Assembly: GCA_019635965.1 (NCBI GenBank)
Contig: JAHBYK010000006.1
Span: 1 to 63,637, forward strand
Origin: Parvibaculum sp.
GTDB taxonomy: Bacteria; Pseudomonadota; Alphaproteobacteria; Parvibaculales; Parvibaculaceae
Length of the DNA: 63,637 bases
Direction of reading: 5' to 3'
In this document: positions 1 to 63,637 of the stretch, piece by piece
How positions within the stretch are numbered: the stretch's first letter is position 1
Layout of the letters: each line of letters starts with the position of its first letter
Position numbers and translations under genes: made by a program
The notes under the pieces: model-generated
Database searches by the model: none
Told to the model about the DNA's origin: nothing
The model's input: the letters and a program-made list of their open reading frames with translations, nothing else

Positions 1-333
1 CTGAAGCCCGGCTCCGGCCGCATCAGCATCAATGGCCGCGAGCTGGAACGCTATTTCGCGCGTCCGGTTCTGCGCATGATCCTGAACCAGCCGCTCGTCG
101 TCACCGCGCGCGAGAAGCAGTACGACATCACCTGCACGGTGACGGGCGGCGGCCTGTCCGGCCAGGCGGGCGCGATCCGTCACGGCATCTCGAAGGCGCT
201 GACCTATTACGAGCCGGGCCTGCGCGGCGCGCTCAAGAAGGAAGGCTTCCTGACGCGCGACAGCCGCACGGTCGAACGCAAGAAGTACGGCAAGGCGAAG
301 GCCCGCCGCAGCTTCCAGTTCTCGAAGCGCTGA
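1..333 (+). CDS. rpsI: 30S ribosomal protein S9 (5' truncated)
   Basis: The reading frame is open from the first base and ends with TGA at 331-333, giving the last 110 residues of small-subunit protein S9. The S9 core is visible ([20 protein letters not shown]), and the lysine/arginine-rich tail ends in FSKR, the conserved S9 terminus that reaches toward P-site tRNA in the 30S subunit. The start and N-terminal region, and presumably rplM upstream, lie outside the window. A strong intrinsic terminator follows directly. The identification is secure; only the missing 5' end is unknown. Confidence 0.97.
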
Positions 334-354
334 TCCCCCGCACGGGGTTCACGG

Positions 355-390
355 AAAGGCGCTTCGTACCCACGAAGCGCCTTTTTTGTT
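355..390 (+). terminator. Intrinsic terminator after rpsI
   Basis: A perfect 12-bp stem (356-367 with 372-383) closes a 4-nt ACCC loop and runs into TTTTTTGTTT. It separates the ribosomal-protein transcript from argC, whose start lies only 17 bp downstream. Confidence 0.9.
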
Positions 391-406
391 TCTCTTGAGG
401 TTCGAC

Positions 407-1363
407 ATGACGACCAGGGTTTTCATCGACGGCGAGGCGGGCACGACGGGGCTCCAGATCCGGGCGCGGCTCGAGGGGCGCGCCGATCTCGATTTCATTT
501 CGCTCGGCGAGGACAAGCGCAAGGACGCGGCCGCGCGGAAGGACGCGCTCAATGCCGCCGATATCGTGATCCTCTGCCTGCCCGACGATGCGGCGAAGGA
601 AGCCGTGTCGCTGATCGGAAATTCCACCACCCGCGTCATCGATGCCTCGACGGCGCATCGCGTCGCGGCAGGCTGGACCTATGGCTTCCCGGAAATGTCG
701 TCCGAGCAGAAGCAGGAGATTTCGCGTGCCATGCGCGTCACCAATCCCGGCTGCTATCCGACCGGCGCGATCGCGCTGGTGCGGCCGCTCGTCATGGCGG
801 GGCTGATGCCGGAAGGCTGGCCGCTCACGATCAATGCGGTGTCGGGCTATTCAGGCGGCGGCAAGCAGATGATCGCCGAATTCGAGGACGAGGCTGCGCC
901 CGGCTATACGCTCGAAGCCTATCGCGCCTATGCGCTCGGCCTCGCGCACAAGCATGTGCCGGAGATGCAGAAGAATATGGGGCTTGCCCATCCGCCGCTC
1001 TTTGCGCCGAATGTCGGGCGCTATGCGCAGGGCATGATCGTGGAAGTACCGCTGCAGCTCTGGGCGCTGCCTGCCGCGCCGTCGGTCGCAAAGGTGCATG
1101 AGGTGCTGAGCGCGGCCTATGAGGGCCAGCGTTTCGTCTCGGTCGTGCCGCTCGAGGAAAGCGCGGCGATGACGAAGCTCGATCCGGAGCAGCTCAACGG
1201 CACCAACAATCTCAAGCTATTCGTGTTCGGCAACGAAAAGACGAAGCAGGTGCGGCTTGCGGCGCTGCTCGACAATCTCGGCAAGGGCGCGTCCGGCCAG
1301 GCAGTGCAGTGCCTCAACATCATGATTGGTGCGGACGAGGGCCTGTCGGTCGATCTGGTCTGA
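407..1363 (+). CDS. argC: N-acetyl-gamma-glutamyl-phosphate reductase, type 2
   Basis: This cytosolic enzyme reduces N-acetylglutamyl-phosphate to the semialdehyde with NADPH, the third step of arginine synthesis. The 318-residue product matches the shorter type 2 ArgC class. An N-terminal nucleotide-binding segment (FIDGEAGTTG, residues 6-15) is followed by the catalytic cysteine C116 in TNPGCYPTG. The ATG at 407 (MTTRVFIDG) is preferred because a TTG seven codons upstream lies inside the T-tract of the rpsI terminator. The rpsI-argC order is common in alphaproteobacteria. It was probably recruited next to rpsI without being co-transcribed, given the terminator. Confidence 0.95.
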   Translation: MTTRVFIDGEAGTTGLQIRARLEGRADLDFISLGEDKRKDAAARKDALNAADIVILCLPDDAAKEAVSLIGNSTTRVIDASTAHRVAAGWTYGFPEMSSEQKQEISRAMRVTNPGCYPTGAIALVRPLVMAGLMPEGWPLTINAVSGYSGGGKQMIAEFEDEAAPGYTLEAYRAYALGLAHKHVPEMQKNMGLAHPPLFAPNVGRYAQGMIVEVPLQLWALPAAPSVAKVHEVLSAAYEGQRFVSVVPLEESAAMTKLDPEQLNGTNNLKLFVFGNEKTKQVRLAALLDNLGKGASGQAVQCLNIMIGADEGLSVDLV

Positions 1364-1441
1364 AGGTCACGCAGAACTGGCTGAGAAGAGTTGGCACGCA
1401 GAGGCGCAGAGCCGCCTGATTTGTTGTCTCCCTAACTGTGC

Positions 1442-2305
1442 CTAGACCTTGAGCAGCACGACGCCGGCAGCGACGACGCAGGCGGCGGCGATGGCGCGCC
1501 AGCCGAGGCCTTCTTTCATGAGGAAGCCTGAGATGAGCGCGGCGAAGACGACGCTTGTCTCGCGGAGCGCGGCGACGGGGCCGAGCGGTGCGAGCGTCAT
1601 CGCCCAGATCACCAGCCAATAGGCAACGACCGACATGACGCCGCCCGCGAAGCCGAGCGCCATTGCCTTTTGCGGCACGAGGAATTTGCGCCCGCGCCGC
1701 GCGAGCACGATGAAGAAGAAAATGAGCCCGTCGAAGAAGAAGAGCCAGATCACATAGACATGCGGGCTTTCGGCCACGCGGCCGCCGACACCGTCATTCA
1801 GCGTATAGGCGGCGATGAAGAGCGAGGTGACGAGCGCATAGCCGAGCGCGCGCGGGTCGTTCGGCAGTCCTGCGCCATTGGTGCGGCGGAAGGCGAGGCT
1901 GACGATGCCGAGCGCGATGAGGCCAACGCCGACGAAAGCCGCCGCCGGCAGGATTTCCTTCAGCCAGAAGGCGCCGACGACGGTGACGATGGCGGGTGCA
2001 AGGCCGCGCGAGAGCGGATAGACCTGGCCGAAATCGCCATGCTCGTAGCACTTCACGAGGAAGAGCTTGTAGCCCGCATGAAGCAGGAAGGAGAGCGCGA
2101 GAATTTTCCAGACATCGAGCGGCGGCACAGGGATGTAGAAAAGGAGCGGCGACACGACCAGCGCGGTCGATGCCGCAATCCAGCCCATGGTCATCAGCCG
2201 GTCGGCGCCGGTCTTCACCAGCGCATTCCAGCTCGCGTGGAGCAGCGCGGAGGCGAGAACGGCAAGGGTGACGGTAAGGGTCAAGATGGGGCGTCCGGCA
2301 GGCAC
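1442..2305 (-). CDS. EamA/DMT-family inner-membrane transporter
   Basis: The 287-residue, strongly hydrophobic protein has about ten predicted membrane segments arranged as two EamA repeats, as in the drug/metabolite transporter superfamily. The first repeat begins at LLHASWNALVK, and the second has the typical alternation of hydrophobic helices with short basic loops. The substrate cannot be read from the sequence; family members export amino acids, nucleotides or small metabolites. The start shown is a GTG without a convincing Shine-Dalgarno, so the N-terminus is uncertain by a few residues. It stands alone, convergent with argC across 78 bp. Confidence 0.8.
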   Translation of the reverse strand: MPAGRPILTLTVTLAVLASALLHASWNALVKTGADRLMTMGWIAASTALVVSPLLFYIPVPPLDVWKILALSFLLHAGYKLFLVKCYEHGDFGQVYPLSRGLAPAIVTVVGAFWLKEILPAAAFVGVGLIALGIVSLAFRRTNGAGLPNDPRALGYALVTSLFIAAYTLNDGVGGRVAESPHVYVIWLFFFDGLIFFFIVLARRGRKFLVPQKAMALGFAGGVMSVVAYWLVIWAMTLAPLGPVAALRETSVVFAALISGFLMKEGLGWRAIAAACVVAAGVVLLKV

Positions 2306-2418
2306 CGCAGGATGGCGGCAGCGGCCAAGCTAGCCTTTCGGGGTGAGTCTGCCGAGAGGCGATTTGGGCGAAGGGGTTTGCGCGGGGGCGTGTCGGCTTT
2401 CGGTCTTCAAGCCGAACT

Positions 2419-2502
2419 TGTCATCCCGGCGAAAGCCGGGATCCATCTGCGGACCGGCAAGCGCGGAGATGCCCATGGACCCCGGCTTTCGCCGGGGTGA
2501 CA
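2419..2502. repeat. REP-like inverted pair (84 bp)
   Basis: Two 28-bp arms, 2419-2446 and 2475-2502, are inverted copies matching at 26 of 28 positions. Each arm contains its own small palindrome (CCCGGC GAAA GCCGGG type), and about 28 bp separate them. The unit is bounded by TGTCA and TGACA. It resembles the dispersed palindromic units common in alphaproteobacterial intergenic DNA. It sits between the promoters-away ends of the EamA gene and phaC, and may also act as a bidirectional terminator or mRNA-stabilising structure. Confidence 0.75.
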
Positions 2503-2536
2503 CATTGATCCGGTGGCACTGTCATCAGATGACCGG

Positions 2537-4507
2537 TCAATCCTCGCTCTTCACCAGCACATATGATCCCGGTGCATCTTCCAGCACCTTGAGTTTTCCG
2601 CTGCCGGGTTTGCGGGCGGGGACCAGGGGGCCGGATTTTTCGGATAGCCAGCTTTCCCAGTCGGGCCACCAGGAGCCCTTGTTGTCCTTCGCGCCTTCGA
2701 ACCATTTGTCGGGCGTGGGCGGCAGTTCGTCATTCGTCCAGTAATTGTATTTCCCGCTCGAAGGCGGGTTGATGACGCCGGCGATGTGGCCGGAGCCCGC
2801 GCAGATGAAGCGCACCGGGCCGCCGAAAAGTCTGGTTGCCTTGTAGACCGACGGGTAAGGCGAGATGTGGTCCTCGCGGCTCGATTGGAGATAGACGGGC
2901 ACCTTGACCTTGTGCAGATCGAGCGTCTCGCCGCCGAGCACCATGCGGCCTTCGGCGAGCTTGTTCTCCAGATAACATTCGCGCAGATAGAAGACGTGCA
3001 TGGCGGAGGGAAGCCGCGTCGCATCCGAATTCCAGAACAGGATGTCGAAGGGCATGGGCTCGCGGCCGAGCAGGTAGTTGTTGACCACATAATTCCAGAT
3101 GAGGTCGTTCGAGCGCAGCATGTTGAAGGTGGTCGCCATGGTGGACCCCTTCAGATAGCCGCCTTTCTCGTGCATCTGTCTTTCGATGTCGGCAATCTGC
3201 TCCTCGTCGATGAACACCTTGAGTTCGCCCGCTTCGGTGAAGTCTACCTGCGTGACGAGGAAGGTCGCCGACTTGATGCGCTCGTCCTTGCGCTTTGCCA
3301 TATGGGCGAGCGAGCAGGCAAGCAGCGTCCCGCCGATGCAATAGCCGACGGCGTTCACTTCCTTTTCGCCGGTCGCCTGTTCGACCGCGTCGAGCGCCGC
3401 ATAGACGCCTTCGGTCATGTAGTCCTCGAAGGTTTTCAGCGCGAGGCGCGCATCCGGGTTCACCCAGCTTGCGACGAAAACCGTGTAGCCCTTGTCGAGA
3501 CACCATTTGACGAGCGACTTATCGGGCGTGAGATCGAGGATGTAATATTTGTTGATCCAGGGCGGGAAGATGACGAGCGGCCGCTTGTAGACCTTCTCCG
3601 TCGTGGGCTCATACTGGATAAGCTGCATCAGGTCGTTCTGATAGACGACCTTGCCGGGCGTCGTCGCCACATTCTCGCCGAGGCGGAAGGCGTTCATATC
3701 CGTCTGCTGGATCTGGATGTGGCCGCCGCCGCGCTCGATGTCTTCCAGCAGGTGCTCCATGCCGGAGACGAGATTTTCGCCATTGGTGGCGAGCGTGGTG
3801 CGCAGGATTTCCGGGTTGGTGAAAAGGAAATTCGAGGGCGACATGGCGTTCGCCATCTGGCGGACATAGAAGTCCGCCTTCTCGCGCGTGTGCGGGTCGA
3901 TGCCTTCGGCCTGGCGGACGCGATCCGTCATCCATTTGCTGGTGAGCAGGTAGGACTGCTTCATCAGGTCGAAGATCAGGTTTTCCTGCCAGTCGGGATC
4001 GCGGAACCGCTTGTCGGAGCGGCTCGGCTCGGCGACGGGCGGCACCTCCTCGCCGAACAGGCGGCGGGTCATGCTGGTCATGAGGTTCAGATAGCCCTCG
4101 AAAAGGGCGGACTGTGCCTCGACGATCTTTGCCGGGTTGCGCATGTAGCTCGCCGCGACATCCATCAGCGTGCGGCCGACGCGCTGGAGGTCGTGAAGCG
4201 TGTGGTTCATGTCGGAGGCCGCGTCCTCGTTCTTCATCATGAGGCGGGCGGCCTTCTGGCCGAGATTGGCGGCATGAAGGAGGTTCACGGCGAGGCGGCC
4301 GAGATCGGGCATCACGAATTCGCGCGGCGTTTCGGCGGCGGGCGTTTTCGGCGCGGCGCCGGGGGCGGGTGCGGCCTCTGGCGCAGCGGCCGCTTCGGGC
4401 TTTGCCTTCGTCTTTGCGCCGGCCGGCTGCTTGCGCTTGCGGGGGGCTGATTTTCGGGCCTGTTTCGCCGGGGTGTCTGCGGCGTCGGAGGTTTCTTTCA
4501 GGCTCAT
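2537..4507 (-). CDS. phaC: Class I poly(3-hydroxyalkanoate) synthase
   Basis: PhaC polymerises (R)-3-hydroxyacyl-CoA into polyhydroxyalkanoate at the granule surface. The protein is 656 residues, slightly longer than most class I synthases because of an Ala/Pro/Lys-rich, low-complexity N-terminus (about residues 10-60). The catalytic triad is visible: C390 in the lipase-like box GYCIGG, D546 in SSREDHISP and H574 in GSGHIAGV. The C-terminal half contains the conserved WWPDW block. No phaAB or phasin gene is adjacent, so precursor supply is encoded elsewhere. It is transcribed away from the divergent lipoprotein gene. Confidence 0.95.
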   Translation of the reverse strand: MSLKETSDAADTPAKQARKSAPRKRKQPAGAKTKAKPEAAAAPEAAPAPGAAPKTPAAETPREFVMPDLGRLAVNLLHAANLGQKAARLMMKNEDAASDMNHTLHDLQRVGRTLMDVAASYMRNPAKIVEAQSALFEGYLNLMTSMTRRLFGEEVPPVAEPSRSDKRFRDPDWQENLIFDLMKQSYLLTSKWMTDRVRQAEGIDPHTREKADFYVRQMANAMSPSNFLFTNPEILRTTLATNGENLVSGMEHLLEDIERGGGHIQIQQTDMNAFRLGENVATTPGKVVYQNDLMQLIQYEPTTEKVYKRPLVIFPPWINKYYILDLTPDKSLVKWCLDKGYTVFVASWVNPDARLALKTFEDYMTEGVYAALDAVEQATGEKEVNAVGYCIGGTLLACSLAHMAKRKDERIKSATFLVTQVDFTEAGELKVFIDEEQIADIERQMHEKGGYLKGSTMATTFNMLRSNDLIWNYVVNNYLLGREPMPFDILFWNSDATRLPSAMHVFYLRECYLENKLAEGRMVLGGETLDLHKVKVPVYLQSSREDHISPYPSVYKATRLFGGPVRFICAGSGHIAGVINPPSSGKYNYWTNDELPPTPDKWFEGAKDNKGSWWPDWESWLSEKSGPLVPARKPGSGKLKVLEDAPGSYVLVKSED

Positions 4508-4734
4508 CGGAGCTTCCCTGGGGCGTTTCTGGTTGCCTCGCCGTCCGCCGCGCGCCGGCCCCGGAGGGGCCGATTTACCGGAACGCCGGGCAAATGCAGC
4601 GCGGCATCAGCGACAAACGGTTTCGCATTCAAAGCCTATACTATACGCTTGCGCGTGTCCGCCGGATGACGGCATCAAGCGGCGGCAAAAAGGCGGAATT
4701 TCGCCAAAAAATGCGAGCAGGACAGGAGTGCGAC

Positions 4735-5376
4735 ATGTCGAATCTGGCAAGGGGCAAGGCCATGAACCGCGAGGCAGGGGCAGTTGCCGCAGCGCGCGTG
4801 CGGGCTGCTGCCGCGGCGCTCCTTGTGGCGTGCCTCATGGCGGGCTGCTCTTCGGTTTCCGATGCCAACAAGCCGGACGCGATGTATGGCGGCGCGCCCT
4901 CGCAGGCGAGTGCCGATGCCGTGTTCCCCGATCTGCGCAGCGTGCCGCAGGAGCGGCCGGCCGCGACCACGCCGGCCGAGCGCGAGGCGATTGCCGCCGG
5001 GCTTGCGGCGGACCGGGCCAAGGCGGCCGAGGCCGACAAGGAACTGCGCGCGCCGGGCTCAAGCTCCGTGCTGGTGACGCCGCCGCCGCTGCCGCAGCTC
5101 ACCGACCTGCCGCCCGACCTCGAACAGCAGACGCGCTATGACGCGGCGCCCGTCATTCCCGCGCCGCAGAGCCGGGGCGGACACCGCGATTTCGCCGCCG
5201 TGCTGCCCGAGCGGCTGATGCGCACCGCCGCCGCCAATACCGGCAGCGCCGAAACCGTGACCGAAGACGGGGCCGCCGCCTCGCGGAGCGCCGAACCCGC
5301 CGAGGACACGGGGCCGGAAATCACGCCGGCGCCGACCCGGAAGGTGACGGTCAAACCGGCGATCGGCCAGCCCTGA
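4735..5376 (+). CDS. Predicted lipoprotein of unknown function
   Basis: The 213-residue product has a basic start, an alanine-rich hydrophobic stretch and the lipobox LMAGC (Cys38), so it is expected to be lipid-anchored, probably periplasm-facing. The mature part is rich in Pro, Ala, Glu and Thr, suggesting a disordered protein. I recognise no domain. An AGGAG Shine-Dalgarno supports the ATG at 4735. A second ATG at 4762 would give a more usual 28-residue signal peptide, so the start is uncertain. It stands alone between phaC (divergent) and an aminotransferase gene, and a GC-rich hairpin follows. Confidence 0.7.
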   Translation: MSNLARGKAMNREAGAVAAARVRAAAAALLVACLMAGCSSVSDANKPDAMYGGAPSQASADAVFPDLRSVPQERPAATTPAEREAIAAGLAADRAKAAEADKELRAPGSSSVLVTPPPLPQLTDLPPDLEQQTRYDAAPVIPAPQSRGGHRDFAAVLPERLMRTAAANTGSAETVTEDGAAASRSAEPAEDTGPEITPAPTRKVTVKPAIGQP

Positions 5377-5380
5377 GCCG

Positions 5381-5414
5381 CCGGGGCCCCGGCCAGCGGC
5401 CGGGCCCGGCTTTC
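5381..5414 (+). terminator. Possible terminator after the lipoprotein gene
   Basis: A very GC-rich inverted repeat (5381-5394 with 5398-5409, one bulge, AGC loop) is followed by CTTTCC. The stem is strong but the T-tract is short. Confidence 0.45.
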
Positions 5415-5471
5415 CGCCACAAATCCGCCCCACCGCGCGGGCAAATCCGGGCTTCCGGACCCGTTTTCGCG

Positions 5472-5500
5472 TGGCCCGGCCCAGTCTTTGGCGCTATAAG
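5472..5500 (+). promoter_or_regulatory. Possible sigma-70-type promoter for the aminotransferase-hom operon
   Basis: TATAAG at 5495-5500 is a good -10 element in otherwise GC-rich DNA, 69 bp before the aminotransferase start. The expected -35 position (TGGCCC, 5472-5477) is weak. Confidence 0.3.
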
Positions 5501-5569
5501 ACCCGCTGAACCGGCGGGGGCCCGAAGGCGGGCAGATTCCCGCGCGATTCAGCCTTTCAGGATCTCGTC

Positions 5570-6835
5570 ATGAGCGAAGAGTTTCACCGCATAAAGCGTC
5601 TGCCGCCCTATGTCTTCGAAAGCGTCAACAAGCTCAAGGCGAAGGCGCGAGCCGAAGGCAAGGACATCATCGATTTCGGCATGGGCAATCCCGACATGCC
5701 GACGCCGCCGCATATCGTGGAAAAGCTGGTCGAGGCCGTTCGTGACCCGAAGACGCACCGCTATTCCTCGTCGCGCGGCATTCCGGGCCTGAGGCGCGCG
5801 CAGGCGGCCTATTACGAACGGCGCTTCGGCGTGAAGCTCAACCCGGAAACGGAAGTCATCGCCACGCTCGGCTCCAAGGAAGGGCTTGCGAACCTCGCCC
5901 AGGCGATCACGGCGCCGGGCGATGTGATCCTGTGTCCGAATCCGAGCTATCCGATCCATGCCTTCGGCTTCATCATCTCGGGCGCGGTGATCCGCTCGGT
6001 GCCGTTCGAGAGCGAGACGGGCTTTTTCGACATGCTTGAGCGCGGCGTGCGCCACAGCGTGCCGAAGCCGACGGCGCTCATCGTGTCCTATCCGTCGAAC
6101 CCGACGGCGCAGGTGGCCGATCTCGATTTCTACCGCGAGGTGATCGCCTTCGCGGCGAAGCACGATCTTTTCGTGATTTCCGATCTTGCCTATTCGGAAA
6201 TCTATTTCGACGGCAATCCGCCGCCCTCGATCCTGCAGGTGCCGGGCGCGAAGGAGCGGACCGTCGAGTTCACCTCGCTGTCCAAGACCTTCGCCATGCC
6301 GGGCTGGCGCATGGGCTTCGCGGTGGGCAATGAGCGGCTCGTCAATGCGCTCGGGCGCGTGAAATCCTATCTCGATTACGGCGCCTTCACGCCGATCCAG
6401 GTGGCGGCGACAGCGGCACTCAACGGGCCGCAGGATTGCGTCGCGGAAATTCGCGGCATCTACAAACACCGCCGCGACGTGCTCGTGGACAGCATGGCGC
6501 GGGCCGGCTGGGACATTCCTTCGCCGCCTGCGAGCATGTTCGCCTGGTCGCCGATCCCGGAGAAATTCCGGCATCTCGGCTCGATGGGCTTTGCGACGCT
6601 GCTGCTCGAACAGGCGGATGTGGCGGTGGCGCCGGGCATCGGCTTCGGTGAATATGGCGACGGGCATGTGCGCATCGGTCTCGTGGAGAACGAGCAGCGC
6701 ATCCGCCAGGCGGCGCGCAACGTGAAGCGCATGATGCAGAATGCCGACCAGATCATCGCCGAATATGAAGAGCGCGTCGGCATCACCGCGAGCGTCGTGC
6801 CGCATCCCAATTCAACGAGGGCGGGCCGCACGTGA
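5570..6835 (+). CDS. PLP-dependent aminotransferase, class I/II (AlaC/LL-DAP-aminotransferase-like)
   Basis: The 421-residue fold-type I aminotransferase carries PLP lysine K239 in SLSKTFAMPGWRMG, the N-terminal arginine-cluster region and the substrate-binding YPSNPT segment. Homologues are annotated as LL-diaminopimelate aminotransferase or glutamate-pyruvate aminotransferase AlaC. The sequence alone does not separate the two, and AlaC-type alanine formation is the more common experimental role outside DapL lineages. Its GTGA overlap with hom indicates translational coupling and a role in aspartate/alanine-family amino-acid metabolism. The ATG at 5570 begins the conserved MSEEFHRIKRLPPYVF start. 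Confidence 0.9.
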   Translation: MSEEFHRIKRLPPYVFESVNKLKAKARAEGKDIIDFGMGNPDMPTPPHIVEKLVEAVRDPKTHRYSSSRGIPGLRRAQAAYYERRFGVKLNPETEVIATLGSKEGLANLAQAITAPGDVILCPNPSYPIHAFGFIISGAVIRSVPFESETGFFDMLERGVRHSVPKPTALIVSYPSNPTAQVADLDFYREVIAFAAKHDLFVISDLAYSEIYFDGNPPPSILQVPGAKERTVEFTSLSKTFAMPGWRMGFAVGNERLVNALGRVKSYLDYGAFTPIQVAATAALNGPQDCVAEIRGIYKHRRDVLVDSMARAGWDIPSPPASMFAWSPIPEKFRHLGSMGFATLLLEQADVAVAPGIGFGEYGDGHVRIGLVENEQRIRQAARNVKRMMQNADQIIAEYEERVGITASVVPHPNSTRAGRT

Positions 6836-8139
6836 CGCAAGCACTTCGCATCGGGATCGCCGGTCTCGGCACGGTCGGGGCGGGCGTGGTCAAGATTTTG
6901 GCCGCGCGCGGGCGTCATCTCGCGGCCGTTTGCGGGCGCGAGATCAAGCTCGTCGCCGTGACGGCGCGCGACAAGACCAAGGATCGCGGCATCGACCTTA
7001 CCGGTGTGCGCTGGGAAGACGATCCGATGGCGCTCGCATCGGCGGGCGATATCGATCTCGTGATCGAACTCATCGGCGGTTCGGAAGGCACGGCGCGCGC
7101 GCTTGTCGAGGCGGCGCTCAAAGCGGGCAAGCATGTCGCCACGGCCAACAAGGCGCTGCTCGCCCATCACGGTACGGCGCTGGCGCGGCTGGCCGAGGCG
7201 GCAGGCGTGGCGCTCAATTACGAGGCGGCGGTTGCCGGCGGCATTCCCATCGTCAAGACGATGCGCGAGGCGCTGGCGGGCAACGAGATCCGCAGCGTGC
7301 ACGGCATTCTCAACGGCACCTGCAATTACATCCTGACCGAGATGGAGACGACGGGGCGCGACTTCGCCGATGTGCTGAAGGATGCGCAGGCGCTCGGCTA
7401 TGCGGAGGCTGATCCGACATTCGATGTCGGCGGTATCGATGCGGCGCACAAGCTCGCCATTCTCGCAAGCCTCGCCTTCGGCACGGAAGTCGACTTTGCC
7501 AATGTGCATATCGAGGGCATCGACAAGATCAGCGCGACCGACATCGCCTTTGCGGCGGAGTTCGGCTTCAAGGTGAAGCTGCTTGCGATCGCCGAAAAGG
7601 GCGAGGGCGGCGTGGTGCAGCGTGTGCATCCGGCGCTGGTGCCCGTGGGGACGCCGCTTGCCGCCGTCTCCGGCGTTTACAACGCCGTGGCGCTCGACGG
7701 CGACCGTGTCGGGCATCTCGTGCTCGAAGGACGCGGCGCAGGCGAAGGGCCGACGGCTTCCGCGGTCATCTCGGATGTGGTGGACATTGCGCGCGGAACC
7801 ATCGTGCCGCCTTTCATCCTGCCTGCCGCGCAGCTGAAGCCGCCCGCAAAGCCGCTGATGGATACGCACAAGAGTGCGTTCTATCTCCGGCTGCGGGCCG
7901 TGGACCGCGCGGGCAGCATGGCGGCGATCACCAAGGCGCTGGCCGAAGCGTCGATCTCGATCGAGCGCATCGTGCAGCGCGGCGGCAAGGGCGACGACAC
8001 GGGGCGTCTGCCTGTCGTCTTCATCACGCATGAAACCGACGAGGGCACGATGGCCCGTGCCAGGGCCCTGCTTGCACAACATGAAGATGTGGCGGGAACG
8101 CCGCTCGTCATCAGGATCGAAGCCGGCGAATTGCGCTGA
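6832..8139 (+). CDS. hom: Homoserine dehydrogenase
   Basis: Hom reduces aspartate-4-semialdehyde to homoserine, the branch to Thr and Met. The 435-residue monofunctional form has the nucleotide-binding motif GLGTVG (residues 11-16), the catalytic region ATANKALLA and the substrate site YEAAVAGGIPI. A C-terminal ACT domain (from about residue 345; FYLRLRAVDRAGSMAAI) probably mediates threonine feedback. The GTG start overlaps the stop of the upstream aminotransferase (GTGA), giving tight coupling. glpX follows closely. Confidence 0.96.
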   Translation: MTQALRIGIAGLGTVGAGVVKILAARGRHLAAVCGREIKLVAVTARDKTKDRGIDLTGVRWEDDPMALASAGDIDLVIELIGGSEGTARALVEAALKAGKHVATANKALLAHHGTALARLAEAAGVALNYEAAVAGGIPIVKTMREALAGNEIRSVHGILNGTCNYILTEMETTGRDFADVLKDAQALGYAEADPTFDVGGIDAAHKLAILASLAFGTEVDFANVHIEGIDKISATDIAFAAEFGFKVKLLAIAEKGEGGVVQRVHPALVPVGTPLAAVSGVYNAVALDGDRVGHLVLEGRGAGEGPTASAVISDVVDIARGTIVPPFILPAAQLKPPAKPLMDTHKSAFYLRLRAVDRAGSMAAITKALAEASISIERIVQRGGKGDDTGRLPVVFITHETDEGTMARARALLAQHEDVAGTPLVIRIEAGELR

Positions 8140-8193
8140 CTTTACGGAATGGAAAATCCGGGCATGAGGCCCGGAGATGAGATGGGGAAAGAG

Positions 8194-9168
8194 ATGAGTG
8201 AGAAGTCGATCAGCCTGAACCGTATGCTTGCGCTGGAAATGGGGCGCGTGACGGAGCGGGCGGCGGTCTGCTCGGCGGTCTGGGTGGGGCGCGGCGACGA
8301 AAAGTCCGCAGACCAGGCGGCTGTGGATGCGATGCGCAAGGAGCTTAACGTCATCGACATCGACGGCACGGTGGTGATCGGCGAGGGCGAGCGCGACGAA
8401 GCGCCGATGCTCTATATCGGCGAGCAGGTGGGCACGGGCAAGGGACCGAAGGTCGATATCGCCCTCGATCCGCTGGAAGGCACGACGCTGACGGCGAAGG
8501 CGATGCCGAACGCCATGACGGTGCTTGCCATCGCATCGGGCGGCACGCTGCTTCACGCGCCGGATTGCTACATGGACAAGATTGCCATCGGCGGCGGCTA
8601 TCCGGCGGGCATCGTCGATCTCGATGCGACGCCTGCGGAGAACATCAAGGCACTCGCCAAGGCCAAGGGCGTGCAGCCGAACGAAATCACGGCCTGTATT
8701 CTCGACCGTCCGCGCCATGCCGATCTCATCCGCGCCGTGCGCGAAACGGGTGCGCGCGTGACGCTCATCACCGATGGCGATATTGCCGGTGTGATCGCAA
8801 CGACCGATCCAGAGACGGGCGTCGACATCTATATGGGTGTCGGCGGTGCGCCGGAAGGCGTGCTGGCGTCCGCGGCGCTGCGCTGCATCGGCGGCCAGAT
8901 GCAGGGCCGCCTCGTAACGGCGAGCGAGGAACAGAAGGCGCGCGCGGCGAAGATGGGCGTCAAGGACTTCAACAAGAAGTTCGAGATGCAGGAAATGGCT
9001 TCGGGCGACGTGATCTTCGCGGCGACGGGCGTGACCGATGGCTGGCTGCTCGACGGCATCCATTATGAACGCGGCGGCGTGACGACGGATACGATCGTGA
9101 TGCGCTCGGCAACGGGGACGGTCCGGCGCCTCAAGTCGTTCCATTCGTCGGTGGCCAAGTTCAAGTAA
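8194..9168 (+). CDS. glpX: Class II fructose-1,6-bisphosphatase
   Basis: GlpX dephosphorylates fructose-1,6-bisphosphate in gluconeogenesis using divalent metal. The class II signatures are present: GEGERDEAPMLYIGE and the metal-binding DPLEGTTLT (D92). From the ATG at 8194 (MSEKSISLNRML) the protein is 324 residues, normal for the family, with GGGGAAAGAG upstream as ribosome-binding site. In-frame ATGs at 8149 and 8182 would add non-conserved residues. No class I fbp is visible nearby, so this may be the main gluconeogenic FBPase. It is co-directional with hom and probably in the same transcript. The hom-glpX-recJ order recurs in alphaproteobacteria. Confidence 0.95.
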   Translation: MSEKSISLNRMLALEMGRVTERAAVCSAVWVGRGDEKSADQAAVDAMRKELNVIDIDGTVVIGEGERDEAPMLYIGEQVGTGKGPKVDIALDPLEGTTLTAKAMPNAMTVLAIASGGTLLHAPDCYMDKIAIGGGYPAGIVDLDATPAENIKALAKAKGVQPNEITACILDRPRHADLIRAVRETGARVTLITDGDIAGVIATTDPETGVDIYMGVGGAPEGVLASAALRCIGGQMQGRLVTASEEQKARAAKMGVKDFNKKFEMQEMASGDVIFAATGVTDGWLLDGIHYERGGVTTDTIVMRSATGTVRRLKSFHSSVAKFK

Positions 9169-9198
9169 GGCAGGGCGCGGCTTCCCCTCCGGGGTTAC

Positions 9199-11022
9199 AT
9201 GGATTCAGGCGGCACACATTCCGGCAGATATTTTCTCGGCGTCGAACGCTCGGCGACGGGCCGGGGATGGGTGAGCCGGCTTGGTGACGACCGCATGGCG
9301 CTGGCGATCGCCCAGCGCGAGGGCCTGCCCGAAATCGTGGCGCGAGTACTCGCGGGACGCGGCGTGCCGCCGGAGGAATGTGCCGCCTATCTTGCGCCAT
9401 CGCTGAAAACGCTGCTGCCCGATCCGAGCGTCGTCACCGACATGGACAAGGCGGCGGCGCGTGTCGCGGATGGTATCATCGCCGGTGAGCGGATTGCCGT
9501 GTTCGGCGATTACGATGTCGATGGCGCGACATCGAGCGCGCTGCTGCATGAATTCTTCAAGGCGGTGGGGCGTCCGCTCCGCATCTATATTCCCGACCGC
9601 ATCCGCGAGGGGTACGGCCCCAATGCGCCGGCGCTGAAGCGGCTGAAGGACGAGGGGACCGATCTCGTCATAACGGTCGATTGCGGGACGATGGCGCACA
9701 AGGCGCTCGGCCTAGCCGCCGATTACGGGCTGCCCTCCATCGTGATAGACCACCATCAGGCGGAGCCCGCGTTGCCGCCTGCCTTCGCGCTCGTCAATCC
9801 GAACCGGCTCGACGATGAAAGCGGGCTCGGGCAGCTTGCCGCCGTGGGCGTGACTTTCCTCTTTCTCGTGGCGCTGAACCGCGAGTTGCGCGCGCGCGGA
9901 TTCTACAACGGCAATGTGGCGGAACCCGATCTTCTGCAATGGCTCGACATTGTGGCGCTCGGCACGGTTTGCGATGTGGTGCCGCTGACGGGACTCAACC
10001 GCGCCTTCGTTGCACAGGGGCTTCGCGTGATGGCGCGGCGGCGGAACATCGGCCTTGCGGCGCTCGCCGATGTGGCGCGGATGAACGGTGCGCCGGCACC
10101 CTATCATTGCGGCTTTCTTCTCGGGCCTCGCGTCAATGCCGGCGGGCGCGTGGGGCGGGCCGATCTCGGCGTGCGGCTGCTCACCACGGAAAATGCGCTC
10201 GATGCGAAGGCGCTGGCCGAAGAACTCAATGTGATGAATCTCGAGCGGCAGGCGATCGAGGCCAAGGTGCTGGAGGAGGCGCTGGCGCAGGTCGATGCGC
10301 GGCTCGCCGCAACGCGGGCGAACACGGCGCCGCCGGTGATCGTGGCGGCGGCGAGGGGATGGCATCCCGGTGTCATCGGAATCGTAGCAAGCCGGCTGAA
10401 AGACAAATATGAGCGGCCAAGCCTCGTGATCGCGATTGACGAGAAGGGCGAGGGCAAGGGCTCGGGCCGTTCGCTCACCGGGGTCGATCTCGGCCGGGCG
10501 GTGACGGCGGCGCTGGAAGCGGGGCTGCTCGTCAATGGCGGCGGCCACGCCATGGCGGCGGGGCTGACGCTGCGCGAGGAGAAGATCGAGGCGCTGGAGG
10601 CGTTTCTCGCCAAACGGCTCGCGGACGACGTGGCGGCGGCTTCGGAGGCGAAGGCGCTGAAGCTCGACGGGGCGATTGCCGCGCGAGGGGCGACGCGCGA
10701 TCTCTATGAGCTGGTGCAGCAGGCGGGGCCCTATGGCGCCGGGAACCCGGAACCGCGATTCGCCGTGCCTTCGGTGCGGGTGGTCAGGGCCGATCTCGTG
10801 GGCCAGGCCCATGTGCGGGTGATCCTGGCGGGAGAGGATGGCGGGCGGCTGAAGGGCATTGCCTTCCGCGCCGCCGAAACGCCGCTCGGCGCGCTGCTGC
10901 GCGACCCCGGTGCGGGGCTTTTGCACATTGCGGGGCGGCTTTCCGCCGATGATTGGCAGGGAAAGCGCGATGTTCAGATCACCATCGAGGATGCTGTGCC
11001 GACGCGGGATGCGCAGCCCTGA
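9199..11022 (+). CDS. recJ: Single-stranded-DNA-specific exonuclease RecJ
   Basis: RecJ is the 5'-3' ssDNA exonuclease of RecF-pathway recombination and mismatch/base-excision repair. The 607-residue protein shows the DHH phosphoesterase motifs GDYDVDGATSS, TVDCGT and IDHHQAE, then the NAGGRVGRAD block and the DHHA1 domain (GWHPGVIGIVASRLK, GSGRS, GGHAMAAG). A C-terminal OB-like segment follows. The ATG at 9199 gives the usual alphaproteobacterial N-terminus (FLGVERSATGRGWVSRL), although its Shine-Dalgarno is weak. It lies 30 bp after glpX, so co-transcription is likely. Confidence 0.96.
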   Translation: MDSGGTHSGRYFLGVERSATGRGWVSRLGDDRMALAIAQREGLPEIVARVLAGRGVPPEECAAYLAPSLKTLLPDPSVVTDMDKAAARVADGIIAGERIAVFGDYDVDGATSSALLHEFFKAVGRPLRIYIPDRIREGYGPNAPALKRLKDEGTDLVITVDCGTMAHKALGLAADYGLPSIVIDHHQAEPALPPAFALVNPNRLDDESGLGQLAAVGVTFLFLVALNRELRARGFYNGNVAEPDLLQWLDIVALGTVCDVVPLTGLNRAFVAQGLRVMARRRNIGLAALADVARMNGAPAPYHCGFLLGPRVNAGGRVGRADLGVRLLTTENALDAKALAEELNVMNLERQAIEAKVLEEALAQVDARLAATRANTAPPVIVAAARGWHPGVIGIVASRLKDKYERPSLVIAIDEKGEGKGSGRSLTGVDLGRAVTAALEAGLLVNGGGHAMAAGLTLREEKIEALEAFLAKRLADDVAAASEAKALKLDGAIAARGATRDLYELVQQAGPYGAGNPEPRFAVPSVRVVRADLVGQAHVRVILAGEDGGRLKGIAFRAAETPLGALLRDPGAGLLHIAGRLSADDWQGKRDVQITIEDAVPTRDAQP

Positions 11023-11061
11023 AAATCGGCGGTTTTGGCCGACATTTCGCTCATTCCGGGG

Positions 11062-11090
11062 TTGCCATGAGGCGCATGGCACCTTATAAG
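11062..11090 (+). promoter_or_regulatory. Sigma-70-type promoter for tRNA-Glu
   Basis: TTGCCA (11062-11067) and TATAAG (11085-11090) are separated by 17 bp. This places initiation near 11097, about 40 bp before the tRNA-Glu 5' end, with no other gene in between. Confidence 0.6.
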
Positions 11091-11136
11091 GCGCGCTCGT
11101 GAGCGGGTTTCCCGCCGGGCCTTGCGGCCCCGATGC

Positions 11137-11211
11137 GCGCCCTTCGTCTATCGGTTAGGACGCCAGATTTTCATTCTGGAAAGAGGGGTTCGATTCCCCT
11201 AGGGCGTGCCA
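11137..11211 (+). tRNA. tRNA-Glu (anticodon TTC)
   Basis: A full cloverleaf of 75 nt with encoded CCA. The acceptor stem GCGCCCT pairs with AGGGCGT (one G-U pair). The anticodon stem CCAGA/TCTGG holds loop TTTTCAT with anticodon TTC at 11170-11172, and the T-loop is TTCGATT. Confidence 0.95.
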
Positions 11212-11257
11212 CTTTTCTCCCCGCGAGGCGGGGCGACACAATCCAGCAAATACCAGA

Positions 11258-11638
11258 TCAGTAAAAGCCGAGATTCTGCTGGCTGCCGGGCAGCACATAG
11301 GTGTTGCCGCTCGCGTCCAGACATTCGGTATAGCGCCAATGGGCCATGCGGCCGGTGGCATCGGGCGCATTCGTCATGCGGCTGCGGCAGCCGCCCTGCG
11401 GGTCTTTCGACGGGTCGCGGCCCTGGGAGAGGCCGCTCCGCTCCGGGAAGATGCGCTGGTAGCCGGAATCGCCGCCCGTATGGGGCTCATAGGGCGCGCG
11501 CCATTCGGGGTCCGGCGAGAACATGGGGACGAAGCCCTGCGAGCCCGGATGCATGGCCTGAAAGTCGCCTGCGGCGGCGGGAAACACCGCCGCAGCAGCG
11601 ATGAGGGCAACGGCCAGTGCTGTTCCGATCCGTTTCAT
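11258..11638 (-). CDS. Small secreted protein of unknown function
   Basis: From ATG at 11638 (MKRIGTALAVALIAAAAVF) the product is 126 residues and opens with a clear Sec signal peptide ending near AAAG. The mature part is Gly/Pro/Ser-rich with several aromatics and two cysteines (GGCRSRM, YTECLDASG) that could form a disulfide in the periplasm. The segment HWRYTECLDASGNTYV resembles short periplasmic proteins of alphaproteobacteria, but I recognise no named domain. An in-frame TTG two codons upstream is an alternative start. It is followed on the same strand, upstream in transcription, by gloA 23 bp away, so the two may be co-transcribed. Confidence 0.6.
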   Translation of the reverse strand: MKRIGTALAVALIAAAAVFPAAAGDFQAMHPGSQGFVPMFSPDPEWRAPYEPHTGGDSGYQRIFPERSGLSQGRDPSKDPQGGCRSRMTNAPDATGRMAHWRYTECLDASGNTYVLPGSQQNLGFY

Positions 11639-11660
11639 CGGCAAAGCCTAACAGGAAATC

Positions 11661-12080
11661 CTACCAATGTCCGGTATTCGGCATGGAGGCCCAGGGCTCC
11701 CTTGCCGGGAGCGGCGCGCCGGCCTGAAGCAGCTCGATCGAGACATTGTCCGGCGAGCGGACAAAGGCCATGCGGCCGTCGCGGGGCGGGCGGTTGATGG
11801 TGACGCCCGCCTTCATCAGCCGGTCGCACATCTCGTAAATGTCATCGACCTGATAGGCGAGGTGGCCGAAATTGCGGCCTTCGCCGAGTTCTTCGGGGTC
11901 CCAGTTCCATGTCAGCTCGATCTGCGCTTCCTTCTGGCCCGGCGCGGCGAGGAAAACGAGGCTGAAACGGCCTGCCTCGACATCGAAACGGCCGAGATTT
12001 TCGAGACCGAGCTTGTTGCAGTAGAAGTCGAGCGAGGCGTCGAGATCGCTGACGCGGACCATTGTATGCAGATACTTCAT
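11661..12080 (-). CDS. gloA: Lactoylglutathione lyase (glyoxalase I)
   Basis: This VOC-fold enzyme converts the hemithioacetal of methylglyoxal and glutathione to S-lactoylglutathione. The 139-residue protein keeps all four metal ligands at the expected spacing: H5, E55, H73 and E116. The HTMVRVSDLDASLDFY opening and the GRNFGHLAYQVDDIY and FVRSPDN segments are typical of Ni-type GloA. It is probably co-transcribed with the small secreted protein gene downstream. It is divergent from the sirtuin gene with a 76-bp gap. Confidence 0.92.
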   Translation of the reverse strand: MKYLHTMVRVSDLDASLDFYCNKLGLENLGRFDVEAGRFSLVFLAAPGQKEAQIELTWNWDPEELGEGRNFGHLAYQVDDIYEMCDRLMKAGVTINRPPRDGRMAFVRSPDNVSIELLQAGAPLPAREPWASMPNTGHW

Positions 12081-12156
12081 CGGTAATCCTTGATGTGCCG
12101 GGGCTTTGGCCCATGATTCAACAGGTTGGCGCCAAGGTCAAAGAGACGGAACGAAT

Positions 12157-12897
12157 ATGCCGAACGAGCTGAAGCGGGCGATCGAGGAAGCGCATCGCGT
12201 GGTGATCTTCACCGGCGCGGGGGTGAGCACGGAAAGCGGCATTCCCGATTTCCGCAGCCCCGGCGGGCTGTGGACGAAGATGGCGCCGATCGACTTTCAG
12301 GATTATCTGCGCTCGGCCGAGATCCGCGCGGAAGCCTGGCGGCGGAAATTCGAGATCGACAAGACGATCAAGCAGGCCGAGCCCAACAAGGGACACATGG
12401 CGATTGCAAAGCTCGTGGACATGGGCAAGGCCAGCCATGTCATCACGCAGAATATCGACAATCTGCATCAGGCATCCGGGATTCCGCCGGAGAAGATCAT
12501 CGAGCTGCACGGCAACGGCACCTATGCCAAATGCCTCGATTGCGGCGAGCGGCACGAACTCGTCTGGGTGCAGGAAAAATTCATGGCATCGGGCGCGGCG
12601 CCGGACTGCCGGAGCTGCGGCGGCATCGTGAAATCGGCGACCATCTCTTTCGGGCAGGCGATGCCGGAAGAGGAAATGAACCGCGCGCACGAGGCGACGC
12701 TCGGCTGCGACCTGTTCATCGCCATCGGCTCGTCGCTACAGGTCTATCCGGCGGCGGGATTTCCCATTCTCGCCAAGCGGAACGGGGCGATGCTCGCCAT
12801 CCTCAACCGCGAGCCGACGGAACTCGACCAGATTGCCGATCTCGTGATCCATGATGAGATCGGGCCGACGCTCGCGCCCATCGTCATGCTGAACTAG
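12157..12897 (+). CDS. Sir2-family NAD-dependent protein deacylase
   Basis: Sirtuins remove acyl groups from lysines using NAD. The 246-residue protein has GAGVSTESGIPDFR (residues 20-33), the QNIDNLH motif, catalytic H118 in ELHGNG, and a structural zinc site of C126, C129, C151 and C154. The GSSLQVYPAA segment closes the NAD pocket. From ATG 12157 (MPNELKRAI) it has a normal CobB-like length. The substrate acyl preference cannot be assigned. Its TAG stop shares the CTAG at 12894-12897 with the stop of the convergent SDR-fold gene. Confidence 0.92.
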   Translation: MPNELKRAIEEAHRVVIFTGAGVSTESGIPDFRSPGGLWTKMAPIDFQDYLRSAEIRAEAWRRKFEIDKTIKQAEPNKGHMAIAKLVDMGKASHVITQNIDNLHQASGIPPEKIIELHGNGTYAKCLDCGERHELVWVQEKFMASGAAPDCRSCGGIVKSATISFGQAMPEEEMNRAHEATLGCDLFIAIGSSLQVYPAAGFPILAKRNGAMLAILNREPTELDQIADLVIHDEIGPTLAPIVMLN

Positions 12898-13628
12898 CGC
12901 GCGGTGGCCCAGCCGCCCGCGACCGGGATCAACTGTCCGGTGATGAAATCGGAATGGGGCCCGGCGAGAAAGGCGACGATGGCGGCGGCTTCCTCCGGCT
13001 TGCCGAGGCGGCCAAGCGGGATGTTGCCCAGAATCTTTTCGCGCGCCTTCGGATTTTCGAGCAGCGAGGCCGGGAAATAATCCGGGCTTTCGATGAAGTT
13101 GAAGGCGAGCGCATTCACCTGAATGTTGAAGGGGGCCAGCTCCTTTGCGAGCGTAAGGGCGAGCGCATTGGCGGCGCCGCGCGCGGCGGCATAGAGGCTG
13201 TAATTCGGGATGCCGTTCAGGGGCGCGGCGGAGGAGAGAAAGAGGATCTTTCCCGCCTTCTGCTCTTTCATGTGCGGTGCGGCGGCGCGCGTCATGGCGA
13301 AGGCCTTGAAGACGAGGGCCTCGAATGTTTCGTGCATGTCCTTGTCGGTCGCCTCGTCCACCGGCCCGCGCACGGCCGGCCAGGCATCGTTGTTGATGAG
13401 GACATCGAGGCGGCCCTGCTTTTCCATGACGGCGGCGATGGCTTCTGCGGCCGTGCGGGCGGGCAGCGCCGTCACGCCGGGTATCTTCGCCTCGAAGGCA
13501 GCGCGGGCAGCGGCATCGGCGAAGCTCGCATCGACGCCATAGACGGCGGCGCCTTCCGCGAGCAGCGCACGGGCCGCCGGGCCGCCGACGAAATGGGCGA
13601 TGTCGGTGATCAGGATGCTGCGCGGCAT
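12894..13628 (-). CDS. SDR-fold protein with halohydrin dehalogenase signatures
   Basis: The 244-residue protein has the short-chain dehydrogenase fold but lacks both hallmark motifs. The NAD(P) motif TGxxxGxG is replaced by T8-x4-F13-x-G15, and the catalytic YxxxK is replaced by Y146-x3-R150, with S133 exactly 12 residues before Y146. T-x4-F/Y-x-G plus S-x12-Y-x3-R is the diagnostic pair of halohydrin dehalogenases, cofactor-independent SDR relatives that interconvert vicinal haloalcohols with epoxides and also ring-open epoxides with anions. The motif match is direct; the activity is inferred. The alternative is a degenerate SDR. The start is ATG 13628 (MPRSILITD). It is divergent from the alpha-glucosidase gene and convergent with the sirtuin gene. 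Confidence 0.8.
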   Translation of the reverse strand: MPRSILITDIAHFVGGPAARALLAEGAAVYGVDASFADAAARAAFEAKIPGVTALPARTAAEAIAAVMEKQGRLDVLINNDAWPAVRGPVDEATDKDMHETFEALVFKAFAMTRAAAPHMKEQKAGKILFLSSAAPLNGIPNYSLYAAARGAANALALTLAKELAPFNIQVNALAFNFIESPDYFPASLLENPKAREKILGNIPLGRLGKPEEAAAIVAFLAGPHSDFITGQLIPVAGGWATAR

Positions 13629-13735
13629 TGTTTCCCCCCGGGTGGCAGGCGCGAAATCGAGATTGTCAGTTCTTGTCCGGCCGTGAGACTGTGGGGGCGA
13701 GGACAAAAGGTCAAGGCGGCTTGAGAGGACGTATC

Positions 13736-15340
13736 GTGGGGGCAAAGGCAGAGTGGTGGAAGGGCGCGGTGATCTATCAGATCTATCCGCGCAGTTTCCG
13801 CGACACGAATGGCGACGGCGTGGGCGACCTGAAGGGCATCGAGGAGAAGCTCGACCATGTGGCGGCGCTGGGGGCGGAGGCGATCTGGCTCTCGCCCTTC
13901 TATCCATCGCCCAATCGCGATTTCGGCTATGACGTCTCGGACTATTGCAATGTCGCGCCGGAGATGGGGACGCTTGCCGACTTCGACCGGCTGGTCGCGG
14001 CGGCGCATCAGCGCGGCATCAAGGTGATCGTGGATCAGGTGCTGGCGCATACATCGGAGCGCCATCCCTGGTTTCAGGAGAGCCAGCTTTCCGCGAGCAA
14101 TCCGAAATCGGACTGGTATGTCTGGGCGGATGCGAAGGAAGACGGGACAGTGCCGAACAACTGGCTGTCGGCCTTTGGCGGGCAGGCCTGGGCGTGGAAC
14201 CCGATCCGGCGGCAGTATTACCATCACAAGTTTCTGAAGAGCCAGCCGAAGCTCAACTTCCATAATGAGGAAGTGGTGGAGGCCTGCATGAATGTGCTGC
14301 GCTTCTGGCTCGACCGGGGCGTGGACGGGTTTCGCCTCGATGTGGCGAATGCCTATCTGCATGATGCGAAGCTGACCGACAATCCGCCGCTGCCGATGGA
14401 AGAACGCAGTTTCATGGACTGGGCCCATGCGCCGCGCCTGCAACGGCACATCCATGATGCGAACATGCCCGAGAACGAATGGGCGATGAGGCGCGTGCGG
14501 AAAGTGCTGGACGAATATGACGGCCGGCTTGCATTCGGCGAGTTTTCCGAGCGGCCGGAAATGTTCGGGCTTTATGCGGGGGGCAGCGAGCGGCTTCACA
14601 CCGGCTATACGTTCGACTTCATCGAGGACTGGAGCTTCGAGCCTTCGGTTTTTCGTGCCTATTACGAGAAGCGGCTTGCGCCGCTGAAGGATCTCTTTCC
14701 CTGCGTGACTTTCTCGAACCATGACGTGCCGCGCCCCGTGACGCGCTGGGGCGGCGGACAGGGCGACGACGCGCTCGCCAAGCTCGCGCTGACGCTGCTG
14801 CTCACGCTCAAGGGCAATGTGCTGATGTTTCAGGGCGAGGAACTGGGCCTGCCGGAAGCCGATCTCGACTGGGACGATATCAAGGACCCTGTCGGCGATC
14901 TCTATTACCCATGGATGAAGGGCCGCGACGGCTGCCGCACGCCCATGCCCTGGGAGGCGAAAGCGCCGGGCGCGGGCTTCACGACGGGCAAGCCCTGGCT
15001 GCCGATACCGGACTATCACAAGGTGCGGGCGGTGGATGCTCAGACGGCGGATGAAGGTTCTGTCCTCGCCCATGCCCGCAAGGCCGTCGCCTTCCGCAAG
15101 GCACATCCGGCGCTGCGGCACGGCGAGATTTCGTTTCTCGATGCGGAAGGAAAGTTGCTCGCCTTCATACGAGAGGGCGAGGGCGAGACGCTCCTCTGCG
15201 TTTTCAATCTTGGGACGGAGGCGGCGTCATATGCGCTGCCAGGCAGCGTGCGCGATATTCTGTTTGCCGTGGGCGAGGCGAAACGGGAAGGGGAGGCGCT
15301 CAGGCTTGGGCCGAGGGGCGGGGCGGTATTGAAGGGCTAG
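13736..15340 (+). CDS. GH13 alpha-glucosidase (oligo-1,6-glucosidase-like)
   Basis: This retaining glycoside hydrolase probably acts on short alpha-glucosides in the cytoplasm; no signal peptide is visible. Of its 534 residues, the (beta/alpha)8 barrel carries nucleophile D202 (DGFRLDVANA), acid/base E269 (AFGEFSE) and D330 (SNHDVPRP). A calcium-binding-like loop DTNGDGVGDL lies near the start. These features fit the alphaproteobacterial GH13_23 alpha-glucosidases. A GAGAGGA Shine-Dalgarno supports the GTG start at 13736. Its TAG stop lies in the CTAG at 15337-15340 shared with the converging molybdopterin-binding gene. Confidence 0.92.
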   Translation: MGAKAEWWKGAVIYQIYPRSFRDTNGDGVGDLKGIEEKLDHVAALGAEAIWLSPFYPSPNRDFGYDVSDYCNVAPEMGTLADFDRLVAAAHQRGIKVIVDQVLAHTSERHPWFQESQLSASNPKSDWYVWADAKEDGTVPNNWLSAFGGQAWAWNPIRRQYYHHKFLKSQPKLNFHNEEVVEACMNVLRFWLDRGVDGFRLDVANAYLHDAKLTDNPPLPMEERSFMDWAHAPRLQRHIHDANMPENEWAMRRVRKVLDEYDGRLAFGEFSERPEMFGLYAGGSERLHTGYTFDFIEDWSFEPSVFRAYYEKRLAPLKDLFPCVTFSNHDVPRPVTRWGGGQGDDALAKLALTLLLTLKGNVLMFQGEELGLPEADLDWDDIKDPVGDLYYPWMKGRDGCRTPMPWEAKAPGAGFTTGKPWLPIPDYHKVRAVDAQTADEGSVLAHARKAVAFRKAHPALRHGEISFLDAEGKLLAFIREGEGETLLCVFNLGTEAASYALPGSVRDILFAVGEAKREGEALRLGPRGGAVLKG

Positions 15341-16947
15341 GTTCGCCGCGCGTCGAGTTCGGCCTGCGTATCGATATCCCTGAGCGCCGCGTCGTCGGGC
15401 ATCGGCACTTCGCAGACGGCGTCGGCGTTTTCGCCGATCAGGTGTTTCGCGCCCGTGTCGCCTTTGACATCCATCATGGCGGCGAACCAGTCGCGGCCCC
15501 AGAGGACGGGGTTGCCGCGCTTTCCGGCGACAATCGGCACGCAGATGGTGCGGCCTTCCTCCGGGTCGAAGGCGGCGATCAGCCGGTCGAGATGGGCGGC
15601 GCGGATGTCCGGCATGTCGCCGAGACAGACAAGCGCGCCGTCGGCCTCGTCAGGCAGCGCGCGGAGCCCTGTGCGGAGCGAGGTGGAGAGGCCGTCCGCA
15701 TAATCCGGGTTGTGGACGAAGGTGACGGCGCGGCCCGACAGCGCGGCACGGATTTCCGCCTCCGCATTGCCGGTGACGACGATGACCGGGCGGGCGGTGC
15801 TTTCGAGCGCGGCGTCCACGATATGCGCGACCATCGGTTTGCCGCCGACATCCATCAGGAGTTTGTTCGGGCCCTGCATTCGGCTCGACTTGCCCGCCGC
15901 GAGGATGAGCGCGGCGATGCGCGGCGACGAGGCGGCGGTGCTGCCGCCTTCGCGCGGCTGCGGCCTGGTCGGGATTTCCTTCAGGAGCCCGCCAAGCCCC
16001 ATGCGCATGATGTCCTGCGATGTGACTTCCATGCCGGCGACGAGGCGGGCGAGCACCCAGTCGAAGCCATTGAGTTTCGGCGAGCGGGCGCAGCCGGGCA
16101 GGCCGATGATGGGCGTTTCACCGTGGCGCGCCAGCAGCAGCAGATTGCCGGGATCGACCGGCATGCCGAAATGGAGAATGTCGCCGCCTGCCATGACGAT
16201 GCCGGAGGGTACGACGTCGCGGCGGTCCACGGTGGCGGATGCGCCGAAAACGAGGATCGGCGAGAGGCCCTCCTTCAGCAGCGCGCGGATGGCGCCGGCG
16301 ACGGCGCTTGCCGAATGGGGGATGCGGATCTCGCGGGCGATATGGCTGCCCATTGCAGCGAGGCGGGCATCGAGCACGGCGCGGCTTTTCTCGATCACGC
16401 TTTCCTTCGTGCCGGGAAGGAGCGTCGAGACGAGGCCGGCGCGGCGCGGCTCGAAACGATGGACGGCCATGGGCGCGGGGCCAAGGCGGGCGATTTCGAG
16501 CGCCCGGTCAAGCTCGGCGCGGGGGACGGCAAAGGGGATCACCTTCACGGTCGCCAGCATCTGGCGCGGGGCCACGGTTTCAAAAGGCTCGAGCGTTGCG
16601 ACGGTGAGCGCCTCGCCAATCGCGTTGATCGCGTGGATGCGCGCGGCGTCGATTTCGAGGACGCCCGCTTCTTCCGCATGGAGATTGGCGCGGCCGGTGA
16701 AAGCAGCGGCGGCGCGGATCGCCTTGCCGGCGAGCGCGCTCGCAAGGGCTGCGGCGGCTTCATCCTCCGGCACATCGTCGGGCCCGAGGCGGGCGGCCGT
16801 GACATGGGTGATGCCCGCTTGCTTCAGCGCCGAAATGTCGGCGCGGGAGAGGATGCGGCCTTTCTTGAAGGTTTCGGCGCCTGCCTTTTGCGAATGGGCG
16901 AGAATCGCGCCTTCGGCCTCGTCCGGTGTCAGTTCGCCAAAGATCAT
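15337..16947 (-). CDS. Molybdopterin-binding / MobA-like nucleotidyltransferase fusion
   Basis: The 536-residue protein joins two molybdenum-cofactor domains. Residues 1 to about 335 form a MoeA/MogA-type molybdopterin-binding region, with the FGASATVDRRDVVP and GLPGCARSPK segments. Residues from about 345 form a MobA/MocA-like NTP transferase (LILAAGKSSRMQGPNK, then CLGDMPDI). Such proteins make the cytosine dinucleotide form of the cofactor for xanthine dehydrogenase/CO-dehydrogenase-type enzymes. Its ATG overlaps the xdhC stop (ATGA). It is the last gene of the cox-type operon. Confidence 0.88.
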   Translation of the reverse strand: MIFGELTPDEAEGAILAHSQKAGAETFKKGRILSRADISALKQAGITHVTAARLGPDDVPEDEAAAALASALAGKAIRAAAAFTGRANLHAEEAGVLEIDAARIHAINAIGEALTVATLEPFETVAPRQMLATVKVIPFAVPRAELDRALEIARLGPAPMAVHRFEPRRAGLVSTLLPGTKESVIEKSRAVLDARLAAMGSHIAREIRIPHSASAVAGAIRALLKEGLSPILVFGASATVDRRDVVPSGIVMAGGDILHFGMPVDPGNLLLLARHGETPIIGLPGCARSPKLNGFDWVLARLVAGMEVTSQDIMRMGLGGLLKEIPTRPQPREGGSTAASSPRIAALILAAGKSSRMQGPNKLLMDVGGKPMVAHIVDAALESTARPVIVVTGNAEAEIRAALSGRAVTFVHNPDYADGLSTSLRTGLRALPDEADGALVCLGDMPDIRAAHLDRLIAAFDPEEGRTICVPIVAGKRGNPVLWGRDWFAAMMDVKGDTGAKHLIGENADAVCEVPMPDDAALRDIDTQAELDARRT

Positions 16948-17624
16948 GTGCGGAGCGTCTCCGTTATCTCGGCCATGATGGAAATGGCGATTTCGGCCGG
17001 GCTCTTCGCGCCGATGGCGAGGCCGACAGGGCCATGGATGCGGGCAATGCCGGATTCGGTAAAGCCTGCTTCCGAGAGGCGGGCGACGCGGGCGGCATGG
17101 GTCTTTTTCGAGCCGAGGGCACCGATATAGAAGGCGGGGCTTGCGAGCGCCGCTTTCAGGGCCGGGTCGTCGAGTTTCGGGTCATGCGTGAGGGTGACGA
17201 TGGCGGTGCGGGCATCGGGGGCGAGGGCGGCCATGGCCTCGTCCGGCCAGTCCGTCACCAGCGTCATGCCGGGGAAACGCTCGGACGAGGCGAAGGAGGT
17301 GCGCGGGTCCACCACCGTCACGTCATAGCCCGCAAGCGAAGCGATCGCCGCCAGGGGCTGGGCGATATGGACCGCGCCGACAAGGATCAGCCGCAGCGGC
17401 GGATTGAAGGGGTTGAGGAACCATTCGGTGCCATCAGGCGCTGCGATGACCGCTCCTTTGTCGCCCGCAAGGGCTTCAGAAACTGCTTTAATTAACCAAG
17501 AATCTTGCGATTTATCAGATGGATAAACCAGTTTCTGGATTCCATCCGTTAACCTTGTTGCGAGCACCGTTGGGCGCTTTTCCGCGCGGGCGGCGACGAG
17601 TTCCCTGAGCAGCGCGGCGTCCAT
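16944..17624 (-). CDS. xdhC: XdhC/CoxF-family maturation factor, C-terminal (Rossmann) half
   Basis: The 226-residue protein corresponds to the Rossmann-like C-terminal domain of XdhC/CoxI proteins, which hold molybdenum cofactor, aid its sulfuration and insert it into xanthine-dehydrogenase-family enzymes. The nucleotide-binding segment LILVGAVHIAQPLA, the VVDPRTSFASSERFP strand and the YIGALGSKKTHAAR signature are all present. The N-terminal CoxI domain is encoded by the preceding gene only 2 bp away, so this is a split xdhC rather than a full-length protein. The start MDAALLREL at 17624 is the first ATG after that gene. Confidence 0.88.
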   Translation of the reverse strand: MDAALLRELVAARAEKRPTVLATRLTDGIQKLVYPSDKSQDSWLIKAVSEALAGDKGAVIAAPDGTEWFLNPFNPPLRLILVGAVHIAQPLAAIASLAGYDVTVVDPRTSFASSERFPGMTLVTDWPDEAMAALAPDARTAIVTLTHDPKLDDPALKAALASPAFYIGALGSKKTHAARVARLSEAGFTESGIARIHGPVGLAIGAKSPAEIAISIMAEITETLRT

Positions 17625-17626
17625 CT

Positions 17627-17950
17627 TCAGCCCTTTACCGGCTCGATCATGACGCGGATGCGGCCGCCGCAGGCGAGGCCGACCTGCCATGCCATCGCAT
17701 CCGAGACGCCATATTCGAGCACTTCGGTCTTGCCGGTTTCCAGCGTTTCGAGGGCGCGGGTGACGACATCACCCTCGATGCAGCCGCCCGAGACGGAGCC
17801 CACGAAAGTCGCGTCGTCGCGGATCGCGAGCTGGCTGCCGACGGGCCGGGGGGCGGAACCCCATGTCTCGATGACGGTGGCGAGCGCCACGCGGCGGCCC
17901 TGGCCGAGCCAGTGAGCTGCCTCTTCCAGCACATTGTCGTGATTGCTCAT
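17627..17950 (-). CDS. XdhC/CoxI-family N-terminal domain protein
   Basis: The 107-residue protein is the stand-alone N-terminal XdhC_CoxI domain, with WGSAPRPVGSQLAI, the signature VGSVSGGCIEGDV and a second cysteine motif VGLACGGRI. The conserved cysteines are thought to act in sulfur transfer to the cofactor. It overlaps the coxE stop by 4 nt and precedes the Rossmann half, so the two halves are probably made in equal amounts and assemble. Confidence 0.88.
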   Translation of the reverse strand: MSNHDNVLEEAAHWLGQGRRVALATVIETWGSAPRPVGSQLAIRDDATFVGSVSGGCIEGDVVTRALETLETGKTEVLEYGVSDAMAWQVGLACGGRIRVMIEPVKG

Positions 17951-19128
17951 GCGGCTCTCCGTTCCGGTTTCCGTTCGATATGGGCATCGGAAAGCGCATC
18001 GGCCAGAGCGGCCAGCGAGGCAATATTGTGGACCGGGCGGAACTCGTCCACATGCGGCAGAAGCGCCTTCACGCCGAGCGCCTTCGGCTCGAAACGGTCA
18101 TAGCGGAGCAACGGGTTCAGCCAGATGAGGCGGCGGGCGCTGCGGTGGAGCCGGGCGATTTCGGGTGCGACGCCTGCTCCGGCGTCGCGGTCGAGCCCGT
18201 CCGTGACCAGAAGCACGGTCGCGCCCTGACCAAGCACCCGGCGGGCCCAGTCCACATTGAAGCGGCGCAGCGTTTCGCCGATCCGGGTGCCGCCATCCCA
18301 ATCCTCGACGCGGGCAGCAACGCGGGCGAGCGCCTCGTCCACATCGCGGTGCCTCAGCTCGCGGGTGACATGGGTGAGGCGGGTGCCGAAAAGAAAGACG
18401 TGAACCCGGTCGCGCTCATTTGCGAGCGTGTGAAGGAAGTGGAGAAAGATGCGGGCATAGGCCGACATGGAGCCCGATATGTCGCAGAGCACGACAAGCG
18501 GCGGCGGGCGGCGGCGCGGCGCGCGGCGCTTCAGCGGGATGACGCCGCCCGAGCGCAGCGTGGCGCGGAGCGTGGCGCGCATGTCGATGACCGGGCCGTT
18601 CGCGGCGGGACGGGAGCGGCGGGTGCGGATTTCGTCACGGTGGAAGCGGAGCCGGGCGATGGCGGATTTCGCCTCGGCAAGCTCGGCGAGCGACATTTTC
18701 TCGAAGTCCTTTTCGCGGAGCATTTCCTCGCGCGAGAAGGTTTCGCTGCGGTCGATTTCGATCTCCGATTCTTCCAGCTCGCGGTGCGCCGTTTCGCCAA
18801 AGAGAGCTTCGGCGAGACGGCGGCTCTGTTCTTCCCCGCTTTCGGCAGGCGGTGCTTCCGCTTCCGGCAGCAGCAGCGACATCATCCTGTCGAGGAGTTT
18901 CGGATCGCGCCAGAAAACGTGGAATGCCTGATCGAAGATTTCATGTTCCTCATGGCGCTTGATGAGGGTGGCGCGGAGCGTCCAGTAGAAGTCTGCACGG
19001 GTGCCGATGCCCGCCGCTTCCACGGCCTCGACGGCATCGAGAACCTGACGCGGGCCGACGCGGAGCCCGGCACGGCGCAGGATGCGTGCGAAATGCACGA
19101 TATTTTCGGCGAGGCGGCCCGTCGCCAC
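17947..19128 (-). CDS. coxE: VWA-domain protein CoxE
   Basis: CoxE pairs with the AAA+ protein CoxD. Together they act in building the copper-sulfur-molybdenum centre of CO dehydrogenase, and related MoxR/VWA pairs serve as metal-insertion chaperones. Of the 393 residues, the N-terminal half is helical and charged. The C-terminal VWA domain holds a complete MIDAS: D216-x-S218-x-S220 (CDISGSMS), a threonine in GGTRIGE and the aspartate in LVTDGLDRD. Its start lies 9 bp after the coxD stop. Confidence 0.9.
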   Translation of the reverse strand: MATGRLAENIVHFARILRRAGLRVGPRQVLDAVEAVEAAGIGTRADFYWTLRATLIKRHEEHEIFDQAFHVFWRDPKLLDRMMSLLLPEAEAPPAESGEEQSRRLAEALFGETAHRELEESEIEIDRSETFSREEMLREKDFEKMSLAELAEAKSAIARLRFHRDEIRTRRSRPAANGPVIDMRATLRATLRSGGVIPLKRRAPRRRPPPLVVLCDISGSMSAYARIFLHFLHTLANERDRVHVFLFGTRLTHVTRELRHRDVDEALARVAARVEDWDGGTRIGETLRRFNVDWARRVLGQGATVLLVTDGLDRDAGAGVAPEIARLHRSARRLIWLNPLLRYDRFEPKALGVKALLPHVDEFRPVHNIASLAALADALSDAHIERKPERRAA

Positions 19129-19137
19129 GGCGCGGCC

Positions 19138-20049
19138 CTAATCCGCCGCCCGGGCGGCGAGGCGGATTTCCTCGAGGATACGCGCGGCCTCGCTGCCGGC
19201 GACGCGGGCGATGTCGTCCTGATATTTGAGGAGAGCGCCGAGCGTGTCGTTCACGACCTGCCGGTCGAGGGAGACGGCATCGAGAGCGGTGAGCGCCTCC
19301 GCCCAGTCGATCGTTTCGGCGATGCCGGGGTTCTTGTAGAGATCGAGGCCACGCAGTTTCTGCACGAAGGCGACGATCTCGCGCGAGAGATTTTCCGGGG
19401 CGCGCGGCGCCTTGAGTTTCAGGATCGCAAGCTCGCGTTCGGCATCCGGGTAATCGACCCAGTGATAGAGGCAGCGGCGCTTCAGCGCGTCGTGAATTTC
19501 GCGGGTGCGGTTCGACGTCACGATGACGATGGGCGGATGCTCGGCCTTGATGGTGCCGATTTCGGGGACGCTGACCTGAAAGTCCGACAGGACTTCGAGG
19601 AGATAGGCCTCGAAAGGCTCGTCGGTGCGGTCGAGTTCGTCGATCAGCAGCACGGGCGGGCCCTCGACGGCGGGAGCAAGCGCCTGAAGGATCGGGCGGC
19701 GGATGAGGAAACGCTCGGAGAAGATGTCCTTGCCGAGGGCGGCGCGGTCTTCGACGCCTTCGGCTTCGGCGAGGCGGATCTCGATCATCTGCGCCTGATA
19801 GTTCCATTCATAGACGGCGGCGCCGGTATCGAGACCTTCATAACATTGGAGGCGGATGAGACGGCGGCCCAAGGCATCGGCCAGCACCTTGGCAATTTCG
19901 GTCTTGCCGACGCCCGCCTCGCCTTCGAGCAGCAGCGGGCGGCCCATTTTCAGCGCGAGGAAGATGACCGTAGCGAGCGAACGGTCGGCGACGTAATTGC
20001 CGCGCGCGAGGAGGGCGACGGTTTCGTCGATGCTGGATGGCAGGCTCAT
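19138..20049 (-). CDS. coxD: MoxR-type AAA+ ATPase CoxD
   Basis: The 303-residue ATPase has Walker A GEAGVGKT (43-50), Walker B LLIDELDR (134-141) and the sensor segment VTSNRTREIHDALKRR. It matches the MoxR/CoxD family, in which CoxD unfolds or remodels apo-CO dehydrogenase during cofactor maturation together with the VWA protein CoxE. The gene lies 37 bp after coxM and directly before coxE, the usual D-E order. Confidence 0.92.
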   Translation of the reverse strand: MSLPSSIDETVALLARGNYVADRSLATVIFLALKMGRPLLLEGEAGVGKTEIAKVLADALGRRLIRLQCYEGLDTGAAVYEWNYQAQMIEIRLAEAEGVEDRAALGKDIFSERFLIRRPILQALAPAVEGPPVLLIDELDRTDEPFEAYLLEVLSDFQVSVPEIGTIKAEHPPIVIVTSNRTREIHDALKRRCLYHWVDYPDAERELAILKLKAPRAPENLSREIVAFVQKLRGLDLYKNPGIAETIDWAEALTALDAVSLDRQVVNDTLGALLKYQDDIARVAGSEAARILEEIRLAARAAD

Positions 20050-20086
20050 GTGCTCAACCTATGACTATCGGCCCTGCCTTGCAAAG

Positions 20087-20884
20087 TCAGCCGGCCGCGG
20101 CGACGGCGCGTTTTGCCATGACGGTGATAAGGTGGGCGCGGTACTCGGCAGTGCCGTGGAGATCGGCGTTGAGGCCATTCGCGGAGACCTTGATGCCCGC
20201 GACCGCATCGGGCGACCAGTTTTTCGAGAGCGCCTGTTCCATTTCGGCGACGCGGAAGACGCCATTCTGTCCGGCGCCGGTGACGGCGACGCGGACACCC
20301 CAGGGGCCTTTGGACACAAAGACGCCGACCATCGCATAACGCGAGGCGGGGTTCGGGAATTTCATATAGGCCGCCTTCTCGGGATGGGGGAAGGTCACTT
20401 CCTTGATGATTTCGCCATCCTGAAGGGCCGTCTCGAACATGCCCTTGAAAAACTCGTCCGCTTCGATGAGGCGCTTCGTGGTGTGGATCTTGGCGTCGAG
20501 GGCAAGGCAGGCGGCGGGATAATCGGCAGCCGGGTCGTTATTCGCAATGGAGCCGCCAAGCGTGCCCATGTGACGGACGGCCGGATCGCCGATGCCGCCG
20601 GCAAGCGCGGCGAGCGCTGGATTGTGTTTCCGCACATCGGCGGATTGCGCGACGGTGGCATGGCGTGTGGCGGCGCCGATCGTCACCGCATTGCCCTCGG
20701 CGCGGATGAAATCAAGCTCCTTGATGGCGCCGATGTCGATCAGGTCGCTCGGCATGGCGAGGCGCTGTTTCAGCGTGGGGATCAGCGTCTGGCCGCCGGC
20801 GAGGATTTTCGGATCGTCCGCCGCTGCGAGCAGGGCTTCGGCATCGGCCAGCGATTTCGGGCGCTGATAGTTGAACTGGTACAT
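20087..20884 (-). CDS. coxM: CO dehydrogenase/xanthine dehydrogenase FAD-binding medium subunit
   Basis: The 265-residue flavoprotein is the electron-output subunit of molybdenum hydroxylases. FAD contacts are seen in the ILAGGQTLIP loop (about residues 27-36) and in the TLGGSIANNDPAADYPA segment, which are diagnostic for CoxM/form II homologues. A CO_deh_flav_C-like end follows. It normally forms an (SLM)2 heterohexamer, but no large subunit is encoded here. It starts 28 bp after coxS. Confidence 0.92.
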   Translation of the reverse strand: MYQFNYQRPKSLADAEALLAAADDPKILAGGQTLIPTLKQRLAMPSDLIDIGAIKELDFIRAEGNAVTIGAATRHATVAQSADVRKHNPALAALAGGIGDPAVRHMGTLGGSIANNDPAADYPAACLALDAKIHTTKRLIEADEFFKGMFETALQDGEIIKEVTFPHPEKAAYMKFPNPASRYAMVGVFVSKGPWGVRVAVTGAGQNGVFRVAEMEQALSKNWSPDAVAGIKVSANGLNADLHGTAEYRAHLITVMAKRAVAAAG

Positions 20885-20912
20885 TCGCTACTCCTTATCC
20901 GGCGGGTGCGGT

Positions 20913-21377
20913 TCAGCGCATTTCCTGCGATGCGGCCAGTATCGCCTTCACGATGTTGTGGTAGCCGGTGCAGCGGCAGATATTGCCTTCAAGCTCGTCG
21001 CGGACCGTCTCCTCGTCGAGATCGGGGATGCGGCGGATCATGTCCACCGCTGTCATGATCATGCCGGGGGTGCAGAAGCCGCATTGCAGCCCGTGATGCT
21101 CGCGGAAGGCGGCCTGAACGGGATGAAGCTCGCCATCCCTGGCAAGGCCTTCGATGGTCAGCACTTCCGCACCTTCGGCCTGCACGGCCAGCATGGCGCA
21201 GGACTTCACGGCGCGGCCATCGACATGAACGACGCAGGCACCGCACTGGCTGGTGTCGCAGCCGACATGCGTACCGGTCAGGCCGAGCCGTTCGCGGATG
21301 AACTGAACAAGCAATGTGCGCGCTTCGACATCGGCGCTTGCGGGCTTGCCGTTGACCGTCATGGACACAACGGGCAT
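20913..21377 (-). CDS. coxS: CO dehydrogenase/xanthine dehydrogenase iron-sulfur small subunit
   Basis: The 154-residue protein binds two [2Fe-2S] clusters that pass electrons from the molybdenum centre to FAD. The plant-ferredoxin-type cluster uses C40, C45, C48 and C60 ([10 protein letters not shown]). The second, helical-domain cluster uses C99, C102, C134 and C136 (QCGFCTPG and NICRCTGYH). All eight ligands are intact, so the subunit should be functional. In most clusters coxL sits next to coxS; here coxM follows directly. Confidence 0.94.
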
Positions 21378-21484
21378 GCGACCACCTCCCTGAATGGCTT
21401 GGCTTCTTGCGGAAGGAATATTCCGCCTTTTGTTCGAGTCTCGACCTTCGCCGGGGGCGCGTCAAGCGCGGGCTTTGCGCCGGT

Positions 21485-22138
21485 TCAGACGCCGATGAAC
21501 CAGAGCAGCAGGATGAGCGCGATGATGAGCAGCGGACCCCAGGCCCAGGGCGAAAGGCTGAAACCGGCCTCGGCATCGGGCGTGAGCGGCACGCCGGTCG
21601 GCGAAATCGCGTCGCGGTCGGGCGATTTCACGGGGATGCCGTGGGCCAGCTCGTCGACGATCTCGGGCAGTTCGCCTTCGGGCGCGGCTTCGACCTTCGC
21701 GCCGCCGGTGAGTTTCGAGAAATTGCCGAAAAACTCCTCGGACATGCGGGCGGCGGTGGAGTCGATGAAACGCTGGCCGATCTGGGCAAGCTTGCCGCCG
21801 ACCTGTGCCGAGACGGTGTAGGCGAGGAGCGTACCGCCATCGGTTTCGGTCAATGTCACCCTCGCTGAGCCCTTGGCGAAACCGGCCGCGCCGCCATTGC
21901 CCTCGCCGGAAATCGTGTAGCCATTCGGCGGGTCGATGTCGGTGAGTTTCACCTTGCCCTTGAAGCGCGCGCTGACGGGGCCGACCTTTGCCTTGGCGAC
22001 GGCCTCGAATTCGTCATCGGCGATCTTTTCGACCGACTCGGCGCCGGGGATCGCCTGGCGCAGGATTTCCGGGTCGTTGAGCGCGGCCCAGACGTCTTCG
22101 CGCGGCGCCGGAATTTTGTATTCGCCGGACATTTCCAT
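21485..22138 (-). CDS. coxG: CoxG-like SRPBCC protein with C-terminal membrane anchor
   Basis: The 217-residue protein starts with a CoxG/SRPBCC domain (MEMSGEYKIPAPREDVWAAL, then the IPGAESV and GEGNGGAAGFAKGSA segments). A roughly 45-residue Pro/Glu-rich linker follows, then a single C-terminal transmembrane helix (about 195-215, GPLLIIALILLLWF). CoxG proteins are linked to membrane recruitment or quinone delivery for CO dehydrogenase. The anchor here fits a role at the inner membrane. It is the first gene of the cox block and lies 55 bp after the last antiporter gene. Confidence 0.88.
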   Translation of the reverse strand: MEMSGEYKIPAPREDVWAALNDPEILRQAIPGAESVEKIADDEFEAVAKAKVGPVSARFKGKVKLTDIDPPNGYTISGEGNGGAAGFAKGSARVTLTETDGGTLLAYTVSAQVGGKLAQIGQRFIDSTAARMSEEFFGNFSKLTGGAKVEAAPEGELPEIVDELAHGIPVKSPDRDAISPTGVPLTPDAEAGFSLSPWAWGPLLIIALILLLWFIGV

Positions 22139-22193
22139 GAGACGTCTCCCTTGTCACAGGCATGAGGCGCGCGGCGGGGCGCGCCTGCGTTCA

Positions 22194-23888
22194 TTACAGG
22201 TAGGTCAGGACCAGCGTCATACCTAGCAGAAGTGCCACCATCATGACCATGGCGCCGGTGGGCCAGGTGCGCGCGATGGGGCCCTGCGGCCCGTGCAGCT
22301 GGAAAACCGCCGCCACGAGGTTGTCGAGCCTTGAGTTGATGTTCCGGCTGGCCCTGTCCCAGACCGCGCCGGCGAGGCGGCGGAGGCCGCGAATGATGGA
22401 CGGCAGCAGGCGGCGATAGGTCCAGTCGAAGTCGAGGATGGTGGAGCGTTCGGCCTTCGGCAGCAGCCCGCGCCCGACCGCCCATGCGAAGGCAAGTGCG
22501 ACGAAAGCGACGAGCTGCAGCTGCACGATGGTGTGCGAGAAGGTGTAGGGCTCGTATTTCACATCGTTCGGCAGCAAGGCGTAGAGCGCGCCGGGGAAAA
22601 CGCCGATCAAGATGCAGAGTGCCGCGGTGAGGGCCATGGCGAGCAACATGCCGCCGGGCGCTTCCTTCGGGCGGAGGCTGCCGTCCGAACCGAAGAAGGC
22701 CAGATAGGGAAGGCGGAGGCCAGTATGCAGGATGGCGCCGGTGGAGGCGGCAAGCAGCGCGAGCCAGACATAGAACATCTTGTCGTAGCCGGCGGCGCTG
22801 AGGATGAGCGATTTCGAGACGAAACCAGAGGTGAAGGGAAGCGCCGAAATGGAAGCCGCGCCGACGAGGCAGAAAATCATGGTGAGCGGCATGGTGCGGT
22901 AAAGCCCGCCAAGCGCGGTGGCGCGCGCCGTGCCCGTGCGGAACAGGATGGCGCCGACGGCCATGAACAGCAGGCCCTGATAGAAGATCGAGGCGACAGC
23001 ATGGGCGGCGGCACCATTGATGGCGAGCGGCGTTCCGATGCCTGCGCCGACCACCATGAAGCCGAGCTGGCTGTTCAGCGAATAGGTGAGAACGCGGCGC
23101 AGATCGTTTTCGAGCAGGGCGAAGGCAATCGGGAAGAGCGCCATGGCGACGCCGATATAGATCAGCAGTTCGGTGCCGGGAAAACCGCGCAGCAGCGCAT
23201 AGACCGCGAGCTTGGTCGTGAAGATCGAGAGGATGACGGTGCCGGTGACGGTGGCCGACGGATAGGCGTCGTGCATCCAGTTATGCAGGAAGGGGAATGC
23301 GCATTTAATTCCGATGGCGGCGAGGATCGTCCAGGTGGCGGGGCTGCCGAGTTCCATCGCGGTGAAGGAAATCGTGCCCATCTCGCGGTAATAGAGAACG
23401 ATGCCCGCGATCAGGATGACGCCGGAGCCGATCTGGATGACGAGATAGCGCATACCGGCGGCGAAGGAGCCTTCGGTGCGGCGCGCCCAGATGAGGAAGA
23501 CCGAGGCGATGGCCGTGCCTTCCCAGAAGACGAAGAGGGTGATGAGGTCGGCGGCGAATACCGCGCCGATGGCAGAGCCGGCATAGAGAAGCGTTGCGAC
23601 CTGCTGGACAGTGTCGCGCAGATGCCAGGCATAGAGGGCTGCGAGCATGGCCGCGAGCGAGAAGGCGAGGCCGAAGATCTGCGACAGCGCGTCGACACGC
23701 ATCAGCCCGATCTGCATACCCATCAGATTGAAGGCATTGTAGGTGCCCGGCGTGAGACCCCAGAAGATCAGCACGCCTGCAACGGGAACCAGCAACAGGT
23801 AGAGGCCGCGCAGAAAGCCCTTCGGGACGAAGGGAACGAGAAGGGCGGCGGCGATATAGGCGAGGGCGGGCGTGTAATACTCAGGCAT
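22194..23888 (-). CDS. MrpD/NuoN-like antiporter subunit, third copy
   Basis: This 564-residue membrane protein belongs to the proton-conducting Mrp/NADH-quinone-oxidoreductase subunit family, with about 14 helices. The key charges of the translocation path are kept: Glu in LFVFWEGTAIAS (TM5), Lys in IGIKCAFPFLHNWMHDA (TM7) and Lys in FTTKLAVYALLR (TM8). A C-terminal extension ends in an extra helix (about 545-562). It differs clearly from the two other copies in this operon. Its ATG lies 8 bp inside the end of the preceding 2-TM gene. Confidence 0.88.
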   Translation of the reverse strand: MPEYYTPALAYIAAALLVPFVPKGFLRGLYLLLVPVAGVLIFWGLTPGTYNAFNLMGMQIGLMRVDALSQIFGLAFSLAAMLAALYAWHLRDTVQQVATLLYAGSAIGAVFAADLITLFVFWEGTAIASVFLIWARRTEGSFAAGMRYLVIQIGSGVILIAGIVLYYREMGTISFTAMELGSPATWTILAAIGIKCAFPFLHNWMHDAYPSATVTGTVILSIFTTKLAVYALLRGFPGTELLIYIGVAMALFPIAFALLENDLRRVLTYSLNSQLGFMVVGAGIGTPLAINGAAAHAVASIFYQGLLFMAVGAILFRTGTARATALGGLYRTMPLTMIFCLVGAASISALPFTSGFVSKSLILSAAGYDKMFYVWLALLAASTGAILHTGLRLPYLAFFGSDGSLRPKEAPGGMLLAMALTAALCILIGVFPGALYALLPNDVKYEPYTFSHTIVQLQLVAFVALAFAWAVGRGLLPKAERSTILDFDWTYRRLLPSIIRGLRRLAGAVWDRASRNINSRLDNLVAAVFQLHGPQGPIARTWPTGAMVMMVALLLGMTLVLTYL

Positions 23889-24231
23889 CGGCCTTCTCCT
23901 GCGCGAGATCGAAGGCCGGATGTTCTTCTGCACTCACGGACAATGAACCGTAATAATCTTCCCGGCGCTTGAGAATGGCGCCGATTATTCTGGCGAAGAT
24001 CGCAAGCGCGATGCAGACGAGGATGCCGAACCAGCCATAGAAAACCGGCTGGTCCTCGATCTCGAAATAGCCATGAAGCGGCCAGACGAATTCGACGGCG
24101 GCCAGCAGGATGCAGATGAGGACCAGCAGCCAGGTGACGATGCGTCCGCCGCGTGCGGTGTCGATGCCGAGCAGCATGGCACCGGGCAGGGCCTTGTCAT
24201 TGGTCGTGGTTTTATCGGACGAACCGGTCAT
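23881..24231 (-). CDS. Two-helix membrane protein of the Mrp-type operon
   Basis: The 116-residue protein has two predicted transmembrane helices (about 33-54 and 65-86) and a charged C-terminus. I recognise no family. It is wedged between two antiporter-like genes with an ATGA overlap upstream and an 8-bp overlap downstream, so it is probably an accessory subunit of the complex. The ATG at 24231 is chosen because of the ATGA coupling; longer upstream readings would run inside the preceding gene. Confidence 0.75.
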   Translation of the reverse strand: MTGSSDKTTTNDKALPGAMLLGIDTARGGRIVTWLLVLICILLAAVEFVWPLHGYFEIEDQPVFYGWFGILVCIALAIFARIIGAILKRREDYYGSLSVSAEEHPAFDLAQEKADA

Positions 24232-25706
24232 GGCAGGCTCTCCGGCAGGATGGGGATATTCAGGAGGTATTCGTAGAGGCCGCCAATCGTGAAGAAGATG
24301 ACGACGCATCCGAGCGCGGCGAAGCAGATCGGCAGGAGGCAGAAGAGCGGTGCCTCCTCGATCTTGCCATTCGCATCATCGTCCTTCGATTTCAGGAAGA
24401 AGGCGCGGGCCGGGATCGGCAGAAGATAGGCGACGTTGAGAAGCGAACTCACCATGAGCACGCCGATGATGATGAGATGGCTCGTCTCGGCGGCGGCGAT
24501 CATCAGATACCATTTGCTCCAGGCGCCGGCAAAGGGCGGCAGGCCGATGATGCTGAGGGCCGCAATGGTGAAGCAGAAGAAGGTGATGGGCATCTTGCGG
24601 CCCAGGCCGTCAAGCTGGCTGATCTTCGTCTTGTGGGCGGCGACGTAGATCGCACCGGCACACATGAAGAGGGCGATCTTGCCAAAGGCGTGGGTCACGA
24701 TGTGCATGGCGCCGCCGACAACACCCATCTGCGTGGCGAGAGCGACGCCGAGGGTGATGTAGGAAAGCTGACTGACCGTCGAATAGGCGAGACGCGCCTT
24801 CAGATCGTCCTTGGTGATGGCGACGATCGAGGCAATGAGGATCGAGGCGGCGGCGAGCCACATAAGCCAGTCGGCTGCGCCGGTCTTGCTGAGGAATCCG
24901 ACGCCGAAAATATAGGTGCCCACCTTGAGCATGGTGAACACGCCTGCCTTCACGACCGCAACCGCGTGAAGCAGCGCGCTCACCGGCGTCGGCGCGACCA
25001 TCGCGGCCGGCAGCCAGCGGTGGAACGGCATGAGCGCCGCCTTGCCGATGCCAAAGGCGAAGAGCGCGAGCAGGAAGGGGACCAGCGCCGGATCGATATG
25101 GCCTTCGAGGATGCCGCCTGCGCGGAACTCCGTGGTGCCGGTGATGTTCCAGGTCCAGATGAGGGCGACGAGGAGGAAGAGGATCGACGTCGTCATCAGG
25201 ATTGCGAGATAGGTCCGCGCGCCCTTCTTCGCTTCCGGCGTTTCCTTGTGTGCGACCAGCGGATAGGTCGAAATGGTCAGCACTTCATAGAAGATGAAGA
25301 GCGTGAAGAGATTGCCGGAGAAGGCAATGCCGACGGCGGCGGCAATGGCGATGGCGAAGCAGATGGCAAATCGCGTCTGCTTCTTTTCATGCGCGCCGCG
25401 CATATAGCCGATCGAATAAAGCGATGTCGGTATCCAGAGGCCCGAGGCGACCGTGGCGAAGAGCATACCGAGCGGTTCGATCTCGAAGCCGAGGACGAGG
25501 CCGGGCATAACCTCAAGGAGCGAGATGGCGGGCCGTGCGCCGTCGATCACCGCGAGGAGGAGATGCAGCACCGCGGCGAATGTGGCGATGGAGGCGACGA
25601 CGCTGACTGCATCGCGGAGGTTCGGCAGTTTGCCGAACAGCGCCAGCAGGAAAGGCGTCAGTGCCGGAATGGCAATGGCAAGCAGAAGCAGGTTCTCGTT
25701 GCTCAT
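24228..25706 (-). CDS. MrpD/MrpA-N-like antiporter subunit, second copy
   Basis: The 492-residue polytopic protein is another member of the Mrp/Nuo proton-conducting family. It retains Glu in TLFIFYEVLTIST, Lys in GIGKAALMPFHRWLP and Lys in LLHAVAVVKAGVFTML. It resembles the NuoL/MrpA N-terminal type more than MrpD, but lacks the long MrpA C-terminal extension, which is encoded separately (DUF4040 gene). It starts a few bases after mrpD and overlaps the 2-TM gene by ATGA. Confidence 0.88.
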   Translation of the reverse strand: MSNENLLLLAIAIPALTPFLLALFGKLPNLRDAVSVVASIATFAAVLHLLLAVIDGARPAISLLEVMPGLVLGFEIEPLGMLFATVASGLWIPTSLYSIGYMRGAHEKKQTRFAICFAIAIAAAVGIAFSGNLFTLFIFYEVLTISTYPLVAHKETPEAKKGARTYLAILMTTSILFLLVALIWTWNITGTTEFRAGGILEGHIDPALVPFLLALFAFGIGKAALMPFHRWLPAAMVAPTPVSALLHAVAVVKAGVFTMLKVGTYIFGVGFLSKTGAADWLMWLAAASILIASIVAITKDDLKARLAYSTVSQLSYITLGVALATQMGVVGGAMHIVTHAFGKIALFMCAGAIYVAAHKTKISQLDGLGRKMPITFFCFTIAALSIIGLPPFAGAWSKWYLMIAAAETSHLIIIGVLMVSSLLNVAYLLPIPARAFFLKSKDDDANGKIEEAPLFCLLPICFAALGCVVIFFTIGGLYEYLLNIPILPESLP

Positions 25707-25710
25707 CGCC

Positions 25711-27219
25711 TCAGTCCTTCCACAGAATGTGCGATGAGCCGATCAGCGCGGAGGCGGCGCGGCCGGCAGCGGTGGCGGTGAGCATCGCGTTGACGCCGAA
25801 CCAGACCGAAAGGCCCACAAATATCCATGTCGGAATGAGCATGGAAAGCGGGGCTTCCTTGCGGGTGACGCCTGCCGGAGCGGGCTGAAGATAGGCCACT
25901 TCCACCACGCGCCAGACATAGATGATGGCAAGCAGCGAGGAGGCCATGATCATCAGCGCGACCGGCCACCAGCCAAGCTCAAGCGTTGCAAGCACGAGAT
26001 ACCATTTGCTGATGAAGCCGACGGTGAGCGGCAGGCCGATCAGGCTCAAGCCGCCCGCCACGAAGGCCGCGGTGGTCCAGGGCATGTCGCGGCCGACACC
26101 GGCAAGTTTCGAGATCGAACTCGTACCGGCGGAGAAGATGAAGCAGCCCGCGACCATGAAGAGCGCCGCCTTGGTGACGGCGTGATTGAAGAGATGAACG
26201 ATGGAGGCGGTGATGCCGGTTTCGTTCAGGAGCGAGAGGCCGAGCAGGATGTAACCGATCTGTGCGACGCTCGAATAGGCGAGCATCCGCTTCAGATCGT
26301 CCTGGAAGATGGCAACCAGCGAAGCGGCGAACATCGCAATGATGGCAAGCGGCAGGACAACCATGCGCAGCGTATCGGCCTGGAACTCGTAGTCGAAGCC
26401 CAGCACCGTGAACATGAAGCGCAACATGACATAAACCGCGACCTTGGTGGCCGTGGCCGCGAGGAAGGCCGTCACGGCGGAGGGCGCATAGGCATAGGCG
26501 TTCGGCAGCCAGAGGTGCAGCGGGAACATGGCGAGCTTCAGGCCGATGCCGAGCAGGATAAGCACGAAGCCCATACGCAGGGTGCTGCTGTCGCCATGAT
26601 CGGCGATGCGCACGGCGAGGTCGGCCATGTTCAGCGTGCCGGTGACGCTGTAGAGCATGCCGATGCCGATGACGAAGAAGGTTGCGCCGATCGTACCCAT
26701 AATGAGGTAGTTGTAGGCTGCCGTCAGCGCACGCTTGTTCGCCCAGGCGCCCGAAGCGACAAGGGCATAGGTCGCCAGTGAGGAAATTTCGAGGAACACG
26801 AAGACGTTGAAGGCGTCGCCCGTGATCGTGACGCCGAGGAGGCCTGCGACGCAGAGCAGGAACGCCGTATAGAACAGGGCTTGGCGCTCGGCCGGAATTT
26901 CGGCGGCGACGCTGCTGCGCGCATAGGGCAGGACGAGGGCGGCGCTGCCGGAGACGATCAGCAGCACGAAAGCATTGAGAATATCGACGCGATACTCGAT
27001 ACCGATCGGCGGCGCCCAGCCGCCCATGTGATATGAGATGATCGTTCCGTCATAGGTCTGCGCGAAAAGCGCGATCGAGATGACGAATGTGGCGAGCGAA
27101 ACCACGCTCGCAAATATCCAGGCGAGCCCGCCACGGCCGAGCATCATGCAGAAGGGCGCGGCGACAAGCGGGATGACTACCTGCAGGGCAGGCAGGTGCG
27201 GTTCGATCAGCGCCATCAT
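25711..27219 (-). CDS. mrpD: Na+/H+ antiporter subunit MrpD
   Basis: The 502-residue membrane subunit has the conserved TM5 glutamate (NVFVFLEISSLATYA), the TM7 lysine (GIGLKLAMFPLHLWLPNAY) and the TM8 lysine (TKVAVYVML). It directly follows mrpC, the conserved C-D order, and overlaps it by 4 nt. Mrp complexes exchange cytoplasmic Na+ (or K+) for protons at the inner membrane and support alkali and salt tolerance. Confidence 0.92.
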   Translation of the reverse strand: MMALIEPHLPALQVVIPLVAAPFCMMLGRGGLAWIFASVVSLATFVISIALFAQTYDGTIISYHMGGWAPPIGIEYRVDILNAFVLLIVSGSAALVLPYARSSVAAEIPAERQALFYTAFLLCVAGLLGVTITGDAFNVFVFLEISSLATYALVASGAWANKRALTAAYNYLIMGTIGATFFVIGIGMLYSVTGTLNMADLAVRIADHGDSSTLRMGFVLILLGIGLKLAMFPLHLWLPNAYAYAPSAVTAFLAATATKVAVYVMLRFMFTVLGFDYEFQADTLRMVVLPLAIIAMFAASLVAIFQDDLKRMLAYSSVAQIGYILLGLSLLNETGITASIVHLFNHAVTKAALFMVAGCFIFSAGTSSISKLAGVGRDMPWTTAAFVAGGLSLIGLPLTVGFISKWYLVLATLELGWWPVALMIMASSLLAIIYVWRVVEVAYLQPAPAGVTRKEAPLSMLIPTWIFVGLSVWFGVNAMLTATAAGRAASALIGSSHILWKD

Positions 27220-27635
27220 GCGCGGGAACCTCCCTGCGGCGCGCCGTTACCGAAATCCATGTCGTGCTCCAGTTCGAGAATTTCGTCTTCCTCAATCGTT
27301 CCGTAGGTTTCCTTGATGCGCACGACGAGCGCGAGGCCGACGGCGGTGGTGGCGATGCCGACGACGATGGCGGTGAGGATCAGAACGTGAGGGAGGGGAT
27401 TCGAATAAACGGTATCGGGGTCGCCGGTGAGGATGGGCGCCGTGCCGCCCGTCACCTTGCCGAGCGAGATGTAGAGCATGAAGACGGAGGTCTGAAAGAT
27501 GTTCAGACCGACGATCTTCTTGATGAGATTGCCGCGGCTGACCGTGATGTAGAGTCCCGTCATCATCAGAATGGAGAACAGCCAGTAATTGTACCGGCCG
27601 AGGATGAATTCGAGATCGATGGCAAGTTCCGACAT
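27216..27635 (-). CDS. mrpC: Na+/H+ antiporter subunit MrpC
   Basis: The 139-residue, three-helix protein is homologous to NuoK/MrpC (GRYNYWLFSILMMTGLYI, KKIVGLNIFQTSVFMLYI, LPHVLILTAIVVGIATTAV). The C-terminal tail is acidic. The ATG at 27635 overlaps the mrpB stop by one base (TAATG), and the stop overlaps mrpD, showing tight coupling. Confidence 0.92.
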   Translation of the reverse strand: MSELAIDLEFILGRYNYWLFSILMMTGLYITVSRGNLIKKIVGLNIFQTSVFMLYISLGKVTGGTAPILTGDPDTVYSNPLPHVLILTAIVVGIATTAVGLALVVRIKETYGTIEEDEILELEHDMDFGNGAPQGGSRA

Positions 27636-28072
27636 TACCAGTCCTTGTTGTCGAGCTTGCGGGTGTGGCTCGCAAAGGCAATGAAGATGGAGAGCATGAC
27701 GGTGGCGACGGTCATGCCGACACCCAATTCGACGACGACGATGCCCCATTCCTGCGCGTGCTGCGGATTTTCGGCCAGCGCGTAATAGCCGAGATAGGCG
27801 TCGCCCAGGGCAATCGTGACGAGGCCCGTTCCGGCGAAGATCAGAACGCCAATGCCGGCCAGAATGTGAAGTATGCGGGGCGGTGCAACCTTGGTCAGCG
27901 CGTCGATGCCATGCACCAGCGAATAGAGAACGAAGGCGGCTGCGAAGACGACGCCAGCCTGGAAGCCGCCGCCGGGGCTGTATTCGCCGTGGAACTGCAC
28001 ATAGAGCGCATAGACCAGCATCGGCGGGATCAGAAGTTTCGAGACGACGCGGAGAATGGAGTGGTGTTCCAT
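27635..28072 (-). CDS. mrpB: Na+/H+ antiporter subunit MrpB (MnhB domain)
   Basis: The 145-residue protein matches the MnhB domain: VVSKLLIPPMLVYALYVQFHG, the conserved glycine block SPGGGFQAG and VVELGVGMTVATVML. It has four predicted helices. It follows the DUF4040 gene by 4 bp and is coupled to mrpC. Confidence 0.92.
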   Translation of the reverse strand: MEHHSILRVVSKLLIPPMLVYALYVQFHGEYSPGGGFQAGVVFAAAFVLYSLVHGIDALTKVAPPRILHILAGIGVLIFAGTGLVTIALGDAYLGYYALAENPQHAQEWGIVVVELGVGMTVATVMLSIFIAFASHTRKLDNKDW

Positions 28073-28076
28073 GGGG

Positions 28077-28640
28077 CTACTCCTTTCTCTTTCCCGAGGG
28101 ACGGCCGGTCGTGCCGAGCATCAGTAGGACGCCGACAAGGGCGGCAAAGACAACGACGACCTCGCCCATCGTATCGAAGCCGCGGTAGCTGGCGAGCACG
28201 GCGGCGACGATATTCGGGATGCCGATTTCGGCCGGTGTGCGCTCGATATATTCCGGCGCGACATGCGTCTGAACGGGATTGTCCGCCGCGCCGAAGGGCG
28301 GCATGTCGAGCGTGCCGTAGATCAGCGCCGCGCCCGCAACGAAACAGACGAGAAGCGGCAGGAGCGCCGAACGCTTGCGCTTCATTTCATCCTTGTCGGT
28401 CAGCGCGAGCGTTCCGAGCATGAGGACCGTCGAGATGCCGGCGCCGACAGCGGCCTCGGTGAAGGCGACGTCCATCGCGTCCAGCGTGACGAAGAGACCG
28501 GCGGACAGAAGGCTGAAGACGCCGGAAAGCATGGCGACTGCAAAGAGGCTGCGCTGACGGATGATGGCCACCGCGGTCAGCACCAGCAGCGTGAAGAAAA
28601 CGATGTCGATGATCGCGATGCCGACAAGATTGGCGTTCAT
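28077..28640 (-). CDS. DUF4040-type subunit (MrpA C-terminal equivalent)
   Basis: The 187-residue membrane protein corresponds to the DUF4040/MBH-like region that is fused to the C-terminus of MrpA in classical operons. Evidence is the SLLSAGLFVTLDAMDVAFTE segment, homologous to NuoJ, plus VGAGISTVLMLG and a last helix pair with RGFDTMGEVVVVF. Here it is a separate gene. It overlaps mrpG by 4 nt and precedes mrpB. Some annotations call such proteins subunit B. Confidence 0.85.
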   Translation of the reverse strand: MNANLVGIAIIDIVFFTLLVLTAVAIIRQRSLFAVAMLSGVFSLLSAGLFVTLDAMDVAFTEAAVGAGISTVLMLGTLALTDKDEMKRKRSALLPLLVCFVAGAALIYGTLDMPPFGAADNPVQTHVAPEYIERTPAEIGIPNIVAAVLASYRGFDTMGEVVVVFAALVGVLLMLGTTGRPSGKRKE

Positions 28641-29011
28641 GCCTTCATTCCTTCCGGCGTGTCGTCGCCAAGGACGGCTTCGGCCTCATTGCGCGTGAGG
28701 CGCTGCGGCCTGATGCCCGCAACAAAGGCGGCGTTGGCGACGGCATGGGTGGCGGTCGGGCCGGTGACGAAGAGGAACAGGCCGATCAGGGCGAGTTTCA
28801 GCGTCGTCTGGGTCAGCCCGGTCTGGAACATCATGCCGATCAGGATGAGCTCGGCACCGATCGTGTCGATGACGCCGGCGGCGTGAAAGCGCGCCCAGAC
28901 ATCGGGCAGGCGGATCAGGCCGAATGTGCCGATCAGCAGGAAGGTGCCGCCGACGAGAAAGGCGATGCCGGTGGCCAGATCGCAGGCCAGTCCGATCAGG
29001 GCGGGGTCCAT
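28637..29011 (-). CDS. mrpG: Na+/H+ antiporter subunit MrpG
   Basis: The 124-residue protein has three predicted helices and the MrpG/PhaG pattern GTFGLIRLPDVWARFHAAG, followed by GAELILIG and the GPTATHAVANAAF motif. It overlaps mrpF by 1 nt and the DUF4040 gene by 4 nt. MrpG is small and required for assembly. Confidence 0.92.
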   Translation of the reverse strand: MDPALIGLACDLATGIAFLVGGTFLLIGTFGLIRLPDVWARFHAAGVIDTIGAELILIGMMFQTGLTQTTLKLALIGLFLFVTGPTATHAVANAAFVAGIRPQRLTRNEAEAVLGDDTPEGMKA

Positions 29012-29298
29012 CAGCGGTCCTCCGTTTCGGGCCGGATGCGGCCAAAGGAGCGATAGCGAACGAATTTCAGGATCGCGATGGTGCTGACGAAGTTCACCAG
29101 CGCATAGAGCATGGCGATGTCGAGGAAATCCGGCCGCTCGGTGACGAAGCCGAGGGCGCTCAGGATCAGCACGGTCAGGGTGCCGAAGGTGTTGGCCGCC
29201 AGCACACGGTCATAAAGGGTCGGGCCGGCGAACAGCCGGACGAGGACGAGGATGACGGCGACAAAGAGCGCCGCGGTGATCGCAAGGAACATGTACAT
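29011..29298 (-). CDS. mrpF: Na+/H+ antiporter subunit MrpF
   Basis: The 95-residue, three-helix protein shows the MrpF signature RLFAGPTLYDRVLAANTFG and DFLDIAMLYALVNFVSTIA. It starts next to the mrpE stop and ends at the mrpG start. A second in-frame ATG (29292) is an equally possible start. Confidence 0.92.
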   Translation of the reverse strand: MYMFLAITAALFVAVILVLVRLFAGPTLYDRVLAANTFGTLTVLILSALGFVTERPDFLDIAMLYALVNFVSTIAILKFVRYRSFGRIRPETEDR

Positions 29299-29299
29299 G

Positions 29300-29773
29300 T
29301 CAGCGTGTCTCCACCACCGCGACGCGACGGGCCATTTCGGCGAAGCCTTCGGGGCCTGCCGCTTCGTCCGTCAGGGCGTGGACCAGGAATTTTCCGGGCG
29401 CGGCCTCGACCGTCACCGTGCCGGGGGTGAGAGTGATCGAGTTGGCGAAGATCACATGCCCCATGTCGGTCTTGAGGGGGCTTTCGACGGCGATGAACTG
29501 CTGGCTGATCGCCATGTCGCGGGAGAGGATGACCTTCGACACCGCCAGGGCCGACTTGAAGATTTCGCCGCCGAGCCAGCTCCAGTAGAGCGGAAGGGTG
29601 AGGCGGAGCTGAAGGGGCACAGCCTCGTCGTCGAGCAGGTTCATGCGCCGCGCGAGATAGAGCGTGAAAAGGCAGGAAAGGACGCCGACAGTCAGCAGGA
29701 ACGGCTTGAAATAACCGGACAGGGCGAGCCAGAGCGCAAACAAGGCGACAAGCAAACCGAGTGCTTTGGTCAT
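29300..29773 (-). CDS. mrpE: Na+/H+ antiporter subunit MrpE
   Basis: The 157-residue protein has two or three N-terminal helices followed by the MrpE cytoplasmic part (LPLYWSWLGGEIFKSALAV, then ITLTPGTVTVE). AGGGAG lies four bases before the ATG at 29773, which therefore fits better than the adjacent ATG at 29776. It is the first gene of the antiporter operon. The operon order is E-F-G-DUF4040-B-C-D-D'-2TM-D''. Confidence 0.92.
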   Translation of the reverse strand: MTKALGLLVALFALWLALSGYFKPFLLTVGVLSCLFTLYLARRMNLLDDEAVPLQLRLTLPLYWSWLGGEIFKSALAVSKVILSRDMAISQQFIAVESPLKTDMGHVIFANSITLTPGTVTVEAAPGKFLVHALTDEAAGPEGFAEMARRVAVVETR

Positions 29774-29983
29774 CATTCTCCCTGCGAATTCCGGCACGAA
29801 CGGCCATGAAGGGCTTCCTGCGATCCGGCCTGAACCGGCCGGAACCCGCACGCGAGTGCGACCGGCTGGACGGGTTGCCCGACGCGCCGGAGCCCCTTTT
29901 TGATGTTCCGAATATGCAATGGAGGGGGAGCAAGGGCAAGAAAGACCGGATTTCCGCCGGTCGATTTCCGCGGCGCGGGCCGC

Positions 29984-30012
29984 TTTCAAAGTCAAACGCA
30001 CACTGTTATAGT
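29984..30012 (+). promoter_or_regulatory. Possible promoter of the cold-shock gene
   Basis: TTTCAA (29984-29989), a 17-bp spacer and TATAGT (30007-30012) lie in the AT-rich island. CATAAT at 30016-30021 is an alternative -10. The implied leader is about 100 nt, as is usual for cold-shock mRNAs. Confidence 0.35.
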
Positions 30013-30087
30013 TATCATAATCTACAGAGGCGGTCCCTGGGGGAGGAACCACGGACCAGTGAGGGGATCCGGCGCGGCAATACTGAG

Positions 30088-30103
30088 GCCAATCAATATT
30101 GGC
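30088..30103 (+). promoter_or_regulatory. Leader hairpin before the cold-shock gene
   Basis: GCCAAT (30088-30093) pairs with ATTGGC (30098-30103) around a CAAT loop, just before the possible start codons at 30111 and 30129. It could modulate initiation with temperature; this is inference. Confidence 0.4.
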
Positions 30104-30128
30104 TGCCCGGATGATTATCGTGGTGGGG

Positions 30129-30668
30129 ATGGAAGAGCGTTTGGAGAGTACGGCGGACTCCGCCGACGTGACGTTCGAGGTCACCGGCGTCGTCAAGTGG
30201 TTTGATGCGGTCAAAGGTTATGGCTTCATCATTCCCGATGACGGGCGCGACGATGTTCTCGTGCATTTGTCCTGTCTGAAGCAAGCCGGCCGGGAGGCGC
30301 TCGAGGAGGGCGCGACGGTGACTTGCGAGGCCGTGCGCCGCGCCAAGGGCAACCAGGCTGTCCGCGTCATCGATGTGGACGAGACGACGGCGGTGAAGCC
30401 TGCGATTGCGAGTGTCCGGCCGGCGAATCGGTCGGTTCTTTCCGGCGTCGTGCCGATCGGCGAATTCGAGACGGCCGTGGTCAAATGGTTCAACCGGGCG
30501 CGCGGCTATGGCTTCGTGACGCGCGGCGAGGGTACGCCCGACATCTTCGTCCATATGGAGACGCTGCGGCGCTTCGGGGTGCGGGATCTGATTCCGGGGC
30601 AGGAACTGACCGTGCGGTTCGGCGAAGGGCCGAAGGGGCTGATGGTCGCGGAGATCAAGCCGGAATAG
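30129..30668 (+). CDS. Cold-shock protein with two CSD domains
   Basis: The roughly 179-residue protein contains two cold-shock (OB-fold) domains, each with RNP1 and RNP2: KGYGFI/VLVHL in the first (about residues 22-85) and RGYGFV/IFVHM in the second (about 115-178). A 30-residue linker joins them. Two-domain Csp proteins are common in alphaproteobacteria and act as RNA chaperones. The start is uncertain: ATG 30129 lacks a spaced Shine-Dalgarno, and ATG 30111 and in-frame GTGs are alternatives. Confidence 0.88.
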
Positions 30669-30756
30669 GCGCTTGATCGTTCCTCTTTACGAATGGAACG
30701 TGCTATAGGGCCGAAGCTGCCGCCGCGCGGATCATGTTCCCTTTGCCGCAATCCCG

Positions 30757-31188
30757 ATGACCGATACAGAAAACGACAATCCGCCGGACGGATATGTGCC
30801 GTCCACGAGCCGCGGTCCCTATACGACGCATAATGGCCCCTTCTATCACAAGGTGACGGAAGACGGGTTCTGGCACGGCGTGCGGATCAAGAAGCGCCAC
30901 TGCAATTCGCGCGGCATTACGCATGGCGGGATGCTGATGGCCTTTGCGGACGGGCTGCTCGGCACGGCGGTCTGGCGCGAGACGCAGATGGTGGCGCTGA
31001 CGGTGCGGATGAATTCCGATTTTCTGTCTTCGGCGCGGCCGGGCGACTGGCTCGAAGGCACGGCGCGGGTGACGCGGGCGACGAAGTCGGTGGCCTTTTG
31101 CGAGGCGGAGCTATTTGTCGGCAACCGCCCGGTGCTGAAGGCGAGCGGCGTTTTCAAGATCATGGCCCGGCACAAGGCACCGGATTGA
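30757..31188 (+). CDS. PaaI-type hotdog thioesterase
   Basis: The 143-residue protein has the hotdog-fold PaaI/YdiI pattern: CNSRGITHGGMLMAFAD with the HGG turn at H56-G58 and the catalytic-type acid D65, then a long strand MVALTVRMNSDFLSSA. It should hydrolyse acyl-CoA or aryl-CoA thioesters in the cytosol; the substrate is unknown. No close operon partner is present. The upstream 88 bp contain a CGTTCC/GGAACG inverted repeat (30678-30683, 30695-30700) that may be the end of the csp transcript. Confidence 0.85.
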   Translation: MTDTENDNPPDGYVPSTSRGPYTTHNGPFYHKVTEDGFWHGVRIKKRHCNSRGITHGGMLMAFADGLLGTAVWRETQMVALTVRMNSDFLSSARPGDWLEGTARVTRATKSVAFCEAELFVGNRPVLKASGVFKIMARHKAPD

Positions 31189-31226
31189 GCCCAAGGCCGT
31201 TCGGGTGTATTGCAGGCGGCAAATGT

Positions 31227-31303
<77 letters not shown>

Positions 31304-31328
31304 ATTTCGGGCTTCGGGCCGAAGAAGA

Positions 31329-31350
31329 AAGGGAGCCTTCAGGCTCCCTT
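31329..31350. terminator. Symmetric hairpin after tRNA-Pro
   Basis: AAGGGAGCC (31329-31337) and GGCTCCCTT (31342-31350) form a perfect 9-bp stem with TTCA loop. It lies between tRNA-Pro and the convergent small ORF, so it could terminate both strands, though the T/A tracts are short. Confidence 0.55.
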
Positions 31351-31377
31351 GGCGTATCCGGTATATGGCGGCGGCTA

Positions 31378-31599
31378 TCAGGCGGCTTCGGGCCGGGTCA
31401 TGCCGGCTTCGCGTTCGCCGAGCCACCAGGCGCGGGCCGCGATCCGCTCCACAAGGCTTGCGGACCAGAGTTCGGCGCCATTGCGGACGGCGGGGCCCGC
31501 AAGGTCGAGCACACATTCAATGTCATGGTGATTGAAGCCGCGAGCGGCGAGGATCGCAGTGGCGGTTTCACGGCTGATATAGCGGGCAAGCTGGGTCAT
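31378..31599 (-). CDS. Small conserved-looking hypothetical protein
   Basis: The 73-residue product (MTQLARYISRETATAILAA...) is predicted soluble and helical. GGGAGA at proper spacing before ATG 31599 and the absence of a competing frame support it as a real gene. The segment GFNHHDIECVLDLAGPA is distinctive. No function can be assigned. It is convergent with tRNA-Pro and divergent from the NDUFS4-like gene. Confidence 0.55.
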   Translation of the reverse strand: MTQLARYISRETATAILAARGFNHHDIECVLDLAGPAVRNGAELWSASLVERIAARAWWLGEREAGMTRPEAA

Positions 31600-31747
31600 C
31601 GCGGGTTCTCCCTTGGCCTCGGGGGACAAATCGCCGGGGGCTGGCGATGGTCTTGTTATGGCTTGCCTTTTCGTCGGTTTTGGGGCGATAAGAACAAGAT
31701 TTCACGACGTTCCCCATAAGCCGGGGAAAAAGTGCAAGGGGACCGAT

Positions 31748-32056
31748 TTGGCACGCGCCCGCATATACAAACCGGCGAAGACGGCGATGCAGTCCGGCCG
31801 CGCGAAGACCCGCAAATGGGTGCTCGAGTTCGAGCCCGGCAGTGCGCGCAAGGTGGAGCCGCTCATGGGCTGGACCAGCTCCGGCGACATGAATGCGCAG
31901 GTGACGCTTCGCTTCGACAGCAAGGAAGAAGCGGTTGCCTATGCCGAAAAGCATGGCATCGACTATCAGGTGTTCGAGCCGAAAGTGCAGCGCCGGTCGA
32001 TCAAGGCCTATGCCGACAATTTCAAGTTCGGCCGCCGGGAACTCTGGACGCATTGA
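31748..32056 (+). CDS. NDUFS4-like Complex I accessory subunit
   Basis: The 102-residue protein matches the ETC_C1_NDUFA4/NDUFS4-like family: MARARIYKPAKTAMQSG, WVLEFEPGSARKVEPLMGWTSS and the conserved C-terminal block with YADNFKFGRRELWTH. It is the bacterial counterpart of the mitochondrial 18-kDa accessory subunit of NADH:quinone oxidoreductase, essentially confined to alphaproteobacteria. The start is a TTG at 31748, supported by AGGGGA six bases upstream and by homology of the N-terminus. It is directly followed by tRNA-Arg. Confidence 0.9.
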   Translation: MARARIYKPAKTAMQSGRAKTRKWVLEFEPGSARKVEPLMGWTSSGDMNAQVTLRFDSKEEAVAYAEKHGIDYQVFEPKVQRRSIKAYADNFKFGRRELWTH

Positions 32057-32068
32057 GGCCGGACTTCC

Positions 32069-32145
32069 GGTCCCGTAGCTCAACCGGATAGAGCATCGGC
32101 CTTCTAAGCCGAGGGTTGCAGGTTCGAGTCCTGCCGGGATCGCCA
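32069..32145 (+). tRNA. tRNA-Arg (anticodon TCT)
   Basis: A 77-nt cloverleaf with encoded CCA. GGTCCCG pairs with CGGGATC (one G-U). Anticodon stem TCGGC/GCCGA holds loop CTTCTAA with TCT, and the T-loop is TTCGAGT. Confidence 0.96.
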
Positions 32146-32187
32146 TTCGTGCCCGAGCCGCTTCTCTCCCTTCCGAAAGGTCCAGCC

Positions 32188-33222
32188 ATGAAAGTCGTGT
32201 TCGATCCGGCGCAAAAGGGGCATTACCCGCGGCATTTCCTCGTGAATGGCGTGGTGGAGCAGAACCCGGAAGTGCCGGAGCGGGCGGACAGGCTTTTCGC
32301 GGCGGCGACGGGCGCGGGCCTTGTGCATGTCGTGCCCGCCGATCATGGCCTTGGTCCCATTGCTGCGGTTCATACGCCCGAATACATCACCTTTCTTTCG
32401 ACCATCCATGAACGCTGGATGCGCATCAAGGGCGGCTCGGACGAAGTCGTGCCGGGGATTCACCCGGACAGGCGGAATGGCGCCTATCCGGCATCGGCGG
32501 TGGCGCAGGCGGGCTATCACATGGCGGATGGTGCCTGCCCGATCGCGGCGGGAAGCTGGCCGGCGATCAAGCGCAGCGCCGATGCAGCGGTGGAAGCGGC
32601 CTTGATGGTGCGCGATGGCGGGGCGAAATCCGCCTATGCGCTGTGCCGCCCGCCGGGACATCATGCCTTTGCCGATATGGCCGGTGGTTTCTGCTATGTG
32701 AACAATTCGGGCGTTGCCGCCCAGCTGCTTCGCGGCGCGCATGACCGCGTGGCCATTCTCGATGTGGACGTGCATCATGGCAATGGCACACAGGGCATGT
32801 TCTATCGCCGGGCGGACATTCTGACCGTTTCGATCCATGCCGATCCGGTGCGCTTCTATCCGTTCTTCTGGGGCCATGCAGACGAGCGCGGCGAAGGAGC
32901 GGGGCTCGGCTACAACTACAATCTGCCGCTGCCGCGCGGCACGGACGACAGGGCCTATATGCCGGCGCTGGACGATGCCTTCCGCCGCATCAGGGCTTTT
33001 GCGCCGGGGGCGCTCGTCGTGGCGCTCGGTCTCGATGCCTTCAGGGATGACCCGCAGGGCGGGTTCGCCATTACCACGGAGGGATTCGGGCGGATCGGCG
33101 AGGCGATCGGCAGGCTCGGACTGCCGACGGTTCTGGTGCAGGAGGGCGGCTATATCTGCGACGGGCTGGGCCCCAATCTCGGAAGCTTCCTGACAGGATT
33201 TCGTGCGTCGCACGGAAGCTGA
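32188..33222 (+). CDS. Acetylpolyamine amidohydrolase-like (class II HDAC family) deacetylase
   Basis: The 344-residue metalloenzyme has the arginase-deacetylase fold. The active site is intact: H158 and H159 (CRPPGHHAF), zinc ligands D194, H196 (LDVDVHHGNG) and D283 (GLDAF), and Y322 in the EGGY motif. These positions are offset by one from the well-studied Mycoplana enzyme, so acetylpolyamines or acetylated small amines are the probable substrates. Protein deacetylation remains possible. The start is ATG 32188 (MKVVFDPAQKGH), 42 bp after tRNA-Arg, and may be read through from it. Confidence 0.88.
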   Translation: MKVVFDPAQKGHYPRHFLVNGVVEQNPEVPERADRLFAAATGAGLVHVVPADHGLGPIAAVHTPEYITFLSTIHERWMRIKGGSDEVVPGIHPDRRNGAYPASAVAQAGYHMADGACPIAAGSWPAIKRSADAAVEAALMVRDGGAKSAYALCRPPGHHAFADMAGGFCYVNNSGVAAQLLRGAHDRVAILDVDVHHGNGTQGMFYRRADILTVSIHADPVRFYPFFWGHADERGEGAGLGYNYNLPLPRGTDDRAYMPALDDAFRRIRAFAPGALVVALGLDAFRDDPQGGFAITTEGFGRIGEAIGRLGLPTVLVQEGGYICDGLGPNLGSFLTGFRASHGS

Positions 33223-33375
33223 ATCGCAAAAGCGCCTTAATTCCGGTCCCTTCGTGACCAATCTTTAATTTGGGCTTTGGCCGCGCCTTTCGGATTATGG
33301 AAGGCGAGGAAACGGGCCCGAGGGAATCGGGGCGGTATGGCCGCCCTGCCCGGAGAGTTCCGCAGGGAGGAAGAC

Positions 33376-34149
33376 ATGCGCCTGGTTCGGGTGGCAGAGA
33401 GAAACGAAGGCCGCAATGTGTCCGCGATCATCGCGGTGGCAGCGGCGATTTTGCTGACGGGTGCTGCGATCCACGCCGCGACCGCGCCGGTTCAGGCGAG
33501 GCCGGTTCTTGCCGATGCCGAAGTGCCCAGCACGTCGAAAGCCGATCCTTCCATCGAGGGTGCGCCGAACGAGGCATCGGGCGAAGATCTCTATCAGCGC
33601 GGCTTCTATCCCGAAGCCATGGCCGAATGGAAACGTGCCGTCGAGGTGAACAAGGATCCCGGCGCGGCGTTCCGTCTTGGCGAGGAATATCTCGATGCCA
33701 AGGTCGTGGAGCGCGACATTCCCGCCGCCGTGCAATACCAGACGATCGGCGCGAAGGGCGGCGACATGCGAGCGCAGCTCGACCTTGCCTCTTTCTACGA
33801 TCAGGGCATCGGCGTTCAGAAGGATGTGCGTCTGGCCGCGATCTGGTTCGAAGCGGCCGCGAAGCAGGGCCATCCGAGCGCGCAGTACAATATCGGAACG
33901 ATGTATGAAGACGGCGCGGGGGTGAAGCAGGATCGCGTGCGCGCCTATATGTATTATCAGCTTGCCATCGAGGGCGGCTTTCCCCGGCTTGCAACGCCCG
34001 CGCTGGAGCGGCTCGCGGAAAGCATGTCGCCTGCCGAGATCAAGCAGGCGAGCTTGATGGTGCGCAATTTCAAGCCGCAGTCGAAGGAAGAAAGCGTTGC
34101 CGAAGCCAAGGCGGCGCTGGAAGCCTATGAGGCGGCAAGCGGCGAGTGA
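33376..34149 (+). CDS. Sel1-repeat (SLR/TPR-like) periplasmic protein
   Basis: The 257-residue protein begins with a basic stretch and a hydrophobic segment (NVSAIIAVAAAILLTGAA, about 16-33) that acts as signal peptide or anchor. Then come a short linker and three to four Sel1-like repeats (about 85-215), with AQLDLASFYDQGIGV and AQYNIGTMYEDGAGV as the clearest. Such proteins scaffold interactions at the envelope; no partner is evident. A strong GGGAGG Shine-Dalgarno supports ATG 33376. A clear terminator follows, so it is monocistronic. Confidence 0.82.
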   Translation: MRLVRVAERNEGRNVSAIIAVAAAILLTGAAIHAATAPVQARPVLADAEVPSTSKADPSIEGAPNEASGEDLYQRGFYPEAMAEWKRAVEVNKDPGAAFRLGEEYLDAKVVERDIPAAVQYQTIGAKGGDMRAQLDLASFYDQGIGVQKDVRLAAIWFEAAAKQGHPSAQYNIGTMYEDGAGVKQDRVRAYMYYQLAIEGGFPRLATPALERLAESMSPAEIKQASLMVRNFKPQSKEESVAEAKAALEAYEAASGE

Positions 34150-34171
34150 GGCCAGGCGGACTTCCGTGTGC

Positions 34172-34208
34172 AAGCCCCGGCCCTGAAGCCGGGGCTTTTC
34201 ACTTTTTA
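34172..34208 (+). terminator. Intrinsic terminator after the Sel1 gene
   Basis: A perfect 10-bp stem (34172-34181 with 34188-34197) with a 6-nt loop is followed by TTTTCACTTTTTA. Confidence 0.85.
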
Positions 34209-34263
34209 GAGCAATGGACAAGACGCTTCGCTATCATCGACAGGCGCGAAAGAGGAGGTGTCG

Positions 34264-35589
34264 ATGACGGATGTCTGGTCGAACTGGTCTGGCTGGGTGA
34301 AGGCGTGGCCGCAAAATCTGGCGGCACCGTCGAGCGAAGAGGAGGTGGTGGAGGTCGTCAAGACCGCGCCTGCGCCCATTCGCGTTGCCGGACGGGGACA
34401 TTCCTTCACGCCGCTCGTCGAAAGCAATGGCACGGTGATGACGCTGTGGGGCCTTGCGGGCGTGATCGACCATGACGAGGCCGCGCAGACGGCGCGCATC
34501 AAGGCGGGAACCACAATCCGCGATCTGGGGCCGGAGCTTTTCGACCGGGGTCTTGCGCTCATAAATCAGGGCGACATCGACAGGCAGGCGCTGGCGGGCG
34601 CCGTGGGCACCGGGACGCATGGCACGGGCGGAACGCTCGGCTCGCTTTCCTCCGCCGTGACGGGCTTTCGCCTCGTGACGGCGAGCGGCGAAATTCTCAC
34701 CTGCAATGCCAGCGAGAACAGCGATGTGTTCGATGCGGGCCGCGTGAGCATCGGCAGTCTCGGCGTGATGACGGAAATCACGATGAAGTGCCGGCCGATC
34801 TATGCGCTGGAGGAAGATGGCGGACGGATGCCGATCGAGGAAGCGTTGCGGCGGGCCGAAGAACTGCGCGACGCGAACAGGCATTTCGAATTTTTCTGGT
34901 TTCCCTTTGCCAAGGAGGCGCTCGTCAAATTCCTGCGCGAGACGGATGCCGAACCGAAGCCGCGGCGCCGCTTGCCCGACGGAGAGATGGCCCGCTCCGA
35001 CAAGATCATGATGTGGGCCTGCGACCTGTCACGCGCATTCCCGTTTCTGCGCGGCCCGCTGCAACGCTTCCTGACCTCGGCGAGCGGATCACGCTATGCC
35101 GCGAGCGCGAAGGAAGACGGCGCCGAATTCCAGAAGAAGGTGCGCTGGTCGCATGATGCCTTTCCAAGCGACCGCAATGTGCGCTTCAACGAAATGGAAT
35201 ATGCGGTGCCCGCGGAAAAGGGCCCGGATTGCGTGCGCGAAGTTGGCGAGCACATGCGCAAATGCGGCGCGAATTTCCTTTTCCCGATCGAGTTCCGCTA
35301 TGTGGCGGCGGACGATGCCTGGCTGAGCCCCTTCTACAAGCGCGACAGCGTGACGATTTCCGTGCATCAGTATCACAAGCAGCCCTATGAGGATCTGTTT
35401 GCCGGTGTGGAAGCGATCTTCCGGAAATATGAAGGGCGGCCGCATTGGGGGAAGCTGCATACGCTGGGGGCGGCGGATTTCGCCACGCTCTATCCGAAGT
35501 GGGATGAGTTCCGCGCGCTGCGCCGCAGGCTGGACCCTTCGGGCAAGTTTCTCAATGCACATCTGAAGCGGATATTCGGGGAGGCCTAG
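34264..35589 (+). CDS. FAD-linked alditol/aldonolactone oxidase (VAO family)
   Basis: The 441-residue flavoenzyme has the PCMH-type FAD domain with RVAGRGHSFTPL. H46 corresponds to the histidine that covalently binds FAD in alditol oxidase. GTGTHGTGGTLGSLSS and the C-terminal ALO-domain motif RPHWGKLHT follow. Family members oxidise polyols or aldono-1,4-lactones with O2 or another acceptor; the substrate is not determinable. GAGGAGGT precedes ATG 34264. Its stop codon shares a CTAG with the convergent biotinyl-carrier gene. Confidence 0.85.
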   Translation: MTDVWSNWSGWVKAWPQNLAAPSSEEEVVEVVKTAPAPIRVAGRGHSFTPLVESNGTVMTLWGLAGVIDHDEAAQTARIKAGTTIRDLGPELFDRGLALINQGDIDRQALAGAVGTGTHGTGGTLGSLSSAVTGFRLVTASGEILTCNASENSDVFDAGRVSIGSLGVMTEITMKCRPIYALEEDGGRMPIEEALRRAEELRDANRHFEFFWFPFAKEALVKFLRETDAEPKPRRRLPDGEMARSDKIMMWACDLSRAFPFLRGPLQRFLTSASGSRYAASAKEDGAEFQKKVRWSHDAFPSDRNVRFNEMEYAVPAEKGPDCVREVGEHMRKCGANFLFPIEFRYVAADDAWLSPFYKRDSVTISVHQYHKQPYEDLFAGVEAIFRKYEGRPHWGKLHTLGAADFATLYPKWDEFRALRRRLDPSGKFLNAHLKRIFGEA

Positions 35590-35807
35590 GCGCGCTCCAC
35601 GAGGGCCACGGGCTGGCCTTCGGCGACGGCGTCCTCTTCGGAAACCAGAAGCTCGACGAGCACGCAATCGAAGGGCGCGGCGACGGGAATTTCCATCTTC
35701 ATGGATTCGAGAATGAGGATCGGATCGTCCGCATCTATCCGGTCGCCCGGCTTCGCCTCGATCTTCCAGACCTTGCCCGTGATCTCGCTTTTCACTTCGC
35801 GCGTCAT
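35586..35807 (-). CDS. Stand-alone biotinyl/lipoyl carrier domain protein
   Basis: The 73-residue protein is a single biotinyl domain with the biotinylation motif ESMKMEIP (Lys37) and the typical beta-sandwich pattern, ending at ALVERA. It resembles the carrier subunit of acyl-CoA carboxylases rather than full AccB, as the long N-terminal region is missing. No carboxylase or biotin-ligase gene is adjacent, so the partner enzyme is elsewhere. It starts 20 bp before metC on the same strand, so the two may share a transcript. Confidence 0.85.
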   Translation of the reverse strand: MTREVKSEITGKVWKIEAKPGDRIDADDPILILESMKMEIPVAAPFDCVLVELLVSEEDAVAEGQPVALVERA

Positions 35808-35827
35808 CGGTACTCCGTTTCGGTGGT

Positions 35828-36988
35828 TCAGGCAGCAGCGCGCAACCGCGCGAAGCCGGCGTCGAGATCGGCCTTGAGATCCTCGATGTCTTCAAGGCCG
35901 GCATGGATGCGGAGGATCTGGCCTTCGGCCGTCCATTGCGTCGCCGTGCGCATCTTCTTTGGATATTGCGGTATGATGAGGCTTTCGAAGCCGCCCCATG
36001 AATAACCCATGCCGAAATATTCGAGCCCGTCGAGCATGGCGGCGAGCGCCGTCTCGGAACAGGGTTTGAGTTCGATGGAAAAGAGGCCGCTCGCGCCGGT
36101 GAAGTCGCGTTTCCAGATCGCATGATCGGGGTGGTCTTCGCGGGCGGGATGAATGACGCGTGCGACCTCGGGCCGCTTGCTCAGCCATTCGGCAAGGGCG
36201 ATGCCGGTCTGCATGTGGCGTTCGAGGCGGACGGAGAGCGTGCGGATGCCGCGGAGCACGAGATAGACATCGTCGGGCGCGGCGCATTGACCGATATTGC
36301 CGTGGGTTTCGAGCGTTTTTTTCCAGGCTTCTTCCGTCGCCGTGATGGCACCCATCATGACATCGGAATGGCCGCAGAGATATTTCGTGACGGCCTGGAT
36401 CGAGACGTCGACGCCATGCTCGAAAGGCTTGAAATAAAGCGGTGAGGCCCAGGTGTTGTCGAGGAGGACGGTTGCCCCGGCCTTGTGGGCCGCATCGGCG
36501 ATGGCCGGAATGTCCTGCACCTCGAAAGTGACGGAGCCGGGAGATTCGGTGAAGACGACGGCGGTGTTCTTGCGGAGAATCTCTCCGATGCCGGCGCCGA
36601 TGCGCGGATCGTAAAATTCGACATCGACGCCATACCGCTTCAGCACATTGTTGCAGAAGGTGCGCGTCGGCTCATAGGCGCTATCGGTCATCAGAAGGTG
36701 GTCGCCTGCCTTCAGGTGGGCGAGAAGCGCGGTGGTGACGGCGGAGAGGCCGGAGGAGGTGACGAGGCTGCGATAGCCGCCTTCGAGTTCGGCAATCGCG
36801 TCCTGAAGGGCGAAGGTGGTGGGCGTGCCGCGGCGGCCATAGGTGACGGGCTGGGCGCGCGTCTTCACCGCTTCGAGCGTCGGGTAGAGCACGGTGGAGG
36901 CGTGATAGACGGGAGGATTGACGATGCCGAAATTCGCTTCCGGGTCGCGGCCTGCCGTGACGACCACCGTATCCTGCTTCTTCTTCAT
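35828..36988 (-). CDS. metC: Cystathionine beta-lyase
   Basis: The 386-residue PLP enzyme of the Cys/Met-metabolism family carries lysine K202 (QAVTKYLCGHSDVMMG) and the phosphate-binding TSSGLSAVTTALLAHL region. The sequence fits the MetC/PatC clade that cleaves cystathionine to homocysteine, pyruvate and ammonia. Cystathionine gamma-synthase-like activity cannot be excluded. It is divergent from aapJ with a 198-bp shared regulatory region. I looked for a SAM-II riboswitch there and found none. Confidence 0.9.
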   Translation of the reverse strand: MKKKQDTVVVTAGRDPEANFGIVNPPVYHASTVLYPTLEAVKTRAQPVTYGRRGTPTTFALQDAIAELEGGYRSLVTSSGLSAVTTALLAHLKAGDHLLMTDSAYEPTRTFCNNVLKRYGVDVEFYDPRIGAGIGEILRKNTAVVFTESPGSVTFEVQDIPAIADAAHKAGATVLLDNTWASPLYFKPFEHGVDVSIQAVTKYLCGHSDVMMGAITATEEAWKKTLETHGNIGQCAAPDDVYLVLRGIRTLSVRLERHMQTGIALAEWLSKRPEVARVIHPAREDHPDHAIWKRDFTGASGLFSIELKPCSETALAAMLDGLEYFGMGYSWGGFESLIIPQYPKKMRTATQWTAEGQILRIHAGLEDIEDLKADLDAGFARLRAAA

Positions 36989-37044
36989 TCGCTCGATCCC
37001 CTTGCGGCCTGCCGGAGCGGGCCGCATGTCCACCTGCATGGCAT

Positions 37045-37074
37045 TTAACGGTAAAACGGCGCACAAAGTAAAAT
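37045..37074 (+). promoter_or_regulatory. Possible promoter of aapJQMP
   Basis: TTAACG (37045-37050), an 18-bp spacer and TAAAAT (37069-37074) lie in a locally AT-rich segment, 113 bp before aapJ. Divergent metC must also be driven from this region. Confidence 0.4.
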
Positions 37075-37186
37075 CGCCCGGACCAAAGACCTTTTCGGAC
37101 AAGGGGTTGCCTCGCGGGCGCTGGCGGGTAGTCTCGGGAGAATCGAAACCGGCATGGCGCCGTTCTGATCCTTCAAAGGGAGCCCC

Positions 37187-38290
37187 ATGAAGAATCCCCT
37201 GGTCGCGCTCATCGTGGGCATATTGATCGGTGTGGGCGGCCTCTACTTCTTCCTGCCCTACGACCCGCTGGCGCGAAGCGGCCGTCAGGCCGACGCAGGC
37301 GCATCGCAGCAGGCGGAGGAGGGCGAGCGCATGGCGGCGGGCGACACGCTGCGGCGGGTGCGGCAGCGCGGTTTCATCCAGTGCGGCGTGAGCCAGGGAC
37401 TGCCCGGCTTTTCCAATCCCGATGAACGCGGGCGGTGGTCCGGGATCGACGCGGATTTCTGCCGCGCAATGGCGGCCGCGATATTCGGCAATGCGGAGCA
37501 GGTGCGCTTCCGGCCGCTCTCGGCGAAGGACCGCTTCACGGCGCTGCAATCGGGCGAGATCGACATTCTGTCGCGCAATACGACATGGACGATGTCGCGC
37601 GACACGCAGCTCGGCTTCAATTTCGTTGGCGTGACTTATTACGACGGCCAGTCCTTCATGGTGCGGAAGGCGGCCGGCATCAAGACGACGGCGGATCTTG
37701 CGGGCGCAACGATCTGCACGGAAACCGGTACGACGACGGAACTCAATCTCGCGGACTATTTCCGCAGCCGGGGGCTCAGCTACCGCGTGCTGTCCTTCGA
37801 GAAGAACGACGAGGCGATCGTTGCCTATGACCGGGGGCGGTGCGACGCCTATACGACCGATGCGTCCGGCCTTTATGCGACGCGGCTGAAACTCGCCGAT
37901 CCCGACGCGAACATGATCCTTTCCGAGATTATCTCCAAGGAGCCGCTCGGGCCCGCCGTCAGGCAGGGCGATCCGCAATGGGAGAACATCGCGCGCTGGA
38001 CGCTCAATGCGCTGCTGGAGGCGGAGGAGCTTGGCGTCACATCCGAAAATCTCGATGAAATGCTGAAAAGCGAGAACCCGCGCGTGAAGCGGCTGCTTGG
38101 CCTTGAAGGCGCCTATGGCTCGACGATGGGGATAAGCAATGACTGGGCGGCGAATGCGATCCGCGCCGTCGGCAATTACGGCGAGATGTTCGAGCGCAAT
38201 GTCGGCAAGGCCACACCGCTCGGCATCGAGCGCGGGCTCAATGCGCTATGGACGAATGGCGGGCTGCAATATGCGCCGCCGGTGCGATAG
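37187..38290 (+). CDS. aapJ: General amino-acid ABC transporter, substrate-binding protein
   Basis: The 367-residue protein binds L-amino acids in the periplasm for the AapQMP permease. The SBP core is recognised by RGFIQCGVSQGLPGFSNPDERGRWSG, the GIDADFCRAMAAAIFG segment and DILSRNTTWTMSRD. The N-terminus has a hydrophobic helix (about 5-24) without an obvious signal-peptidase site and an Ala/Gln/Glu linker, so it may stay membrane-tethered instead of being released. AAGGGAG precedes the ATG. The order J-Q-M-P is the classical aap operon. Confidence 0.93.
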   Translation: MKNPLVALIVGILIGVGGLYFFLPYDPLARSGRQADAGASQQAEEGERMAAGDTLRRVRQRGFIQCGVSQGLPGFSNPDERGRWSGIDADFCRAMAAAIFGNAEQVRFRPLSAKDRFTALQSGEIDILSRNTTWTMSRDTQLGFNFVGVTYYDGQSFMVRKAAGIKTTADLAGATICTETGTTTELNLADYFRSRGLSYRVLSFEKNDEAIVAYDRGRCDAYTTDASGLYATRLKLADPDANMILSEIISKEPLGPAVRQGDPQWENIARWTLNALLEAEELGVTSENLDEMLKSENPRVKRLLGLEGAYGSTMGISNDWAANAIRAVGNYGEMFERNVGKATPLGIERGLNALWTNGGLQYAPPVR

Positions 38291-38293
38291 GCG

Positions 38294-39496
38294 ATGAGCA
38301 TGGGGGCTGAACGGAACAGGCGGCGCGGGCAGGGGGGCAAGGTACCCTTCGGCTGGAACAATCCGCGCGTACGTTCCTTCGTCTATCAGGCGGCGGTGCT
38401 TGGCCTCGTCATCGGCATTGTCTGGTTCTTTGCAACGACGGCGCAGGAAAATCTCTCGCGCCTCAACATTTCATCGGGTTTCGGCTTTCTCGACACGACG
38501 GCGGGCTTCGGCATCATCCAGACGCTGATCCCCTATACCGAACAATCGAGCTATGGCCGCGCCTTTCTCGTCGGCCTGCTGAACACGCTGGTCGTTGCGG
38601 CGATCGGCATCGTCCTTTCGGTGATGCTCGGCTTCTTCATCGGCGTGATGCGGCTGTCGCGGAACTGGCTCGTGGCGACAATCGCGGCGGGCTATGTCGA
38701 GGTGATGCGGAACATCCCGCTGCTGCTGCATCTCTTCTTCTGGTATTTCGCGGTGCTGAGGCCCTTGCCCGGCCCGGCAGACAGCATCGAACCTCTGCCC
38801 GGCGTCTTTCTCAACAATCGCGGGCTCATTCTGCCGGAGCCGATCTTCGGCCCTGCGGCAAATGCGTTTTTCATCGCGATTGCCGTGGCGCTCGCCGCCG
38901 GCTTCGTTCTCATCCGCTGGGCGCGGAAACGGCAGATCGAGACGGGAGAGCTATTTCCGGCCTGGCGCGCGGCGCTTGCGATGGTGGTGGTCTTGCCGGG
39001 GCTTGTCTGGCTCATTGCCGGGGCGCCCTTCACGCTGGAATTCGCGGAACATGCGGGCTTCGATTTCGAAGGCGGGATGCGGCTGCTGCCTGAGTTCGTG
39101 GCGCTGGTGCTCGGTCTCACGCTCTACACGGCAGGCTTCATCGCGGAAATCGTACGGGCGGGCATCCAGTCCGTCAGCAAGGGGCAGCGCGAGGCGGCGG
39201 CGGCGCTTGGCCTGAAGGAGAGTACGACGCTGCGTCTCGTCGTCATTCCGCAGGCGCTCAGGCTCATCATTCCGCCGCTGACGAGCCAGATTCTCAATCT
39301 CACGAAGAACTCCTCGCTCGCGGTGGCGATTGCCTATCCCGATCTCGTGGCGGTGTTCGCGGGCACGGTGCTGAACCAGACGGGGCAGGCAATCGAAGTG
39401 ATCGCGCTGACCATGGCGGTCTATCTCACGCTCAGTCTCATCACTTCGCTGCTGATGAACTGGTACAATGCGCGCATTGCGCTGAAGGAGCGGTGA
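38294..39496 (+). CDS. aapQ: General amino-acid ABC transporter permease
   Basis: The 400-residue inner-membrane permease of the His/Glu/Gln/Arg family has about eight helices with a long insertion in the middle. The coupling loop EAAAALGLKESTTLRLVVIP, which contacts the AapP ATPase, is clear at about residues 300-318. Its start lies 3 bp after aapJ and it is 4 bp before aapM. It forms a heterodimer with AapM. Confidence 0.93.
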   Translation: MSMGAERNRRRGQGGKVPFGWNNPRVRSFVYQAAVLGLVIGIVWFFATTAQENLSRLNISSGFGFLDTTAGFGIIQTLIPYTEQSSYGRAFLVGLLNTLVVAAIGIVLSVMLGFFIGVMRLSRNWLVATIAAGYVEVMRNIPLLLHLFFWYFAVLRPLPGPADSIEPLPGVFLNNRGLILPEPIFGPAANAFFIAIAVALAAGFVLIRWARKRQIETGELFPAWRAALAMVVVLPGLVWLIAGAPFTLEFAEHAGFDFEGGMRLLPEFVALVLGLTLYTAGFIAEIVRAGIQSVSKGQREAAAALGLKESTTLRLVVIPQALRLIIPPLTSQILNLTKNSSLAVAIAYPDLVAVFAGTVLNQTGQAIEVIALTMAVYLTLSLITSLLMNWYNARIALKER

Positions 39497-39500
39497 GGCC

Positions 39501-40610
39501 ATGGCGATGGAGAGCATCACCGGGCGCAGCGCGTCGCGCAGCAAGACCCTGACGCCGCTCGTCTGGGCGCAGCGCAATCTCTTTTCGAGCATCGGCAACA
39601 CGATGCTGACGCTTGCCTCCGCCTATCTTCTCTGGCTGACGATACCGCCGGTCCTCGACTTCACGATCTTCAGTGCGGTATGGACGGGGACGACACGCGA
39701 GGCCTGCCTCGCGCCGGGGGCAGGCATGTGCTGGCCCTTCATCTGGGCGAATATCGACCAGTTCATCTATGGCCGCTATCCGCCGGAAGAAATCTGGCGG
39801 GTCAACCTGACTTTTGCGCTCGGCATTGCCGTCATCGTGCCGATGCTGATACCGGGGCTGCCGGCGCGCAGGCTCAATCTCGTGCTGCTGCTGATCGTCT
39901 ATCCGCTGGTTGCGATCGTGCTGCTGGCGGGCGACAGGCCAGGGCTGCCGCCCGTGCCGACCAGCGAATGGGGCGGGCTGCTCGTCACACTCGTCGTTGC
40001 AATCACCGGCATTGTCGCGTCGCTGCCGCTCGGTGTGCTGCTGGCCCTCGGACGGCGCTCCGAGATGCCGGCGATCCGCATGTTCTGCATCATCTTCATC
40101 GAGTTCTGGCGCGGCGTACCGCTCATTACCGTGCTGTTCATGGCGAGCGTGATGCTGCCGCTGTTCCTGCCGGAAGGCATGAATCCCGACAATCTGCTGC
40201 GCTGCCTTGTGGGCGTCGCGCTTTTTTCATCGGCCTATATGGCGGAAGTCGTGCGCGGCGGCTTGCAGGCGATACCGGCCGGACAATATGAGGCGGCGCG
40301 GGCGCTCGGACTAACCTATTGGCAGGCGATGGGACAGGTGGTGCTGCCGCAGGCGCTGCGCCATGTGATCCCCGGCATCGTCAATACCTTCATCGGGCTT
40401 TTCAAGGATACGACGCTGGTGCTGATCGTCGGCATTTTCGATCTTCTGGGTCAGATGCGGGCGCAGCTTGCCGACCCGAACTGGACGATCCCGCAAGGCG
40501 CGCTGACGGGCTATATCTTCGCGGCGCTCGTGTTCTGGGTGTTCTGCTTCGGCATGTCGCAATATTCGAACTTCATGGAACGGCGCCTCGATACGACGCG
40601 CGAGCGCTAG
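39501..40610 (+). CDS. aapM: General amino-acid ABC transporter permease
   Basis: The 369-residue permease pairs with AapQ. The ABC-coupling motif EAARALGLTYWQAMGQVVLP is visible at about residues 264-283, and the membrane core is of the HisM family with an N-terminal extension typical of AapM. GTGAGG lies before ATG 39501. It is followed 9 bp later by aapP. Confidence 0.93.
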   Translation: MAMESITGRSASRSKTLTPLVWAQRNLFSSIGNTMLTLASAYLLWLTIPPVLDFTIFSAVWTGTTREACLAPGAGMCWPFIWANIDQFIYGRYPPEEIWRVNLTFALGIAVIVPMLIPGLPARRLNLVLLLIVYPLVAIVLLAGDRPGLPPVPTSEWGGLLVTLVVAITGIVASLPLGVLLALGRRSEMPAIRMFCIIFIEFWRGVPLITVLFMASVMLPLFLPEGMNPDNLLRCLVGVALFSSAYMAEVVRGGLQAIPAGQYEAARALGLTYWQAMGQVVLPQALRHVIPGIVNTFIGLFKDTTLVLIVGIFDLLGQMRAQLADPNWTIPQGALTGYIFAALVFWVFCFGMSQYSNFMERRLDTTRER

Positions 40611-40619
40611 GAGAAAACC

Positions 40620-41393
40620 ATGTCAGACGGTAACGGGAAACGCCTCAAGGTCTCGGACAAGGTGATGATCGAGATGAAGGGCGTGAACAAATGGTTCGGC
40701 GACTTTCATGTGCTGAAGGATGTCGATCTGACGGTCCATGAAGGCGAACGCATTGTGATTGCCGGTCCTTCGGGATCGGGCAAATCGACGCTCATTCGCT
40801 GCATCAATCATCTGGAGCCGCATGACGAGGGAAGCATCGTCATCGACGGGATCGAGCTGACAGAGGACCTGAAGCGGATCGACGAGGTGCGGCGCGAGGT
40901 CGGCATGGTGTTCCAGCAGTTCAACCTGTTCCCGCATATGACGGTGCTCGAAAACTGCACGCTGGCGCCGCTCTGGGTGCGCAAGATGCCGGAGAAGCAG
41001 GCACGCGAGCTGGCCATGAAATTTCTGGAGCGGGTTCGAATTCCCGAACAGGCCTCGAAATATCCGGGTCAGCTATCGGGCGGGCAACAGCAGCGCGTGG
41101 CCATTGCGCGGGCACTCTGCATGAATCCAAAGGTGATGCTGTTCGACGAGCCGACCTCGGCGCTCGATCCCGAGATGATCAAGGAAGTGCTCGACGTGAT
41201 GGTGGAGCTGGCGCAGGAAGGCATGACGATGCTCTGCGTCACGCATGAAATGGGCTTTGCGCGGGAAGTCGCAAATCGCGTCGTCTTCATGGATGACGGT
41301 CGGATTGTCGAGCAGGCGCCGCCGGAAGAATTCTTCAGTGCGCCGAAGAATGCGCGGACAAAGGAATTTCTCGCGCAGATACTTGCGCACTAG
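40620..41393 (+). CDS. aapP: General amino-acid ABC transporter ATPase
   Basis: The 257-residue nucleotide-binding protein has Walker [10 protein letters not shown], the Q-loop FQQFNLFPH, the ABC signature LSGGQQQR, Walker B VMLFDEP and the switch histidine in VTHEMG. It powers AapQM-mediated amino-acid uptake. GGAGAAAACC precedes ATG 40620. It converges with the GNAT gene across 19 bp, with no evident terminator. Confidence 0.95.
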
Positions 41394-41412
41394 CCCGCGC
41401 CGGCCAACTCTC

Positions 41413-41931
41413 TCAATCCACTTCTTCCAGTACGACTTCCTCCTGCGCATAGGGCGTGAAGCCCATGCGCTGGTAAAGGGGAAGGGCGCGGGGGTGGTCC
41501 AGTGTACAGGTCTGGATGATGAGGCGCTCAGGGCCATGAGCCCAGGCGGTGAGGATTGCCTCGCGCAACATGAAGCTGCCGATGCCGGAGCCGATATGCT
41601 CCTTCATCAGGCCAAGAAACGAAATCTCGGCGCGCGGCATGGAGCGGAAGTCGAGCTCGAAATAACCGGCCGGGACGCCACCGCAATAAAGCACATAGAT
41701 CGAGACTTCCGGGTGCTGGATGATGTCTGCGAGCGCCTGATCGGAGAGGCGCTTGCGATTGACCCAGACATAATCGCGGCCGATCGCATCATAGAGATAG
41801 CGGTAGAAATGGACCGGCGGGTTCTCGGCGCGCATCAGCGCATATTTGCCGAGCGGGCGCGGGCAGGGCGGCAGGCGCGGCTCGGCCAGCATTTCGAGAT
41901 GGGTCACGACTGTCTTGTGTTTCTTGCCCAT
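41413..41931 (-). CDS. GNAT-family N-acetyltransferase
   Basis: The 172-residue protein has the GNAT fold with acetyl-CoA loop EHIGSGIGSFMLREAI and the following strand LIIQTCTLDHPRALPLYQRMGF. The substrate is unknown. It begins 16 bp after sseA on the same strand and may be co-transcribed in a sulfur-gene group with cysK. Confidence 0.85.
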   Translation of the reverse strand: MGKKHKTVVTHLEMLAEPRLPPCPRPLGKYALMRAENPPVHFYRYLYDAIGRDYVWVNRKRLSDQALADIIQHPEVSIYVLYCGGVPAGYFELDFRSMPRAEISFLGLMKEHIGSGIGSFMLREAILTAWAHGPERLIIQTCTLDHPRALPLYQRMGFTPYAQEEVVLEEVD

Positions 41932-41947
41932 GCCGGTCTTTGCGTTT

Positions 41948-42793
41948 TCAGAGTTCCGCCGGAAGCTCCCGGATGGCGCCCCATTCGGCCCATGAACCAT
42001 CATAGACCGGGACTTGCGGATTGCCGAGAACGGCGAGGCCGAGCGCGAGGATCGATGCGGTGACACCGGATCCGCAGGTGGTGACGACAGGCCGGGAGAT
42101 GTCGATGCCCGCCTTGGCGAAAAGTGCCTTCAATTCGTCCGGTGTCTTCATCGTGCCGTCTGCCGCAACGAGTTCGCCGGCGGGCAGATTGAAGCTGCCC
42201 GGGATGTGGCCGCCACGCAGGCCGGGACGCGGCTCGGGCTCCGTGCCCTTGAAGCGGCCGGCGCTGCGGGCATCGAGCACCTGTTCGGCGCAGGTGTCGA
42301 TATTGCGGAGCATGGCATCGCGGTCGCGGATGAGGCCCGCGTTGCGGCGGGCGGTGAAGTGGCGGGCGGAATGGCGCGGCACACGGTCATCGGTGGGGCG
42401 GCCTTCGGCCTTCCATTTTTTCAGGCCGCCGTCCAGGACCACGACATCTTCATGGCCCATGACGCGGAACATCCACCAGACGCGGGCGGCGCTGAAAAGC
42501 CCCGCGCCGTCATAGACGACGATGCGATTGCCATCGCCAAGACCAAGGGCGCGGACGCGCGAGGCGAATTTCTCCGGGCTCGGAAGCATGTGCGGGTAAG
42601 GGCTTTCGAGATCGCAGATCTCGTCGATGTCGAAGAAGACGGCGCCGGGAATATGCGCGGCTGCATATTCGGCCTTTGCGTCGCGCTGCATCTGCGGCAG
42701 ATACCAGGACGCATCGACGATGCGAATGTCCGGCGCGTCGAGATGCGCGGCCAGCCATCCGGTCGAAACAAGCGGCGAAGCGGGCTGCGGCAT
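41948..42793 (-). CDS. sseA: 3-mercaptopyruvate sulfurtransferase (rhodanese family)
   Basis: The 281-residue protein has two rhodanese domains. The active-site cysteine C240 sits in CGSGVTASI, the loop type typical of mercaptopyruvate rather than thiosulfate sulfurtransferases. It transfers sulfur from 3-mercaptopyruvate to thiols or cyanide. It is 22 bp downstream of cysK on the same strand, so both probably act in cysteine/sulfur handling. Confidence 0.9.
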   Translation of the reverse strand: MPQPASPLVSTGWLAAHLDAPDIRIVDASWYLPQMQRDAKAEYAAAHIPGAVFFDIDEICDLESPYPHMLPSPEKFASRVRALGLGDGNRIVVYDGAGLFSAARVWWMFRVMGHEDVVVLDGGLKKWKAEGRPTDDRVPRHSARHFTARRNAGLIRDRDAMLRNIDTCAEQVLDARSAGRFKGTEPEPRPGLRGGHIPGSFNLPAGELVAADGTMKTPDELKALFAKAGIDISRPVVTTCGSGVTASILALGLAVLGNPQVPVYDGSWAEWGAIRELPAEL

Positions 42794-42815
42794 CTCTACT
42801 TGTCCTTGCCTCTCG

Positions 42816-43814
42816 TCAGAGCCAGTCGGGCGCCGGCAGGTTCTTCTCGCGCAGGAAGGCCGGATTGAACAATTTGCTCTGGTAGCGCGTTCCGTAATCG
42901 CAGAGCACTGTGACGATGGTGTGGCCGGGGCCCATTTCCTTCGCCAGACGGATGGCGCCCGCGACATTGATGCCGCTCGAACCGCCAAGGCAGAGACCTT
43001 CATGCTTCAGAAGGTCAAAGACGATGGGCAGGGCCTCCTCATCGGGGATCTGGTAGGCCTGATCTATCGGTGCGTCCACAAGGTTCGCGGTGATGCGGCC
43101 CTGACCGATGCCTTCGGTGATGGAAGTGCCTTCGGCCTTCAGCTCGCCATGCTTGTAATAATGATAGAGCGCGGCGCCCATCGGATCGGCAAGGCCGATC
43201 TGGATATTCCGGTTACGCTCCTTGAGCGCCATGCCGGTGCCGGCAAGCGTGCCGCCGGTGCCGACGGCGCAGATGAAGCCGTCCACCTTGCCGTCGGTCT
43301 GCTTCCAGATTTCGGGGCCAGTGGTCTCAATATGGGCCTGGCGGTTCGCCACATTGTCGAACTGATTTGCCCAGATGGCGCCGTTCGGCTCCTTGGCAGC
43401 CAGCTCCTCGGCGAGGCGGCCGGAATATTTCACATAGTTGTTTGGGTCCTTGTAGGGAACGGCGGGGACCTCGATCAGCTCGGCGCCGCAGAGGCGGAGC
43501 ATGTCCTTCTTTTCCTGCGACTGGGTTTCCGGGATGACGATCACCGAGCGGAAGCCGAGCGCGTTGCCGACCAGAGCCAGCCCGATACCGGTGTTGCCCG
43601 CCGTGCCCTCGACGATGACGCCGCCGGGCTTCAGGTCGCCGCGCTTCACTGCGTCATTGATGATGTAGAGGGCGGCACGGTCCTTCACGGACTGGCCGGG
43701 ATTCAGAAACTCTGCCTTGCCGAGAATTTCGCAGCCCGTTTCCTCGGAGGCGCGTTTCAGGCGGATCATGGGGGTATTGCCGATCGAATCGACGAGGCCG
43801 TTCTTGATGTCCAT
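42816..43814 (-). CDS. cysK: Cysteine synthase (O-acetylserine sulfhydrylase)
   Basis: The 332-residue PLP enzyme makes cysteine from O-acetylserine and sulfide. PLP lysine K44 lies in PGQSVKDRAALY. The substrate loop EGTAGNTGIGLA and the phosphate-binding GTGGTLAG follow. Note that the loop reads TAGNTG rather than the more usual TSGNTG; related cysteine-synthase-like and cystathionine-beta-synthase-like enzymes share this form. The N-terminus is conventional. Confidence 0.88.
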   Translation of the reverse strand: MDIKNGLVDSIGNTPMIRLKRASEETGCEILGKAEFLNPGQSVKDRAALYIINDAVKRGDLKPGGVIVEGTAGNTGIGLALVGNALGFRSVIVIPETQSQEKKDMLRLCGAELIEVPAVPYKDPNNYVKYSGRLAEELAAKEPNGAIWANQFDNVANRQAHIETTGPEIWKQTDGKVDGFICAVGTGGTLAGTGMALKERNRNIQIGLADPMGAALYHYYKHGELKAEGTSITEGIGQGRITANLVDAPIDQAYQIPDEEALPIVFDLLKHEGLCLGGSSGINVAGAIRLAKEMGPGHTIVTVLCDYGTRYQSKLFNPAFLREKNLPAPDWL

Positions 43815-43922
43815 GAGCTTCGTTTCTGTCTTTGGTTGAGCTGGACCTCGCCGGGAGGCAGGGCGAAAAGGAACATACGGAGGGGGATGGCGCTGTTCAA
43901 GGCGGGAGCGCCGGAATTACGT

Positions 43923-44537
43923 TCAGGCGATCTCTTGGCTGTTCAGCGCAAGCCATTGAATCAGAAGGATTGTCTTTGCGTCGGTGATGCGGCCGTCTTT
44001 AACGGCCTGCAGGGCTTCGGCCAGGGGCACGACGACGGCGCGGATGTCCTCGTGCTCATGGGCAAGGCCATGGATGCCGCCGACGGCGGAGAGGTCGGCC
44101 TCGCCGATGAAAAGCGAGGCACGCTCGCCATAGCCGCCGGGCGAGGACCAGACGGTGGATACCGGGTGAAGGCGGGTGAGGCTGCAGCCCGCCTCTTCCT
44201 CCGCTTCACGGCGGGCAACATCCTCCGGTGCCTCTCCTTCCTCGCGGATGCCGGCGACGGCCTCGAAGAGCCAGGTCGCTTCGCCCCAGACGAGACCGCA
44301 GGTGCGGAACTGCTCGATCAGCACGACGGCGCCGAGCTTCGGATCCCAGGGGAGCACGTTCACGACTTCGGCGATGGTGTAGACATCGCGCGTGACCTCA
44401 TCGGACCAGCCACCATCGAACCGCTTGTGACGGAAGACGAAGCGTTCGATGCGGCCCCAGCCGCGGCCGATGATTTCGCGTGTCTGGAGTTCTATGTCGG
44501 CAAGGCTGCGTGGCGTCGGAATGAGTCGGGGTTCCAT
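43923..44537 (-). CDS. Nudix hydrolase, ADP-ribose-pyrophosphatase type
   Basis: The 204-residue protein contains a complete Nudix box, [20 protein letters not shown] then AG, near residues 102-124. It is preceded by the dimerising N-terminal region found in ADP-ribose pyrophosphatases (NUDF/NudE). It probably hydrolyses ADP-ribose or nucleotide sugars to limit toxic metabolites. It is divergent from recQ with a 172-bp gap. Confidence 0.85.
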
Positions 44538-44709
44538 GAGGGCTCCGGCGGGAGATGGGGGGCAGGCAAATCTAGCAGGCCGTGTGCTGGCCGCGCGAGG
44601 CCTCTCGCCCCTGACCGGCGCGTTTCGGGTTTTCCGGCAGGCGATGGATGGTAGTTTTACCGGGCGCGCCAGTGAGTCGCTGTCAGCGCGAGAGCCGGAA
44701 AGTGAAACG

Positions 44710-46530
44710 ATGTTCGAAACTGAGGCGGTGCTGAAGGAAGTGTTCGGACTTCCCTCGTTCCGCGGACAGCAAGCGGAGATCGTGCGGCATGTGGTACAGG
44801 GCGGCGATGCTGTCGTGCTGCTGCCGACGGGGGCGGGCAAGTCGCTTTGCTATCAGATACCGGCCATATGCCGGCCGGGCGTTGGCGTTGTCGTGTCGCC
44901 GCTGATTGCACTGATGCGCGATCAGGTGGAGGCGCTCAGGCAATCCGGCGTGAAGGCGGCGGCGCTTCATTCCGCGCTTGAGCCCGATGAGGCGCGGCAG
45001 GTGCGGGACGATCTCGCCTCGGGCAATCTCGATCTTCTCTATGTGACGCCGGAACGGCTGGCGGGCGGCGGCTTCGCCGACTTCCTTTCGCGGCAGAGGA
45101 TCGCGCTCTTCGCCATCGACGAAGCGCATTGCGTGAGTCAGTGGGGACATGATTTCCGGCCGGAATATCTCCAGCTTGCGGCGCTGAAGGAGCGGTTTCC
45201 GGGCGTGCCGCGGCTTGCGCTCACGGCAACCGCCGATCCGCAGACGCGGGACGATCTCATTCACCGGCTGCGGCTCGATGAGGCGCGCGTCTTCTCGGCG
45301 AGTTTCGACAGGCCGAATATTTCCTACACCATTGCCCGGAAGGAAAATGCACGGCGCCAGTTGCGCTACTTCCTGCGGACAAGGAAGGGCGAGAGCGGAA
45401 TCGTCTATTGCCTGAGCCGCAAGAAGGTGGAGGAGATTGCCGAGTGGCTTTGCGATGAGGGGTTTCCGGCGCTGCCTTATCATGCCGGGCTCGAGCGCGA
45501 TGTGCGCGACGCGAACCAGGATGCCTTCCTCAAGGAGGAGAGCGTCATTCTTGTTGCAACCATTGCCTTCGGCATGGGGATCGACAAGCCGGATGTGCGC
45601 TTCGTGGCGCATCTCGATCTGCCGTCGAGCGTCGAGGCCTATTATCAGGAGACGGGCCGGGCGGGGCGCGACGGACTGCCTGCGGCAGCGTGGATGGTGC
45701 ACGGCATGGGCGATGCGGCGCTTCGCCGCCGGATGATCGAGGAAAGCTCGTCGCCGGACGAGGTCAAGCGCGTGGAACGTGCGAAGCTCGATGCGCTGCT
45801 TGGCATCTGCGAGACGGTGGCGTGCAGGCGGCAGGCGCTGCTCGCGCATTTCGGCGAGGCGCATGAGGGAGAGTGCGGGAATTGCGATACCTGCCGTGAG
45901 CCTGCGGAATTATGGGACGGGACGGAAGCGGCGCGGAAGGCGCTCTCGGCGATCTACCGAACCGGGCAACGCTATGGCGCGGGGCACATCATTGACGTGC
46001 TTCTCGGCAACCTGACCGAGAAGGTGGAGCGCGGACGGCATCAGGAATTGCCGACATTCGGCATCGGCCGCGAACTCGACCGGAAGGGTTGGCAGTCGGT
46101 GTTCAGGCAGCTTGCGGCACGCGGCATCATCGCGGTGGATCACGCGGCCTATGGCGCTTTGACGCTCGCAGAAAGCGCGCGGCCGGTGCTGCGCGGCGAC
46201 CGGCGGATCGAGCTGCGCCGCGACACGGCACCGTCCGGCAAGCGGCGCGGCACAAGTGGCGAGGCCGAGGTCTGGGCGTCGGCGGAGGATGAGGCGCTGT
46301 TTCAGGCGCTGCGCGCGGAACGGCTGCGGCTCGCCAGGGAACAGGGCGTGCCGCCCTATGTGATCTTCCACGACACGACCCTGCGCGAGATGACGCGGCG
46401 GCGGCCGCGAAGCGAGGCGGCACTCGCCGATATTCCCGGCATCGGCGGCGCCAAGATCGCGCGTTATGGCAGGGCTTTCCTGACGGTGATCCGCGAGGGC
46501 GCCGGTCAGGACCGGGCGAGCGTCACCTGA
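44710..46530 (+). CDS. recQ: ATP-dependent DNA helicase RecQ
   Basis: The 606-residue helicase has Walker [10 protein letters not shown] (about residues 38-46), the Walker B box DEAH with WGHDFRPEY, motif [12 protein letters not shown], the zinc cysteines of the RecQ-Ct region ([18 protein letters not shown]), the WH domain and a C-terminal HRDC domain (about 530-600). RecQ unwinds DNA with 3'-5' polarity in recombination and fork repair. ATG 44710 ([13 protein letters not shown]) aligns with the usual start; an ATG at 44644 would add 22 unlike residues. Its end overlaps cfa by 25 bp on the opposite strand. Confidence 0.94.
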
Positions 46531-47762
46531 GTGACGTCGATATTTCCGGCGCGGAACCCGGCCTCGCAATAGGACAGGTAATATTCCCACATGCGGCGGA
46601 AACGCTCGTCGAAGCCCTGATGGCGGATTTCGGGCCATGCGGCGCGGAACCTGTCGCGCCACTGTTTCAGGGTTTCGGCGTAGTCGAGACCGAATTCGAG
46701 ATTGCCGGCCCATGAGAGCCCGGCCTGAGCGACCTGCTGGCGCAGCGCCGACGGCGAGGGCAACATGCCGCCCGGAAAGATGTAACGCTGGATGAAGTCG
46801 GCGCGCTTGCGATAGGAGTCGAAGGAGCGGTCTGCGATGGTGATGATCTGCAAGCCGGCCTTGCCGCCCGGCTTCAGGCAATCGCGGACCTTGGCAAAAT
46901 AGGTGGGCCAGTATTGCTCGCCGACCGCCTCGAACATTTCGATGGAGGCGATGCGGTCGAACTTCTCGCCGACATCGCGGTAGTCCTGATAGCGGATGTC
47001 GACCTTGTGGGAGAGCTGCTTCTTTTCCATGCGCTCCCGGGCGAAGGCGAGCTGTTCCTTGCTGATGGTGATGCCGGTGACGCGGCAGCCGATTTCGCTT
47101 GCTGCATATTCCGCGAAGCCGCCCCAGCCGCTGCCGATTTCGAGCAGGTGATGCTCGGGGCGCAGATCCATGTTGCGCGCGAGTGTGCGGTACTTGTTGG
47201 TCTGGGCTTCCGACAGTTCCTGACCGGGGTGCTCGAAGAGCGCCGAGGAATAGGTCATGGTCGGATCGAGCCAGCGGTCATAGAAGCTGTTGCCGAGATC
47301 GTAGTGATATTCTATGTTGCGCTTCGAACCGCTTTTCGAGTTGCGGCGCATGAGATGGCTGAGGCGCGACAGAAGGCGCACGGCCGGCATACCCGTCAGC
47401 TTGTCCTGAAGTGCATCCTTGTTACGGATGAAGAATTGAAGGAAGGCGGTGACGTTGGGGCTGTCCCACATGCCGTCGAGAAAGGCCTCGGCCGCGCCAA
47501 GATCGCCGCCGGCGAAGAAACGCCGCGTCAGGCCATAATCGCGAATGATGATTTCGGCGTCTTCGCCCGGTTCCGTGCCGCGGAAGAGAAGGCGGCGGCC
47601 GTCCGGCAGGGTCACGGTCATCGAACCGTGCCGCACCCGCGCCAGCGTTCTGAAGACGAGCTTTGCAAGGCGGGGAATGCCGCCGATCCTGGAGACGTTC
47701 TCCGGGGTGACGGTGAGGACACCCCCCATGTCGCGATTGGTTGCGGCTAGCTGGTGGTTCAT
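46506..47762 (-). CDS. cfa: Cyclopropane-fatty-acyl-phospholipid synthase family
   Basis: The 418-residue methyltransferase converts cis-unsaturated acyl chains of membrane phospholipids to cyclopropane fatty acids with S-adenosylmethionine. The SAM motif [15 protein letters not shown] and the catalytic neighbourhood [16 protein letters not shown] and [12 protein letters not shown] are typical. It is convergent with recQ with 25 bp of overlap, and the start ATG 47762 lies 177 bp from tRNA-Asn. Confidence 0.93.
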
Positions 47763-47939
47763 CGCCTCCGGCCTCCTCCCTTTCGTGGTCTCAGGACAAG
47801 TATAGGCAGGAAATGTTCCGAGCCCAGTCTTTCCGGTACGCGGGCGGGCAAGAGGCGGTTCAGGGCGAAAGGCGGCAAAACGCGCGGAAACGGCCGCCGG
47901 AGGCGGGCGCTTCGGGTATTGAGCTGAAAATGGGAAAAA

Positions 47940-48014
47940 TGGCTCCCCGGGCCGGATTCGAACCAGCGACCAACCGGTTAACAGCCGGTTGCTCTACCAC
48001 TGAGCTACCGGGGA
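47940..48014 (-). tRNA. tRNA-Asn (anticodon GTT)
   Basis: A 75-nt cloverleaf read on the minus strand, with encoded CCA. TCCCCGG pairs with CCGGGGA. The anticodon loop CTGTTAA contains GTT, and the T-loop is TTCGAAT. Confidence 0.96.
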
Positions 48015-48179
48015 GCAGACCGGCGCCGCGCCGCTTGGCGAGCGCCGATGAGGGCTGCGTATAGCAAAGAGATCGGGTGCTTGCCAGCCCAAAAGTCTTG
48101 TTATCGCCACCTTTCCGCTCTATCTGCCGGGCGGATGGCGGGCGGCAGCCCGGCCGCAAGACCCCTAGAGCGGTTTTTC

Positions 48180-48428
48180 ATGGCAGCGGTGCGATTCGGC
48201 AGCAGGAAGATCCATGTACCCGGCCCGCCCTTGCTGCGGATCGTGGTGGGGATCGCGCTCATCATTGGCGGCGTGTTCGGCTTTCTTCCGGTGCTCGGCT
48301 TCTGGATGCTGCCGCTCGGCGTTCTCGTCCTTTCGGTCGATCTTCATCCGGTACGGCGGTGGCGCAGGCGGATCGAGGTCTGGTGGGGACGGCGGCAGCA
48401 GCGCAAGCAGGATGCGGCCAGGGAATAA
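48180..48428 (+). CDS. Small PGPGW-like inner-membrane protein
   Basis: The 82-residue protein has a central hydrophobic hairpin (about residues 18-50) with the phrase IGGVFGFLPVLGFWMLPLG, flanked by a VPGPP motif before and a WRRRI basic tail after. It resembles the putative PGPGW-type transmembrane proteins of unknown function found in alphaproteobacteria. It is a small gene ending only 3 bp before the convergent deacetylase gene. Function is unknown. Confidence 0.75.
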   Translation: MAAVRFGSRKIHVPGPPLLRIVVGIALIIGGVFGFLPVLGFWMLPLGVLVLSVDLHPVRRWRRRIEVWWGRRQQRKQDAARE

Positions 48429-48431
48429 TTC

Positions 48432-49508
48432 TCAGTCGATGCCGAGGGACTTGACCGGGCGGGCCAGCGCAAAGGGCAGGCCGCTCAACAGCGCATCGAG
48501 CATCCGGCGGTCCTGAAAGTCGCCATTGAGCGAAAGCCGGGGCAGACTCCACAGACGACGAGCGTGACGCGGCTGGATCACGCCCTTGCGCGTTGTCGTG
48601 GCGGAACGGAAGCCCAGAGCTTCGGCGAGCGCGAAGTCGCGCGTGCAGGCAGACGAGGGATCTCCATAGGGATAGGAGAAGTGGCGGGGGCGATAGCCGA
48701 GTTCGGCTTCCATGCGCGCGATGCCGATTTCTATATCCATGCGGGCATCATGTGCCGAGAGATGCGCCTGGGCGAAATGGGACGCCGTATGTGCCTCGAC
48801 GCTGGCGAGCGGGTGTGCGGCGAGCCGGCGTACCTCATCCCAGGTGAGCGCGAGTTCGCGCGTGATCGCCGCGATGTCGATACCATGAACCGAAGCAAGG
48901 CGGCGTATCTCTGCGCGAAGGTCCGGTTCCGGCATTGACCGCAACGGCCAATAGATATTTTCCCAGGCGGTATTCTTTTCAGCGGCAGTGCGCGAGGTCA
49001 TTCGCAGCGGACCGCGCGGCAGATGCGCTTCGATCTCATCTGCCGCGCCGATGATCCGTTCGAGCGCGACCCACCAGATTTCGGCATGTCCGTCCGGCAA
49101 GCCGGTGGTGAGATAGAGCGTGAAGGGTACGCCGTGACGTTCGAACACGGGGAGGGCGTCGGTCAGATTGTCCTTGTAGCCGTCATCCAGCGTGAATACC
49201 GCGAAACGCCCGGAGCGATCCCTGTTGGCGATCCGGGTGACAGCCTCGTCGAGAGATACGCAGCTATAGCCGCGCTCCTTCACCAGCCGGATCGCCTCGT
49301 CCAGAAAGTCCGGCGTGATTTCAAGGATCCGGTTCGGCGAAAAGGCAGCGCCATCGTCGGGCCGGACCCGGTGCAGCATGAATATGACGCCGCTGCCTGC
49401 CAGGGAGCCGGGCGCGATGCGGCAGGCGCCGCTTGCCTCAAGCGCGAGAAGCGCGCGCCCCATAAGGCTTGGCTTGCGCGCCGTTATGCCGAGAGATTCC
49501 TGGATCAT
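48432..49508 (-). CDS. Polysaccharide deacetylase (NodB/CE4)
   Basis: The 358-residue protein has the NodB homology domain: FMLHRVRPDD, the metal-binding FTLDDGYKDN (D108-D109), EAHTASHF with the two metal histidines, and SYPYGDPS. It should remove acetyl groups from amino-sugar residues of a polymer or lipid-linked intermediate. No signal peptide is visible, so it may act on the cytoplasmic side. It is divergent from the first GNAT gene of the exopolysaccharide locus and most likely belongs to it. Confidence 0.88.
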   Translation of the reverse strand: MIQESLGITARKPSLMGRALLALEASGACRIAPGSLAGSGVIFMLHRVRPDDGAAFSPNRILEITPDFLDEAIRLVKERGYSCVSLDEAVTRIANRDRSGRFAVFTLDDGYKDNLTDALPVFERHGVPFTLYLTTGLPDGHAEIWWVALERIIGAADEIEAHLPRGPLRMTSRTAAEKNTAWENIYWPLRSMPEPDLRAEIRRLASVHGIDIAAITRELALTWDEVRRLAAHPLASVEAHTASHFAQAHLSAHDARMDIEIGIARMEAELGYRPRHFSYPYGDPSSACTRDFALAEALGFRSATTTRKGVIQPRHARRLWSLPRLSLNGDFQDRRMLDALLSGLPFALARPVKSLGID

Positions 49509-49652
49509 GGGTCCATTCTGACGGTGAAAAGTTAACGTCCGGCAACTTGCACAGGCCTTGCAGAACAAGGGCCAGAAGGCAGCCAGCGTCCAGAATCGGG
49601 AAACGATCGTCCGCGCCTGCCCGAACAAGAGCTACAGCAAGGCGAGGCCCCC

Positions 49653-50924
49653 ATGACGCCGCTGACGACCGCATTTGAACGCGCCACCGGACTGCCCGTG
49701 CAGCGGCCGGAATGGGCTGACAAAAAGACTTTTATTTCCAGCGCCTTGCAGGCGAACCGGCCGGAAGTGCTGCTGTCGCTTCACGACGAGTTCGAGCCGC
49801 TGAAGGCGGTGTGGCAGAAGCTCGAGCGCGAGGGCGATGCAACGGCGTTCCAGAGCTACACATGGCTTTCGACCTGGCAGCGTCATATCGGGACGGTGCA
49901 GCGTATCAAACCGGCCATCATTGTCGGCTGGGACCGGGGCGGCGGCGCACTCTTTATTCTTCCGTTCGGAGTCGAGCGTGGCGTCATGCTTAACCGGCTG
50001 GTCTGGCTGGGCGAGGGGCTGTGCGACTATCACGCGCCGCTGCTGTCGAAGGAATTTTCCCGGCATGTGAACCCGGCTCAGTTTGCGGGTTTGTGGAACG
50101 ACATCGCGCAGCTTCTGCCGGCGCATCAGATGGTTACTCTCGGGCGGATGCCGGAGCGCATTGGCGATCAGGCCAATCCGCTGATGGCGCTGGGGGCGAT
50201 GCGGCGCCATCCAAGTTCCGCCCATCTCACGCGGCTGAACAAGGACTGGGACTCCTATTACAGCGCGAAACGCTCCGCAGGCAGCAAGAAGCGCGACAGG
50301 CAGAAGCGCCGGAAGATCGAGGAACTCGGCGAAGTGAGCTTTGTGACGCCCACAAGCGCCGAGGAGCGGCTTGCCACGCTCGAGGCCATCGTCGCCCAGA
50401 AGTCCGTCGCCTTTGCGCGCATGGGCGTCGCCAATATTTTCGAGAAGCCGGGCTATCTCGCGTTCTACCGCGCGCTTGCGGGCGATGCGGAGGCGCTGGA
50501 TCTTCTGCATCTGAGCCATCTGACGGTGGGCGACACGGTTGCCGCCGCGAGCTGCGGCCTGAGCATGGGCGGCAGCTACTATTATGTGCTTGCGAGCTAT
50601 GACGAGGAGGCGGAGGCGGCACGCTTCGGCCCCGGCGTCGTGCATCTCATGGAACTCATGGCCCATGCGACGGAGACGGGCCACGCGGTTTTCGACTTCA
50701 CGATCGGCGACGAGGCCTACAAGGAGAGCTGGTGCGAGGTCGAGGTGCCGCTGTTCGACTATTTCGAGCCCAATACGCTGGCCGGCTGGGCCGGTGTGGG
50801 GCCGCGGATCGCACTGCATCAGGCTAAACGATTCATCAAGCAGACCCCGGTACTTTGGCAGACATTCACACGGCTGCGCGCCGCTGCCGCCGGATTTCTG
50901 ACGGCGCGGTCCGCCAGGGCTTGA
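49653..50924 (+). CDS. CelD/BcsL-type GNAT acetyltransferase
   Basis: The 423-residue protein belongs to the GNAT_6 (CelD/BcsL, FemAB-like) family seen in exopolysaccharide loci. The acetyltransferase core appears at about residues 190-370, with KKRDRQKRRKIEELGEV, YYYVLASYDEEAEAARFGPG and FDFTIGDEAYKESW. It probably modifies a sugar or amino group of the repeat unit. It is the first gene of a rightward group: GNAT-flippase-GNAT-oxygenase. The flippase start lies 11 bp later. Confidence 0.85.
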   Translation: MTPLTTAFERATGLPVQRPEWADKKTFISSALQANRPEVLLSLHDEFEPLKAVWQKLEREGDATAFQSYTWLSTWQRHIGTVQRIKPAIIVGWDRGGGALFILPFGVERGVMLNRLVWLGEGLCDYHAPLLSKEFSRHVNPAQFAGLWNDIAQLLPAHQMVTLGRMPERIGDQANPLMALGAMRRHPSSAHLTRLNKDWDSYYSAKRSAGSKKRDRQKRRKIEELGEVSFVTPTSAEERLATLEAIVAQKSVAFARMGVANIFEKPGYLAFYRALAGDAEALDLLHLSHLTVGDTVAAASCGLSMGGSYYYVLASYDEEAEAARFGPGVVHLMELMAHATETGHAVFDFTIGDEAYKESWCEVEVPLFDYFEPNTLAGWAGVGPRIALHQAKRFIKQTPVLWQTFTRLRAAAAGFLTARSARA

Positions 50925-50935
50925 GGGCAATGCCG

Positions 50936-52315
50936 ATGATTTCCGCCACGATGCCGCAGCCGCTGAGACGGGTGGCCGGAGAGCTGCTTTCGCGGCTCCA
51001 GGACGGCCATCTCGGCGGCGTGGTGCGGGGCGCGGCCTTTGTGATGGCGATCAGGGTGGCGGGCGCGGCGATCGCGCTTCTCAGCCAGGTCATGCTGGCG
51101 CGTTGGATGGGCGCCTTCGAATACGGCATTTTCTCCTATGTGTGGGTCTGGGTGATCGTGCTCGGCCTCGTCGTGCCGATGGGTTTTGGTACGTCGGTTC
51201 TGCGCTTCATTCCCGAATACCGGACAAAGCAACGCTGGGCGCGGCTCCGGGGATTCATCGGTGCATCATCCGGTGTGGTACTGGCGGTGAGCTGCGCGGC
51301 GAGCGCCGCCGGCCTCGTGCTGCTCTATGCGATGCGTGGCCATATCGACAGTATCTATGTGCTGCCGCTTGCCATCGGCCTTCTTTGCGTTCCGGCCTTT
51401 GCAATGACGGACTATCAGGAAGGTGCAGCACGCGCCTTTGGCTGGGTGAACCTTGCCTATATACCGGCCTATATCGTCCGTCCGCTGCTGATCGCAGGCG
51501 CGGCAGGCGGCATTTTCCATTTCACGGGCGGCGCCAGCGGCCTTCAGGTCGCGCTGGGCGCGCTTGCGGCATGTGTCGTCACGGTGGCCGTTCAGCGGCT
51601 TCTTCTTCAATACCGGATGGCGCGCGAAGTGCCGTCCGCCCGGCCGGCCTGGCATACGAAGTACTGGATCGCAGCCTCGGCACCTCTCGTACTTGTCGAG
51701 GGGCTCTACATGCTGATGACGAATACCGACATCGTGCTTCTCGGCTATTTCGCCGATCCCGACGATGTCGGCATCTATTTCGCGGCAACACGCATTGCCA
51801 ATCTCATGGCGTTCATCTTCTTCTCGCTCAATGCGCTTGCGGTGCCGAAATTCGCGGAGCTTCATGGCGCGGGCAAGCATGACGAGCTTCAACGATTCAT
51901 GCGCGGCGTCATTCACGCGATGTTCTGGCCGACGCTTGCAGCCGGCATTTTCCTGCTTGCCGCGGGAGAGTTCATCCTCGGCCTTTTTGGCGCCGGGTTC
52001 GAGGCGGGATATGTGCTGCTGGCGCTGCTCATGCTCGGCTTCCTTGTGCGCGCGGCGACGGGGCCGACCGAATATCTTCTCAACATGACCGGCAACCAGA
52101 ATGTGGTTGCACTCGTCTATGGTCTCGCGGCGGCCGGGAACATCGTGCTCAATCTGTTGCTGATACCGGAATTCGGCGCGGCCGGTGCGGCGCTTGCGAC
52201 TGCGATTTCGGTTTTCGTATCCACCGTCTTTCTTGCCGTTGCCGTCAAGCGAAGGCTTGGCATCACGGCATTCATCTTTACGGCGAACCGTGCGCGCGCA
52301 CGGGGCGCCGCGTAA
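50936..52315 (+). CDS. Wzx-type polysaccharide flippase
   Basis: The roughly 459-residue protein has about 12 to 14 helices and belongs to the MOP/Wzx export group (MLARWMGAFEYGIFSY, TNTDIVLLGYF, then the MLGFLVRAATGP region). It should flip lipid-linked repeat units across the inner membrane. ATG 50936 is spaced 8 bases from GAGGG; ATG 50930 is also possible. Confidence 0.88.
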   Translation: MISATMPQPLRRVAGELLSRLQDGHLGGVVRGAAFVMAIRVAGAAIALLSQVMLARWMGAFEYGIFSYVWVWVIVLGLVVPMGFGTSVLRFIPEYRTKQRWARLRGFIGASSGVVLAVSCAASAAGLVLLYAMRGHIDSIYVLPLAIGLLCVPAFAMTDYQEGAARAFGWVNLAYIPAYIVRPLLIAGAAGGIFHFTGGASGLQVALGALAACVVTVAVQRLLLQYRMAREVPSARPAWHTKYWIAASAPLVLVEGLYMLMTNTDIVLLGYFADPDDVGIYFAATRIANLMAFIFFSLNALAVPKFAELHGAGKHDELQRFMRGVIHAMFWPTLAAGIFLLAAGEFILGLFGAGFEAGYVLLALLMLGFLVRAATGPTEYLLNMTGNQNVVALVYGLAAAGNIVLNLLLIPEFGAAGAALATAISVFVSTVFLAVAVKRRLGITAFIFTANRARARGAA

Positions 52316-52330
52316 GCGAGGCACGAGCCG

Positions 52331-53620
52331 ATGACAGATATTCGCCGTCCATCACTTCGCTTCGGTGCACGCCGGAAGCCGGATCAGGCGGGCGCCCCGC
52401 TCACCGTGGTGACACTGTCTCATGCGGCGCGCTATCTGCGCGACATGCCGCCCAGCGCGGATGTGATCGTTCTTGAAAGCGCGGATGCGCTCGCGCCATA
52501 TCGCGCCGATCTCGAGGCGCTAGCCGCCTCTTCGGCCGATACCAACAGCCAGTATGAATTTTACGCACTTGCAGCCGCGATGGAGCATCTGCCGGGCGGC
52601 GGCAATGTGCGCGTGGCATTGCTGTGGAGCGATGCGAACGAGGCCGGTGCGCGGGAACTCCTCGGCGCGGTGCCTTATCGCGTGAGCTTCGGATATATGG
52701 GGCTGCCGCTGCCTGTCTGGCGCGTCTGGCACCATATTCACAGTTATGTCTGTACACCCTTGTTGAAACGCGGCTGTGAACGTCAGGCTGTGAGGCGCTT
52801 TCTGGCGCTGGCGGACGGCGCGGGCGCGGCACTTGTCGAATTTCCGCTGTTCGAGCTGGGAAGTGCATTCGATGTGGCGCTGGTGGATGTTGCCGAGCGC
52901 CACCAGCGACGTGTCGCAGAGACGGACCGGCATGAGCGGGCATTCCTGACATCCGGTCTCACGGAAGACGAATATCTGACTGCGCATATCCGCAAGAAGA
53001 AGCGCAAGGAGTTCAACCGGCTCTGGAACCGGCTGTCTGAGCTCGGCGAGCTGCGGTTTGCGGTTCATGACGGCGGCAATGTGGATGCCTGGCTCAACCG
53101 CTTTCTGAAGCTCGAAGCCGGAGGCTGGAAAGGCAAGCGCGGAACGGCGCTGAAGGCGGATGCCGAACACAGTGCCTTTTTCGAGAAACTGTGCCGGGGC
53201 GCGGCATCGCAGGGAAAGCTGCATTGCACGGAGATCACGCTGGACGGAAAGCCGCTTGCCATGCTGACGAGCTTCCGCGCTGGCGACGGTCTCTACACGT
53301 TCAAGATCGCTTTCGATGAGACCTATGCGCGCTATTCGCCGGGCGTGCTGCTGATGCTGAAGCTGATCGGCGAAGTGCTGCGGGATGAGCGGACCGCCTG
53401 GGCGGATTCCTGTGCGATCCCCGGTCATCCCATGATCGACCATATCTGGGCGGAACGGCGCGAGATGCGGAGCGTTCTCATTGCAGGTTCAGGCCCCTTC
53501 GCCGCGCCGGCGCTTCGCCACGCCGCAACAGCCATCAAACTCACCGGGAAACTGCGCGCAGCATTGCGCAAGCATTACCACGCCTTTCGCAAGGAGAGGG
53601 AAAATGACCAGAATGATTGA
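52331..53620 (+). CDS. CelD/BcsL-type GNAT acetyltransferase, second copy
   Basis: The 429-residue protein is a second GNAT_6-family member, but with little obvious identity to the first beyond the core (FNRLWNRLSELGELRF, KIAFDETYARYSPG, AWADSCAIPGHPMID). The two could modify different positions of the same polymer. It ends inside the start of the oxygenase-like gene (17-bp overlap), so the two are translationally coupled. Confidence 0.83.
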   Translation: MTDIRRPSLRFGARRKPDQAGAPLTVVTLSHAARYLRDMPPSADVIVLESADALAPYRADLEALAASSADTNSQYEFYALAAAMEHLPGGGNVRVALLWSDANEAGARELLGAVPYRVSFGYMGLPLPVWRVWHHIHSYVCTPLLKRGCERQAVRRFLALADGAGAALVEFPLFELGSAFDVALVDVAERHQRRVAETDRHERAFLTSGLTEDEYLTAHIRKKKRKEFNRLWNRLSELGELRFAVHDGGNVDAWLNRFLKLEAGGWKGKRGTALKADAEHSAFFEKLCRGAASQGKLHCTEITLDGKPLAMLTSFRAGDGLYTFKIAFDETYARYSPGVLLMLKLIGEVLRDERTAWADSCAIPGHPMIDHIWAERREMRSVLIAGSGPFAAPALRHAATAIKLTGKLRAALRKHYHAFRKERENDQND

Positions 53621-54515
53621 AGTCGCCCGCGACAGCGTAAAGGAGCCGATGCCGAAAGCGAGCTTTCGCGTCTCGCACAAGCTGGCCGATCATCCCTTGT
53701 TTCAGCTCGACCGGCTGGCACGGCTCGCCGCATCGCTTCCGGCGGATCGAGTCGAGTTCAACGGTCCGGTGGCGCCCAATCAGGATCCGAACCTGACGCC
53801 ATCGAACGGCATGACGCCGGAGGAGACCGTTCGCCGCATCGAGGAGGCGAAGTCGTGGATGGTTCTGAAAAATGTCGAGAGCGACCCGGAATACAAGGCG
53901 CTGCTCGATGCCTGTCTCGATCAGGTGGCCGAGCAGACCGGCGGCCTGATGGGGGGCGCGCGGCAGCGGCAGGCCTTCATTTTCGTGACATCGCCGGGCA
54001 ATGTGACGCCGTTCCATTCGGACCCGGAACTCAATTTCCTGTTGCAGGTGCGCGGCAACAAGCGCATGTCGCTGTTCGATCCGGCCGACCGGGCCATCGT
54101 GAGCGCGGAAAATTCCGAACTCTATCCGGGCAAGCATCGCAATCTGCCCTATGAGGACGGGTTCGAGGCGAAGGCGACGCATCAGCATATCGAGCCGGGC
54201 GAAGGCATCTTCGTGCCGATCTTTGCGCCGCATTGGGTGCAGAACGGCAACGAAGTGTCGGTGTCGTTCTCGATCACCTGGCACACGGAGGAAAGCGAGC
54301 GCCTCGTGAAGTTCTCCTATGTCAATGCCATGCTTCGCAAGTTCGGTATGCCGCAGGGCGAGGTGGGTGCGAGCCCTGTGTGGGACGATCTGAAAGTTGC
54401 GGCCTACAACATTCTCCGGCCGGTCTATGACGCGGTGAAGCATGTCGTCGGCGGCCGTCACCGGGCGCTGGCCTTGTTTTTCGGCAAGAAGGAAGTGGCC
54501 GCGGCGGCCGGTTGA
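53604..54515 (+). CDS. Cupin/JmjC-like Fe(II)-2-oxoglutarate oxygenase homologue
   Basis: The 303-residue protein contains a double-stranded beta-helix with H138-x-D140 (PFHSDPELNFLLQVRG) and distal H210 (FAPHWVQNG), the facial triad of Fe(II)/2-oxoglutarate enzymes. A plausible arginine ligand is not obvious. Similar cupin_8/JmjC proteins hydroxylate side chains of proteins or small molecules. AAGGAG supports ATG 53604, giving a 17-bp overlap with the GNAT gene. Its position in an exopolysaccharide locus suggests modification of a sugar, lipid carrier or protein component; this is inference. Confidence 0.8.
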   Translation: MTRMIEVARDSVKEPMPKASFRVSHKLADHPLFQLDRLARLAASLPADRVEFNGPVAPNQDPNLTPSNGMTPEETVRRIEEAKSWMVLKNVESDPEYKALLDACLDQVAEQTGGLMGGARQRQAFIFVTSPGNVTPFHSDPELNFLLQVRGNKRMSLFDPADRAIVSAENSELYPGKHRNLPYEDGFEAKATHQHIEPGEGIFVPIFAPHWVQNGNEVSVSFSITWHTEESERLVKFSYVNAMLRKFGMPQGEVGASPVWDDLKVAAYNILRPVYDAVKHVVGGRHRALALFFGKKEVAAAAG

Positions 54516-54528
54516 CCGGCTGGCTGGC

Positions 54529-56745
54529 CTACCGCGCCGTCACGCTGCGGCGCGGGGCCTGAACCGGGTATTCCTCGATCGGCTCCGCGCCATAGCGCCT
54601 GTAACGCTGGAGATTGACCTGCGTCAGAAGCAGGCCGACACGGCGGCTGCTGGCGGCGGCGAGGAGCTTCAACGCGCGGGCAACGGCCTTGCGGTCCGTG
54701 TCTGCCCATTTCACGGCGAGTACCGTGATGTCGGTCAGCTTGGCGAGCACCTGGGCGTCGGCTGCGGCAAGGGCCGACGGTGAGTCGATGATCACATAGT
54801 CATAGGTCTGCTGGAGCGCGGTGAGCGCCCAGTGCATCTGCGATGAGGCGAGCGCAGCGGTCGGATTGGCTACCGGCGTTCCGGCCTGAATGACGTGAAC
54901 CGGGCTCGCCGGATCCTTGCGAATGACATTCTGGAAATTGGCGCGGCCCATGAGCAGATCGGTGAGACCGGGGTGGCGGCTCATGCCGAGTGCATCGGGG
55001 ACGGCGGGCATGTGCATGTCGGCATCGACGATGACCGTTCGATAGCCACCCATCGCAAAGACACGGGCGAGGCTCACGGCGGTTGTTGTCTTGCCTTCGC
55101 CGGCAATGGATGACGTGACGAGGACGGTGCGGGCGCGGCGGTCGCCGATACGGGCGAGCAGGACATGGCCCTGCAGCGAACGGATACTCTCCGCATAGAG
55201 GCCGGCCGGGTCGTAGAGAACTTCGTTTGCGGGCATCCGCCGCGTCTTGCCGCCTTCGATCTCCGGTACGAGGCCGAGAAACGGCATACCCGTCGAGCGT
55301 TCGATCTGTTCTCCGGTGCGGAAGCCGCGCTGGAATACCTCGATCAGAAAGGCAATGCAGAAGGCAAAGATCAGACTCGCGATGACGGCAAATCCGAGGG
55401 CTGGTCCGGTGCGCGGGAATGTCGGTGCGGTCGGCTGCTGCGCGCGGGAGACGATGCGGGCGTTCGATACCTGCGTATCCGCCTCGGCGCGGGCATTGGC
55501 CTGCTGATAGCGCAGCAGGAAGGATTCGAGCAAGGCGCGGTTCGTGTCCGCATCGCGCTGGAGGGCGCGGAGTTTCACTTCATCCTGATTGAGCTGGCCC
55601 ATGCGGCGCTGCAGCCGATCGAGGCTGGCACGAAGTGAATTGACCCTGGCGCCGGCGACACGGGCCTCGTTTTCGAGCGCCTCGATGATCTTGCGGACTT
55701 CCTTTTCGACCTCGCGTTCGAGATCGGCGAGGTTCGCCTGCGATTCCTGCATCCGCGGATGCGTCGGGAGCAGGGTTTCGGACATCTGGGCGATCTGCGC
55801 GCGCAGTTCGACTTCCTTCTGGCGAAGGTTCTGGATGAGCGGCGATTGCAGGACTTCGGCCGCCGTATTCACGGCGCTGCCGGAGGCGAGAAGATTCCGC
55901 GCATTGCCAAGTTTCGCCTGGGCGGCGGCGCGCTCCGCCTCGGCTTGCGAAAGCTGGGTGTTCAACTCGGTGAGCTGCTGCTGCGGGAGCGTGGACCCAT
56001 TGGTCAGAAAGAGGCCCGACTGCGCACGGAATGCCTCGACGGCGGCTTCCGACTCCTCGACCTTGATACGCAGTTCGCGGATCTGCTCGGCAAGCCAGCG
56101 CGTTGCCTCGCTGTTGACGCCCGCGCGCTGCTCGACCTGCTGCGCGATGTAAAGCTCTGCGAGCCTGTTCGGCACGATGGCCGCCATGCGCGGATCCGGC
56201 GAGGTGAACACGACGGCGATCACGCGGGAGTTCAGCTTCTGATACACTTCGAGCCGCGACAGCACGACATCGGTGATGACTTCGATGTCGGTCGCGGGAT
56301 TGCGGTCACGGAGCCCAAATGCGATTGCGATCCGGCCGAAGAAGCCGGGCGTGCGCAATGCCGGATTGAATTCCGGGTTCGATGCGAGGCCAAGATCGGT
56401 GATGAGCCGCGCGATGAGCGGGCGCGAGGTCATGACCTGGATTTCGCTGTTGAGCGTTTCGTTGTCCGGCAGAAGCGGCATGTTCTCGGCATCGAATGTC
56501 GAGATTTCGCCGGAGCGCGGCGCGAGCAGGACGCGCGTTTCCACCGTATAGGTGGGCGTCACCGTCATCAGCCAGAAGATGGCGAGCGCCATCGAACCGG
56601 CAAAGGCAAGAAGGATGATCTGCTTGCGGGCCCAGATACCGCGCAGCACTTCCCACGGCGAAAGATCGCCGATCGCGTTTTCATCGGGTGCCGACCTGCG
56701 GCGGTCTCCGAAGGATACGACTGGATTGCTCTGGGTACCGTTCAT
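54529..56745 (-). CDS. Wzc/ExoP-like polysaccharide co-polymerase with tyrosine-kinase-type ATPase
   Basis: The 738-residue inner-membrane protein sets polymer chain length and links to the export channel. It has a Wzz domain, TM helices at about 43-62 and 449-468, a long coiled coil (about 210-420) and a C-terminal BY-kinase domain: Walker A SSIAGEGKT (545-553), Walker A' VIVDADMHMP and Walker B VIIDSPSA. The A' motif ends MHMP rather than the common LRRP, and the tail has only three tyrosines, so autophosphorylation is doubtful. It is read leftward, convergent with the oxygenase gene. Confidence 0.9.
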   Translation of the reverse strand: MNGTQSNPVVSFGDRRRSAPDENAIGDLSPWEVLRGIWARKQIILLAFAGSMALAIFWLMTVTPTYTVETRVLLAPRSGEISTFDAENMPLLPDNETLNSEIQVMTSRPLIARLITDLGLASNPEFNPALRTPGFFGRIAIAFGLRDRNPATDIEVITDVVLSRLEVYQKLNSRVIAVVFTSPDPRMAAIVPNRLAELYIAQQVEQRAGVNSEATRWLAEQIRELRIKVEESEAAVEAFRAQSGLFLTNGSTLPQQQLTELNTQLSQAEAERAAAQAKLGNARNLLASGSAVNTAAEVLQSPLIQNLRQKEVELRAQIAQMSETLLPTHPRMQESQANLADLEREVEKEVRKIIEALENEARVAGARVNSLRASLDRLQRRMGQLNQDEVKLRALQRDADTNRALLESFLLRYQQANARAEADTQVSNARIVSRAQQPTAPTFPRTGPALGFAVIASLIFAFCIAFLIEVFQRGFRTGEQIERSTGMPFLGLVPEIEGGKTRRMPANEVLYDPAGLYAESIRSLQGHVLLARIGDRRARTVLVTSSIAGEGKTTTAVSLARVFAMGGYRTVIVDADMHMPAVPDALGMSRHPGLTDLLMGRANFQNVIRKDPASPVHVIQAGTPVANPTAALASSQMHWALTALQQTYDYVIIDSPSALAAADAQVLAKLTDITVLAVKWADTDRKAVARALKLLAAASSRRVGLLLTQVNLQRYRRYGAEPIEEYPVQAPRRSVTAR

Positions 56746-56978
56746 GCCTTCCGCCCCGCGGCGCCGGGTTGGCGTGACACCGCGTGAAGTTCCTCCGGCC
56801 AGTAGACGGCTTTTAGGTAACGGAAGGTTTAACGGAGCCGTCAATCAGCGGTTTCACTGGCGGATTCCCGCGAAAATCCGTCCGGGCGAGACACAGTCTC
56901 CGGGCGGCGGATTGCCAGAAAATTAACCCTTCCGGTCCTAACTTCGGACAAGCCATTTCTGCCCGGAGACACAGGTCC

Positions 56979-57539
56979 ATGAAACTCCGTTCCGTACTCG
57001 TCCTGATTGCGGCCGCAGTCTTCCTGTCGGCCTGCGCAGCGCGTGGCGTGATCGCGGAGCGGCCGGCGCTGACGGAAGGCAATGCCTATCTGCTCGATAC
57101 CGGCGACAAGCTGCGGATCACCGTATTCGGCCAGGCCGATCTCAGCGGGGAATATACGGTGGACGGCACGGGGGCGATTTCCATGCCGCTGCTGCCGCCG
57201 ATTTCCGCTCGTGGCCTGACCGCTGAAGAATTCGAGGCGGCGCTCGAGGCCGAGCTTGGCGAGAAGCTGCTGCGCAATCCGAATGTCAGCATTCAGGTCA
57301 CTCAATTCCGCCCGTTCTTCATTCTGGGCGAGGTCAAGAATGCCGGGCAGTACCCCTATGTGAGTGGCATGACCGTGCAGAGCGCGGCGGCGATTGCCGG
57401 CGGTTTCACATACCGGGCCAATGTCGATCGTGTCACGATCACGCGCAATCGCGGCGACCGCATTGTCGAGCTTGGCGTGGACAGCAACGAAGCCGTGTTG
57501 CCTGGCGACACGATCCTCGTGCGCGAGCGGTATTTCTGA
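56979..57539 (+). CDS. Wza-like polysaccharide export lipoprotein
   Basis: The 186-residue protein has a signal peptide with lipobox LSAC (Cys19), a Poly_export domain (about 40-110; LLDTGDKLRITVFGQADLSG) and one SLBB domain (about 113-175; FILGEVKNAGQYPYVSG). It is much shorter than E. coli Wza and lacks the C-terminal pore helix, as is usual for alphaproteobacterial types such as ExoF/GumB. It forms or joins the outer-membrane export complex. It overlaps the glycosyltransferase start (TGATG). Confidence 0.9.
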   Translation: MKLRSVLVLIAAAVFLSACAARGVIAERPALTEGNAYLLDTGDKLRITVFGQADLSGEYTVDGTGAISMPLLPPISARGLTAEEFEAALEAELGEKLLRNPNVSIQVTQFRPFFILGEVKNAGQYPYVSGMTVQSAAAIAGGFTYRANVDRVTITRNRGDRIVELGVDSNEAVLPGDTILVRERYF

Positions 57540-58744
57540 TGGCGGCGCCGCTGCATGAGGTGGGCGATATGCGGCGCGTGCTGCATATCATGCGGCTGCC
57601 GATGGGCGGATTGTTCCGGCATGTGCGCGATCTCGTCATGGGACAGCAGGAGGCTGGCATCGCCGCCGGCATCGTCTGTGCTGAGCCGCCGGATGACGGC
57701 ATATCGGCAAAGCGGCTCGCGGATATCGAACGGTTTTGCGGATTGGGACTGCATGTCCTGCCCATGTCGCGCCTGCCGGGCCTCGGCGATATTGCCAATA
57801 TCCGCGAGGTTGGTGCGCTGGCGCGGAGGCTCAAGCCGTCGATCCTGCATGGGCATGGAGCGAAAGGCGGATTGCTGGCGCGGCTCGTTCCGGCGCCGCA
57901 GGATACGATTAGGGTCTACACGCCGCATGGCGGTTCGCTTCACTATGATGGGGCCAGTCTCGAGGGTTTCATCTATCTTGGAGCGGAGCGCCTCATGCGC
58001 TCGCGCACCGACGGATTGATCTTCGAGTCGGCGTTCAGCCGCGATGCCTATCTTGCCAAGGTGGGGCAGCCGAAAGGCGAATCCGCCGTCATTCACAATG
58101 GTGTTTCGGAGCCCGAGTTCGATCCGGTGCAGCCTTATCCCATTGCCGCCGATTTCCTGTTCATCGGCGAGCTGCGGATGCTCAAGGGTGTTTCGACGCT
58201 GATCGAGGCGGCTTCGGCGATGACGCGGCCGGTGCACATCCGTATTGCCGGTGCGGGCCCCGACCGGGCGCATTTCGAGGAACTGGCGCGAAACGCGGGC
58301 GCACATGTCCGTGTTGAATTTCTGGGTGCAATGCCCGCGCGCGAGGCTTTCCGGCTCGCGCGTACCGTCGTCATGCCGTCCTGGAACGAATCCTTTCCCT
58401 ATGTCGTTCTCGAAGCGGCAGCGGCCGGGATGCCGCTTATTGCGACACGGGTTGGCGGTATTCCCGAAATCTTCGGACCCGATGCAGACAGGCTTTTGCC
58501 GCCTGCGGATGCGACCGCACTTGCGGCGGCGATGACATCCGCGCTTTCTGACCCGAATGCCATGGCCGCCGATGCGGCGAGGCTTCGCATTCGGATCAGA
58601 AAGCATTTCACCGCGGCCCAGATGGTTGAACGTATCGACGAGTTCTATTCGCGTCTTGCCGGGCGCGGACGAATGGGCGCTGAGATCAAGCGAATTGCCG
58701 GCGTTGGCTCCAGCAAGCCGGAATTGACCGGGGCAGGGCGATAA
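57539..58744 (+). CDS. GT4-family glycosyltransferase
   Basis: The 401-residue GT-B enzyme has the C-terminal retaining-transferase motif E-x7-E (E284 to E292, NESFPYVVLE) and the phosphate-contacting segment FIGELRMLKGV. It transfers a sugar from a nucleotide donor to a lipid-linked acceptor. The sugar cannot be assigned. It is coupled to the export lipoprotein and to the downstream ligase, and is the only clear glycosyltransferase in the locus. Confidence 0.9.
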   Translation: MAAPLHEVGDMRRVLHIMRLPMGGLFRHVRDLVMGQQEAGIAAGIVCAEPPDDGISAKRLADIERFCGLGLHVLPMSRLPGLGDIANIREVGALARRLKPSILHGHGAKGGLLARLVPAPQDTIRVYTPHGGSLHYDGASLEGFIYLGAERLMRSRTDGLIFESAFSRDAYLAKVGQPKGESAVIHNGVSEPEFDPVQPYPIAADFLFIGELRMLKGVSTLIEAASAMTRPVHIRIAGAGPDRAHFEELARNAGAHVRVEFLGAMPAREAFRLARTVVMPSWNESFPYVVLEAAAAGMPLIATRVGGIPEIFGPDADRLLPPADATALAAAMTSALSDPNAMAADAARLRIRIRKHFTAAQMVERIDEFYSRLAGRGRMGAEIKRIAGVGSSKPELTGAGR

Positions 58745-58745
58745 G

Positions 58746-60071
58746 ATGGATGGCTGGCAGATCGATAGCGGCCGGCGCCCGTCTTCGGAACCCGAGCGCC
58801 GGGGTGCCGCCACCTATCTCGCGGAAGGTCTTGTCGTTCTGGTCCTGCTTACAAGTTTCTATGTCAAATCCGATCCGGCGCAGGACAATCCAGCACCCTA
58901 CGATCTGTTGATGGCGGGAACGGTCGCGCTGATGTTCCTGTTCGGGCTGCGGCTGCCGCGCGGGCTCGGCTGGCCTGCCGCGCTATGGGGTCTGGTCGTG
59001 ATCGGCTTCGTCATTGGCGGGTTCAATGCGATCTATGTCGATCGTGTGCGGCCGTCGCTGATGACCACGGTCTATCTCGTCGGCTCCTTCATCTTCCTCG
59101 TATCGTGGATCTATGCCGATCCGATGCGGCGCATCACGCAGGCGATGTGGGCCTATACCGCGGCGGCCACGCTTGCAGCGACGGCGGGCGTGGCGGGATA
59201 TTTCGGGCTCTTTCCCGGCTCGGAAATTTTCACGCAATATGGCCGCGCGACCGGCACATTCAACGATCCAAACGTCTTCGGTCCCTATCTCGTGGCGCCG
59301 ATTCTCTTTCTTGCGATGAAACTGAGCCAGGCCGGTTCGTGGCGCGCCTTGTGGATGGCGGTGCCCTTCGGCTTGCTGGTCCTTGCCATTCTCCTCAGCT
59401 TCTCTCGCGGCGCCTGGGGCAACCTTGCGCTTGCGGGTCTCGTTTTCTTCGGATTGACGCTGGCAACTTCGCAATCCGCGAAGCAGGCGATGCGCCTCAT
59501 CGGCTTCGGCGCGCTTGCCGCATTGATCGGTCTTGTCGTCATCATGGTGGCGCTGGCCGACCCCAAAGTTTCGGCCTTGTTCGCGGAGCGCGCCTCGCTG
59601 ACCCAGAGCTACGATACGGACCCGGAGCATGGCCGCTTCGAGAGTCAGGCGCGGGCCTTTCAGATGGTTCTCGAGAAGCCGCTCGGTATCGGGCCGTCAC
59701 AATGGGCGCTCATCAACAAGCTCGATACGCATAATGTTTATCTGCATGTGCTGGTGGCGGGCGGATTCCTGTCCGGCATTGCCTTTGTTGCCTTCGTGAT
59801 CGTGACGCATGTCAGGGCGTGGCGCGCAATCGGCCGCCGAGAGCCGGAGACCGGGGTGCTGATCGTCGTTTTCGCGGCTGTTGCCGGCCATGCGGCCGAG
59901 GCACTCATCATCGACATCGTGACCTGGCGTCACTTCTTCCTGCTGCTCGGGATTCTCTGGGGGGCGGTCCTTGCCATCGAATTCAGGGGCAGGGCGCGGC
60001 AACCGATTCCCCGGACGGTACCGCGTCCGGCCATGTTCGCGCCCGCCCGTGCCGACGGCTTCCAGATCTAG
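58746..60071 (+). CDS. O-antigen ligase / Wzy-like polymerase family protein
   Basis: The 441-residue protein has about 10-12 membrane helices and the Wzy_C domain. A periplasmic loop ends in GIGPSQWALINKLDTHNVYL, with the HN dyad typical of O-antigen ligases and polymerases. In this context it is more likely the polymerase of the exopolysaccharide than a lipopolysaccharide ligase. It starts 1 bp after the GT4 stop. Confidence 0.85.
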   Translation: MDGWQIDSGRRPSSEPERRGAATYLAEGLVVLVLLTSFYVKSDPAQDNPAPYDLLMAGTVALMFLFGLRLPRGLGWPAALWGLVVIGFVIGGFNAIYVDRVRPSLMTTVYLVGSFIFLVSWIYADPMRRITQAMWAYTAAATLAATAGVAGYFGLFPGSEIFTQYGRATGTFNDPNVFGPYLVAPILFLAMKLSQAGSWRALWMAVPFGLLVLAILLSFSRGAWGNLALAGLVFFGLTLATSQSAKQAMRLIGFGALAALIGLVVIMVALADPKVSALFAERASLTQSYDTDPEHGRFESQARAFQMVLEKPLGIGPSQWALINKLDTHNVYLHVLVAGGFLSGIAFVAFVIVTHVRAWRAIGRREPETGVLIVVFAAVAGHAAEALIIDIVTWRHFFLLLGILWGAVLAIEFRGRARQPIPRTVPRPAMFAPARADGFQI

Positions 60072-60118
60072 GGGGCACGGCCAACGGTTGTCCGATAGGG
60101 CCGTTTTAAGGAGAAATT

Positions 60119-60192
60119 TGGAGGCCACGCCCGGAATCGAACCGGGGTATACGGATTTGCAGTCCGCTGCGTCACCACTCCGCCACGTGGCC
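60119..60192 (-). tRNA. tRNA-Cys (anticodon GCA)
   Basis: A 74-nt cloverleaf read on the minus strand, with CCA. GGCCACG pairs with CGTGGCC. The anticodon loop contains GCA, and the T-loop is TTCGATT. Confidence 0.96.
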
Positions 60193-60281
60193 TTTGCCCG
60201 CAGGATACCGCGCCTTGTGGTAGGAGGCGGGCCGAAAGCAGGGCGGGCGGGGTATAGCAATTCCGCCGCATGGGCACAATG

Positions 60282-60307
60282 GTGATTACCGGGGGTGATT
60301 ACCGGGG
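60282..60307. repeat. 13-bp tandem duplication
   Basis: GTGATTACCGGGG occurs twice in direct succession (60282-60294 and 60295-60307) between tRNA-Cys and the pcm promoter. It looks like a local slippage duplication; no function is proposed. Confidence 0.8.
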
Positions 60308-60377
60308 GTTGCGGCCGGGAGGTCTGTCGGGAGACGATTCCGGGGGATCGTGGCCACGGGGCGCGGCAAAGCGCGAA

Positions 60378-60406
60378 TTGAGTTTGCCCGGCGCTGGCCT
60401 TATAAA
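60378..60406 (+). promoter_or_regulatory. Sigma-70-type promoter of pcm
   Basis: TTGAGT (60378-60383) and TATAAA (60401-60406) are spaced by 17 bp, 60 bp before the ATG of pcm. Confidence 0.55.
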
Positions 60407-60465
60407 CGCCCGCAAATCCCTTCCCGCCACCGCTCCGGCTGTGCGGATATTCATCAGGACCGAGC

Positions 60466-61128
60466 ATGACCGATTTCGCTGCCGCCCGCCTCAATATGGT
60501 CGAGAGTCAGGTTCGCGTGAACGCGGTGACGGACGAGCGGCTGATCGCCGCCATGGCGGCCGTGCCCCGCGAGCGGTTTGTGCCGCTCTCGCGCCAGGGC
60601 ATCGCCTATATGGATGAGGACATCCGCATTTCCGATGGCAAGACGCCGCGCTTCCTGATGGAGCCGCGCGTCTTTGCGAAGCTGGTTCAGCTTGCCGGGG
60701 TTTCCGCTGACGATCTCGTTCTGGATGTCGGCTGCGGCACGGGATATTCGACGGCGGTCCTGTCGCGGCTTGCGGGCACGGTCGTCGGCGTCGAATGCGA
60801 CGAGAACCTTGCCGCGCAGGCAGGGGCGACGCTCAGCGACCTTGGCGTCGACAATGCGGTGATCGTGGCGGGCCCTCTGGCAGAGGGTTACGTCAAGCAG
60901 GCGCCCTATGATGTCATTTTCATGAACGGCATGGTGAGCGCGGTACCGGAGACGCTTCAGAAGCAGCTGCGGGAGAATGGCCGGCTGGTGACCGTTGTCG
61001 GCGACGGCGTCTCCGGCCGCGCCCGTCTCTATATCCGGTCGGGAACGGGTTTCAGCGGGCGCGATGCCTTCGACGCGAATGTCCGCTTCCTGCCGGGGTT
61101 TGAACCCGTGGAAAGCTTCGTTTTCTGA
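60466..61128 (+). CDS. pcm: Protein-L-isoaspartate O-methyltransferase-like protein
   Basis: The 220-residue protein has the SAM-binding motif VLDVGCGTGYSTAV (about residues 84-97) and the PIMT-type N-terminus (RLNMVESQVRVNAV, VPRERFVP). It would methylate damaged isoaspartyl residues for repair. It is somewhat divergent (motif MNGMV where PIMTs often have an alanine cluster), so another methyl acceptor is possible. A pcm-type gene next to tolC is a conserved alphaproteobacterial arrangement. Confidence 0.85.
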   Translation: MTDFAAARLNMVESQVRVNAVTDERLIAAMAAVPRERFVPLSRQGIAYMDEDIRISDGKTPRFLMEPRVFAKLVQLAGVSADDLVLDVGCGTGYSTAVLSRLAGTVVGVECDENLAAQAGATLSDLGVDNAVIVAGPLAEGYVKQAPYDVIFMNGMVSAVPETLQKQLRENGRLVTVVGDGVSGRARLYIRSGTGFSGRDAFDANVRFLPGFEPVESFVF

Positions 61129-61148
61129 CTATTGCTGGCAGAATGCAC

Positions 61149-61182
61149 CTATTCCGCAACATACAGACACATCTGGGAATAG
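61149..61182. promoter_or_regulatory. Inverted repeat upstream of tolC
   Basis: CTATTCC (61149-61155) and GGAATAG (61176-61182) are perfect 7-bp arms spaced by 20 bp, with a nested CAGA/TCTG hairpin. It may be an operator for the tolC gene or the end of the pcm transcript. Confidence 0.35.
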
Positions 61183-61277
61183 CATTTCGGCTCGCCTACA
61201 TTTAGCCTGCCTTTCGTAAAGTCAAACCCGCGGAAGCGTTGAGGGACGATGCCGCCTCAAGCGGAGAAGTAGAAGAA

Positions 61278-62690
61278 ATGAAACGACCCTGGTTGATGTC
61301 CCAAAACATGAAAATCTCCTTCCGTGTGATTGCGCTGGCGCTTGGAACGACGGCGCTGACCGGCCTGATCGCTGCCGGCCCGGCGGCATCCGACACGCTG
61401 ACGGATGCGCTTGCTGCGGCCTATCAGACAAATCCGGTACTTCACGGGCAGCGCGCTGCGCTTCGCGCGACGGACGAACAGGTGCCGCAGGCGCTGTCGG
61501 GCTGGCGCCCGAGCCTGAAGGCGCAAGGCAGCTATGGCGCGGTCGATACACGCACCGATCTCAATGGCGGCGTCGAGACGAAGGACAGTCTCCGTCCGCT
61601 CAGCGGCAGCGTGACGCTGACGCAGAACATCTTTGCGGGCGGGCGCACGGTAAACGGAACCGATCAGGCCGAAGCAACGGTTCTTGCCGGACGGGCTTCG
61701 CTTGAAAGCGTCGAACAGGTGACGCTGCTCAATGCGGTGCGCGCCTATATGGACGTCATCCGCGACCAGAGCGTGGTCGAGCTGAACAAGAACAACGTGC
61801 AGGTCTTGCAGCGCCAGCTGGAAGCGACGACCGACCGCTTCCGGGTCGGCGAGCTGACGCGGACTGACACCGCGCAGGCCGAAGCCCGGCTGTCGCAGGC
61901 GCGCTCGAACCTGACCGCCGCCGAAGCGCAACTGACGGCGAGCCGTTCCTTTTACGAACGCGTGGTCGGCCAGATGCCCGGAACGCTGGAAAAGCCTGCG
62001 AGGCTCGCCGGGCTTCCCCAGAGCGAGGAAGATGCCCGCAGGATTGCCGAAGAAAACAATCCGACGCTTCGCGCGGCGCGATTTGGCGAAGCGGCCAGCC
62101 GCAGCGCCATCAGCGTGGCCAAGGGCGCGCTGCTTCCGACATTCGACGTGCAGGCGCAATACCGCTATGGCCGCGACCCCTCGTCGGCAATCCGGGATGT
62201 CGAGGAAAGTTCGATCCTTGGTGTGCTGAATATTCCGCTCTATCAGAGCGGCGTCGAATATTCGCGGGTCCGCGAGGCGAAGGAGCGCAACAACCAGAGC
62301 CGGATGCAGGTGATGGCGGCATTGCGCGAGGTGGATGAAGCGGTGCGGAATGCCTGGGAAGTGCTCCGGGCATCGCAGTCGAGCATCGTCTCGACGACGG
62401 AGCAGGTCCGGGCCAGCGAGATCGCGCTTGAGGGCGTGAAACAGGAATCCGAAGTCGGCGCGCGCACGACGCTCGACGTTCTCAATGCGGAGCTCGAATA
62501 TCTCAACGCCCGAGTGGCACTGGTGAGCGCCGAGCGCGATCTGGCCGTGGCCGAATACGGGCTTCTGGCCGGCATGGGCATGTTGACGGCGCGCAATCTC
62601 GAATTGCCCGTCGATTATTACGATCCGCAAAAGAATTATGACGAAGTCCGAAACAAATGGATCGGCTTCGGCACCGCCGGCGACGAATAA
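61278..62690 (+). CDS. tolC: TolC-family outer-membrane efflux channel
   Basis: The 470-residue protein has a signal peptide (about 1-38, ending GPAAS-D) and the OEP repeat structure of TolC: LTDALAAAYQTNPVLHGQRA at the start, periodic coiled-coil helices and the second repeat near residue 260 (NPTLRAARFGEAAS). It is a trimeric outer-membrane duct for multidrug pumps or type I secretion. It follows pcm as in other alphaproteobacteria. No pump or fusion protein is adjacent. Confidence 0.94.
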   Translation: MKRPWLMSQNMKISFRVIALALGTTALTGLIAAGPAASDTLTDALAAAYQTNPVLHGQRAALRATDEQVPQALSGWRPSLKAQGSYGAVDTRTDLNGGVETKDSLRPLSGSVTLTQNIFAGGRTVNGTDQAEATVLAGRASLESVEQVTLLNAVRAYMDVIRDQSVVELNKNNVQVLQRQLEATTDRFRVGELTRTDTAQAEARLSQARSNLTAAEAQLTASRSFYERVVGQMPGTLEKPARLAGLPQSEEDARRIAEENNPTLRAARFGEAASRSAISVAKGALLPTFDVQAQYRYGRDPSSAIRDVEESSILGVLNIPLYQSGVEYSRVREAKERNNQSRMQVMAALREVDEAVRNAWEVLRASQSSIVSTTEQVRASEIALEGVKQESEVGARTTLDVLNAELEYLNARVALVSAERDLAVAEYGLLAGMGMLTARNLELPVDYYDPQKNYDEVRNKWIGFGTAGDE

Positions 62691-62809
62691 TTCTTTCGGT
62701 TTCAGGAGATGTTAACGGGAAGTTGGCAAAATTGTTCAACTTCTCCTAAGGTTCTCTTGTTATTGATGGAATCCGGATTGAGCCGGTACTGAATGGGCGG
62801 GACGAGGAT

Positions 62810-63493
62810 ATGAGCGGTCAAGGGCAGGCACAGGAACCGACGATGGAGGAAATTCTGGCCTCCATTCGCCGGATCATTTCCGAGGATAGCGGTCCCGACG
62901 ATACGGCCCAGGCCGCGCCGCCGCCCGCGCCCGAACCCGAAGAATATGAGGGCGAGGAAGACGACGTTCTCGAGCTCACCGAGGCGCTGCCCGAAGACGA
63001 TGTCGCCTTCGAGGAGCCGGAACCCATTGCCGAGCCCGAACCCGTCCGCGAACCGGCCCCCGCGCCGATGCCGGAAGAAGTGGCCGAAATTCTCGACGAT
63101 ATTCAGTTCGCCGAACCTGAGCCTGAACCGGAACCCGAGCCCGAGCCTGTCGTTGAGCCGGCGCCCGAGCCTGTTCTTGCGAAGCCCGAACCCGTCCATG
63201 TTGCACCGGCGCCCGCGCCCATAGCCCCAGCCGCCATTGCGACCGAGGAGCCCGTCATGAACACCAATTCCCAGCCCGGCCTGCTGTCGCGCGACGCCGA
63301 AGCGGCCGCTTCCGCCGCCTTTGGCGCGCTGGCCAGCTCGCTCGCCTCGTCTGGCGGTGGCCGGACGCTCGAGGAAATCGTGGCCGACATGCTGAAGCCC
63401 ATGCTCAAGGAATGGCTGGACGAGAACCTGCCCTCGCTGGTCGAGCGGCTGGTTGCCGAAGAAATCGAGCGCGTATCGCGGCGCAAGGGCTGA
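62810..63493 (+). CDS. popZ: Polar organizing protein PopZ (DUF2497)
   Basis: The 227-residue protein has the N-terminal PopZ helix ([17 protein letters not shown], residues 11-27). A long disordered Pro/Glu/Asp-rich linker (about 28-150, with a run of EP dipeptides) follows, then the C-terminal oligomerisation region ([21 protein letters not shown]). PopZ forms a polar matrix that anchors the centromere and signalling proteins. It is located directly before valS, the conserved alphaproteobacterial order. Confidence 0.92.
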
Positions 63494-63507
63494 CGCTGCC
63501 GCTATCG

Positions 63508-63536
63508 GGCGGTCCTGCCTCGGACCGCCTTTCCTT
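63508..63536 (+). terminator. Possible terminator of popZ
   Basis: GGCGGTCC (63508-63515) pairs with GGACCGCC (63522-63529), followed by TTTCCTT. It is weaker than the next hairpin. Confidence 0.5.
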
Positions 63537-63550
63537 CCAGATGCTTGATA

Positions 63551-63594
63551 GGGTGGCGCTGCCTGTGTAACACAGGCCCGCGCCGCCCTTTTTT
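63551..63594 (+). terminator. Strong intrinsic terminator between popZ and valS
   Basis: An extended stem joins GGGTGGCGC (63551-63559) to GCGCCGCCC (63580-63588) with inner CCTGTG/CACAGG and a TAA loop, followed by six Ts. It insulates valS from popZ transcription. Confidence 0.8.
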
Positions 63595-63622
63595 GTGCCT
63601 ATTCGCAGGATCGTGACCTCCA

Positions 63623-63637
63623 ATGCTCGACAAGAAT
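63623..63637 (+). CDS. valS: Valyl-tRNA synthetase, start only
   Basis: The window ends with ATG CTC GAC AAG AAT (MLDKN), matching the usual alphaproteobacterial ValS opening and its conserved position after popZ. Only five codons are visible, so the call rests on context. Confidence 0.6.

Follow-up and report, generated by a model that had tools for sequence, protein, structure and literature searches.

A predicted JmjC-type hydroxylase encoded beside a FemX-like GNAT_6 protein in a Parvibaculum exopolysaccharide locus

The window analyzed here is a stretch of 63,637 nucleotides from Parvibaculum sp. (GenBank assembly GCA_019635965.1, contig JAHBYK010000006.1, positions 1 to 63,637, forward strand). 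It contains an exopolysaccharide (EPS) locus at 48432-60071 (Table 1), with tRNA-Asn (47940-48014) and tRNA-Cys (60119-60192) genes on either side. The genes for the Wzx, Wzc, Wza, GT4, Wzy_C-type, and deacetylase proteins all score above their Pfam cut-offs, so the initial annotation was right to place an oxygenase-like gene (hereafter CUP) inside an EPS locus. This locus is of the Wzx/Wzy type, in that a flippase, a Wzy_C-type protein, a Wzz/autokinase, and a Poly_export protein are found together. XrtA/PEP-CTERM EPS loci resemble it in the kinds of genes present (Wzc, Wza, GT4, and a FemAB-like GNAT), yet the window proteins fall far below the cut-offs of the XrtA-specific NCBIfam models (TIGR03007, 130.7 against 278.85; TIGR03027, 79.6 against 180; TIGR03088, 89.1 against 409.05). 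The order GNATa-wzx-GNATb-CUP-wzc is kept in all 14 Parvibaculum regions fetched (from the 26 genomes with CUP). Among the open-access matches listed, judged by title and the start of the abstract, there was no relevant report on Parvibaculum exopolysaccharide.

Table 1. CUP and the surrounding EPS genes, with positions in the window
Feature	Position	Strand	Remarks
Polysaccharide deacetylase (Polysacc_deac_1)	48432..49628	-	Pfam
GNATa, second GNAT_6 protein, of the type paired with CUP clade II elsewhere	49653..50924	+	Pfam, tree
Wzx-type flippase (Polysacc_synt)	50855..52315	+	TTG at 50855; true start may be further downstream
GNATb, GNAT_6 (PF13480) tandem-GNAT, FemX/MprF-like transferase; conserved CUP partner	52331..53620	+	Pfam Acetyltransf_6, E 9.6e-23
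AAGGAG Shine-Dalgarno sequence of CUP	53591..53596	+	Inside GNATb, 7 nt 5' of the ATG
CUP, Cupin_8/JmjC-type Fe(II)/2OG hydroxylase-like	53604..54515	+	ATG to TGA, 303 aa; H138/D140/H210, K153, helical C-terminal tail with N241/R245/G248
17-bp overlap of GNATb 3' end and CUP start	53604..53620	+	
Wzc-type chain-length determinant/tyrosine autokinase	54529..56844	-	Convergent with CUP, 13-bp gap
Wza-type polysaccharide export lipoprotein	56979..57539	+	
GT4 glycosyltransferase	57539..58744	+	
Wzy_C/O-antigen-ligase-family polymerase-type membrane protein	58746..60071	+	

Several features of the CUP gene could be verified directly. The open reading frame is as initially annotated, the residues of its proposed metal triad are at the positions claimed, and the gene ends bear out its coupling to a GNAT_6 gene, the overlap being 17 bp because the TGA of GNATb lies at 53618-53620. 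CUP is a real gene, given a Pfam Cupin_8 (PF13621) match above the cut-off (41.4 bits, E 2.1e-10, cut-off 27.4), orthologues throughout the genus, and purifying selection. Of 27 Parvibaculum genomes (source genome counted), 26 have an orthologue, at 66-86% identity, and the single genome without one is 57% complete. Relative to one relative, the differences per codon at positions 1, 2, and 3 are 0.086, 0.073, and 0.417, a pattern that indicates strong purifying selection. No NCBIfam model names the protein. A promoter scan of 49500-57000 returned no sigma-70-like sites (1.5 expected).

The best solved relative of CUP by sequence is JMJD5 (E 1.4e-6), and FIH is also found. In the alignment with JMJD5, the metal histidine and aspartate, an asparagine, and a lysine (K153 in CUP) match, and the spacing from histidine to lysine is 15 residues in both proteins. 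In JmjC/Cupin_8 enzymes, the lysine 15 residues after the first metal histidine is the 2-oxoglutarate (2OG)-carboxylate lysine. We aligned 65 locus sequences plus one further protein (P0001), drawn from 80 loci (alignment A2); L079, which has an undetermined residue, was omitted, as were other sequences that were close copies, truncated, or unneeded. Cupin_8 is matched by 63 of the 66 members at E ≤ 0.001. H138, D140, K153, and H210 are invariant in all 66 rows, as are N241, R245, and G248 in the helical tail that follows the cupin core. Because part of A2 was gathered with motifs that span the triad residues, a separate check set of 40 rows was found by profile. In this set, H138/D140/K153 are kept in 39 rows and H210 in all 40 (the 40 rows represent 38 loci, and both searches yielded loci from G168, G201, G280, and G317, which means that a few genes are counted twice). 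The exceptional homologue, at L153/L168 (G249), lacks the HxD motif and the 2OG lysine, and it has no GNAT_6 gene within 4 kb.

Structure prediction, a check suggested with the initial annotation, was run for CUP with AlphaFold from 66 sequences, and gave a confident model (pLDDT 90.8, pTM 0.88) with a predicted JmjC-hydroxylase fold and a double-stranded beta-helix core. The top Foldseek matches to this model are FIH, NO66, and YxbC (E about 1e-11 to 1e-12). With VIA-align, YcfD is best (Z 17.7, rmsd 3.3 A, 187 residues), followed by NO66 (Z 17.2), JMJD5 (16.5), FIH (15.2), and TYW5 (15.1). Nearly all of these enzymes (YcfD, NO66, JMJD5, FIH, and TYW5) hydroxylate amino-acid side chains in proteins. 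Although YcfD has the closest fold, CUP misses the cut-off of its family, JmjC_2 (PF08007, YcfD-type ribosomal oxygenases; 18.2 bits against a curated cut-off of 22). The triad, the 2OG lysine, and, in the model, the core are common to CUP and the JmjC/Cupin_8 hydroxylases JMJD5, FIH, NO66/MINA53, E. coli YcfD, B. subtilis YxbC, and TYW5, with about 11-20% identity over the structural alignments. Unlike these named hydroxylases, CUP has a family-specific helical tail with invariant N241/R245/G248 and a linkage to GNAT_6. The initial view of CUP as an iron/2OG oxygenase-like protein is thus strengthened by a metal triad and 2OG lysine that are complete by alignment and by the predicted fold, and these make CUP a good candidate JmjC hydroxylase.

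The partner protein, GNATb, was also modeled (pLDDT 90.2), and the prediction is a tandem GNAT fold of the FemX type. The model superimposes best on aminoacyl-tRNA-dependent transferases, namely FemX (Z 21.1, rmsd 4.5 A, 310 residues), FemA (Z 20.2), Sbb17/Sba18 (20.1/19.9), and MprF/PG synthases (17.6-18.6), with 8-13% identity to FemX, FemA, MprF, and Sbb17, and the best acetyl-CoA tandem GNAT is mycothiol synthase (Z 13.6). By its model, GNATb therefore appears FemX/MprF-like, although fold alone is no proof of an aminoacyl-tRNA donor. The BspF crotonyltransferase model (NF047385) scores 166.8 bits on GNATb, below its cut-off of 775. GNATb-type proteins share a D359-S-C-A motif with its cysteine, W373, and R376-R377, all invariant in 30 of 30 rows (alignment A3), and these are candidate catalytic residues. 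We know of no 2OG hydroxylase partner for the FemX, FemA, MprF, or Sbb17 transferases. Caulobacter HfsK resembles GNATb in fold type and setting: it is a tandem GNAT of the FemX-like kind, and its EPS pathway also includes a polysaccharide deacetylase, HfsH. In the available part of the report on it, the authors propose that HfsK acylates the polysaccharide of the holdfast, describe its exact role as unclear and, unlike the case of GNATb, name no oxygenase partner for it (PMC5362036).

The association of CUP with GNAT_6 genes was evaluated across whole genomes using Pfam PF13480, because our iterated GNAT HMM was trained partly on neighborhoods labeled by that same HMM. The first sample comprised all CUP homologues and all PF13480 genes of 23 genomes (in four of them CUP positions came from genus orthologue searches). 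In it, a GNAT_6 gene lies on the same strand within 4 kb of 22 of 28 CUP homologues, where 0.13 would be expected (a simple position-based figure, for genomes that share phylogeny), and none of nine other Cupin_8 genes has such a neighbor. A second sample, 32 further genomes from a phylum-wide draw, gave 25 of 36 against 0.19, reckoned in the same way for similarly related genomes, with no such neighbor for any of six other Cupin_8 genes. Pooled, 47 of 64 homologues are paired, compared with about 0.3 expected, and 0 of 15 other Cupin_8 genes. The 59 loci L077-L135, from named genomes outside Parvibaculum, include 51 in which a GNAT_6 gene lies no more than 4 kb from CUP on the same strand (L106 runs up to the edge of its contig). 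In many loci the two genes overlap by 1 bp according to the called gene ends. The partner is not obligatory, since 17 of the 64 homologues lack one by this measure, including all five from outside the Alphaproteobacteria in the phylum-wide draw.

No open reading frame matched both the CUP and the GNAT HMMs, and a 790-aa frame at L162 that had been considered as a fusion was rejected, as it looks like an open frame that simply runs on through high-GC DNA. A scan of a viral contig collection found no CUP relative. Four plasmid records have one (best identity 30%). The Mariluticola plasmid (L032) has the arrangement CUP-GNAT-flippase-GumC, the relative on the Paraburkholderia plasmid (L031) lacks both GNAT and EPS genes in its vicinity, and that of Aulosira (L033) is a short ORF near NRPS genes.

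The module exists in two versions. A quick tree of 95 CUP rows, with several long branches, has two deep clades (CUP-I and CUP-II), and a tree of 104 GNAT rows, made likewise and also with several long branches, has two main groups (GNATa and GNATb). In CUP-I, 36 of 46 members have a partner, which is GNATb-type in all 36 cases, with the GNAT gene first in 35. In CUP-II, 41 of 49 have a partner, GNATa-type in 37 (CUP first in 35, GNAT first in two); the exceptions are L048-L051, in which four GNATb-type partners are separated from CUP by a flippase gene. The pairing is thus kept in both deep clades despite opposite gene orders. The GNATa protein of Parvibaculum is of the type that partners CUP-II elsewhere. 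Both CUP clades occur together in an alphaproteobacterium of another family (L159; G147:C1:1572000-1591999), where the order GNAT-CUP-GNAT-wzx-GNAT-CUP-wzc-wza-GT4-wzy corresponds to a Parvibaculum-like locus to which a CUP-II and one more GNAT gene have been added. In a related genus (L177; G028:C1:1668000-1687999), two GNATa-type genes lie by a Wzz gene without CUP, and a CUP-wzx-GNATb unit is found elsewhere on the chromosome, so the locus appears to have been split.

How far the EPS setting extends is a separate matter. A Wzz (Wzc-type) gene lies within 15 kb of 12 of the 28 CUP genes of the first sample, against 0.47 expected (again a simple position-based figure for genomes with shared phylogeny), and of none of the nine other Cupin_8 genes. 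The EPS association is therefore real, but involves only four of the 13 genera of that sample. The pair has neighbors that vary by lineage in Devosia, Parasphingopyxis, and others, and these neighbors look unrelated to EPS; EPS as a universal context was rejected, given the recurrent non-EPS-like neighbors in Devosia, Parasphingopyxis, and Sphingomonas. The initial annotation, which centered on EPS and proposed co-occurrence with GNAT_6/Wzc loci, is therefore upheld in part: the link to GNAT_6 is the stronger one and that to Wzc is partial, and the distribution of CUP relative to EPS genes is neither random nor exclusive. The conserved partner of CUP is a GNAT_6 gene, not EPS genes in general, and the functional unit is the GNAT_6-CUP pair, inside and outside EPS loci. 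CUP homologues are a JmjC subfamily so far without a name, found in a two-gene module with GNAT_6.

Some neighborhoods have other contents. At L099:9824-13336 and L169:9033-10907, which belong to a Candidatus Eremiobacterota MAG and an alphaproteobacterium, CUP homologues stand in tandem without a GNAT partner, inside NRPS/PKS clusters that have an aminotransferase domain embedded in them. Genes for an AMP-ligase and a PLP-decarboxylase, a possible donor pathway, adjoin the CUP-GNAT pair at L130:12015-14838 and also at L128 and L132. The L130 genes fall just below the cut-offs of exosortase-A-associated models (TIGR03098, 578.2 against 592.35; TIGR03099, 417.9 against 478.45). The presence of TIGR03098/TIGR03099-like genes beside a Bradyrhizobium-type CUP-GNAT pair is a resemblance to XrtA/PEP-CTERM loci. 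As a general donor pathway this idea was dropped, because the genes were found only at these three loci, which are close copies of one another. A His-tRNA-synthetase-like gene downstream in Hyphomicrobium (L112) was likewise dropped as an aminoacyl-tRNA supplier, as it was seen there only.

That CUP recurs, across many different bacteria, next to one kind of FemX-like transferase suggests that both enzymes act on the same chemical group. In the mechanism that we propose, CUP would be a cytosolic Fe(II)/2OG hydroxylase that works with its coupled GNAT_6 partner. GNATb would load an acceptor with an acyl group, which may be an amino acid. The probable acceptor in Parvibaculum is an EPS precursor that is linked to undecaprenyl or to a nucleotide and has yet to be flipped by Wzx. 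CUP would hydroxylate the acyl group before or after its transfer, at the cytosolic face and prior to export. We hold with moderate confidence, close to an even chance, that CUP is a putative active hydroxylase of the same substrate as its GNAT partner; the further detail of an aminoacyl group on EPS is more tentative, at well below an even chance. Because the pair occurs outside EPS loci in several genera, the acceptor in general may be something other than an EPS precursor. The partnerless homologues in NRPS/PKS clusters (L099, L169) are consistent with an amino-acid or acyl substrate, and we count in favor of a joint substrate that the homologue without HxD and lysine (G249) also lacks a nearby GNAT_6 gene. 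The 17 homologues without a partner and the four CUP-II loci with the other GNAT type (L048-L051) count against it.

The strongest rival is that CUP hydroxylates the GNAT protein, or another locus protein such as Wzc, and so tunes its activity with oxygen or 2OG. Proteins are among the known targets of JmjC hydroxylases, which makes GNATb a possible substrate; YcfD, NO66, MINA53, JMJD5, and FIH, which top the fold list, are protein hydroxylases, and the GNAT partner is the sole neighbor conserved in both CUP clades. However, two deep GNAT types would both need the same regulatory site, and for the partnerless members in NRPS/PKS clusters a small-molecule substrate is simpler. We consider this explanation improbable. 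Quite improbable is direct hydroxylation of an EPS sugar or the lipid carrier, with the GNAT gene simply co-inherited. For this, there is the synteny of the EPS locus around CUP in all 14 Parvibaculum regions examined, the excess of Wzz/Wzc genes near CUP homologues, and a precedent in KdoO, a hydroxylase that to our knowledge has not been linked to any GNAT. KdoO is described, in the available text, as an Fe2+/2OG-dependent Kdo 3-hydroxylase (PMC8533242). Its likeness to the proposed CUP lies in its role, that of a 2OG hydroxylase modifying a surface glycan while it is being assembled; KdoO differs in acting on the Kdo sugar of the LPS core. Outside EPS loci, however, it is GNAT that is retained and not the EPS genes. 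Finally, a non-catalytic JmjC-fold protein serving as a structural or sensory subunit of GNAT would account for the member without HxD/K and for the conservation in A2 of N241, R245, and G248, outside the cupin core, to the same degree as the metal site, but is highly improbable because H138, D140, K153, and H210, which are retained in every A2 row and together in 39 of the 40 further rows, are residues usually lost in non-catalytic proteins.

Returning to a substrate shared by CUP and its GNAT partner, the broadest version of this proposal treats the two enzymes as a portable module whose products are hydroxy-acyl or hydroxy-aminoacyl groups, carried by surface glycans or by other acceptors in the envelope. 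In such a module, the FemX-like enzyme would take an amino acid from aminoacyl-tRNA and the JmjC-type hydroxylase would oxidize it, and two parallel versions (GNATb-CUP-I and CUP-II-GNATa) would be able to share one EPS locus, as at L159. In this generality the proposal is doubtful. We found no description of JmjC-type hydroxylation of FemX-delivered aminoacyl groups on exopolysaccharides in the open-access literature, where absence is weak evidence.

Proteins and tRNA are the best-known substrates of JmjC-type hydroxylases. Here, a bacterial JmjC subfamily without a name is tied by gene neighborhood to FemX-like transferases. What FemX-like transferases act on in EPS biogenesis is an open question, as the available part of the HfsK report indicates (PMC5362036). 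If the pair does act on one group, the mark left by hydroxylation (+16 Da, with 2OG dependence) would provide a handle on both the attached group and its acceptor. CUP homologues were present in 40 of the 397 Pseudomonadota genomes sampled, a frequency that would allow such tests of the module in culturable genera.
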